37,391 bases of DNA, from the NCBI GenBank assembly GCA_022729575.1, contig DZAL01000039.1, positions 1-37,391 of the forward strand, given 5' to 3'. Within the stretch, counting starts at the first letter, position 1. Every line of letters starts with the position of its first letter. Under the pieces are notes generated by a model. It saw nothing but the letters and a program-made list of their open reading frames with translations, searched no databases and was not told the DNA's origin. Below, one piece after another: positions 1-37,391 of this stretch. The position numbers were made by a program, and so were the translations under genes. Origin of the DNA: Thiomargarita sp. Its GTDB lineage: Bacteria > Pseudomonadota > Gammaproteobacteria > Beggiatoales > Beggiatoaceae.

Positions 1-22
1 GGAGAGGGGCCGGGGGTGAGGG
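1..22. repeat. R3 palindromic repeat, right-half fragment at the window edge
   Basis: The bases match the right end of the complete R3 copies at 19413-19509 and 27048-27145 (GGGGCCGGGGGTGAGGG). The rest of the element lies outside the window. Confidence 0.8.
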
Positions 23-54
23 AAAATACCGTAGAATTTCTGCTTCAGTACTTA

Positions 55-309
55 TCATCGCTGCTCCAAACTTTGTAGGGTGGCCAGGTCAGTAGCTAAC
101 TCATTTTCGTCATAGTGAGGAGAGATACGTCGCGCACCAAGTAGTTGGCGAAATTCCCAGAGGGACAAATTGGCAAATTCCCGCGCTTTCCCGATAGATA
201 GTCGTCCTTGGGTATACAGGGTGACCGCCAGTTCCGTTTTTAACTCAGCCAGGGTCAACCGGGCACTGTCTAAAATGTCTTGAGGAATTTCTAAGGTATA
301 AGTGTTCAT
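55..309 (-). CDS. UPF0175 family small protein, probable antitoxin-like DNA-binding protein
   Basis: An 84-residue protein starting MNTYTLEIPQDIL. It has the UPF0175 pattern: a short beta-strand start, a central helix-turn-helix-like stretch (GRLSIGKAREFANLSLWEF) and an acidic tail with HYDENEL. Family members are small putative transcription factors, often the first gene of a pair with a PIN-like (DUF3368) toxin. The start at 309 is preferred over an upstream one because AAGGAG lies about 8 bases before it. Any partner would be downstream on the minus strand, beyond the left edge. Only an R3 fragment is visible there, so the gene may be solitary or its partner disrupted. The family call is firm; the antitoxin role is inferred from the family. 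Confidence 0.85.
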   Translation of the reverse strand: MNTYTLEIPQDILDSARLTLAELKTELAVTLYTQGRLSIGKAREFANLSLWEFRQLLGARRISPHYDENELATDLATLQSLEQR

Positions 310-355
310 TACAGTTTCTCCTTTGTCAGTAGAGTGATAAGTTGATCTTCCAATT

Positions 356-400
356 TGATTCAGAATGGTCAGGACCAATGAATTTTAATGGTCTGAATCA
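356..400. promoter_or_regulatory. Inverted repeat upstream of the UPF0175 gene, possible operator
   Basis: TGATTCAGA (356-364) is complementary to TCTGAATCA (392-400), with a 27-base spacer that also holds a second AATGGTC. It lies 47-91 bases upstream of the UPF0175 start and matches no repeat family seen elsewhere in the window. An autoregulatory operator is possible but unproved. Confidence 0.3.
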
Positions 401-423
401 GAATTTACAGCCCGTGTAAGGGT

Positions 424-562
424 CACGGCCATTAAGTTAAACCGCGTTGGAGTCCAAATCTTCAGATTTGGACGAGACTGGTCAAGGTAAGACGGCGTTG
501 CCAAATCTGAAGATTTGGACTCCAACGCCGTAATCTTAGCTTAACTTAATGGCATTGCCGTG
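424..562. repeat. R4 palindromic element with an R5 palindrome nested inside
   Basis: The ends are inverted: GCCATTAAGTTAA on the left and TTAACTTAATGGC on the right, as in the R4 copy at 36025-36149. Inside, arms at about 445-473 and 500-528 carry the R5 head GTTGGAGTCC followed by a small hairpin (AAATCTTCAGATTT). The gene-free stretch 310-728 holds only the possible operator at 356-400, this element, an R6 element and an R8 element. Confidence 0.8.
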
Positions 563-630
563 TAGGGTGGGCAAGGGCAACTACATGAACTCAAAATGGT
601 GGGCAACGATAAACCTGTTGCCCACCCTAC
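562..630. repeat. R6 palindromic element (GTAGGGTGGGCAA ends)
   Basis: GTAGGGTGGGCAA at the left is the exact inverse of TTGCCCACCCTAC at the right. A second GGTGGGCAAC lies between them. It abuts the R4 element on its left and resembles the R6 copy inside 36042-36117. Confidence 0.8.
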
Positions 631-641
631 CTGGCTACCTG

Positions 642-684
642 GCTTTGTACTCCTGGTTATTACAAAGCTTCGCTTTGTACTCCT
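642..684. repeat. R8 repeat (GCTTTGTACTCCT twice)
   Basis: GCTTTGTACTCCT occurs at 642-654 and 672-684 as a direct repeat. Between them TACAAAGC-TTC-GCTTTGTA forms a hairpin. The same motif in inverse orientation (AGGAGTACAAAGC) lies before the permease gene at 28000. Confidence 0.7.
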
Positions 685-728
685 ATTCTGTTAATATACT
701 CCATCTTTAATTCAATGACAACTTGGCT

Positions 729-3700
729 ATGAACATTACTCCGACTCAAACTTTTGACCCTTTAAATACCTCTCTACTGGGAATTAGCCTGATTGAAGCC
801 AGTGCTGGTACCGGCAAAACTTATCATATTACCACTTTATTTTTACGTCTGTTATTAGAACGACATCCGCAGTTACAACGATATTTGCGGGTAGATGAAA
901 TTTTGGTCGTGACTTTTACTGAAGCGGCGACCGAGGAATTACGTGACCGCATTCGGCGGCGCTTGCGAGAGGCTTTAGTCGCTTTTCAACAGGCCGGCAG
1001 TGAAGATAAAATTTTAACTCAGTTGGTGCAAAAGTATAGTGACCAAGCGGATGAAGCAATTTTTTTATTGGAAAATGCGTTGCGTGGTTTTGATGAGGCG
1101 GCTATTTTTACAATTCATAGTTTTTGTCGCCAAATGTTGGGGAATAATGCGTTTGAAAGTGGCGCGTTGTTTGATATTGAATTGGTCAGTGACCAAACTC
1201 CTTTGTTACGCGAAATTGTGGAAGACTTTTGGCGACAACATTTTTATGGTGCCTCCCCGTTATTCATCAGCTATGCGTTAGCTAATCACTATGATAAACC
1301 CGCCGCGTTACTGAAAACTTTGAACTATGGGCAATATCTGGGACAACCGTTTTTGCAAATTATTCCGCGGGAATCCTTCCCGGTGACGACGGTACCAGAA
1401 GCCGCGTTTCAAAGTGCATTTCAGGCCGCGCAAACGCTGTGGACGAGTGCGGCACCAACCGTAATAGAGTTGGTGCAGAGCGATAATCTAAACAAAGCTA
1501 AATACAAACTCGCTTCGATTCCGCAATGGGGGAAAGAGTTAACGGATTTTTTCCAAGGAGGACTACGGTCGGTGGTCTTGCCAGAGCATTTTAAAAAATT
1601 CACTCGTAGCGAGTTGAGCAATAGTGTGAAGAAGGGTAAAACGCCGCCAGCCCATGAATTTTTTGAATGCTGTGAACAATTATTCCATTGTCAACAGCGC
1701 TTGGCGCAAACTTTTAAACAATATTTATTAGCCTTGCAAGTCAAATTATTTGAGGTGGCAGAAACTGGACTGACACGAAAAAAATCGCAACGACATATTC
1801 AATCGTTCGATGATTTATTAATTAACCTGTATCAAGCGTTGCACGGAAAAACTGGAGGACTGTTAGCGCAGTCGATTCGCAATCGCTACCGAGCCGCTTT
1901 GATTGATGAATTTCAAGATACGGATCCGGTGCAATATGAAATCTTCCATACCATTTATGGCCTGGAGCAACAGACGTTATTTTTGATTGGGGATCCGAAA
2001 CAAGCCATTTATAGTTTTCGAGGGGCTGATATTTTCACTTATATTGCGGCTAATCGACAAGCTACCCAACGTCATACTTTGAATGCGAATTGGCGGTCGG
2101 AAGCACGGTTAATTGAGGCGGTTAATCATTTATTTACTAGGTCCCCGCAACCGTTTTGGTTTAAAGAAATTACCTTTTTACCGGCGCAACCACCATCGTA
2201 TCGCCCACTCGAGCAACCACAATTAACCGCTCAAGGCACGCCGATTATTCAGTCGCCCTTACAAATTTGGTTGGTCACGAGAAGTCAAGCCGATCGTCCG
2301 CCAGAGAAACCGATTACTAAAGAATGGGCCGAGCAAACTCTGCCTTTGGTGGTGGCTGACGAGATTGTGCGGTTATTAACTTGGGGCGCGTCAGGACTGG
2401 TCAAAATTGGCGATAGACCGTTAGCCGCGGGCGATATTGCGATTTTAGTACGAACTCATACCCAAGCTCGAATCATGCAAAAAGCGTTAACCCGGTTGCG
2501 GGTACCTAGCGTATTGTACAGTCGTGACAGTTTATTCAATTCGCATGAGATAGTCGAAATCGAGCGCGTCTTATTAGCGATTGCGGCCACCAGTAACGAG
2601 GGACTGGTGAAAGCGGCTTTGACTACGGATTTGTTAGGCTATTCGGGCGATGAATTATATCAGTTGATGGCAACGGAATATACTTGGCAACAGCGATTAT
2701 ATCGTTTTCAACAATACCAGGCACTGTGGCAAGCGCACGGATTTATCCGAATGTTTCGTGAATTGTTGTTAGAGGAACAAGTGCAGGAACGTTTACTGAG
2801 TTACCCAGAGGGCGAAAGACGATTAACTAATGTGTTACATGCGGCAGAAATTTTGCAACAGGCTACTTTGCAAAATCATTTAGGAATAAATGGGTTATGT
2901 CAATGGTTAGCGCAACAACGCCAACCGCTGGGGGAGGTTTCAGAGGAGCAACAGTTACGCTTAGAAAGTGATGAGAAGTTGGTCAAAATTATCACGATTC
3001 ATAAAAGTAAAGGTTTAGAGTATCCCATTGTCTTCGCGCCGTTTGTGTGGAATGGTCATTTATACACCCGCCAAACTGAACCCTTTACTTTTCATAATGA
3101 GCAAGAAATATTAACGTTAGATTTGGGGTCCGCCGAGCAGGCACAACATTGTGAGAGAGCTTTGCAAGAGGAGCGGGCGGAGAATTTGCGCTTATTTTAT
3201 GTGGCGGTGACGCGGGCCAAGCATCGTTGCTATTTAATCTGGGGCGCTTTTAACGATGCGGATACTTCACCTTTAGCTCATTTGTTACATCCCGATTTAG
3301 AATCGGTGGAAAAAACTTCGGATGAGCAATTGTGGCGCGAGTTAAAACAGTTAGAAGCAGCCACGCTGGGCACTTGGGCGGTGTCGTGGTTACCAATTCC
3401 GGCGCAATATACTCCTTATCAACGACCGCTGGAGCAGACAGTGTCATTGACCGCGCGACCGTTTTTGGGTCAAATTGACTCGACTTGGAGAGTGTCGAGT
3501 TTTAGTTCGTTGCTGGCTCAAGGAGAAGCCGATCGACCTGATTATGATGAACTCACTTTCCGCCAAGCGTGGTTAGCACCTGAAGAGTTGAGTCAGTTAG
3601 AGAATCAATCGAGCATTTTTAGTTTTCCGCGGGGAGCGCAGGCGGGTAATTTTATTCATGCGTTGTTTGAACATCTGGATTTTACTCAGGTGGAGAGCGC

Positions 3701-4400
3701 GGTGATTAGTCAGCAATTGCGAGCGTTTGGTTATGAGGTAGCACGGTGGCAACCGGTAATAATGACTTTGGTGGAAAAGGTGTTGCACACGCCATTAGTG
3801 CCCAATCAACCAATGTTCACTTTATCACGAATTGCGAATGCGCAACGGTTGAATGAATTAGAGTTTTATTATCCGTTACCACAGTTAGTGACTACCGAGG
3901 GTTTGCAACAATGTTTTGAACCGGCGAAAAACCCCGGTTTGCTCCCCTCTCCCCCTGGGAGAGGGGCCGGGGGTGAGGGGAATGATTGGCCAGCACGTAT
4001 AGGACGGTTGGAATTTGCGCCGGTGCAAGGATTTATGAAGGGTTTTATTGATATGGTATTTGTGTGGGAAGGACGTTATTATTTAGTGGATTATAAGTCG
4101 AATTTTTTGGGGACGCGGACTCAAAATTATCATCATAGTCAGTTGGCCACCGTGATGACTCGCGAAGCCTATTTTTTACAGTATCATCTTTATGTGGTGG
4201 CGTTGCATCGTTATTTATCGTGGCGAGTACCAAATTATTGTTATGAGGAGCATTTTGGTGGCGTGTATTATTTATTTGTACGTGGAATGCAACCAGAGTG
4301 GGGGGCGAATTATGGAATTTATCGGGATTTACCGCGACCGGATTTGGTGGAAGGGTTGTCGCAGTATTTGGCGAAACCACCCCCAGCCCCTCCTTGGTAA
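729..4400 (+). CDS. recB: RecBCD exonuclease subunit beta (RecB), UvrD-type helicase and nuclease
   Basis: RecB is the 3'-5' helicase and nuclease subunit of RecBCD, which processes DNA double-strand ends. The 1223-residue protein shows the superfamily 1 motifs in order: Walker A ASAGTGKT (K30), DEFQDTD, GDPKQAIYSFRGAD, NWRS, HKSKGLEYP and LFYVAVTRAK. The C-terminal nuclease domain has GNFIHALFEH, GFIDMVF (D1108) and DYKS (D1121, K1123), so both activities look intact. ATG 729 is preferred over TTG 723; no clear Shine-Dalgarno is seen. Two repeat intrusions are odd. An R3 half is in frame at residues 1072-1084, just before the nuclease core. The last residues (KPPPAPPW) and the stop codon lie in an R2 repeat, replacing the native tail. 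recC and recD are not in the window. Confidence 0.96.
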   Translation: MNITPTQTFDPLNTSLLGISLIEASAGTGKTYHITTLFLRLLLERHPQLQRYLRVDEILVVTFTEAATEELRDRIRRRLREALVAFQQAGSEDKILTQLVQKYSDQADEAIFLLENALRGFDEAAIFTIHSFCRQMLGNNAFESGALFDIELVSDQTPLLREIVEDFWRQHFYGASPLFISYALANHYDKPAALLKTLNYGQYLGQPFLQIIPRESFPVTTVPEAAFQSAFQAAQTLWTSAAPTVIELVQSDNLNKAKYKLASIPQWGKELTDFFQGGLRSVVLPEHFKKFTRSELSNSVKKGKTPPAHEFFECCEQLFHCQQRLAQTFKQYLLALQVKLFEVAETGLTRKKSQRHIQSFDDLLINLYQALHGKTGGLLAQSIRNRYRAALIDEFQDTDPVQYEIFHTIYGLEQQTLFLIGDPKQAIYSFRGADIFTYIAANRQATQRHTLNANWRSEARLIEAVNHLFTRSPQPFWFKEITFLPAQPPSYRPLEQPQLTAQGTPIIQSPLQIWLVTRSQADRPPEKPITKEWAEQTLPLVVADEIVRLLTWGASGLVKIGDRPLAAGDIAILVRTHTQARIMQKALTRLRVPSVLYSRDSLFNSHEIVEIERVLLAIAATSNEGLVKAALTTDLLGYSGDELYQLMATEYTWQQRLYRFQQYQALWQAHGFIRMFRELLLEEQVQERLLSYPEGERRLTNVLHAAEILQQATLQNHLGINGLCQWLAQQRQPLGEVSEEQQLRLESDEKLVKIITIHKSKGLEYPIVFAPFVWNGHLYTRQTEPFTFHNEQEILTLDLGSAEQAQHCERALQEERAENLRLFYVAVTRAKHRCYLIWGAFNDADTSPLAHLLHPDLESVEKTSDEQLWRELKQLEAATLGTWAVSWLPIPAQYTPYQRPLEQTVSLTARPFLGQIDSTWRVSSFSSLLAQGEADRPDYDELTFRQAWLAPEELSQLENQSSIFSFPRGAQAGNFIHALFEHLDFTQVESAVISQQLRAFGYEVARWQPVIMTLVEKVLHTPLVPNQPMFTLSRIANAQRLNELEFYYPLPQLVTTEGLQQCFEPAKNPGLLPSPPGRGAGGEGNDWPARIGRLEFAPVQGFMKGFIDMVFVWEGRYYLVDYKSNFLGTRTQNYHHSQLATVMTREAYFLQYHLYVVALHRYLSWRVPNYCYEEHFGGVYYLFVRGMQPEWGANYGIYRDLPRPDLVEGLSQYLAKPPPAPPW
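3942..3979. repeat. R3 half-element inserted in frame in recB
   Basis: CTCCCCTCTCCC-CCT-GGGAGAGGGG followed by CCGGGGGTGAGGG matches the right half of R3 (compare 19413-19509). In the recB frame it reads LLPSPPGRGAGGEG without a stop or frameshift. The preceding CCCCGGTTTG resembles the R3 centre, so the insertion may begin near 3929. Confidence 0.85.
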
Positions 4401-4553
4401 GGAGGGGAGTGTAGCCCCTGAACCACCCCCAGCCCCTCCTTGGTAAGGAGGGGAGTGTAGCCCCTGAACCACCCCCAACCCCTCCTTGGTAAGGAGGGGA
4501 GTGAGGAGAGGGCTACACTCCCCTCCTTACCAAGGAGGGGTTGGGGGTGGTTG
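4375..4553. repeat. R2 repeat cluster: three direct units plus one inverted unit
   Basis: A 46-bp unit starting AACCACCCCCAGCCCCTCC is repeated at 4375 and 4421, and begins again at 4467. The right end (from about 4511) is the inverse, ending GGGGTTGGGGGTGGTT. Each unit is itself a hairpin (CCCCTCCTT-GGTA-AGGAGGGG). The first unit provides the recB stop codon. Lying between convergent recB and epmB, it could end transcription from both sides, though no T-tract is present. Confidence 0.9.
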
Positions 4554-4586
4554 AGGGATTGAGAGATTGGGGGTAGTTGAGAGACC

Positions 4587-5576
4587 TCAAGAGGAAATAA
4601 TGGGTTGCTTATAAGCCATCCCGGCGATTTCTCGTACCATTTGGGGAACCAGATAACCGGGTAAAGCGCAGCGCATTTGTTCTAATATCTGGGTGGCTTG
4701 GGTTAATGGAACCTCAAAATGAGCAGTGCCTTGGACTCGGTCTAAGAGATGTAAATAATAAGGTAACACTCGTTGACTGAAGAGAGCTTCACTTAATTGA
4801 ATTAAAATCGATGCTTGGTCGTTGACTCCACGTAATAAAACGGTTTGATTGAGGACGGTGATACCAGCGTCGATTAAACTGTGTAGAGCTTGATTAACTT
4901 GATGATTTAATTCATTGGGATGATTGGCATGGACTACTATCACGGGTTGTAATCGGGTCCCGGTTAACCAGGTGAGGAGGTCTGAATTAACTCGCTCCGG
5001 TAGCACTATCGGTAGGCGAGTATGCACTCGCAAGCGTTGAATTTGGGGAATCGTGGCGAGTTGGTGGGCCAATTCGGCTAACCGATTATCGGTTAAAGTT
5101 AAGGGGTCGCCACCACTTAAAATGACTTCCTGAATCGAAGTGTCAGCGCGAATGGCTTCAATCACGGTCGAAATAGATAAGGGTTGATAAGAATAGTGTC
5201 TTCGAAAACAGTAGCGACAATGAATGGCACAGGCTTTAGTGGTGACCAATAAAACACGACCGTGGTATTTATGCAACAATCCCGTCACGGTTTGAACAGC
5301 CTGCTCATTTAAGGGGTCTATACTGAATTGGGGCATCTCGACAGTTTCATCGAGTAAAGGTAACACCTGACGTAATAAAGGGTCATTGGGATCACCTTGA
5401 CGCATTCTGGCCACATATCCCCTAGGGACTCGAAGATTAAATGCCGATTGGGGTAATAGGTTGAGAGGGGGGGGTAATTTTAATAATTTTAGCAGAAACA
5501 ACGGATTATCAATGGCCAGTTGTAATTCACGTTGCCACTCAGAAGGCATGTAAAATGAGGGTACATAGGTTGGCAT
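4587..5576 (-). CDS. epmB: EF-P (R)-beta-lysylation protein EpmB, radical SAM lysine 2,3-aminomutase
   Basis: EpmB converts L-alpha-lysine to (R)-beta-lysine, which EpmA then attaches to elongation factor P. The radical SAM cluster motif CAIHCRYC (C116, C120, C123) is intact. The flanking text (LLHKYHGRVLL, FRRH, SGGDPL, RLRVHTRLPIV, YYLHLLDRVQGTAHF) follows E. coli EpmB closely. The open frame extends to 5705, but ATG 5576 (MPTYVPSFYMPSEWQ) gives 329 residues and fits the family N-terminus. The upstream 43 residues read as AT-rich non-coding sequence. No strong Shine-Dalgarno is seen. efp and epmA, its functional partners, are not in the window. It is convergent with recB across the R2 cluster. 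Confidence 0.94.
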   Translation of the reverse strand: MPTYVPSFYMPSEWQRELQLAIDNPLFLLKLLKLPPPLNLLPQSAFNLRVPRGYVARMRQGDPNDPLLRQVLPLLDETVEMPQFSIDPLNEQAVQTVTGLLHKYHGRVLLVTTKACAIHCRYCFRRHYSYQPLSISTVIEAIRADTSIQEVILSGGDPLTLTDNRLAELAHQLATIPQIQRLRVHTRLPIVLPERVNSDLLTWLTGTRLQPVIVVHANHPNELNHQVNQALHSLIDAGITVLNQTVLLRGVNDQASILIQLSEALFSQRVLPYYLHLLDRVQGTAHFEVPLTQATQILEQMRCALPGYLVPQMVREIAGMAYKQPIISS

Positions 5577-5749
5577 TTTATATTTGTAGTAGATAATGAA
5601 TGGTGAATAGTGGATAGATACATCAGTTTGCATTATGATAAAACAAATTTTACGTATTGAATAACAGGATTGAATTAATGTAAAATCGCTGGCAAGGGAA
5701 GGCAATAGTTTAGGAAAAGATTTAGTATTTTAGGAGAAATTGATAATTG

Positions 5750-5779
5750 TTGATAAGAGGTAAACTAGCATGGTATACT
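5750..5779 (+). promoter_or_regulatory. Candidate sigma-70 promoter for the coiled-coil membrane protein gene
   Basis: TTGATA (5750-5755) and TATACT (5774-5779) are separated by 18 bases. Each matches the consensus at five of six positions. Transcription would start near 5786, about 94 bases before the GTG at 5880. The rest of the 303-bp divergent gap (5577-5879) shows no repeat family or gene. Confidence 0.55.
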
Positions 5780-5879
5780 TGATTTACTGATTTACCAATA
5801 TATTATTGAAAATGAATGGCCATAGTGATGGCAATGGACCGTACCAGTTTTTTTAATTTTGCTCTGTGAGATTATCTTT

Positions 5880-6719
5880 GTGGCTACTATTATTGAAATT
5901 CGCGATCAAATTCAGAAACTCTTGCGGCAATATCACCATGTCAAAACTCAAATTGAGGCCGCCGAGAATCCAGAAGAGGTTAAATTAAAAACCGACGAAG
6001 CTAGTAAGTTGAGTCTAAGACTAAATAAGTTGCGATTAATACTAACTAACTTAGAAACGCAACAACGCCAAGCCACTGCGACTGCCACGGTAAAAGAAGA
6101 TAAAAATCTCTCCTCCGTGATTAACCAGTCAACCGGAGATCACCCGCAACCAGCTACCGAAACTAAAAAAAAACCAGCTAAACCTCGCTCCACTGAAGAA
6201 GTAGCTAAATTATTTGAAGAACGTATTAACCATATTGAACTGTCCCAACATAAAACTCGTGAAAAACTTAAAGTCTTTGGTAAAGTCAAAGACGAATTGA
6301 CGCGCTTAAAAGAGGAGGCCGAGAAACATGCGGTTTCGGTGACTAAAGAAAGTTATTTAAGTAATGACAAGTTGCAACAGGAAGTGGCACGATTGACTGA
6401 GCAATTACAATGGCGGGACACTCAATACGAAACGCTAAAACAAGACTCTGAGGGTTTTCGTTATCAGGCGACCAAAGAGACTGACAGCCTGAAAGAGCAG
6501 TTAGCCGTAGTCTTAGAGAAGCAAAAACAATTGGAAAAGGAACGTAACCGGTTATTTCAAAGTCGCGGCGCTGGTGGTTTCACTAAAGGACTGTGGCTAG
6601 GACTCGGCATCAGTATAGTCACTATCGTTATCGTGGTGAGTATTGCGCACTTTAGTGATAGAATAGTGTGTCAGTTTAATAGAAATCCAGTCACCACCGT
6701 GGCTCCAAATGATCAGTAA
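5880..6719 (+). CDS. Uncharacterised coiled-coil protein with one C-terminal membrane helix
   Basis: I do not recognise a family. The 279-residue protein has two long charged, Leu/Glu/Lys/Gln-rich heptad-like stretches (about residues 1-70 and 110-220). A linker rich in Lys, Pro and Thr separates them. A hydrophobic helix (about 237-258, GLWLGLGISIVTIVIVV) precedes a short 21-residue tail. The layout suggests a tail-anchored protein with a cytoplasmic coiled coil, perhaps a scaffold or chemosensory-like adaptor. GTG 5880 (MATIIEIRDQIQ) is chosen over TTG 5859 because the added residues look unlike the rest and GAG lies 9 bases upstream of the GTG. A hybrid kinase follows after 200 bases, so a functional link is possible but unproved. 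Confidence 0.75.
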   Translation: MATIIEIRDQIQKLLRQYHHVKTQIEAAENPEEVKLKTDEASKLSLRLNKLRLILTNLETQQRQATATATVKEDKNLSSVINQSTGDHPQPATETKKKPAKPRSTEEVAKLFEERINHIELSQHKTREKLKVFGKVKDELTRLKEEAEKHAVSVTKESYLSNDKLQQEVARLTEQLQWRDTQYETLKQDSEGFRYQATKETDSLKEQLAVVLEKQKQLEKERNRLFQSRGAGGFTKGLWLGLGISIVTIVIVVSIAHFSDRIVCQFNRNPVTTVAPNDQ

Positions 6720-6919
6720 AGTGACTTGGCTTCAGTAAAATGTTGCTATCAAAAAATTTACTTAAATTTGAGCGTCACCGACCTTACCTTGGTGTTTACG
6801 GATGAAGGTATTTCAATTCAAAAAATCAACCAATGATGACTTCAATCACCGGTTAACCACTCCAATTAATTTCGCGAAACTGATTAGCTTAACTTAACCT
6901 TAGATCATAATAGACCACT

Positions 6920-9247
6920 ATGAGAACTTTAAAAAATAAAATCGCTTATCGTTTTACTTTTTACGTCATATTGTTGAGTATCACTCTCACTGTTTTCTCA
7001 ACTATAACACTATTATATTTTTATCTTTCACCAGAATGGCAACGTGTGTTGATAACGTTAATAGTGATGAATGTCGTTCAAATTTTTTTGGTGGCGATAT
7101 TTATTTTGTGGATTTTTCAGTGGATGATAGCACGACATCTGAGTAAAATTATTAATTTGGCCAAGAATATTAATTCGGAACAAACCACCACCAAATTCGA
7201 GTTAAACCGGTCACCGCGAGATAGCACTGATACCGATGAGTTGGAACAAATGGTCATCGCGCTTAATCAAATGCAAACCCATTGGCAACATTTTTATAAA
7301 AATTTATACGATCGCCAACAACATACCCAGTATTTGCTGGAAGTGACTTTAATTGGGTTGGGCTTATGGCGACTGGATGGCACCATTGAAATGGTCAATC
7401 CCGCCTTGGCGCAAATTTTAGGTCGTTCCGTCGACGATACTTTGAAATTGAATTATTGGCAAGATATTATTGGAGAAACGGAGGCAAATAACGACAAAAC
7501 TTTATTTCAAACCCTACAACCAGGGGAACGATATGGACCTAGTGAAAAGGAATTTCAACATCGTGATGGTTATACGGTACCGGTAAAACTATCGGCCTTG
7601 ATGATAGAACAAAATGGTGAACGTTATGCTTGGTCTAATGTAGAAAATATTGCGGCGCAAAAACGGGCCGCCCTAGAATTACATAAAGCTAAACAAAAAG
7701 CCGAGGAAGCCAATCGGGCGAAAAGTCAATTTTTGGCGAATATGAGCCATGAATTACGCACGCCAATGAACATCATAGTGGGTTATAGTGAGATGTTAGA
7801 GGAAGAAATTAAGGAGTGTCAACGTGCTGATTTAGCAAAGGATGTTAAAAATATTCATACTTCAGCTAAACATCTGTTGATGTTGCTAGATGGAATTTTG
7901 GATATTTCTAAAATTGAAGCGGGTAAAATGGAACTGTACTTGGAAAATTTTGATGTCTCCGAAATGATTCAACATTTGCTTACTACGATTCAGCCCCTTA
8001 TCAATAATCGTTCTAATACCCTACACTTAGAAAATGAAGACAATTTAGGATCGATGTACAGTGACTTGGTGAAGGTAAGACAGATTCTCTTAAATCTCCT
8101 CAGCAATGCCACTAAATTTACGGAACAAGGCAAAGTGACCTTAACGGCACAACGTCAGCTACAAGAGGATGGTGAATGGCTCCAGTTTGAGGTGATTGAT
8201 GAAGGGATTGGAATGACACCGGAGCAACAAGCTAATCTGTTTCAAATTTTTGCGCAAGCGGAGGCTTCCATTAGCCGCAAATATGGCGGCACCGGTTTAG
8301 GATTAGCGGTGACCAAAAGTTTAGTGGAAATGCTAGGCGGTTCGATACAGGTCGAAAGTCAATTTGGGAAAGGGAGTCGGTTTACCGTCCGCTTACCGGC
8401 GCAGTTGAGTGTACAAATGAATTTGTCAAAAACTGCCACGGGAAAGGAAACTCTCCCGATTAGAAAACCCAGCGTTTCCATGGAAAGCGGTACGGTCTTA
8501 GTCATTGATGATGATGATGTGGTGCGGAATTTATTACAGGCTTATCTGAGTAAAATTGGTTACCAAGTCGCTTCGGCGGATAACGGTCCAGAAGGTATTC
8601 GTCTAGCTAAGAAATTACGGCCAAATGCTATTACCTTGGATGTAATGATGCCAGGCATGGATGGCTGGGAAGTCTTAACTCAACTCAAAGCCGACCCGGA
8701 GTTGGCTCATATTCCAGTGATTGTGTTAACCATGATGGAGGATAAAGATATTGGTTATTCGCTAGGTGCGGCTGAATATTTAACTAAACCGATTAGCCGT
8801 GACCAACTCACTAAAGTATTACGAAAATATCGTTCGACCAAAGCACCGCCGATGGTGATGATTGTAGAAGACGATAATACTACTCGCGAAATGTTGGTTC
8901 GTATGTTACATAAAGTCGGTTGGCAAGTGATGGAAACCGATAATGGTGAAAGTGCATTACGTTTATTGGACCGACAACCTCCTGATTTAATTTTATTGGA
9001 TTTGATGATGCCTCAAATGGATGGATTTGAATTTATTACTCATTTGCGTCAACATACGCTCTGTGCGAATACTCCAGTGGTAGTGTTAACGGCCAAAGAT
9101 ATTAGTAGTGAAGACCGAACCTGGCTGACTCATCGAGTCGATAGTGTGTTCCAAAAAGGAGCCTATAGTCGAGAGGAGTTACTAAATAATTTACGTACCC
9201 TCTTAGCCAATACGATGTCTAAACAGAGAGAAATTATTCCGGCTTAA
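6920..9247 (+). CDS. Hybrid sensor histidine kinase with PAS domain and two receivers
   Basis: A 775-residue inner-membrane kinase. Two membrane helices (about 12-36 and 43-70) are separated by only a few residues, so there is no periplasmic sensor domain. A HAMP-like linker (about 71-120) and a PAS domain (about 135-245, LGLWRLDGTIEMVNPALAQILG) follow. Next come HisKA with MSHELRTP (H277) and the ATPase core: N box NLLSNATKF (N396), DEGIGM (427-432) and GGTGLGLA (456-463). Two receivers carry phosphoacceptors D574 (LDVMMPGMDG) and D694 (LDLMMPQMDG). The first has the switch lysine in LTKP (K623); the second has QKG instead of KP. No output domain is present, so signalling probably goes through a separate phosphotransfer partner. 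The input signal cannot be read from the sequence. Confidence 0.93.
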   Translation: MRTLKNKIAYRFTFYVILLSITLTVFSTITLLYFYLSPEWQRVLITLIVMNVVQIFLVAIFILWIFQWMIARHLSKIINLAKNINSEQTTTKFELNRSPRDSTDTDELEQMVIALNQMQTHWQHFYKNLYDRQQHTQYLLEVTLIGLGLWRLDGTIEMVNPALAQILGRSVDDTLKLNYWQDIIGETEANNDKTLFQTLQPGERYGPSEKEFQHRDGYTVPVKLSALMIEQNGERYAWSNVENIAAQKRAALELHKAKQKAEEANRAKSQFLANMSHELRTPMNIIVGYSEMLEEEIKECQRADLAKDVKNIHTSAKHLLMLLDGILDISKIEAGKMELYLENFDVSEMIQHLLTTIQPLINNRSNTLHLENEDNLGSMYSDLVKVRQILLNLLSNATKFTEQGKVTLTAQRQLQEDGEWLQFEVIDEGIGMTPEQQANLFQIFAQAEASISRKYGGTGLGLAVTKSLVEMLGGSIQVESQFGKGSRFTVRLPAQLSVQMNLSKTATGKETLPIRKPSVSMESGTVLVIDDDDVVRNLLQAYLSKIGYQVASADNGPEGIRLAKKLRPNAITLDVMMPGMDGWEVLTQLKADPELAHIPVIVLTMMEDKDIGYSLGAAEYLTKPISRDQLTKVLRKYRSTKAPPMVMIVEDDNTTREMLVRMLHKVGWQVMETDNGESALRLLDRQPPDLILLDLMMPQMDGFEFITHLRQHTLCANTPVVVLTAKDISSEDRTWLTHRVDSVFQKGAYSREELLNNLRTLLANTMSKQREIIPA

Positions 9248-9276
9248 TTGTTCATCTTATACACGGTTAATAACTC

Positions 9277-9410
9277 AACCACCCCCAACCCCTCCTTGTT
9301 AAGGAGGGGAGTAATCCTGCGATTTGGGTGTTGAAACAGATTTGACAACTTTTCGAAAGTTGTCAAATCTTGCTACCTACTCTCCTCCTTAACCAGGCGG
9401 GGTTAGTGGT
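9277..9410. repeat. R2 element split by an R1 insertion
   Basis: The left half AACCACCCCCAACCCCTCC and the right half (CTCCTCCTTAACCAGGCGG then GGTTAGTGGT) are those of the full R2 copies at 16479 and 29880. The centre (CCTGCGATTTGGGTGTTG) also matches their centres. An intact R1 copy sits within it. Confidence 0.85.
9338..9370. repeat. R1 palindrome nested in R2
   Basis: A complete 33-bp R1 copy with arms AGATTTGACAAC and GTTGTCAAATCT and centre TTTTCGAAA. It lies between the kinase gene and rlmE and interrupts an R2 element. Confidence 0.9.
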
Positions 9411-9439
9411 GAATTAATTATAGCGATTACTTATTATCT

Positions 9440-10063
9440 ATGTCTATGTCAAAAAGTAGTCACCGTTGGTTGAAAGAGCATTCCAGCGACACCTATGTAA
9501 AACAAGCGCAAGGCGCAGGTTACCGGTCGCGGTCGGTCTATAAACTAGCTCAAATTAATGCGCGTGACCATCTATTGCGGCCAGGGATGACCATAGTGGA
9601 TTTAGGTGCCGCGCCCGGTGGCTGGTCACAATGGGTGCAACAACACTGGCCAAACCAAATACAAATTGTCGCTGTAGATTTGTTACCGATAGAGCCATTA
9701 CCAGGGGTCACTTTTATTCAAGGCGACTTTCGCGAAGCACCGGTTTTAGATAACTTATTGAATCATCTAGCTAATCGTAAAATAGATTTGGTCATGTCAG
9801 ATCTGGCACCAAATTTAAGCGGTATTAAAGACATCGACCAACCTTGTGCCATGTTACTGGCTGAATTGGCAAGAGATTTGGCTTTTCAAGTGTTGGCGCC
9901 ACAAGGACATTTTTTGACCAAAGTGTTCCAAGGAGAAGGTTTTGATATTTATCTTAAAGAATTAAGGTCTTATTTTAAACAAGTCGTTATTCGCAAACCA
10001 GAAGCCTCTCGCAGCCGATCAGCGGAAATTTATATTTTAGCCAAATACTATATCGGTAGGTAG
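9440..10063 (+). CDS. rlmE: 23S rRNA 2'-O-methyltransferase RlmE (FtsJ/RrmJ)
   Basis: RlmE methylates the ribose of U2552 in the 23S rRNA A-loop during late 50S assembly, using S-adenosylmethionine. The 207-residue length equals the family norm. The SAM motif VDLGAAPGGWSQ (53-64) and the K-D-K-E tetrad are all present: K35, D121 (SDLAPN), K161 (KVFQGEGF) and E196. ATG 9440 is the first start; a second ATG two codons on is also possible. rlmE followed by ftsH and folP is the usual gammaproteobacterial order. A 358-bp gap holding hairpins, a promoter and an R1 repeat separates it from ftsH, so ftsH probably also has its own transcription start. Confidence 0.97.
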   Translation: MSMSKSSHRWLKEHSSDTYVKQAQGAGYRSRSVYKLAQINARDHLLRPGMTIVDLGAAPGGWSQWVQQHWPNQIQIVAVDLLPIEPLPGVTFIQGDFREAPVLDNLLNHLANRKIDLVMSDLAPNLSGIKDIDQPCAMLLAELARDLAFQVLAPQGHFLTKVFQGEGFDIYLKELRSYFKQVVIRKPEASRSRSAEIYILAKYYIGR

Positions 10064-10080
10064 GGTGCGTCCTACGCACC
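10064..10080. repeat. R6-like short hairpin after rlmE
   Basis: GGTGCGT-CCT-ACGCACC is a perfect 7-bp stem right after the rlmE stop codon. The leading TAGGGTG matches R6 ends elsewhere. No T-run follows, so it is not a classic terminator. Confidence 0.6.
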
Positions 10081-10101
10081 ACTGGCGACCTGGTGCTAGT
10101 A

Positions 10102-10132
10102 GGGATAACACCCCTTCGAGGGGTGTTATCCC
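10102..10132. terminator. Strong hairpin downstream of rlmE, possible transcript-end structure
   Basis: GGGATAACACCCCT pairs perfectly with AGGGGTGTTATCCC around a TCG loop: a 14-bp stem. It lies 39 bases after rlmE. No T-tract follows, so either a stabilising 3' structure or another palindromic repeat is as likely as a terminator. The gene-free stretch 10064-10421 otherwise holds the R6-like hairpin, the candidate ftsH promoter and an R1 copy. Two short open frames in it look like chance. Confidence 0.45.
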
Positions 10133-10245
10133 TCAGAGCTCAAGTACAACAGTGGATGAATATTACTATAGTAACCTGGAACAGCAAATATTCGTTTGCT
10201 ATTCCTCGCACGGGGCACCTATAGTTTATCGTTATCCCCAGACAC

Positions 10246-10273
10246 TTGTTTTTTTATTAAAAACGCATATAAT
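10246..10273 (+). promoter_or_regulatory. Candidate ftsH promoter
   Basis: A perfect TATAAT (10268-10273) lies 16 bases after TTGTTT (10246-10251). Transcription would start near 10280, giving a leader of about 140 bases that contains an R1 palindrome. Confidence 0.5.
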
Positions 10274-10305
10274 CTAATTTAATCTAAACAATTATTGGCA
10301 CCAAA

Positions 10306-10337
10306 AGATTTGACAACTTTCGAAAAGTTGTCAAATC
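10306..10337. repeat. R1 palindrome in the ftsH leader
   Basis: Arms AGATTTGACAAC and GTTGTCAAATC. The centre TTTCGAAAA is the reverse complement of the TTTTCGAAA seen in most copies, so this one is in the opposite orientation. In the predicted ftsH transcript it would fold into a stem about 85 bases before the start codon. Confidence 0.85.
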
Positions 10338-10421
10338 GATTTAACTATGGTATGTGTAATTACTGTGGTAATACCACCAATAAATCCTTTACTTTAGAGG
10401 GAAAAAAGAGGAATATACTTA

Positions 10422-12353
10422 GTGAACGACATGGCAAAAAACCTTTTACTATGGGTAGTTATTGCCCTAGTATTAATGATGGTCTTTAACAACTTTGGCA
10501 CACACGCCCCTAGCATCCAACCCGCAGATTATTCTCAATTTATTCTCGACGTACAACAAGGTCGAGTTCAAAAAGTGGAAGTTGACGGGCGGAATATTCG
10601 TGGTACTATGCAGACGGGTACACCGTTTGTCACTTATAATCCAGGTGACCCTGGTCTAATTGGTGATCTCATTAAACACAATGTCATCATCCAAACCAAT
10701 GCGCCAGAAGAACAATCTCTACTGGTGCAGATTTTCATTTCCTGGTTTCCCATGTTGTTACTGTTTGGGGTACTGATATTTTTTATGCGCCAGATGCAAG
10801 GCGGTGGCGGCCGTGGCGCCTTATCTTTTGGCAAAAGTCGGGCGCGGATGATTGAAGAAGACCAAGTCAAAATTACCTTTGCCGATGTAGCTGGAGTGGA
10901 CGAAGCTAAAGAAGAGGTCAAAGAATTAGTAGATTTTCTACGAGACCCGGCCAAATTTCAAAACTTAGGCGGTAAAATACCCCGCGGGGTCTTGATGGTA
11001 GGCTTACCTGGGACCGGGAAAACTCTTTTAGCTAAAGCCATCGCCGGTGAAGCCAAAGTGCCGTTTTTCACTATTTCTGGCTCCGACTTTGTCGAAATGT
11101 TTGTCGGCGTAGGTGCGTCACGAGTCCGCGACATGTTTGAACAAGCCAAAAAACATTCACCCTGCATCATCTTCATTGACGAAATCGATGCCGTCGGTCG
11201 TCACCGTGGCGCAGGTTTAGGGGGCGGACATGATGAACGTGAACAAACGCTGAATCAATTACTGGTCGAGATGGATGGTTTCGAAGGCAATGAAGGTGTT
11301 ATTGTGATTGCCGCTACTAACCGACCTGATGTCCTTGACCCCGCCTTATTACGCCCAGGTCGTTTTGACCGGCAGGTGGTGGTACCGTTGCCGGATATTC
11401 GTGGTCGCGAGCAGATACTCAAAGTTCACATGCGAAAAGTGCCGATCGATGATGATGTTAAATCCAGTATGATTGCACGAGGCACCCCAGGCTTTTCTGG
11501 CGCGGATTTGGCCAACTTAGTCAATGAAGCCGCCTTATTAGCCGCTCGTGCCAATAAGCGAATGGTTACGATGGAAGAATTTGAAAGAGCCAAAGATAAA
11601 ATCATGATGGGGGCTGAACGTCGTTCCATGGTAATGAGTGAAGAAGAAAAACGTCTCACTGCTTACCATGAAGCTGGTCATGCCATTGTCGGGCGTTTAG
11701 TGCCCAAGCATGACCCCATCTATAAGGTGAGTATCATTCCGCGTGGTCGCGCCTTAGGAGTCACCATCTTTTTGCCCGAAACTGACCGTTTAAGCCACAG
11801 TAAAGAATTTTTAGAAAGCCAAATTTCTAGCATCTTTGGTGGTCGGTTGGCCGAAGAATTGATATTTGGCTCGGAAGCGATTACCACCGGTGCCAGTAAT
11901 GATTTGCAACGTGCGACCGAAATTGCGCGTAGTATGGTCACTAAATGGGGGATGTCAGAGCGGTTGGGACCACTGACTTATGGTGAAGAAGAAGGTGAAG
12001 TGTTTTTAGGGCACACCGTCACTAATCACAAATTGGTGTCCGATGAGACTGCACATGTGATTGATGAAGAAGTTCGTTCTTTGATTGACCGCAATTATGC
12101 ACGCGCCGAAATTTTGCTCAAAGAGAATATACAGATCTTACATCTCATGGCCGAGGCTTTAGTCAAATATGAAACCTTAGACAGCGACCAAATCTCCGAC
12201 CTCATGGCCGGTAAATCGCCGCGGCCGCCCAAAGATTGGGAAGACCATGACGATTCTACCAAGACTACGGCCACGGAAGCTAACAGTGCGGAAGTAATTA
12301 ATTTGCAAACCAAAAAGAATGGTAAGATTGGGGGGCCGGCGAGTTTGCATTAA
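10422..12353 (+). CDS. ftsH: ATP-dependent zinc metalloprotease FtsH
   Basis: FtsH is the membrane-anchored AAA+ protease that degrades unneeded or damaged membrane proteins and regulators such as LpxC. The 643-residue protein has an N-terminal helix (about 5-25), a periplasmic segment and a second helix (about 103-123). The AAA+ core has Walker A GLPGTGKT (194-201), Walker [10 protein letters not shown] (249-257) and the pore motif FVG (227-229). The zinc site HEAGH (416-420) and the later TGASND are also present. Walker A has Leu where the E. coli protein has Pro, but the P-loop is otherwise intact. GTG 10422 is chosen because GAGG lies 10 bases upstream; ATG 10431 would be 19 bases away. 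The usual partner folP follows. Confidence 0.97.
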
Positions 12354-12372
12354 CTAACCGATTTTTCGAAAG

Positions 12373-12514
12373 TCGATTGGTCAACTTTTCGGTCGATTTG
12401 TCAACTTTTCGAAAGTTGACCAATCTAAACCGAATCGAGATTGGTCAACTTTTTGAAAGTTGACCAATCTAAACCGAATCGAGATTGGTCAATTTTTTGA
12501 AAGTTGACCAATCT
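12373..12514. repeat. R1 variant cluster (GATTGGTCAAC arms) between ftsH and folP
   Basis: One partial copy (about 12375-12392) precedes three full ones at 12395-12425, 12438-12470 and 12482-12514. The arms are AGATTGGTCAAC and GTTGACCAATCT, so the TGACAAC of ordinary R1 has become GGTCAAC with the matching change in the other arm. The last two copies are 44 bases apart, separated by AAACCGAATCG. The 12395 copy has mixed arms. Repeat debris (ACCAATCTAAACCGAATCT) follows to about 12550. Confidence 0.85.
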
Positions 12515-12566
12515 AAACCGACCAATCTAAACCGAATCTAAACCGAGATCTAACCACGTTACCACC

Positions 12567-13388
12567 ATGACTATGTTCACTTCGCCAAAAATTATGGGCA
12601 TTCTAAATGTCACCCCCGATTCGTTTTCCGACGGGGGACATTTTTTTTCGCGAGCCGCGGCCCTAACTCACGCTCGGCAACTGGTCGCCGACGGCGCGGA
12701 CCTTATTGATATTGGTGGCGAATCAACACGTCCTGGAGCTTTATCAGTATCAATTCAAGAAGAATTGGATCGCGTCATTCCCGTCGTGGAACAACTTCAC
12801 GCCGAATTACCTATCTTCATTTCGGTGGACACACATAAACCTCAAGTCATGCAAGCTGCGATCGCGGCAGGTGCCCAAATGATTAATGATGTCACTGCGT
12901 TACGGTCTACTGGCAGTTTAGCCCTCATCACCGCGGCTAAAGAGGTCTATATCTGTCTCATGCACATGCAAAATGAGCCACGCACCATGCAAGAGCATCC
13001 TACTTATGATAACGTAGTCCGCGAAGTCAGTGACTTTTTACGCGCCAAAATTCAAACCTGTTTAGTTGCCGGTATCGCCTCCTCTCGAATTATCATTGAC
13101 CCCGGTTTCGGTTTTGGTAAAACTTTGCCACATAACCTCCAATTGATGAATCAGTTACAGGAATTGACCACCCTAGGTTATCCAGTTTTAGTTGGCGTGT
13201 CACGTAAATCCATGCTCGGTAAAATTCTAAATAAACCGCCGTTAGAACGTTTATCTGGCGGACTGGCCTTAGCTGCTTTAGCCTTATACAAAGGAGCAAA
13301 AATTATCCGTACTCACGACGTTGCTCCAACGGTAGAAGTATTGAAAGTGATGCAAGCGGTGCTAACTGAATCTTGGTGCGAGGACTAG
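12567..13388 (+). CDS. folP: Dihydropteroate synthase
   Basis: FolP condenses p-aminobenzoate with dihydropterin pyrophosphate in folate synthesis and is the target of sulfonamides. The 273-residue TIM-barrel protein carries the two family signatures MGILNVTPDSFSDGG and DLIDIGGESTRPGA. It also has SVDTHKP, NDVTAL, IIIDPGFGFGKT, GVSRKSMLG and a final RTHDV. Length and motifs are normal. ATG 12567 is used, with a second ATG two codons on. It is the third gene of rlmE-ftsH-folP. glmM, which often comes next, is absent; a spermidine-synthase-like gene follows. Transcription from ftsH would have to cross the R1-variant cluster. Confidence 0.97.
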   Translation: MTMFTSPKIMGILNVTPDSFSDGGHFFSRAAALTHARQLVADGADLIDIGGESTRPGALSVSIQEELDRVIPVVEQLHAELPIFISVDTHKPQVMQAAIAAGAQMINDVTALRSTGSLALITAAKEVYICLMHMQNEPRTMQEHPTYDNVVREVSDFLRAKIQTCLVAGIASSRIIIDPGFGFGKTLPHNLQLMNQLQELTTLGYPVLVGVSRKSMLGKILNKPPLERLSGGLALAALALYKGAKIIRTHDVAPTVEVLKVMQAVLTESWCED

Positions 13389-13440
13389 CACATTATTCCA
13401 CCAATCTCAATAATAATTCTTAATTCTTAATTTTCATTTT

Positions 13441-16400
13441 ATGGATTCACTAAAACTTAAAAACTCCTTACTACTTCACATTTATTTTACCCTCTTCGCG
13501 ATTTCAGGTGTTTCTGGTTTAATTTACGAATCGATTTGGACTCATTACCTGAAATTATTCTTAGGCCATGCGGCTTATGCCCAAACGCTAGTCCTCGTCA
13601 TTTTTATGGGCGGCCTGGCCCTTGGTGCCTGGTTAGCTAGTCGTTATAGTCGAAATTTTTCCAATTTACTACTAAGCTATGCTTTCGTCGAAGGAGTAAT
13701 TGGAATATTCGCGCTCATTTTCCATTCGTTGTTCATTAACACCACTGAATTAGCCTATACCCATCTCATTCCCAATTTAACTTCGGTTACTCAGGTCACC
13801 CTCTTGAAATGGGCCCTCGCCGCCCTATTAATTTTACCGCAATCCATTTTACTCGGTAGCACCTTTCCATTAATGAGCGCGGGAATCATTCGCCGATTCC
13901 CTGCCACTCCTGGCCACTCGCTCGCGGTCCTATATTTTGCCAACAGTTTGGGGGCCGCCATTGGCATCCTGGTTAGCGGCTTTGTGTTAATAGAAATGGT
14001 GGGATTACCTGGCACCATTCTCACCGCCGGCTTGATTAATTTGGTACTGGCTTTAATAGTCTGGCTACTCTGCCACGACGATTCGCCAATAACCTCCGCC
14101 AAAATGGTTACCGTCAAAACTGCTTCATCTCCTTCCTCACCATTACTGGTAGCTTTTTTACTCGTTGCCGCCTTCACTGGACTCTCCTCCTTCCTATATG
14201 AAATCGGCTGGATTCGAATGCTCAGTTTAGTCCTGGGTAGCTCCACTCATGCGTTTGAACTTATGCTGAGTGCATTCATTTTGGGCTTGGCATTAGGTGG
14301 TTATTGGTTGCGACGACGCATAGATAATTTCGCTAATCCTCTCAGTGTGTTAGGATGGATTCAAATTGCCATGGGCTTGTTAGCACTATCCACCTTGTTA
14401 TCTTATGGTCACACGTTTAACGTAATGCAATATATGTTAACGGCGTTTACCAAAACTGACCAAGGTTATACCTTGTTTAACCTCTCCAGTCACGGTATTG
14501 CTATGCTCCTGATGTTACCAGCAACGATTTGTGCGGGCATGACTTTACCACTACTCACTTATCAATTACTGGCTCGCGGCCACGGTGAAAAAGCTATTGG
14601 TGGCATTTATGCGGCGAATACTTTGGGTGCTATCATTGGCGTGGTACTAGGTGTGCAACTGATTATGCCCACTTGGGGAGTAAAAAATTTAATCACGATA
14701 GGAGGAGGCATTGATATTCTCCTAGGCTTGGCTTTACTTTGGTACGCCAGTAGCCCGGTCAATAAATTCCGGTGGGCGATGCTTGCTACAACTACTGGTG
14801 CCGCGGTGATAGCTAGCGTGTGGTGGATACATTTTGAGCCAATGAAAATGGCTTCTGGGGTATTTCGTTATGGCCAACTTTTACATAATATCGAAATACT
14901 ATATCATCGGGATGGTAAAACGGCCTCGGTCGATTTATATCGGCATGGCGGGGAGATAACTATCAGCACCAATGGCAAACCAGATGCAGCACTGAACATG
15001 GTGGCGGAAAAAGTGTCTATAGATGAGCCAACTATGATACTGCTGGCCGTGTTACCAGTCGCCATCGATGCCAACCTAAAAACGGCGGCAGTGATTGGGC
15101 TGGGCTCCGGGTTAACCACCCATACGTTACTGACTATGCCCACTTTGGAGCGAGTGGATACGATTGAAATTGAACCGGCCATCATTGAAGCCGCCAAAGG
15201 GTTTGGGGCCAAAGTTGCGCATACGTTTGAGGAGGTCCGTAGTCATCTCTATGTGGAGGATGCGAAAACCTTTTTTACCAATCAGCAAAAAATTTATGAT
15301 TTAATTATCTCGGAACCGTCTAACCCCTGGGTAAGTGGGGTGGCAGGACTCTTTTCCGAAGAATTTTATCAACGCATTCGTACTCATTTAAGTCCGGATG
15401 GTCTCTTAGTGCAATGGTTTCATTTATATGAAATGGATATGGCGTTGATTGCTTCAATACTCAAAGCCATGTCCCCTCACTTTGCGGATTACGTAATTTA
15501 TGGCACCGCTGGCTTGGACATCATCATTGTGGCTAAAAAAGAAGGTCAAGTCTCCGACCCTACGGATAAAATTTTCAGTTGGCCCGAATTAACCCCGACG
15601 CTGGCTCGTATCGACATTCTGCATAAGCAAGACCTGCTGTTGCGTAAAATCGCCAATAAACAGATGTTGCAACCTCTATTCAACTCCTATCAGTTGCCGG
15701 CCAATTCTGACTATTTCCCCATCCTAGATTTGGGTGCCGTGAAAGCACGCTATTTACAAAAAGAATCTTCGGATTTAATTGATCTGCGGTTATTACCATT
15801 CCCACTGGTGGAAGTGGTGACGGGAGCAGCTTTGGGGTTACCGATGACTTTACCGGTGACCGAAACTATTTATACCGTTAACGCGCGGGCTCGCCAGGCA
15901 CAAGCGATTTATCAATATTTTCAATGGTTAGCGGATTCGAAATTCACTCCGACTATCCAGTTAAATCATCATAATTTGATTTTAATTCGGGAGGTCAGAT
16001 CTTGGCAGGAGTATTCATGTCCACTGTTGGATAATAAAGAGGTCAAAGCCCGGTTTGAAACGGAAATGCAGACGAATTGGTTGCCAGCGTTGCATTCGCT
16101 ACAACAAACGATGTTGCCCTTTTTATCTTCTCAAGAGATGCTAATTATCTGGCAAGCGATTGACTCTGCGCCCTGTTGGAATGATTTACCGGTGCCGGTG
16201 AAAGATATGCTGAATTTATATAAAGCCATCAGTCAGCGTCAATTTGAGCAAATTTTGCCGCTTACCACTCGATTATTGCCCAAGGGACCAATCATTTCTT
16301 CGGCGAAGCATGATTATCTGATGATGGCTTCGTTGTTAGCCCATATCGCTTTGCATCAACCCACCGCCGCGAAGTTATTATGGGAGCGTTATACCACGGA

Positions 16401-16455
16401 AACTGAGCCGTCGTTAGAGTTACGTTGGTTGGTTGCCGTAGCTTTACATTCATAA
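13441..16455 (+). CDS. Membrane-fused spermidine-synthase-like protein
   Basis: A 1004-residue protein with roughly a dozen membrane helices in residues 1-460, in two similar halves (each with a SG(L/S)xYE motif: SGLIYESIW and SSFLYEIGW). A methyltransferase-like spermidine-synthase fold follows (about 480-720), with the cofactor loop IGLGSGLTT (552-560), the acidic IEIEP and SEPSNPWVSG (624-633). In classical spermidine synthases the equivalent motif holds catalytic Asp residues (SDCTDP in SpeE). Here Glu and Asn replace them, as in other membrane-fused members known to me, so aminopropyl transfer is doubtful. About 230 further residues form a C-terminal region I do not recognise. Its substrate is unknown. 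The ATG follows an AT-rich 52-bp gap after folP. Confidence 0.85.
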   Translation: MDSLKLKNSLLLHIYFTLFAISGVSGLIYESIWTHYLKLFLGHAAYAQTLVLVIFMGGLALGAWLASRYSRNFSNLLLSYAFVEGVIGIFALIFHSLFINTTELAYTHLIPNLTSVTQVTLLKWALAALLILPQSILLGSTFPLMSAGIIRRFPATPGHSLAVLYFANSLGAAIGILVSGFVLIEMVGLPGTILTAGLINLVLALIVWLLCHDDSPITSAKMVTVKTASSPSSPLLVAFLLVAAFTGLSSFLYEIGWIRMLSLVLGSSTHAFELMLSAFILGLALGGYWLRRRIDNFANPLSVLGWIQIAMGLLALSTLLSYGHTFNVMQYMLTAFTKTDQGYTLFNLSSHGIAMLLMLPATICAGMTLPLLTYQLLARGHGEKAIGGIYAANTLGAIIGVVLGVQLIMPTWGVKNLITIGGGIDILLGLALLWYASSPVNKFRWAMLATTTGAAVIASVWWIHFEPMKMASGVFRYGQLLHNIEILYHRDGKTASVDLYRHGGEITISTNGKPDAALNMVAEKVSIDEPTMILLAVLPVAIDANLKTAAVIGLGSGLTTHTLLTMPTLERVDTIEIEPAIIEAAKGFGAKVAHTFEEVRSHLYVEDAKTFFTNQQKIYDLIISEPSNPWVSGVAGLFSEEFYQRIRTHLSPDGLLVQWFHLYEMDMALIASILKAMSPHFADYVIYGTAGLDIIIVAKKEGQVSDPTDKIFSWPELTPTLARIDILHKQDLLLRKIANKQMLQPLFNSYQLPANSDYFPILDLGAVKARYLQKESSDLIDLRLLPFPLVEVVTGAALGLPMTLPVTETIYTVNARARQAQAIYQYFQWLADSKFTPTIQLNHHNLILIREVRSWQEYSCPLLDNKEVKARFETEMQTNWLPALHSLQQTMLPFLSSQEMLIIWQAIDSAPCWNDLPVPVKDMLNLYKAISQRQFEQILPLTTRLLPKGPIISSAKHDYLMMASLLAHIALHQPTAAKLLWERYTTETEPSLELRWLVAVALHS

Positions 16456-16478
16456 TTTACTTTACGCACTTTTAACTC

Positions 16479-16575
16479 AACCACCCCCGGCCCCTCCTTA
16501 GCAAGGAGGGGAGTCAACCCTGCGACTCAAGTGGTGTGTACTCCCCTCCTTACCAAGGAGGGGCCGGGGGTGGTT
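16479..16575. repeat. Complete R2 element (GG/CC arm type)
   Basis: AACCACCCCCGGCCCC at the left is mirrored by GGGGCCGGGGGTGGTT at the right. Each half is also a hairpin (CCTCCTTAGCAAGGAGG; CCTCCTTACCAAGGAGG). The flank AGGCGTAAGGTGAGT resembles the one after the copy at 29880, so the true element may extend to about 16590. Confidence 0.9.
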
Positions 16576-16600
16576 AGGCGTAAGGTGAGTTCAAAATAAA

Positions 16601-16625
16601 CAACTTTCGAAAAGTTGTCAAATCT
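16601..16625. repeat. R1 palindrome, left end truncated
   Basis: CAACTTTCGAAAAGTTGTCAAATCT without the initial AGATTTGA. A TTG at 16615 inside it opens the frame of the next gene, but the likely start lies downstream at 16648. Confidence 0.85.
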
Positions 16626-16647
16626 AAACTTCGAGGAAACAATTATT

Positions 16648-18081
16648 GTGCAAGCTATTAAACAACGTTTTCAGCAGATCATTCCCAAAGTGGATTTTTG
16701 TTCACTACGTTATGTCGAAAAACGTTCTGAAATTCTCTCGGTGCGGCAAAATATTGCCGAGCCACCGTTACGCCGTGACGATGTCGGAGTGATGATAACG
16801 GTGATTGACCAAGGTGGTTTAGGGTATGCAGCCACCAGCAATTTAAGTCAAACCGGCTTACGCGAAGCGGTCACTCAAGCGTGTGATTGGGCGCACCGGA
16901 GTCGGGGGCGAATGGTGGTCGATTTTACCAATTTTACGATGCCACATAGTCGCGGTGATTATGCGACTGTGGTTTCGAAACCTTGGGAGAGTCTAGGTTT
17001 AGGTGAAAAATTGGATTTATTGTACCAAGAGGCCGCTAATTGCCAGATACATCAAACTATTGTGGATTGGAAAACTATGTTGTGGTCGGTACAAACTGAG
17101 CAGTGGTATTTCACTAATGAAGGCGGCGAGATTCATCAAACTACTCAATATCTCGTGCCAAATATTCGAGTAGTGGCCAATGCCGGCGCGGATACCCAGT
17201 ATCGGACTTTAGGCGGACATGGGTATGGTCGACAAGGTGGTCTGGAGGTGTTGGAGCAAATAGGTTTTTATGGTAAAGGTCGACAACTTGCGGAAGAGGC
17301 GTTGCAATTGTTAGAGGCCCCTAACTGTCCGATGGGTTGTATGGCGTTGCTGTTAGCACCGGACCAGATGATTTTGCAGTTGCATGAGTCGATTGGACAT
17401 CCATTGGAATTAGACCGAATTTTAGGTGATGAGCGTAATTATGCCGGTACCAGTTTTGTTACCCCGGAGATGTTTGGGAATTATCAATATGGTTCCGAAT
17501 TGCTAAATGTCACTTACGATCCTTCCGTTGCTGGTGAGTTGGCGAATTATCAGTTTGATGATGAAGGGATGCCAGCGCAAAAGGTTTATTTGATACGAGA
17601 GGGTATGTTGTTAACGCCCTTAGGAGGACTGATGTCGCAAGCCCGGGCCGGTTTGCCTGGGGTGGCTAATGCTAGAGCCGCCAGTTGGAATCGACCACCC
17701 ATAGACCGGATGGCTAATTTAAATATTGAACCAGGAAACAGTAGTTGGCAAGCGCAGTTAAGTGCGATTGAGACGGGTATTTTTATGCAAAGTAATTCAT
17801 CTTGGTCGATCGATGATTCTCGTAATAAATTCCAATTTGGTTGTGAATGGGGACAATTGATAAAAAACGGTGAACTTACTCAAGTGGTGAAAAATCCCAA
17901 TTATCGCGGAATTTCGGCCACGTTTTGGCGCAATCTTAAACAGGTGGGGAATCAGGATACGTTTGAAGTGTTGGGAGTCACCAATTGTGGTAAAGGGGAG
18001 CCGAATCAAGCGATTCAAGTGGGTCATGCGGCCCCGACTTGTGTGTTTGCTAATGTTGATGTTTTTGGAGGAGCGGCTTAA
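16648..18081 (+). CDS. TldD-like metalloprotease (TldD/PmbA family, HExxxH subunit)
   Basis: TldD/TldE form a heterodimeric zinc protease that trims peptides such as microcin B17 precursors; TldD carries the metal site. This 477-residue protein has HESIGH (H246, E247, H251), and the following ELDRILGDERNYAGTSFVTP and FDDEGMPAQKVYLI match the family. Its N-terminal part and motif text differ from E. coli TldD, so it may belong to a separate subgroup. GTG 16648 is chosen because GAGG lies about 11 bases upstream; the earlier TTG at 16615 is within an R1 repeat. The stop overlaps the next start by one base (TAATG), so the two are translationally coupled. The natural substrate is unknown. Confidence 0.88.
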   Translation: MQAIKQRFQQIIPKVDFCSLRYVEKRSEILSVRQNIAEPPLRRDDVGVMITVIDQGGLGYAATSNLSQTGLREAVTQACDWAHRSRGRMVVDFTNFTMPHSRGDYATVVSKPWESLGLGEKLDLLYQEAANCQIHQTIVDWKTMLWSVQTEQWYFTNEGGEIHQTTQYLVPNIRVVANAGADTQYRTLGGHGYGRQGGLEVLEQIGFYGKGRQLAEEALQLLEAPNCPMGCMALLLAPDQMILQLHESIGHPLELDRILGDERNYAGTSFVTPEMFGNYQYGSELLNVTYDPSVAGELANYQFDDEGMPAQKVYLIREGMLLTPLGGLMSQARAGLPGVANARAASWNRPPIDRMANLNIEPGNSSWQAQLSAIETGIFMQSNSSWSIDDSRNKFQFGCEWGQLIKNGELTQVVKNPNYRGISATFWRNLKQVGNQDTFEVLGVTNCGKGEPNQAIQVGHAAPTCVFANVDVFGGAA

Positions 18082-19406
18082 TGCAAGACTATTTTTATTC
18101 TCTAATGGATTATTTGGATGGGCAGTTACAGGCCGGTGAGGTTTATTTAGGTTACTTTTCTGGGGAGCAATCGGAATTTATTCGTTTTAATCGGGCCAAA
18201 GTGCGTCAACCTGGTAGCGTGGAGCAACGATATTTGGAGTTAGAATTAATTGAAGGGAATCGTCACACCATTGGACAGTTAGCTTTAAGTGGTGATCGCG
18301 CTATTGATGAGGCACGAGTGACGACCTTACTGTGGGATTTACGTGGTCAATTGCCACATTTGGCAGATGATCCGTATTTATTGTATGCTCAAACGGTCCA
18401 GTCTAGTGAAACAGTGGCCACGAATCAGTTGCCAAATGCTCAAGAGTTGTTAGACGAAATTATTAGCACGGTGGCTGGTTGTGATTTCGTCGGTCTCTAT
18501 GCGGGTGGCGGCATTTTCACCGGTTTTGCTAACTCTCTAGGGCAACGTAATTGGCATAGTAGTTTTAATTTCAATTTAGATTGGAGTTTTTATCACGATC
18601 AAGATAAAGCGGTGAAATCAGCTTATGCCGGCTTTCAGTGGAATAGTGCGGAATTTGCCGATAGAATCACTCAAGCCAAGCAGCAATTAGAAATCCTCAA
18701 ACGTCCTGCTCGCTCCATTTCTCCTGGATGTTATCGAGTTTATCTATCACCAGTTGCGCTCCATGAAATTTTTAATTTGCTCAGTTGGGGTGGGTTTGGC
18801 ATGAAATCTCAACGCACTAAAGAGAGTCCATTGTTGCGCTTGTTGAAGGAGCCGAAACAACGGTTACATTCTAGCGTGACTTTATTAGAAAATACCGCCG
18901 ACGGGATTGCTCCCGCTTTTCAAAATAAAGGATTTATCAAACCGTCCCAAGTGGCTTTGATTTCTCAGGGGGAGTTTCTAGGGGCCTTAGTTTCTCCACG
19001 ATCGGCCAAAGAATATGAGGTGGTCACGAATGGTGCTAATGAAGAAGAGACCCCAACGGCCTTAGATTTGGCGGCCGGCACTTTAGCCAGCACGGATATT
19101 TTATCTACTTTAGAGCAAGGTATTTATATCAATAATTTGTGGTACTTAAATTATTCGGACCGGGATGCTTGTCGGATGACTGGGATGACTCGGTTTGCGA
19201 CCTTTTGGGTGGAGCAAGGGGAAATTGTGGCGCCACTAAATGTGATGCGTTTTGATGAGACATTGTATCATATTTTCGGCGATAAATTGATGGCCTTGAC
19301 CGCGGCTCGGGAGTTTATCATGGAAGCTAGCACTTATGATTTTCGTTCTACCAATAGTATTCGACTGCCTGGCGCGGTGGTGGACGATTTTACTTTAACT
19401 TTGTAA
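18081..19406 (+). CDS. TldE/PmbA-like partner protease subunit
   Basis: A 441-residue member of the TldD/PmbA family without the HExxxH site, as expected for the non-metal (TldE-like) subunit. Family-like stretches include GGGIFTGFANSLGQRNW, LHEIFNLLSWGGFG and the late GIYINNLWYLNYSDRDACRMTGMTR. The final part (RLPGAVVDDFTLTL) resembles the family's C-terminal strand. The start overlaps the stop of the TldD-like gene by one base, which fits production of a 1:1 heterodimer. The coding region ends seven bases before the run-up to an R3 repeat. I did not find a precursor peptide gene nearby that would reveal the substrate. Confidence 0.85.
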   Translation: MQDYFYSLMDYLDGQLQAGEVYLGYFSGEQSEFIRFNRAKVRQPGSVEQRYLELELIEGNRHTIGQLALSGDRAIDEARVTTLLWDLRGQLPHLADDPYLLYAQTVQSSETVATNQLPNAQELLDEIISTVAGCDFVGLYAGGGIFTGFANSLGQRNWHSSFNFNLDWSFYHDQDKAVKSAYAGFQWNSAEFADRITQAKQQLEILKRPARSISPGCYRVYLSPVALHEIFNLLSWGGFGMKSQRTKESPLLRLLKEPKQRLHSSVTLLENTADGIAPAFQNKGFIKPSQVALISQGEFLGALVSPRSAKEYEVVTNGANEEETPTALDLAAGTLASTDILSTLEQGIYINNLWYLNYSDRDACRMTGMTRFATFWVEQGEIVAPLNVMRFDETLYHIFGDKLMALTAAREFIMEASTYDFRSTNSIRLPGAVVDDFTLTL

Positions 19407-19412
19407 CTATCT

Positions 19413-19509
19413 CCCTCACCCCCGACCCCTCTCCCAGAGGGAGAGGGGAGTAAACCGGTGTTGCCGCCGGTCTCCCCTCTCCCTCTGGGAGAGGGGTCGG
19501 GGGTGAGGG
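19413..19509. repeat. Complete R3 element (GA/TC arm type)
   Basis: CCCTCACCCCCGACCCCTC at the left and GAGGGGTCGGGGGTGAGGG at the right are exact inverses. Each half has an inner hairpin (CTCTCCCAGAGGGAGAG; CTCTCCCTCTGGGAGAG). The centre AGTAAACCGGTGTTGCCG is nearly the same as in the copy at 27048. Confidence 0.92.
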
Positions 19510-19534
19510 CGGCAGTAGTGAAACTCGATACGAT

Positions 19535-20401
19535 ATGAAAATCAGCGGCTTTACTTTTATTCGTAATGGCACTTTGCTTGGCTATCCCTATGTGGAAAGT
19601 TTGCGCTCGTTATTATCGATTTGTGATGAAGTTATCGTGGCCGTAGGTCAAGGACAAGATGATACGTTGACGCGGATTCAAGCGTTGTCAGACCCTAAAT
19701 TGCGAGTCATCGAGACGGTATGGAATGAGACCATGCAAGACCGTGGCTATGTGTATGCACAGCAAAAAATGATGGCCCAGTTTAATTGCAGTGGGGATTG
19801 GGCCTTTTATTTAGAAGGAGATGAAGTGCTACATGAGGAGGATGTACCCAAGTTGAAAGCGCAGTTGCAAGGTTATTTGGGGAATCCTCAGATTGAGGCG
19901 GTGGTTTTTGATTATTACCATTTTTATGGTGCCCCTGACACGTTAGCGATTAGTCCAGGGTGGTATCGTCGGGCCCCGCGAATTATTCGTAACAGTATTC
20001 GTTCTTATTCGCCTGACGGTTTATTTTTTGTGGTCATGGAGCAGAATAAACGAGGACGTTATCCGCGTGCCGTCGTCGCCGGCATTCCGATTTATCACTA
20101 TGGGCATGTGCGCTCGGTAGCTACTATGCAGACGAAGATTCAACAGGTCAGTCGTTATTGGGGACATGCACCACCAGAATTTGAGGGCTATGGTAATATT
20201 GATCCTCAAGCAATAAGTAAGTTTCATGGTACTCAGCCGGCAGTGATGTCCAATTGGTTGGCGACGCAAGCGGAGCCAAAGTTAATCCTCAATCCAGATT
20301 ATATTTTGACTCGACGGGAGCGTCGGCACCGCTGGATGATGTGGTTAGAGCATGTTACGGGGTGGGATTTGAGTAAAAAACATTATCGTTTAGTTAAATA
20401 A
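19535..20401 (+). CDS. Family 2 glycosyltransferase
   Basis: A 288-residue soluble protein of the GT-A fold. The start MKISGFTFIRNG and the following CDEVIVAVGQGQDDTLTRI match the N-terminal nucleotide-sugar-binding region of family 2 glycosyltransferases. LEGDEVLHEED (about residues 91-101) is the likely metal-binding acidic motif. The later part (GWYRRAPRIIRN, IYHYGHVRS) is typical of the small TPR-less group that transfers sugars to surface or capsular substrates. ATG 19535 lies 26 bases after an R3 element; no clear Shine-Dalgarno is visible. There is no polysaccharide cluster around it, so the acceptor cannot be inferred. Confidence 0.85.
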   Translation: MKISGFTFIRNGTLLGYPYVESLRSLLSICDEVIVAVGQGQDDTLTRIQALSDPKLRVIETVWNETMQDRGYVYAQQKMMAQFNCSGDWAFYLEGDEVLHEEDVPKLKAQLQGYLGNPQIEAVVFDYYHFYGAPDTLAISPGWYRRAPRIIRNSIRSYSPDGLFFVVMEQNKRGRYPRAVVAGIPIYHYGHVRSVATMQTKIQQVSRYWGHAPPEFEGYGNIDPQAISKFHGTQPAVMSNWLATQAEPKLILNPDYILTRRERRHRWMMWLEHVTGWDLSKKHYRLVK

Positions 20402-20408
20402 TCCGTCT

Positions 20409-20458
20409 GGAGTCCAAAACAAGTTTTGGACGCCTGTCCAAAACCTGTTTTGGACTCC
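20409..20458. repeat. R5 palindrome (GGAGTCCAAAAC type)
   Basis: GGAGTCCAAAAC (20409) is inverse to GTTTTGGACTCC (ends 20458), with secondary hairpins between. It shares the GGAGTCC head of the copies at 445 and 35943, but has a different inner palindrome. Confidence 0.8.
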
Positions 20459-20497
20459 AAAGAATATTACTATAAGGTTTAATAAAAATTAATAGGC

Positions 20498-20526
20498 TTA
20501 ACTTTTTTGCAACAGACTGCTATACT
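20498..20526 (+). promoter_or_regulatory. Candidate adk promoter
   Basis: TTAACT (20498-20503) and TATACT (20521-20526) with a 17-base spacer match the sigma-70 consensus at four and five of six positions. The expected start near 20533 leaves a very AT-rich leader of about 90 bases before adk. Confidence 0.55.
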
Positions 20527-20607
20527 TGCTTGGGTTAAACTATAGATAATTAGTTTAATTATATAAAACAATAAGTTAAATTAAAGTTAATAATAGCCAC
20601 ATTTTAA

Positions 20608-21276
<669 letters not shown>

Positions 21277-21350
21277 GGATTTTTCCAATAGATTGTTTCT
21301 TTTTTGTTTGCTAGAGTAAGTAGTAAGTATTAGATATTAACTTAGCATCG

Positions 21351-21383
21351 AGATTTGACAACTTTCGAAAAGTTGTCAAATCT
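21351..21383. repeat. R1 palindrome between adk and mltF
   Basis: A complete copy in the TTTCGAAAA orientation, 54 bases before the mltF start codon. Confidence 0.9.
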
Positions 21384-21436
21384 TTAACCACACTTAGTTG
21401 TCACTCACGTTATCATCAGATACGGGGGGCACCGGA

Positions 21437-22858
21437 ATGAATTTCTTAGCAACACTGTTTTTAGGTATCATCTTGTGGTTTTATGCGACACCAACATCCT
21501 TGTTAGAACAAATTAAAAGCAATGGTGTCTTAAGGATCGTCACTCGGCATGGGCCCACTACCTATTATCGCGGTCCTCAGGGTGAAGCGGGCTTGGAATT
21601 TGATTTAGTCAAGCGTTTTGCAGATAGTTTAGGTGTCAAGCTACAACTCATAGTTTCGGATAGCTTTGCCGATATTTTACACAAAGTGGCCAGTCAAGAG
21701 GTCCACTTAGCTGCGGCCGGTTTAATCATTAATGAGGACCTTCAGTCGCTAGTGCGGTTTGCGCCTTCCTATCAATCAGTTACCCATCAATTAGTCTATC
21801 GTCAAGGCTCCTCTCCTCCTCCTACCAATTTAAATTTATTAGATGCTCATTATCCTTTGACCGTGATTGCTGACAGCGCTCAAAGTTATTGGCTCAAACA
21901 GTTGAAAAAACCACACCCTAATCTGGTTTGGGAAGAGCAGAGCGAATTGGAATCTGCCGAATTGTTAGAACAAGTATGGGAAGGAGAAATCAAATACACC
22001 TTAGCAACTTCCAATGAAGTTGAGCAAATGCGGCGTTTTTATCCGGAATTAAAAGTCGGTTTTAAATGGAATAGTGCTCAAAAGTTAGCGTGGGCGTTTC
22101 CCATTTTCGGCCATGATGATAGTTTATATTTAGCCGCTATTCAATTTTTTAACCGTTTACGTCGCACCGGCGAATTAGCGCAAATTATCGAACGTTATTA
22201 TGGTCACATTGATAAAACCGAGGATTTTGATTATGTTAATGTGCGTCGTTTCCATCGTCATATCGTTGAAAGTTTACCCAAATTTCGAAATTTATTTGAA
22301 CAAGTGGCTAACCGTTATCAGTTGGATTGGCGCTTACTAGCGGCGATTGGGTATGAAGAATCGCAATGGAATCCGAATGCAGTTTCAGCCACTGGGGTAC
22401 GTGGTTTGATGATGTTGACCAAATTGACGGCGCAAGAAATGGGGGTGACTAACCGTAATGACCCAACGCAAAGTCTTGACGGAGGAGCTAAGTATTTTTT
22501 AGCAATTTACTCGCGGATTAACTCAGACTTACCAGAGCCAGACCGCACTTGGTTTGCGCTCGCGGCTTATAATGTCGGCTTAGGTCATTTGAGAGATGCA
22601 ATTAAATTGACCGAATTACATGGCGATAATCCCCAGCGTTGGGTGGATGTCAAAAAATATTTACCTAAACTGAGCGAGGAGGAATGGCATAAACAAACTC
22701 AATATGGTTATGCTCGTGGCTATGAGCCGGTTAAATTTGTAAAAAATGTACGCCGTTTCTATGATATTTTAGTGCGAGTATTTAGCAATCAACCACCAGA
22801 CGTATTCATTTCCCCTAATCTAGCTTTACCTCCTTCCAAATTAGTGCCTATGTTGTAG
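21437..22858 (+). CDS. mltF: Membrane-bound lytic murein transglycosylase F
   Basis: MltF cleaves the glycan strands of peptidoglycan to 1,6-anhydromuropeptides. The 473-residue protein begins with a hydrophobic export segment (MNFLATLFLGIILWFYATPT) lacking a lipobox Cys. A solute-binding-protein-like domain follows (about 25-255, LRIVTRHGPTTYYRG...GLEFDLVKRFADSLG). The lysozyme-like SLT domain (about 285-450) has the catalytic Glu of YEESQWNP (E308), TGVRGLMML and AAYNVGLGHL. ATG 21437 is preferred over TTG 21398: it has a G-rich Shine-Dalgarno-like stretch upstream and begins the export signal. Both domains are complete and the length is close to E. coli MltF. The N-terminal helix may be an uncleaved anchor. 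Confidence 0.95.
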   Translation: MNFLATLFLGIILWFYATPTSLLEQIKSNGVLRIVTRHGPTTYYRGPQGEAGLEFDLVKRFADSLGVKLQLIVSDSFADILHKVASQEVHLAAAGLIINEDLQSLVRFAPSYQSVTHQLVYRQGSSPPPTNLNLLDAHYPLTVIADSAQSYWLKQLKKPHPNLVWEEQSELESAELLEQVWEGEIKYTLATSNEVEQMRRFYPELKVGFKWNSAQKLAWAFPIFGHDDSLYLAAIQFFNRLRRTGELAQIIERYYGHIDKTEDFDYVNVRRFHRHIVESLPKFRNLFEQVANRYQLDWRLLAAIGYEESQWNPNAVSATGVRGLMMLTKLTAQEMGVTNRNDPTQSLDGGAKYFLAIYSRINSDLPEPDRTWFALAAYNVGLGHLRDAIKLTELHGDNPQRWVDVKKYLPKLSEEEWHKQTQYGYARGYEPVKFVKNVRRFYDILVRVFSNQPPDVFISPNLALPPSKLVPML

Positions 22859-22863
22859 CCTTG

Positions 22864-22896
22864 AGATTTGACAACTGGTCGAAAGTTGTCAAATCT
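22864..22896. repeat. R1 palindrome (CTGGTCGAAAG centre)
   Basis: Complete copy with a variant centre, six bases after mltF and directly upstream of the promoter at 22900. Confidence 0.9.
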
Positions 22897-22899
22897 TCG

Positions 22900-22928
22900 T
22901 TGACCATTAGCCATCACTCCTTTAAAAT
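22900..22928 (+). promoter_or_regulatory. Candidate promoter of the kinase/regulator operon
   Basis: TTGACC (22900-22905) and TAAAAT (22923-22928) are 17 bases apart and each match the consensus at five of six positions. The start would be near 22935, about 29 bases before the kinase ATG. Confidence 0.6.
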
Positions 22929-22963
22929 CGAAAATACGCATAATCACACTCAATTATTCAAAA

Positions 22964-24283
22964 ATGCCTTTTTTTAATAATGATGTTAAATCTAATGATA
23001 AACTGTTTTTACCAGACTTTTGTAATGTATATACAGTATTTCTAACCATCATCGTGGTTGAATTACTGGCTTTTATACTGGTTCTTATTCCATTAGGTAA
23101 AACAGGTTATAACTGGAAATATATTAATTCAGAGCTATTGACGGATTTAGCCATGGTTTCTTGGTTTATGCAGTGGGTGACATTAGTCAGTATGGGTTTA
23201 TTATGTGTTTTTCGCCAACCACTGGCAGAATTAAAAAGAGACTGGCTAGTAGGACTGTTTAGTTATATACTCATTTTAACAGTTACTCTTCTCGTCAGTG
23301 AGTTAGCCTGGGCCTTGAATGAATATAGTATTTCCGACGATTTACAGTCCGGTCGCGACCACTATTGGTTTTTAGTAAAAAATTTAGGCCTCAGTACGTT
23401 AACCAGTGCGGTTGGATTTCTGTTAGTTTATTATTATCATTGGTTAAGAACGAGTAACTTATTTTTAATTTATGTGGTTATGTTAGGGGCAACATTATTT
23501 ATAAGTGAACTAATAGCCCCGATAAATTTTGTTCTTAATTTGAGACCACAACCGACTGGGCATGGATTATTTTTACTACGTAATTTACTCATTAGTGCAA
23601 TTATCAGTGCGATTGCTCTACGCTATTTTTATATTCAAGCACAATGGCAAAGAGAAGTAGAAGCGACCGCTTATGCCCAATTCCAAGCGTTACGTGCGCG
23701 TATTGACCCGCACTTTTTATTCAATAGCATGAATACCATTGCGAGTCTGATTTCGATTGACCCACATTGTGCCGAGCAGGTAGTGGAAGACCTGGCGGAT
23801 CTATTTCGCGTGGTGCTCTCGGACACTACAGGATTAGTCAGATGGCAAAATGAAGTAAAATTATGTACACAGTACTTACGCATTGAAACTTTGCGCTTAG
23901 GAAAGCGTCTTCAAGTCAATTGGGATATAGACCGCATACCAGAGGATGCTTGGTTTCCTGGAATGTGTTTGCAACCCTTATTGGAAAATGCTATTTATCA
24001 TGGGATACAATCTTTGCCGGCAGGGGGAGTTATTAATTTAACTGGACATTTTGACGGAAAGATAATAAAAGTGGAAATAACTAACCCTAAAGCCGACACT
24101 TGGTCTTCACCTCAAGGACACCAAATAGCTCAAACCAATATACGACAACGACTACAAATTTATTATGGCCAACAGGCTGAAATTAAGATAGACCAACAAA
24201 CTGATTTTTATTGTGTTATGCTACGTTTTCCTTATATCCATGATTTTAGATTTGACAATTTGTCGAAAGCGGTCAAATCTTAA
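22964..24283 (+). CDS. LytS/AlgZ-type sensor histidine kinase with repeat-derived C-terminus
   Basis: A 439-residue membrane kinase with about six helices in residues 20-225, then a His_kinase-type domain. DPHFLFNSMNTI holds the phosphoacceptor (H250), QPLLENAIYHG is the N box, and NIRQRLQIYYG ends the ATPase domain. This is the layout of AlgZ/FimS and LytS kinases, which pair with LytTR regulators such as the next gene. The last residues (RFDNLSKAVKS) and the stop are encoded by an R1 palindrome (24248-24280). The same tail ends the RND pump in this window, so it is not native. The stop overlaps the next start by one base (TAATG), giving translational coupling. It has its own likely promoter at 22900. 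The signal is unknown. Confidence 0.92.
   Translation: MPFFNNDVKSNDKLFLPDFCNVYTVFLTIIVVELLAFILVLIPLGKTGYNWKYINSELLTDLAMVSWFMQWVTLVSMGLLCVFRQPLAELKRDWLVGLFSYILILTVTLLVSELAWALNEYSISDDLQSGRDHYWFLVKNLGLSTLTSAVGFLLVYYYHWLRTSNLFLIYVVMLGATLFISELIAPINFVLNLRPQPTGHGLFLLRNLLISAIISAIALRYFYIQAQWQREVEATAYAQFQALRARIDPHFLFNSMNTIASLISIDPHCAEQVVEDLADLFRVVLSDTTGLVRWQNEVKLCTQYLRIETLRLGKRLQVNWDIDRIPEDAWFPGMCLQPLLENAIYHGIQSLPAGGVINLTGHFDGKIIKVEITNPKADTWSSPQGHQIAQTNIRQRLQIYYGQQAEIKIDQQTDFYCVMLRFPYIHDFRFDNLSKAVKS
24248..24280. repeat. R1 palindrome inside the 3' end of the kinase gene
   Basis: AGATTTGACAATT...GCGGTCAAATCT is a slightly diverged copy, read in frame as RFDNLSKAVKS with the stop TAA right after it. 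Confidence 0.9.
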
Positions 24284-25044
24284 TGCCATTAAATATGAAA
24301 ATTCTTATTGTAGATGATGAGCCTTTGGCATGTACTCGCTTGCGGGCATTGATTGAGGAATTGGCCATCGGAAAAGTGGTCGCCGAAGCCAGTAATGGAA
24401 AAGAGGCAATAATGGCAGCACGGCTCCATCAACCCGATGTCGTATTGCTAGACGTGCGAATGCCAGGAATAAACGGGATGGAAGTCGCCGAGCAACTGAC
24501 CACACCTTATCAAAAGCCGATTATTATTTTTGTTACTGCTTATGGAGAATATGCTTTGGAGGCATTTGAACAACAAGCGATAGATTATTTACTCAAACCC
24601 GTGCGTAAAGAGCGACTGGAGCAAGCCCTAATCAAGGCCTATAGGATATTGCAAACCTCACCCATTGTCGCGGCAAATTTACCGAAACCGATGGCGCGGA
24701 CACATATCAGTATATATATACGAGGAGAGTTGCGCTTAATTCCAGTTAGTCAAATATATTACTTTTTGGCAAACCAAAAATATGTAATATTGCATTGGAA
24801 ACAAGGAGAAATACTCGTCAGTGAAGCATTGAAAGATTTAGAACAAGAATTTGCTGGACAATTCATACGTCTTCATCGTAGTATATTAGTGGCTACGGTC
24901 CATATTTCCAGTTTGTACAAAACCAATTCTGGAGCGTCTTACATCAAATTAAGAGAAATCGATAAATCCTTAGAAGTTAGTCGAAGACATTTAGCTACTG
25001 TCAGAAAAGTTCTAAAAGATATGCGGATTCCTGGCTCATCTTGA
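24283..25044 (+). CDS. LytTR-family response regulator (AlgR/LytR type)
   Basis: A 253-residue regulator. The receiver domain (about 5-125) has the acidic pair D11/D12, the phosphoacceptor D57 (LLDVRMPG), a conserved Thr in FVTAYGEYALEAF and the switch Lys in YLLKPV. The LytTR DNA-binding domain (about 145-250) has YYFLANQKYVILHW, FIRLHRSILV and SRRHLATV. It should bind short direct repeats upstream of its targets. The start may be ATG 24283 (overlapping the kinase stop) or ATG 24295 (MKILIVDDEP), which matches the usual family N-terminus. Neither has a good Shine-Dalgarno, so coupling to the kinase is likely. A nine-copy palindrome array follows directly. Confidence 0.93.
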   Translation: MPLNMKILIVDDEPLACTRLRALIEELAIGKVVAEASNGKEAIMAARLHQPDVVLLDVRMPGINGMEVAEQLTTPYQKPIIIFVTAYGEYALEAFEQQAIDYLLKPVRKERLEQALIKAYRILQTSPIVAANLPKPMARTHISIYIRGELRLIPVSQIYYFLANQKYVILHWKQGEILVSEALKDLEQEFAGQFIRLHRSILVATVHISSLYKTNSGASYIKLREIDKSLEVSRRHLATVRKVLKDMRIPGSS

Positions 25045-25052
25045 GCACTATC

Positions 25053-25480
25053 GATTTGACACGATTTGACACGATTTGACAACTTTTCGAAAGTTGTCAA
25101 ATCTTGAACACTATCGAGATTTGACAACTTTTTGAAAGTTGTCAAATCTTGAGCACTATCGATTTGACACGATTTGACAACTTTTCGAAAGTTGTCAAAT
25201 CTTGAACACTATCGAGATTTGACAACTTTTTGAAAGTTGTCAAATCTTGAGCACTATCGATTTGACACGATTTGACAACTTTTCGAAAGTGGTCAAATCT
25301 TGAGCACTATCGAGATTTGACAACTGGTTGAAAGTTGTCAAATCTTAAGCACTATCGAGATTTGACAACTGGTCGAAAGTGGTCAAATCTTGAGCACTAT
25401 CGAGATTTGACAACTTGTCGAAAGTTGTCAAATCTTGAGCACTATCGAGATTTGACAGCTTGTTGAAAGTTGTCAAATCT
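25053..25480. repeat. Tandem array of nine R1 palindromes, 45/53-bp period
   Basis: Cores start at 25073, 25117, 25171, 25215, 25269, 25313, 25358, 25403 and 25448. Linkers are mostly TTGAGCACTATCGA or TTGAACACTATCGA. Spacing is 45 bases, or 53 where an extra GATTTGACAC precedes the core. A 98-bp dimer (25062-25159) is repeated exactly at 25160-25257. Later units have altered centres (CTGGTTG, CTGGTCG, CTTGTCG, CTTGTTG). The gene-free stretch 25045-25504 holds only this array. Confidence 0.95.
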
Positions 25481-25504
25481 CTTCGTTCAGAGAAAAATAA
25501 AACT

Positions 25505-27034
25505 ATGAAGCGTGAGCACTTATTTAGTTTCAGAAAACTTGTACTGTTGGTATGGTTAAGCATCCACCCAATGGTCCTGGCCAATGAGATGGCTACCAAA
25601 AAATTTGAAATGGCCATAACTGCCTGTGAGCGTGGACTACAAATGACCAGGCCAAAGAGTAGGGGGGCACTGATAGTGTTACAAAACCTCTTCAAAAAAT
25701 ATCAACGGCACCGAGATAGCGCATTAGAAATGGATGGAAATTTAAAAAAATCCGAATCCAAATATACCAAATCTGAGTATGCTACCATCTTATTTGGTAA
25801 CAAAACTTTTGGCGAAATTTATCAAATCTGTGAACGCGATTTGCCAGAGCGGTTAACTGAGGCTTCCGCCATAGTCGATAAGAAGATAAAACAAATCGAG
25901 GAAGCTCAAGCCAAATCCAACACGGAAATACAAGCCTTGATACAACAACATAATGCGGCAAATCAGGAAGCCATCGCCGCCATTGATAAATATTGTGCTA
26001 ACCATTTACTTGACCCAACCGCCAACGAGGTTGCCACCGTTTATGACAATTATCGCCAGGCCAAACAAAAATCTTTGCAACGTTATCCTGACATTGTGAC
26101 TCAATTTCATACCGCCACTCTAGTTAATACCAGTAGCGGTAAACCAGAAACCGCCAATAAGACTATTCAGGCTTGGTTTGATTACTGTGATACCATTTTT
26201 ACTCAGGACCGCGTGAAAACGATTACTGAAACGAATAAAACCGATAACCTGGTTACGGCTACGCCTGCCAGTGAAACTGAAGGTCCGCTACCGGCTACTG
26301 ACCTTTCCAAATCGGATATGATCACCGAAACGTTAGCCACTTCAGTCAACATCACTGCTTCGGTGCCGGCAACTGCCACGGTAGAAACTGCGGAAAAACC
26401 TGCCGAAATTTCTGCGGGCACCACCGCCATCTCACTAGAGGCGCTCCCACCGCGTGAAGAGGTTAAAAACTCTACGGTAGAAACAGAAACCGTATCTACT
26501 TCAGTCACTACCGAAAAGACCGCAGTAAAGACTGAACTCGAAGGCGGACCACCGGTGGCGGTAGAGCCGCCTATTACAGGGACCCCACCCAGCTTCTCAA
26601 CTGCCAGCACGGTCACTAAAGAAACTGCCAGCACGGTCACTAAAGAAACTAGCGGCTTAGAAGAATCGGCCACCACGAGTGTCCCAACCAGTGTGGCTAC
26701 CGCCAATGACACCGGTGACTTGGGGGAGCCCGGTCATTCCGATAATCCAGATAACCAGGAAATCAATCAAGCAGGGGTGGAAGCAGAGGATGAAATGGCA
26801 GAATACAAATCGTTATTGACCAAACTCCAAGGGGATCGTTTGAAAATTTTGAAAGCCGAAGGACGACTGCCGGACTTTGTTGATGATGAAGAGTACAACT
26901 ATCAAAAAGCCAAAATTTGGCAATATGAGAAAGCCAACGGTAGCAAATGTAGTATGTACACTTTTAAAAACAATCAACTAGCCAAAACTCAAAAAAATCT
27001 AAAAGGACAATGTCCGCCGCTGTCTCCGGACTAA
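25505..27034 (+). CDS. Uncharacterised secreted protein with Thr/Ser/Glu-rich region
   Basis: I do not recognise a family. The 509-residue protein starts with a signal peptide (MKREHLFSFRKLVLLVWLSI), probably cut after VLA near residue 26. A helical Lys/Glu/Gln-rich region (about 27-230) has scattered Cys residues. A long low-complexity region (about 235-425) is rich in Thr, Ser, Val, Glu and Pro. A compact C-terminal region (about 430-509) ends with a Cys pair (SKCSMYTF and KGQCPP) that could form a disulfide. ATG 25505 is chosen over TTG 25460, which lies in an R1 repeat and would spoil the signal peptide. The protein is probably periplasmic or surface-exposed. The low-complexity part could be a flexible stalk. 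Its position after the array and the LytTR regulator makes it a candidate target of that system. Confidence 0.75.
   Translation: MKREHLFSFRKLVLLVWLSIHPMVLANEMATKKFEMAITACERGLQMTRPKSRGALIVLQNLFKKYQRHRDSALEMDGNLKKSESKYTKSEYATILFGNKTFGEIYQICERDLPERLTEASAIVDKKIKQIEEAQAKSNTEIQALIQQHNAANQEAIAAIDKYCANHLLDPTANEVATVYDNYRQAKQKSLQRYPDIVTQFHTATLVNTSSGKPETANKTIQAWFDYCDTIFTQDRVKTITETNKTDNLVTATPASETEGPLPATDLSKSDMITETLATSVNITASVPATATVETAEKPAEISAGTTAISLEALPPREEVKNSTVETETVSTSVTTEKTAVKTELEGGPPVAVEPPITGTPPSFSTASTVTKETASTVTKETSGLEESATTSVPTSVATANDTGDLGEPGHSDNPDNQEINQAGVEAEDEMAEYKSLLTKLQGDRLKILKAEGRLPDFVDDEEYNYQKAKIWQYEKANGSKCSMYTFKNNQLAKTQKNLKGQCPPLSPD
26600..26647 (+). repeat. Exact 24-bp tandem duplication in the secreted-protein gene
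   Basis: The 24-base unit beginning ACTGCCAGCACGG occurs twice without change, encoding TASTVTKE twice in the low-complexity region. This is a recent in-frame length change. Confidence 0.95.
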
Positions 27035-27047
27035 TTGGCAGACCCCT

Positions 27048-27145
27048 CCCTCACCCCCGGCCCCTCTCCCAGAGGGAGAGGGGGAGTAAACCGGTGTTGT
27101 CGTCGGTCTCCCCTCTCCCTCTGGGAGAGGGGCCGGGAGTGAGGG
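27048..27145. repeat. Complete R3 element (GG/CC arm type)
   Basis: CCCTCACCCCCGGCCCCTC and GAGGGGCCGGGAGTGAGGG flank the centre AGTAAACCGGTGTTGTCG. It is a second copy of the element at 19413 with different but internally matched arms, lying between the secreted-protein gene and lgt. Confidence 0.92.
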
Positions 27146-27193
27146 CAAATCATAACCCAGACCAACTGTAACCACCTAATCTCCTAATATTTT

Positions 27194-27988
27194 ATGATAA
27201 CCTATCCTCAAATTGACCCGGTATTACTGCAAATTGGCTACCTCAAAATTCACTGGTACGGCCTCATGTATCTAATCGGCTTCAGTCTAGCCTGGTGGCT
27301 GGGGCTACAACGGGCAAAACAACCTCATGCTGTCATCACCCCATTACAAATGGACGACTTAATCTTTTATGCGGCCATTGGCGTGATTTTAGGAGGAAGA
27401 TTAGGCTACGTGTTATTTTATGACTTATCCACTTATCTCATCAATCCTTGGCAAATTTTACAAATCTGGAAAGGAGGTATGTCATTTCATGGCGGTTTAA
27501 TCGGGGTACTCATTGCCATGGGCCTCTATGCTCATCGCCTTAAGCAAAAATTTTTTGCCGTCACTGATTTTATTGCCCCCTTAGTCCCGTTAGGACTCGC
27601 CGCCGGCCGCGTGGGTAATTTTATCAATGGTGAATTATGGGGGAGACCTACAGATGTGCCCTGGAGCATGATTTTTCCTCATGTGGACAATTTACCACGA
27701 CACCCCTCACAACTCTACCAAGCCGCCTTAGAAGGCGTGATGTTGTTTATTATTTTATGGCTATTTTCGAAACAACCACGCCCCACGATGGCTGTGTCAG
27801 GATTGTTTTTAATCGGTTACGGCACTGTTCGCTGTTTCACCGAATTTTTTCGGACCCCGGATGCTCATTTAGGATTCATCGCTTTCAACTGGCTTACCAT
27901 GGGACAATTGCTGACTCTACCACTGCTAATAGCTGGAATAGTCTTAATGGCATTGGCTTATCATAACGACCATAAACACTCCACTTAA
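27194..27988 (+). CDS. lgt: Prolipoprotein diacylglyceryl transferase
   Basis: Lgt moves a diacylglyceryl group from phosphatidylglycerol to the lipobox Cys of prolipoproteins, the first step of lipoprotein maturation, in the inner membrane. The 264-residue protein has about seven helices and the expected motifs: [27 protein letters not shown] (H99), the signature [15 protein letters not shown] (from 138, R139) and RHPSQLYQA. Length is normal. ATG 27194 follows an AT-rich stretch with no strong Shine-Dalgarno. The common neighbour thyA is not next to it; two ABC permease genes follow after 45 bases and could be co-transcribed. Confidence 0.97.
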
Positions 27989-27999
27989 CCCAACTCCAC

Positions 28000-28020
28000 A
28001 GGAGTACAAAGCAACGCTTT
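28000..28020. repeat. R8 repeat before the first permease gene
   Basis: AGGAGTACAAAGC followed by AAC-GCTTTG. It is the inverse of the motif repeated at 642 and 672. The TTG at 28019 inside it opens the permease frame, but ATG 28034 is the likelier start. Confidence 0.65.
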
Positions 28021-28033
28021 GCTAACCACCCAC

Positions 28034-28957
28034 ATGCTCACTTTCATTCTCTCACGACTCTTCAGTATGGTCACTGTAGTCATCGGCATCATCACCCTAG
28101 TATTTCTCCTCATTCACCTAGTCCCCGGTGATCCGGTACAAGTCATGCTAGGAGAAACGGCTACCATCGTCGCACAAGAAGAATTACGCCACTCCCTGGG
28201 ACTAGACCAACCCCTACACACGCAATGGTGGCATTACTTCACCAACCTCCTTCAAGGCGACTTAGGCACCTCCTTACATTCGAAGGAACCCATTGTCGAA
28301 AAAATTGGCAAACCACTGTGGGAAACTGCAAAATTAGCCATTGCTGGACTTTTCCTCGCCATCCTCATTGCGCTCCCTCTAGGTAGTTTAGCCGCCCTCC
28401 GTAAAGATACCGCCTGGGATAGCGGTGCCATGTTATTTTCTCTGCTAGGCATCTCTATCCCCCACTTCTGGTTAGGACCCCTACTGATTTTACTGTTTTC
28501 GTTACAATTAAAATGGCTCCCCGTCAGTGGCAATGAAGAATGGTCATCTATTATTCTACCCGCCATCACCTTAGGCACCGCCTTAGCCTCAATTTTAGCC
28601 CGCATGGTACGAGCTACTTTATTAGAAATTCTCAATGAAGACTATATTCGTACCGCCCGCGCCAAGGGCCTACGAGAATCCGCCGTGATTATTCACCATG
28701 CCCTACGCAATGCGTCGTTACCCATTATTACCATCTTGGGCCTACAACTCGGAGCCCTGTTAGGCGGAGCGGTCATCACCGAAACCGTGTTTGCTTGGCC
28801 CGGCATCGGTCAATTGACGGTTGAATCAATCCAAAATCGCGACTATCCCGTAGTTCAAGCCTGTGTCCTCCTAATTAGTTTAACCTATGTTATTATCAAC
28901 ACCTTTACCGACATTCTATATGCCTGGTTAGATCCACGAGTACATTACCGTGTTTAA
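28034..28957 (+). CDS. ABC transporter permease, dipeptide/oligopeptide type (DppB-like)
   Basis: A 307-residue inner-membrane permease of the DppB/OppB/NikB group. The start MLTFILSRLFSMVTVVIGI is the usual first helix, and HLVPGDPVQVMLGE and LGLDQPLHTQWWHY are standard for the group. The ATPase-contacting loop DYIRTARAKGLRESAVIIHH and the closing TETVFAWPGIGQL are present. About six helices are visible. The start at 28034 is preferred over TTG 28019, which falls in an R8 repeat. The stop overlaps the next gene by eight bases. Substrate cannot be told from permeases alone (peptides, nickel and others are possible), and no binding protein or ATPase gene is adjacent. Confidence 0.93.
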   Translation: MLTFILSRLFSMVTVVIGIITLVFLLIHLVPGDPVQVMLGETATIVAQEELRHSLGLDQPLHTQWWHYFTNLLQGDLGTSLHSKEPIVEKIGKPLWETAKLAIAGLFLAILIALPLGSLAALRKDTAWDSGAMLFSLLGISIPHFWLGPLLILLFSLQLKWLPVSGNEEWSSIILPAITLGTALASILARMVRATLLEILNEDYIRTARAKGLRESAVIIHHALRNASLPIITILGLQLGALLGGAVITETVFAWPGIGQLTVESIQNRDYPVVQACVLLISLTYVIINTFTDILYAWLDPRVHYRV

Positions 28958-29756
28958 ACCTCAAACTTTTATTCCTCTGAGCATTTTACTCACCTGGTTA
29001 GGACTAGCCATCAGTAGCACCTGGCTCCCCTTACACCCTAACGATATTAGTTTACCTCACCTGTTGCAACCACCTTCGGCCATCGCCTGGTTAGGTTATG
29101 ACGACCTTGGTCGGTCGCTGTTAGACCGACTTATTTTGGGCTCCAGAACCTCCTTTTTGGTAGCCGCCGGCGTTATCTCCGTCTCCCTCACCCTGGGCAC
29201 CGTAATTGGAATGATCAGCGGCTGGTTAGGAGGTAATATGGACTTAGTTATCGTGCGAATCATGGATATTTTTCTAGCGTTTCCCAGTATTCTATTAGCG
29301 ATTGCCCTATCCGGTTTACTTGGCCCTGGCATTGAAAATGTCGTTTTCGCGTTATCCATCATCGGTTGGGTAGGATTTGCTCGCCTGGCGCGTGCGCAAA
29401 CCCTTTCGCTCAAACGTCGCGAACATGTTATCGCCGCGCTGGCTTTAGGTGCTAAAGTGCCTCGAATCCTCTTTCGACACGTCTTACCACTACTGATGGC
29501 ACCACTGGTAGTAGAAGCCACCTTTGGTATCGCTGGCATCGTAATTGCCGAAGCCGGCCTCTCATTTTTAGGATTAGGCGTACAACCTCCTACCGCTTCT
29601 TGGGGCAGTATGATACGTGATGGCACTCGTTATATGTTAGTCGCGCCGCATATAGTGTTAGCCCCGGGCCTGGCGTTAATGTTAGTGGTATTATCAGTTA
29701 ATTTACTGGGAGACCGGTTACGGGATTGGTTAGATGTGAAGGGAAAACAAGAATAG
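28950..29756 (+). CDS. ABC transporter permease, dipeptide/oligopeptide type (DppC-like)
   Basis: The 268-residue second permease of the heterodimer. It has the group's GYDDLGRSLLDRLILGSRTS entry segment, GMISGWLGGNMD and IMDIFLAFPSILLAIAL. The coupling loop (REHVIAALALGAKVPRILFR) and the final EAGLSFLGLGVQPPTASWG are also present. GTG 28950 lies inside the end of the first permease gene (eight-base overlap), indicating translational coupling. The N-terminus is shorter than in E. coli DppC, which has a longer cytoplasmic lead. The operon ends here with R1 and R2 repeats; the ATPase and binding-protein genes must be elsewhere if the transporter works. Confidence 0.92.
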   Translation: MFKPQTFIPLSILLTWLGLAISSTWLPLHPNDISLPHLLQPPSAIAWLGYDDLGRSLLDRLILGSRTSFLVAAGVISVSLTLGTVIGMISGWLGGNMDLVIVRIMDIFLAFPSILLAIALSGLLGPGIENVVFALSIIGWVGFARLARAQTLSLKRREHVIAALALGAKVPRILFRHVLPLLMAPLVVEATFGIAGIVIAEAGLSFLGLGVQPPTASWGSMIRDGTRYMLVAPHIVLAPGLALMLVVLSVNLLGDRLRDWLDVKGKQE

Positions 29757-29760
29757 AATC

Positions 29761-29872
29761 GATTTGACAACTTTTTGAATCGATTTGACAACTTTTCGAA
29801 AGTTGTCAAATCTAAAACCGATCCAGATTTGACAACCCCAGATTTGACAACTTTTCGAAAGTTGTCAAATCT
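29761..29872. repeat. R1 cluster: two full and two partial copies
   Basis: A partial left end (29761-29778) precedes a full copy (29782-29813). A second partial end (AGATTTGACAAC at 29825) precedes another full copy (29840-29872). In each case the partial piece is on the left. Confidence 0.88.
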
Positions 29873-29879
29873 AAAACTT

Positions 29880-29976
29880 AACCACCCCCAACCCCTCCTT
29901 GGTAAGGAGGGGAGTTTTCCCTGCTAACTCAGTTGGCGCTACTCCCCTCCTTACCAAGGAGGGGTTGGGGGTGGTT
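29880..29976. repeat. Complete R2 element (AA/TT arm type)
   Basis: AACCACCCCCAACCCCTCC and GGAGGGGTTGGGGGTGGTT are exact inverses around the centre GTTTTCCCTGCTAACTCAG. It differs from the 16479 copy in both arms together, and its right flank (ACGTAAGGTGAGT) is shared with that copy. It lies between convergent permease and tsaD genes. Confidence 0.92.
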
Positions 29977-29994
29977 GTACGTAAGGTGAGTGAA

Positions 29995-30999
29995 CTAAAT
30001 TTCCGACATGAGCCACCGTGGCTGAACTTTAAATCCTAACGGTGCCTGTTGACCCGCGGCCAATCGCAGATAACCGGCATACGCTATCATAGCGCCATTA
30101 TCGGTGCAAAAAATGGGACGGGGATAATACACAGTAATTCCTAACTCTTTCGCTAACGCCGTTAACGTCTGCCGTAAGCGTTGATTTGCCCCGACTCCGC
30201 CAGCAATGACCAATTTGCTTAATCCCGTTTGTTGTAAGGCGCGGCGACATTTAATGGCTAACGTATCAATCACCGCTTCTTCAAACGCTCGTGCAATATC
30301 GGCGCGGATTTGCTCCGTTTGCGCGGAATTTTTCCAGGTGGTTGCAGTATGCGTTTTTAACCCGCTGAAACTAAAATCTAAACCGGGACGTTGCGTCATG
30401 GGACGAGGAAAAGTAAAAACATCAGCGGCGCCTTGTGCGGCTAATTGAGCAATGGCAGGTCCGCCAGGATAACCGAGCCCTAACAATTTAGCCGTTTTAT
30501 CAAAGGCTTCTCCCGCGGCATCATCGGCGGATTCACCTAACACCTGATATTGACCAATAGCGGTAGCCTGGACTAATTGCGTATGTCCTCCAGACACGAG
30601 TAAAGCTAAAAATGGATAAGTGGGTGCCGGTGATTCTAGCATAGCCGCTAATAAATGTCCTTCCATGTGGTGTACACCGAGAGCTGGCACTTGCCAAGTC
30701 CAGGCTAAACTGCGCCCGACGGCAGCACCAACTAATAATGCGCCGATCAAACCAGGTCCCGCCGTATAAGCAACTCCATCAAGGTCCGTGGGTAAGAGTG
30801 AACTTTCGGTCAAGACTTGTTTGATCAGAGGAATGATTCTACGAATGTGGTCACGCGAAGCTAATTCGGGGACGACTCCCCCATAAGGCGCGTGTAGTGT
30901 CACTTGACTGTATAACGCATGACTGAGTAAGCCACGTTCAGAATCGTAGATGGCAATGCCGGTTTCATCACAAGAGGTTTCGATACCTAAGATACGCAT
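29995..30999 (-). CDS. tsaD: tRNA N6-adenosine threonylcarbamoyltransferase TsaD
   Basis: TsaD transfers the threonylcarbamoyl group onto A37 of ANN-decoding tRNAs, with TsaB, TsaE and TsaC. The 334-residue ASKHA-fold protein has the start [14 protein letters not shown], the metal-binding HMEGH (H111, H115), the phosphate loop SGGHTQL and the final metal ligand in FCTDNGAM. Length matches the family. The start at 30999 is the only sensible one. In many gammaproteobacteria tsaD is next to rpsU; here it is flanked by R2 repeats on both sides, with an RND pump gene upstream on the same strand. Separation by a 350-bp repeat tract argues against one operon. Confidence 0.97.
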
Positions 31000-31035
31000 G
31001 GTTGAGATCCAAAGTTAAGAATTCATCTTACACCT

Positions 31036-31325
31036 AACCACCCCTAGCCCCTCCTTGGTAAGGAGGGGAACTAAGCCCCTCGTTCTTCATTCCTTACCAA
31101 AGAGAGGTTGGGGGTGGTTAAGTTTCTCCCCTCCTTACCAAGGAGGGGTTGGGGGTGGTTAAGTTCCTCCCCTCCTTACCAAGGAGGGGTTGGGGGTGGT
31201 TAAGTTCCTCCCCTCCTTACCAAGGAGGGGTTGGGGGTGGTTAAGTTCCTCCCCTCCTTACCAAAGAGAGGTTGGGGGTGGTTAAGTTTCTCCCCTCCTT
31301 ACCAAGGAGGGGTTGGGGGTGGTTG
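31036..31325. repeat. R2 tandem array, about six units of 41 bp
   Basis: A first inverted R2 half (AACCACCCCTAGCCCCTCC) is followed by six units ending GGTTGGGGGTGGTT and spaced 41 bases. Units 1 and 5 share the variant AAAGAGAGG and are each followed by AAGTTTCTCC, while the units between have AAGTTCCTCC. This points to duplication of a four-unit block. The gene-free stretch 31000-31349 contains only this array. Confidence 0.93.
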
Positions 31326-31349
31326 AAGAATTAGGGTTTGCCGATGGCA

Positions 31350-34300
31350 CTAAGATTTGACAACTTTCGACAAGTTGTCAAATCTAAAATCTCTAAACTC
31401 TCTGGTCAAAAGAGTATATATAGTTGGAATCACAAATAAAGTTAAAAAGGTGCCTAGTAGCAGGCCACCCACAATGACCCAACCAATGGAGCGACGACTT
31501 TCGGCACCTGCTCCGGTAGACATCGCTAAGGGAACGGCACCCAAAATAGTAGAAGCAGTGGTCATCAGAATCGGACGTAAACGTAAAACCGCGGCTTCTA
31601 TCACCGCTTCTCGTAAACGCATTCCACGCTCTTGCAATTGATTGGCAAATTCCACAATCAAAATGCCATGTCTGGTGATTAAGCCTACTAACATGACCAA
31701 ACCAATTTGACTATAAACGTTTAAAGTGTCTCCGGTTAAAAATAATGCTAATAAAGCACCGGTCATCGCCAACGGTACAGTGAACATAATTATTAACGGG
31801 CTGATAAAACTTTCAAATTGCGCCGCGAGCACGAGGTAAATAAATACCAAGGACAAAATGAAAGTGACTAATAACGTTTCACTAGATTCTCGAAATTCAC
31901 GAGATTGACCATCCAAAGCGGTTTGGGCCGTTTGGGTAAGCACCGCTTTGGCCAAATGGTCCATAAATTCCAAAACTTGTCCCAGGGTAAAACCGGGCGT
32001 GACATTCGCGCTCAGGGTGGTAGCACGCAGTTTATTAAAGCGATTTAGCTCCTTCGGGGCCACGGTTTCTTGCACTTTGATTAGATTAGACAATTGAATT
32101 AAATTGCCTGCTTTATTACGTACAAAAATCGCGGTCAGGTCTGCTGGCTTAGTACGGTCTCGGTCTTTTAACTTCACAATCACCTCATACTGTTTGCCTT
32201 CACGTTTAAAACGTGTCACCTGCCTGCCACCTAACAAGGTTTCTAAAGTTTTACCAATGTCTTCTACTTCTACTCCGACATCGGCTACTTTGTCACGATC
32301 TATGCTAACTTTCAACTGTGGTTTGTTTAATTTTAAATCGCTGTCAGGATTTTGCAAACCAGGATATTCACGCATTTTAACCAGCATTTGGTCGCTCAGG
32401 CGTTGCAACTCTTGGTAAGAATCACCTTGGACCACAAATTGTACCGGGGTGTTGCGGAAACTTTGTCCTAGTGAGGGTGGATTAATGGCAAACGCCAGCA
32501 CGCCAGGTAAACTCAGTAACTGCGGCATCAACTGCCCGGCGATTTGTTGCTGACTACGGATCCGTTGCTCCCACGGTTTTAGACGCACAAAGGATAATGC
32601 TGAATTCACCGGATTAGGTCGCTCCAACCCTGGAGCTACCACCATGAAATAATTTTCGACTTCAGGGACTTGGGCATAAATTTTTTCGATTTGTCGCGCA
32701 TAACTGTCAGTATAAGCGAGGGTAGCCCCTTCAGGAGCACTGATAATGCCAATAATATTGCCGCGATCTTCCAACGGGGCCAATTCTGATTTAATGAGTG
32801 GAAATTGTACATTTTTACCAGCAAAACTAGCCAAATAATTTTCCCAGGGCGGGGATAAACTACCTTTAGGTAAAATAAAATACACACCGCCGGCCGCAGT
32901 GGCTAGAAACATGAGGAGGATGAACCAACGGACGTGCAAAGTGCCTCGTAAAATTAAACGATAACTGTCATTGAGGAGATTAAAAAATTTCTCGGTCAAA
33001 TTATAAAACAGGCCGTGTTGTTCATGCGCGACTAAAAATTTAGAACACATCATGGGAGTTAGCGTGAGTGCGACAAAGCCGGAGACCACTACGGCGGCAG
33101 CCACGGTCAAAGCAAATTCGGTAAATAATCGTCCCGTATTACCGGTCATAAAAGCGAGTGGGACAAAGACCGCGGCTAAGGTGATGGTCATCGCGACCAC
33201 GGCAAAGCCAATTTCTTGACTGCCGGTTAAAGCCGCTTCCATCGGTGAGGCACCTTTTTCCAGGTGACGATGGATATTTTCTAGCATGACAATGGCATCA
33301 TCCACGACGATACCAATGGCTAAAACTAGCCCTAACAGCGTTAAAATGTTGATCGAAAAATTGAGTGCATGGAGAAAAATAAAGGCACCAATTAATGAGA
33401 CTGGAATGGTGACAAAAGGAATGAAGGTAACACGAATTGACCGTAGAAACAAGAAAATCACCAGCACGACCAAAATAAAAGCCTCGAACATGGCTTTATA
33501 GACCGCTTCAATCGATTTTTCTACAAAGACGGCGGTATCAAACACGACTTTCATTTCCATTCCTGGCAGTAGTTTGACTTTAGGAATTTGTGCTCGCACG
33601 GCTTTGGCGACGGATAAAGTATTAGCAGTCGATTGTTTGACGACACCTAATCCTACCGCGGGGTCTCCATTCACTCGAAGTATACTACGCTCATCTTCAG
33701 GTCCTATTTCAGCCTGGCCAACATCGGATAACCGAATGGGATAACCATTGATTTCTTTAATAATTAGATGGTTAAATTCGTCAGTTTCTCGCAAGTCGGT
33801 GACGGTCAACACGGTAAATTCACGTTGCAAACTTTCAATACGACCAGAAGGCACTTCCACATTTTGACGACGTAGTGCCGTTTCGACATCTTGAGGAGTC
33901 AATTGATAAGCCGCTAACCGGTCACGATCTAGCCAAATGCGCATAGCATAGCGACGTTGTCCACCAATAATAACGCTGGCGACCCCGGTTAAGACTTGAA
34001 ATCGTGGAATCACAAAACGGTCGGCATAATCGGTGATTTCTAAGGCATTATGATGATCACTAGACAGTTTTAGCCAAATAATAGCTTGAGCATCGGCTTC
34101 AATTTTAGCGATCACGGGATCATCCGCTTCTTCTGGTAAGCGTGAGCGTACTCGTGCCACTCGGTCGCGAACATCATTGGCGGCATCATCAACATCCCGC
34201 TCTAAGGTAAATTCTACCGAAATTTGACTGACTTGCTCACGACTGACGGATTTAATGGTTTTGATACCTTCTACCCCGGATAATGAATCCTCTAGCGGTT

Positions 34301-34493
34301 GGGTAATTTGACTTTCAATAATTTCTGGACTCGCACCAGCATAGACCGTGCGTACTGAAACTACTGGCTGATCAATTTTCGGGTATTCACGTACTGACAA
34401 GCGTTGAAAGGACATAATTCCCACTAAAATAATCATTAGACTCATCACCGTGGCCAGAACCGGGCGATGAATGGAAATATTTGATAATACCAT
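31350..34493 (-). CDS. RND-family multidrug efflux pump, inner-membrane subunit (AcrB/HAE1 type)
   Basis: A 1047-residue proton-driven exporter. The start MVLSNISIHRPVLATVMSL, REYPKIDQPVVSV and the two large periplasmic loops follow the HAE1 group (MexB/AcrB-like). The proton-relay Asp pair is present in GIVVDDAIVMLENI (D398, D399), as are GFVALTLTPMMCS and the closing GLITRHGILIVEFANQLQ. The last residues (RFDNLSKVVKS) and the stop come from an R1 repeat at 31353-31385, the same tail as on the LytS-type kinase. No membrane-fusion protein gene lies upstream on this strand, where it would be expected; a divergent protease gene is there instead. The pump must borrow partners encoded elsewhere. 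Substrates are unknown. Confidence 0.95.
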   Translation of the reverse strand: MVLSNISIHRPVLATVMSLMIILVGIMSFQRLSVREYPKIDQPVVSVRTVYAGASPEIIESQITQPLEDSLSGVEGIKTIKSVSREQVSQISVEFTLERDVDDAANDVRDRVARVRSRLPEEADDPVIAKIEADAQAIIWLKLSSDHHNALEITDYADRFVIPRFQVLTGVASVIIGGQRRYAMRIWLDRDRLAAYQLTPQDVETALRRQNVEVPSGRIESLQREFTVLTVTDLRETDEFNHLIIKEINGYPIRLSDVGQAEIGPEDERSILRVNGDPAVGLGVVKQSTANTLSVAKAVRAQIPKVKLLPGMEMKVVFDTAVFVEKSIEAVYKAMFEAFILVVLVIFLFLRSIRVTFIPFVTIPVSLIGAFIFLHALNFSINILTLLGLVLAIGIVVDDAIVMLENIHRHLEKGASPMEAALTGSQEIGFAVVAMTITLAAVFVPLAFMTGNTGRLFTEFALTVAAAVVVSGFVALTLTPMMCSKFLVAHEQHGLFYNLTEKFFNLLNDSYRLILRGTLHVRWFILLMFLATAAGGVYFILPKGSLSPPWENYLASFAGKNVQFPLIKSELAPLEDRGNIIGIISAPEGATLAYTDSYARQIEKIYAQVPEVENYFMVVAPGLERPNPVNSALSFVRLKPWEQRIRSQQQIAGQLMPQLLSLPGVLAFAINPPSLGQSFRNTPVQFVVQGDSYQELQRLSDQMLVKMREYPGLQNPDSDLKLNKPQLKVSIDRDKVADVGVEVEDIGKTLETLLGGRQVTRFKREGKQYEVIVKLKDRDRTKPADLTAIFVRNKAGNLIQLSNLIKVQETVAPKELNRFNKLRATTLSANVTPGFTLGQVLEFMDHLAKAVLTQTAQTALDGQSREFRESSETLLVTFILSLVFIYLVLAAQFESFISPLIIMFTVPLAMTGALLALFLTGDTLNVYSQIGLVMLVGLITRHGILIVEFANQLQERGMRLREAVIEAAVLRLRPILMTTASTILGAVPLAMSTGAGAESRRSIGWVIVGGLLLGTFLTLFVIPTIYTLLTREFRDFRFDNLSKVVKS
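31353..31385. repeat. R1 palindrome inside the 3' end of the RND pump gene
   Basis: Complete copy (AGATTTGACAAC...GTTGTCAAATCT, centre TTTCGACAA). Read on the minus strand in the pump frame it gives RFDNLSKVVKS, followed at once by the stop TAG. Confidence 0.92.
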
Positions 34494-34529
34494 GTTAAGT
34501 TAATTTTCCTTGGTGTAAATAGGTAGAAC

Positions 34530-34561
34530 AGATTTGGCAACTTTCGAAAGTTATCAAATCT
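34530..34561. repeat. Degenerate R1 palindrome upstream of the RND pump
   Basis: AGATTTGGCAAC...GTTATCAAATCT has a mismatch in each arm and a one-base shorter centre (TTTCGAAA). It is the most eroded copy in the window. Confidence 0.75.
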
Positions 34562-34599
34562 AATTATATACTTCTTTCAAAAGATAAGATATTAAAAGA

Positions 34600-34633
34600 A
34601 ACCTTGAAGGTCTAAAACCAGACCTTCAAGGTT
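34600..34633. repeat. Palindrome AACCTTGAAGGTCT in the divergent gap
   Basis: AACCTTGAAGGTCT pairs fully with AGACCTTCAAGGTT around AAAACC: a 14-bp stem. A single R4 end (TTCCTTAACTTAATGGCAATG, about 34650-34670) follows, so this may be the inside of a half-deleted R4 element. It lies between divergent pump and protease genes. Confidence 0.7.
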
Positions 34634-34736
34634 AAAACCTGACCGGGGATTCCTTAACTTAATGGCAATGCTTGTATTCCATCCAAAATTCTGTCATACT
34701 ATATAGTTCATTCCAATCAAATAAATTTTTGACTCT

Positions 34737-35924
34737 ATGAAAATAAAACCTTTTATCATACTTAGTAGTTTTCTGTTGTTTTTCTCAGCAACGACCTTAA
34801 TGGCAGAATCTTGTCCACGGCCCAGTCAATCTGCTACCAGAATCATTGGCGGAGAAGACACCGTTTTAGGAGACTGGCCTTGGATGGTTGCTCTCTACTA
34901 TGCCAACAATCAGCAATTCGGCGTTTTTTGTGGCGGCTCGTTAATTCATCCCTCCTGGGTCCTGACCGCCGCTCATTGTCTTGGTAGCAAAATCCTAAAG
35001 GAGCCACTACTCGCACCGGCGGACCTCTTCGTAGTGGTCGGCTTACATCAATCAAGTCGCTTCAACACGCAAGGAGAAAAGTTGCAAGTGAAACGAATTA
35101 TCCAGCATCCGCAATGGATAAATGCGGATTCTGATAATTTTCCAGATATTGCATTATTAGAATTGGTCACCCCGTCTAAACAATCGCCGGTCGCGGTAAT
35201 CACTAAGGAAGGCTCTGCCACTGCGGTGGGACAGATGGCGACCGTATTGGGATGGGGTATGACCACCTTGGCTTCTTCCGATCGTAATGCCGATATTTTA
35301 CAACAACTCGCTATTCCCATAGTCTCTCAAACCGTATGTCAACAGGCTTATGCGGAAGAACCGGATCCAATTTTGGACACGATGATTTGTGCCGGCGAGA
35401 AAGCGGGGGGAAAAGATAGTTGCAGCGGTGACAGCGGTGGTCCCTTAGTAGTTTGTGATAACGAGCAATGGCAACAAGTGGGAATTGTCAGTTATGGTGG
35501 AAAAGAAAGCGGGCCTAAGTGTGCTGGGCCCGATGCTTATGGAGTATATACTCGAATCCCCGCGTTTTCAGAATTTATTAACGAATATGTACCGTTAACC
35601 CCTGATTATGACGGTGCTTGGCAATCGCCGACGTTACCCGATACTTTTTTTATGTTGAGAAGTACCGACCAACAATTGGTGATAGTATTGTTAACTAAGG
35701 CAGGTACCAGTTGGCACGCGCTTTGGGGGACCTTGGCCTCGCCGGTCACAACGGTGTTTAGTCTGATTTCGTCGGTAGCAATGACCGCCCAGTTTGAAGT
35801 GACCTCCTTACCAGGAATGCCTCCTCAAGCGGATTTGACCGTGACGAGTTGTCAAGCCAATTCTTCATCAATACCGTGTCCGTTACCAGTAGGAATTAAA
35901 GTGTCGTTGAGTAAAATTTTTTAA
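34737..35924 (+). CDS. Secreted trypsin-like serine protease (family S1A) with C-terminal extension
   Basis: A 395-residue protein with a signal peptide (about 1-23, cut after LMA). The S1A domain (about 36-272) has the activation site R35-IIGG. The full triad is present: H80 (TAAHC), D137 (DIALLEL) and S233 (GDSGGP). D227 in GKDSCSGDSGG sits at the base of the S1 pocket, so cleavage after Arg or Lys is expected. Six or more Cys residues fit trypsin-type disulfides, consistent with export. About 120 further residues (276-395) have Ser/Thr-rich strands and a Cys pair (TSCQANSSSIPCP); I do not recognise this part. ATG 34737 starts the signal peptide. The target is unknown. Confidence 0.93.
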   Translation: MKIKPFIILSSFLLFFSATTLMAESCPRPSQSATRIIGGEDTVLGDWPWMVALYYANNQQFGVFCGGSLIHPSWVLTAAHCLGSKILKEPLLAPADLFVVVGLHQSSRFNTQGEKLQVKRIIQHPQWINADSDNFPDIALLELVTPSKQSPVAVITKEGSATAVGQMATVLGWGMTTLASSDRNADILQQLAIPIVSQTVCQQAYAEEPDPILDTMICAGEKAGGKDSCSGDSGGPLVVCDNEQWQQVGIVSYGGKESGPKCAGPDAYGVYTRIPAFSEFINEYVPLTPDYDGAWQSPTLPDTFFMLRSTDQQLVIVLLTKAGTSWHALWGTLASPVTTVFSLISSVAMTAQFEVTSLPGMPPQADLTVTSCQANSSSIPCPLPVGIKVSLSKIF

Positions 35925-35934
35925 ACCCAGGAGT

Positions 35935-36004
35935 ATAGCCGTTGGAGTCCGGAATTTATTCCGTTCTTCATAGCCGTTGGAGTCCGGAATTTATTCCGTT
36001 CTTC
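35935..36004. repeat. R5 35-bp exact tandem repeat
   Basis: The 35-base unit starting ATAGCCGTTGGAGTCC is present twice (35935-35969, 35970-36004). It carries the R5 head GTTGGAGTCC followed by the small palindrome GGAATTTATTCC. Confidence 0.9.
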
Positions 36005-36170
36005 TCGTTCCCACGCCAGCGCGTCAATGCCATTAAGTTAATGTAGGGTGGATTAAGCGAAGCGTATCCACCTGAGTTTCGACCGTGGTGGATACGCTTC
36101 GCTTAATCCACCCTACATTAGCTGGATATTCCTTAACTTAATGGCATTGACGCCAGCGCGTGGAAACGAG
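36004..36170. repeat. Triple-nested palindromes: R6 in R4 in R7, with a 12-bp direct duplication
   Basis: The outer R7 palindrome starts CTCGTTCCCACGC (36004) and ends GTGGAAACGAG (36170). An R4 element (36025-36149; ends CAATGCCATTAAGTTAA and TTAACTTAATGGCATTG) splits it. ACGCCAGCGCGT occurs on both sides, at 36013-36024 and 36150-36161. Inside R4, an R6 palindrome has two perfect 31-bp arms (36042-36072, 36087-36117). Confidence 0.92.
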
Positions 36171-36191
36171 ATAAACTCTATGTTGTCAACT

Positions 36192-37013
36192 CTATCTAGT
36201 GGCCAAGACCTTAGCCTCTTCCCAATATTCATCCATTTCGGCCAAAGTCATCTCCGCTAACGATTTACCATCGCGTTGCGCCGCTTGTTCCAAATAATTG
36301 AACCGTTGAATAAATTTTCGATTAGTTTTTTCTAAAGCCGTCTCCGGGTCAACCTGGATAAAACGGGCATAGTTAATCAGCGAAAATAAAATATCACCAA
36401 ATTCCTCTTCCCGTGCGCTCATCGTCGCCGCGTCCGGTGCCAAGAGCGGGTCCGATGCCAAACATTGTTTAAATTCGGCCAATTCTTCTTCTACCTTCTG
36501 CCAAACCTCCTTTGGATCACTCCAGTCAAAGCCAACGCCATGAGCTTTTTGTTGAATCCGGTAGGCTTTAATTAACGCCGGTAACGAATTAGGTACGCCT
36601 GCCAACACGCCACCACGGCGATTACCCTGGTTTTCCTTTAATTTAAGCACTTCCCAATTGCGTTTTACTTGTGCCTCGTTGATTACCGTCATTTCTCCAT
36701 AAACATGTGGATGCCTGGCAATCACTTTATCGCATAAACTGTTGATGACATCAGCGAAGTCAAAACTTTGTTGTTCTGAACCAATTTTGGCATAAAATAC
36801 AATATGCAGTAATAAATCACCCAATTCCTGTTTGATAGCCTCGGAATCTCCTGCTAATACGGCTTCAGATAATTCATAAGTTTCCTCAATGGTCAAATGC
36901 CGTAACGAGTCCCAGGTTTGTTGTTTGTCCCAGGGACATTGTTCTCGTAATTCATTCATAATAGTTAATAATCGGTGAACTGCCTGGGCGTATTTAGGGT
37001 CGGATGGATTCAT
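36192..37013 (-). CDS. mazG: Nucleoside triphosphate pyrophosphohydrolase MazG
   Basis: MazG hydrolyses NTPs and dNTPs to monophosphates and pyrophosphate, cleaning the nucleotide pool. The 273-residue protein has the family's two all-alpha repeats. The N-terminal one has LREQCPWDKQQTWDSL, EETYELSEA and QELGDLLLHIVFYA (the metal-binding E-x-x-E and E-x-x-D). The C-terminal one has EEELAEF and EEEFGDILFSLINYAR. ATG 37013 (MNPSDPKYAQAVHRL) is chosen. The frame continues upstream to 37073, but those residues (MTTFKKLSNL...) are the translation of an R1 repeat. E. coli MazG has 263 residues, so the length is normal. It is divergent from mnmG across a pair of R1 palindromes. No mazEF toxin pair is next to it. 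Confidence 0.96.
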   Translation of the reverse strand: MNPSDPKYAQAVHRLLTIMNELREQCPWDKQQTWDSLRHLTIEETYELSEAVLAGDSEAIKQELGDLLLHIVFYAKIGSEQQSFDFADVINSLCDKVIARHPHVYGEMTVINEAQVKRNWEVLKLKENQGNRRGGVLAGVPNSLPALIKAYRIQQKAHGVGFDWSDPKEVWQKVEEELAEFKQCLASDPLLAPDAATMSAREEEFGDILFSLINYARFIQVDPETALEKTNRKFIQRFNYLEQAAQRDGKSLAEMTLAEMDEYWEEAKVLATR

Positions 37014-37044
37014 AAATTTAAAATTTTCTGTTATATTAGTGCCA

Positions 37045-37129
37045 AGATTTGACAACTTTTTGAAAGTTGTCAAATCTATCTTAACGATGGGTACCCAGAT
37101 TTGACAACTTTCAAAAAGTTGTCAAATCT
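37045..37129. repeat. Two R1 palindromes in opposite orientation between mazG and mnmG
   Basis: The copy at 37045-37077 has centre TTTTTGAAA and the one at 37097-37129 has TTTCAAAAA, its reverse complement. They lie in the divergent promoter region, separated by 19 bases. Confidence 0.92.
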
Positions 37130-37181
37130 TGAGTAACTTTATCTCAAATCGTTCTTATTATCAACCATTTTGTAATTAAGT

Positions 37182-37391
37182 ATGGACTATCCTCAAACTT
37201 TTGATGTTATTGTCGTCGGTGGTGGCCACGCCGGCACTGAAGCAGCGTTAGCGGCGGCTAGAATGGGAATGCACACTCTGTTATTGACTCATACGGCAGA
37301 AACACTCGGCGCCATGTCTTGTAATCCGTCTATTGGTGGAATTGGCAAAGGACATTTAGTGAAAGAAATTGATGCACTCGGCGGTTTAATG
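37182..37391 (+). CDS. mnmG: tRNA uridine-5-carboxymethylaminomethyl modification enzyme MnmG, 5' part
   Basis: The first 70 residues of MnmG (GidA), the FAD enzyme that with MnmE modifies U34 of certain tRNAs. The start [20 protein letters not shown] includes the FAD-binding GGGHAG loop. The following [14 protein letters not shown] and [19 protein letters not shown] are near-invariant in the family. ATG 37182 is the only fitting start; no strong Shine-Dalgarno is seen. The gene runs off the right edge of the window. Confidence 0.96.

Follow-up and report, generated by a model that had tools for sequence, protein, structure and literature searches.

A miniature element with IS4-type ends at the axis of a dispersed palindrome in a Thiomargarita genome

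How does one palindromic repeat come to lie inside another, with a third palindrome inside it? The question is posed by a 37,391-bp stretch of a Thiomargarita sp. genome (contig DZAL01000039.1 of assembly GCA_022729575.1; "the window" below is the whole of this stretch), near one end of which a palindrome, R7, is interrupted by a repeat, R4, that in turn holds a palindrome, R6. The original prediction, made from the letters alone, read the 12-bp repeat on both sides of R4 as a target-site duplication, concluded that R4 had moved into an older R7, and pointed to the IS4 group of transposases. The answer proposed here, to which we assign a probability of about 0.93, is that R4 is a miniature inverted-repeat element (MITE) of a resident IS4-subgroup insertion sequence (IS) that favours palindromic targets, and that it was moved in trans into an existing R7.

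The locus reads CTCGTTCCC-ACGCCAGCGCGT, then R4 (125 bp; 36025-36149), then ACGCCAGCGCGT-GGAAACGAG. The two copies of ACGCCAGCGCGT, in direct orientation on the forward strand at 36013-36024 and 36150-36161 (spacing 137), are identical at 12 of 12 positions and directly abut R4 on both sides, exactly as had been claimed; they form the inner parts of the two halves of R7 (CTCGTTCCCACGC..GCGTGGAAACGAG, 36004-36170), the left half, CTCGTTCCCACGCCAGCGCGT, at 36004-36024 and the right, ACGCCAGCGCGTGGAAACGAG, at 36150-36170. R4 lies exactly at the centre of R7, whose axis runs through the 12-bp duplication. Taking away R4 and one copy of ACGCCAGCGCGT leaves TCGTTCCCACGCCAGCGCGTGGAAACGA, the near-perfect palindrome that had been anticipated, only one base off the intact R7 at C166:32862-32889. 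The latter is the same palindrome with a single, undoubled ACGCCAGCGCGT. Elsewhere in the genome there are 32 intact R7 palindromes (exact copies), and the doubled core that had been named in advance as contrary evidence was looked for in all of them and found in none (0/32). The ACGCCAGCGCGT repeat is a target-site duplication, and R4 entered an R7 that was already in place. An empty orthologous site was also sought in the same-genus genome G020, and none was found: the flank of the window matches G020 only through R4 itself and neighbouring repeats and is not alignable, and the mazG orthologue is just 69% identical. (A 35-bp palindromic unit, ATAGCCGTTGGAGTCCGGAATTTATTCCGTTCTTC, stands directly next to R7 at 35935-36004 as two exact tandem copies; it is widely repeated across the genome, frequently in tandem.)

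R4 is bounded by perfect 17-bp inverted repeats: CAATGCCATTAAGTTAA on the forward strand at 36025-36041, and its reverse complement TTAACTTAATGGCATTG at 36133-36149 (reverse strand), which continues inwards with GGAAT. The R6 palindrome that it encloses had been credited with perfect 31-bp arms; the palindrome is there, and its arms are slightly longer, 37 bp with one mismatch (36036-36072 and 36087-36123), of which 34 bp are uninterrupted (36039-36072, forward; 36087-36120, reverse). The entire element folds as one long hairpin (-54.1 kcal/mol, z -17.7); a search of Rfam returned only sub-threshold eukaryotic hairpin families, which were set aside as chance matches to the long stem. R4 holds no gene, and its 125 bp leave no space for that of a transposase. 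The broader statement that these palindromes are mobile accordingly has to be divided: it stands for R4 and for R6, which rides inside it; it does not extend to R7, which is the target and for whose own movement no evidence was found. The statement holds only for palindromes carried inside R4 ends.

Do other members of the family bear the same mark? The sample, drawn from about 1 Mb of partly overlapping genome DNA, comprises 75 distinct elements with two arms and a length below 600 bp. Of these, 33 are flanked by exact duplications of 11-13 bp (24 of 12 bp, 8 of 11 bp and 1 of 13 bp) and 16 by near-exact duplications of 10-13 bp, making 49 of 75, against a mean of 3.9 and a maximum of 10 when the right flanks are shuffled among elements. 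The duplicated sequence varies from insertion to insertion (AGGCTTTAGCCG, ACGCCAGCGCGT, ACGCATAACCAC, CACCCCTAGCCC and many more), with the element ends constant; repeats borne by the element itself could not vary in this way, and these are therefore target-site duplications. The 26 elements without a recognizable duplication are attributed to decay and to recombination between copies; several of them (e.g., L012 and L023) have two flanks drawn from different repeat families, as is expected of such recombination. The same exercise in G020 makes a weak replicate: exact 12-bp duplications flank 8 of 22 elements, 7 of the 8 are AGGCTTTAGCCG, and the shuffled control is correspondingly high (mean 7.1, maximum 13). 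An empty paralogue can be found for 17 of 33 sites, compared with 74 of 250 random ORF-free stretches, the excess being only modest because the genome is so full of repeats.

The family is a large one. With up to 3 mismatches allowed, the window has 7 copies of the R4 arm, where 0.16 are expected; with up to 2, the whole genome (6.57 Mb) has 420 + 422 on its two strands, and the reversed control gives 1 + 1. Of 43 genomes of the same family, 35 contain an 18-base version of the arm at up to 1 mismatch, and none matches its control; the highest counts are those of G038 (430 + 443) and of the present genome (349 + 363), followed by G020 (232 + 258) and G028 (249 + 222). The window itself contains a second member, of the 134-bp class, at 424-557, with a decayed left end (CACGGCC...) and an imperfect flanking duplication (CCGTGTAAGGGT / CCGTGTAGGGT), as well as a truncated element of the 101-bp class at 34600-34670 (the left limit is approximate), of which only the right end, CATTGCCATTAAGTTAA on the reverse strand, is left. 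Element lengths lie mainly between 100 and 135 bp, and the size classes have their ends in common and differ in their bodies: the 134- and 123-bp classes contain the GTTGGAGTCC palindrome in two arrangements, the body of the 125-bp class is R6, and that of the 100-101-bp class is the ACCTTGAAGGTC palindrome. In 0.84 Mb, 4 of the 7 R6 sites have no arm at all, nor do 14 of the 53 sites of the GTTGGAGTCC palindrome, so that both exist outside R4 ends too; each of the 14 places of the ACCTTGAAGGTC palindrome has at least one arm. The armless bodies may have been captured by ends elsewhere, or may be remnants left after the ends decayed. (A technical note: many contigs of this genome, C31, C51, C62, C66, C77, C98, C107 and others, start 30-60 bp from an R4 arm; these elements are apparently a main cause of assembly breaks, and counts of intact elements are consequently probably too low.)

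What directs an element to the very centre of a palindrome? When 15 distinct 12-bp duplications are read in both orientations, G, C and T stand at positions 3-5 in 24, 23 and 20 of 30, respectively, with the mirror image at positions 8-10. Measured about the midpoint of the site, complementarity amounts to 2.63 of 6 pairs, versus about 1.0-1.85 at all other offsets, and 20 of 30 12-bp duplications have at least 4 of their 6 pairs symmetric (6 of 15 when each duplication sequence is counted once), versus 10 of 250 random ORF-free sites. A symmetric target preference is expected where a transposase attacks both strands alike. It is a preference and not a rule, many duplications being non-palindromic: of the 49, 14 are AGGCTTTAGCCG, 2 more are one base off it, 4 are R7-like, and the rest are scattered over other sequences. 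Insertion at a palindrome axis is seen in R7 and in the GGCTTTAGCC repeat; some other targets are not palindromes. What is particular to the R4 family is that dispersed palindromes meet its symmetric preference at their axes. Two further kinds of repeat should be mentioned here. At 31050-31365 and 4375-4512 the window has tandem arrays whose units, of 41 and 46 bp, are built on CTCCCCTCCTTACCAAGGAGGGG; sequences related to them are R4 insertion targets in other parts of the genome. Another dispersed palindrome, GATTTGACAACTTTTCGAAAGTTGTCAAATC, is found at 23 places between 9339 and 37136 of the window, with a tandem array of units of about 45 bp at 25062-25490; its family is distinct from R4 and apparently lacks R4 ends.

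A geneless element has to borrow its enzyme, and a candidate lender is at hand. A search of the genome with the Pfam DDE_Tnp_1 model yields 16 places, at only two of which, on contigs C205 and C365, is an R4-type repeat positioned relative to the gene as the end of an IS would be; the remaining genes were rejected, the arms near them belonging to MITE pairs or small fragments rather than to gene ends. C205 supplies the right end: 32 bp separate the end of its transposase gene from the outer edge of the repeat, CAATGCCATTAAGTTAAGCC (opposite strand). C365 supplies the left end: its repeat, CACTGCCATTAAGTTAAGCC, begins 200 bp upstream of the start codon, and directly outside it stands CGGCTAAAGCCT, the commonest MITE target. 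Both contigs end inside the gene. The two fragments share a 213-bp overlap that is 88% identical, and so represent two different IS copies; the implied IS length, about 1552 bp, is joined from these contig-end fragments of different copies. No uninterrupted autonomous copy was found in this genome and, with both fragments at contig ends, the resident IS's own duplication is not readable. Each fragment finds its best match in the NCBIfam family transpos_IS4_1 (E = 6e-27 and 3e-32), at scores (94.6 and 112.1 bits) just below the cut-off of 115 for the full-length protein. The catalytic spacing is D-80-D-108-E, and the motif YHLRWGVETLYGVVK reads Y-2-R-3-E-6-K; DDE spacing and a YREK motif of this kind characterize the IS4 family, whose IS4 subgroup has ends of the form -AATR--------WTW, duplications of 10-13 bp and a size of 1400-1650 bp (De Palmenaer et al. 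2008, PMC2266710). The R4-type end CAATGCCATTAAGTTAAG fits that signature at every listed position, the variant beginning CACTG misfitting at position 3 only, and the MITE duplications of 11-13 bp fall inside the subgroup's range. E. coli IS4 serves as a yardstick: its ends, which are related, are TAATGCCAGTCAGTTAAG / TAATGCCGATCAGTTAAG (TAATGCC....AGTTAAG) and its 12-bp duplication is ATCTTGGTTCTG.

Complete copies are to be found elsewhere. Relatives of the transposase in other genomes, in records labelled Bacteroidota, Gammaproteobacteria, Spirochaetales and others, lie between nearly the same ends (CAATG[C/T]CATTAAGTTAAG and variants), and the complete ones have duplications of 10-11 bp where both ends are readable; several of their targets are hairpins, e.g. 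GCTCTCTTCGGAGAGC (L152) and GGCTTGTCTGGGGACAAGCC (L141). R4-type ends also stand beside a related transposase on contigs of Candidatus Thiomargarita nelsonii (loci L126 and L146). One relative (L189, in genome G003 of the same family) repeats the event in the window with a full-length element: 1655 bp, with a transposase gene, R4-type ends and an 11-bp duplication, ATGCGGCGCAT, its empty site being CTCGTTCCC-ATGCGGCGCAT-GGGAACGAG, that is, an R7 palindrome split at its axis. Three further transposase-bearing elements in the same family of genomes have left flanks just outside the end, CACGCGCCAGCGT (L174), CACGCTCCAGCGT (L166) and CACGCTTCTGCGT (L170), in the same register as in the window. 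The IS4-group lead of the original prediction thus holds, a transposase with matching ends being present in the genome itself and in relatives; the full-length IS that it proposed to look for exists in other genomes, while this one has yielded only the two contig-end fragments. (Three asides on the relatives: the L189 element seems to enclose a second R4-type end pair, at 954-2381, i.e., a nested element. The duplications of L122-L152 are of 10 bp, some of 11 bp, versus mostly 12 bp in the present genome; duplication length may have shifted within the subgroup. A 3-kb contig labelled Actinomycetota, PWSB01000160.1 (L120), has several R4-type ends beside R7-type half palindromes and a transposase that is 52% identical, and could be a sulfur-bacterium contig that was misbinned.)

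The events at the window would then run as follows. R4 would be a non-autonomous MITE, with terminal inverted repeats of 17-19 bp that are the same as those of the resident IS4-subgroup IS, and transposase supplied in trans would excise and insert it. The enzyme is very probably, judging by sequence, an ordinary IS4-type transposase; by analogy with the IS4 family its chemistry would be cut-and-paste, and R4 is presumably still able to move. Strand transfer would take place at two target positions separated by 12 bp (11-13), and gap repair would duplicate the stretch between them. The sites preferred are short and symmetric, about N-N-G-C-T-N-N-A-G-C-N-N; R7 (ACGC-NNNN-GCGT), the GGCTTTAGCC repeat and similar palindromic repeats conform to this at their centres, so that elements land on the axis and split the palindrome. 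In the window, R4, with R6 already as its body, would have been inserted into a pre-existing R7.

Might the enzyme be a different one? R4 could be a MITE that owes its movement to some other resident DDE transposase, with the IS4-type gene as no more than a distant relative. The 16 DDE_Tnp_1 matches leave room for such an enzyme, and G020, with its approximately 490 arms, yields no detectable match to the C205/C365 transposase, so that the driver in that genome must be lost, unassembled or different. This alternative is nonetheless improbable: C205 and C365 are the sole loci among those matches at which an R4-type repeat forms an IS end, and the complete relatives of their transposase in other genomes bear the same ends.

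Two other alternatives are less probable still. The 12-bp repeat could be part of an R7-R4-R7 composite, copied as a block or generated by recombination between two R7 copies; R7 is itself repeated, and the hybrid flanks of some elements indicate that recombination between copies probably does occur. Yet elsewhere the 125-bp class occupies unrelated targets, where the duplications of 12-13 bp are different ones (AGGCTTTAGCCG, ACGCATAACCACC), and R7 is therefore not part of the mobile unit, which makes this origin very unlikely. The least credible of the three is that the structure is a product of hairpin-mediated replication or of faulty assembly. The great stability of the R4 hairpin and the many contigs that break close to an arm lend it some colour. 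Against it, the copies number in the hundreds and the genome is rated 99.96% complete, the ends recur in 35 of the 43 family genomes, and the duplication length is constant.

The MITE moved by an IS4-subgroup transposase has precedents, each of them partial. With the IS4 subgroup at large R4 shares the end signature and the 10-13 bp duplications, and its resident transposase the YREK motif; R4 differs in being geneless, having only the ends in common, and the resident transposase is a distant relative. Non-autonomous (cassette) derivatives of IS231 are known in Bacillus cereus. IS231 itself, an IS4-family member with duplications of 10-12 bp and target specificity (PMC2266710), has ends that begin CAT, unlike the CAATG or CACTG of R4. 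Some IS insert at the symmetry axis of dispersed REP palindromes (Tobes and Pareja 2006, PMC1525189), ISRm22, which is assigned to the IS4 family, being an example (PMC1525189). There too the axis is hit, and removing the insert together with one repeat restores the palindrome; those inserts, however, are full-length IS with duplications of 2-6 bp or none, whereas R4-family inserts are mostly MITEs with duplications of 11-13 bp that use several palindrome families. REP-targeting IS have all or nearly all of their copies in one repeat family, while in the R4 family even AGGCTTTAGCCG takes just 14 of 49. The accessible text of the report on Candidatus Thiomargarita nelsonii tells of a giant sulfur bacterium with abundant MITEs and palindromic repeats, including a hupL MITE and a TATAG-flanked, IS630-like MITE in a dsrA intron (PMC4853749); the MITEs described in that text are, unlike R4, not IS4-type elements with 12-bp duplications. 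A search of papers open without subscription gave no match to the R4 arm, or to R7 strings in a relevant context, and the R4 MITE family appears to be undescribed in them. Both the kind of element and the kind of event are already known: R4 is a new family of a known type.

For the genome at hand, IS4-type ends account for several hundred repeats, with similar ones across the family; a likely enzyme can be named, and the nesting of palindromes is explained. Since each insertion is younger than the palindrome that hosts it, the nests also provide a tool for relative dating. Insertion at the axis, known for several IS, is now extended to an IS4-subgroup element and its miniature derivatives. One can speculate further, and tentatively, that IS4-type ends are a general vehicle, which encloses various palindromes (R6, the GTTGGAGTCC palindrome) and ferries them into the centres of others; the odds seem to us to be somewhat against it, but if it is true, it helps to explain the nested palindrome landscapes of the large sulfur bacteria.
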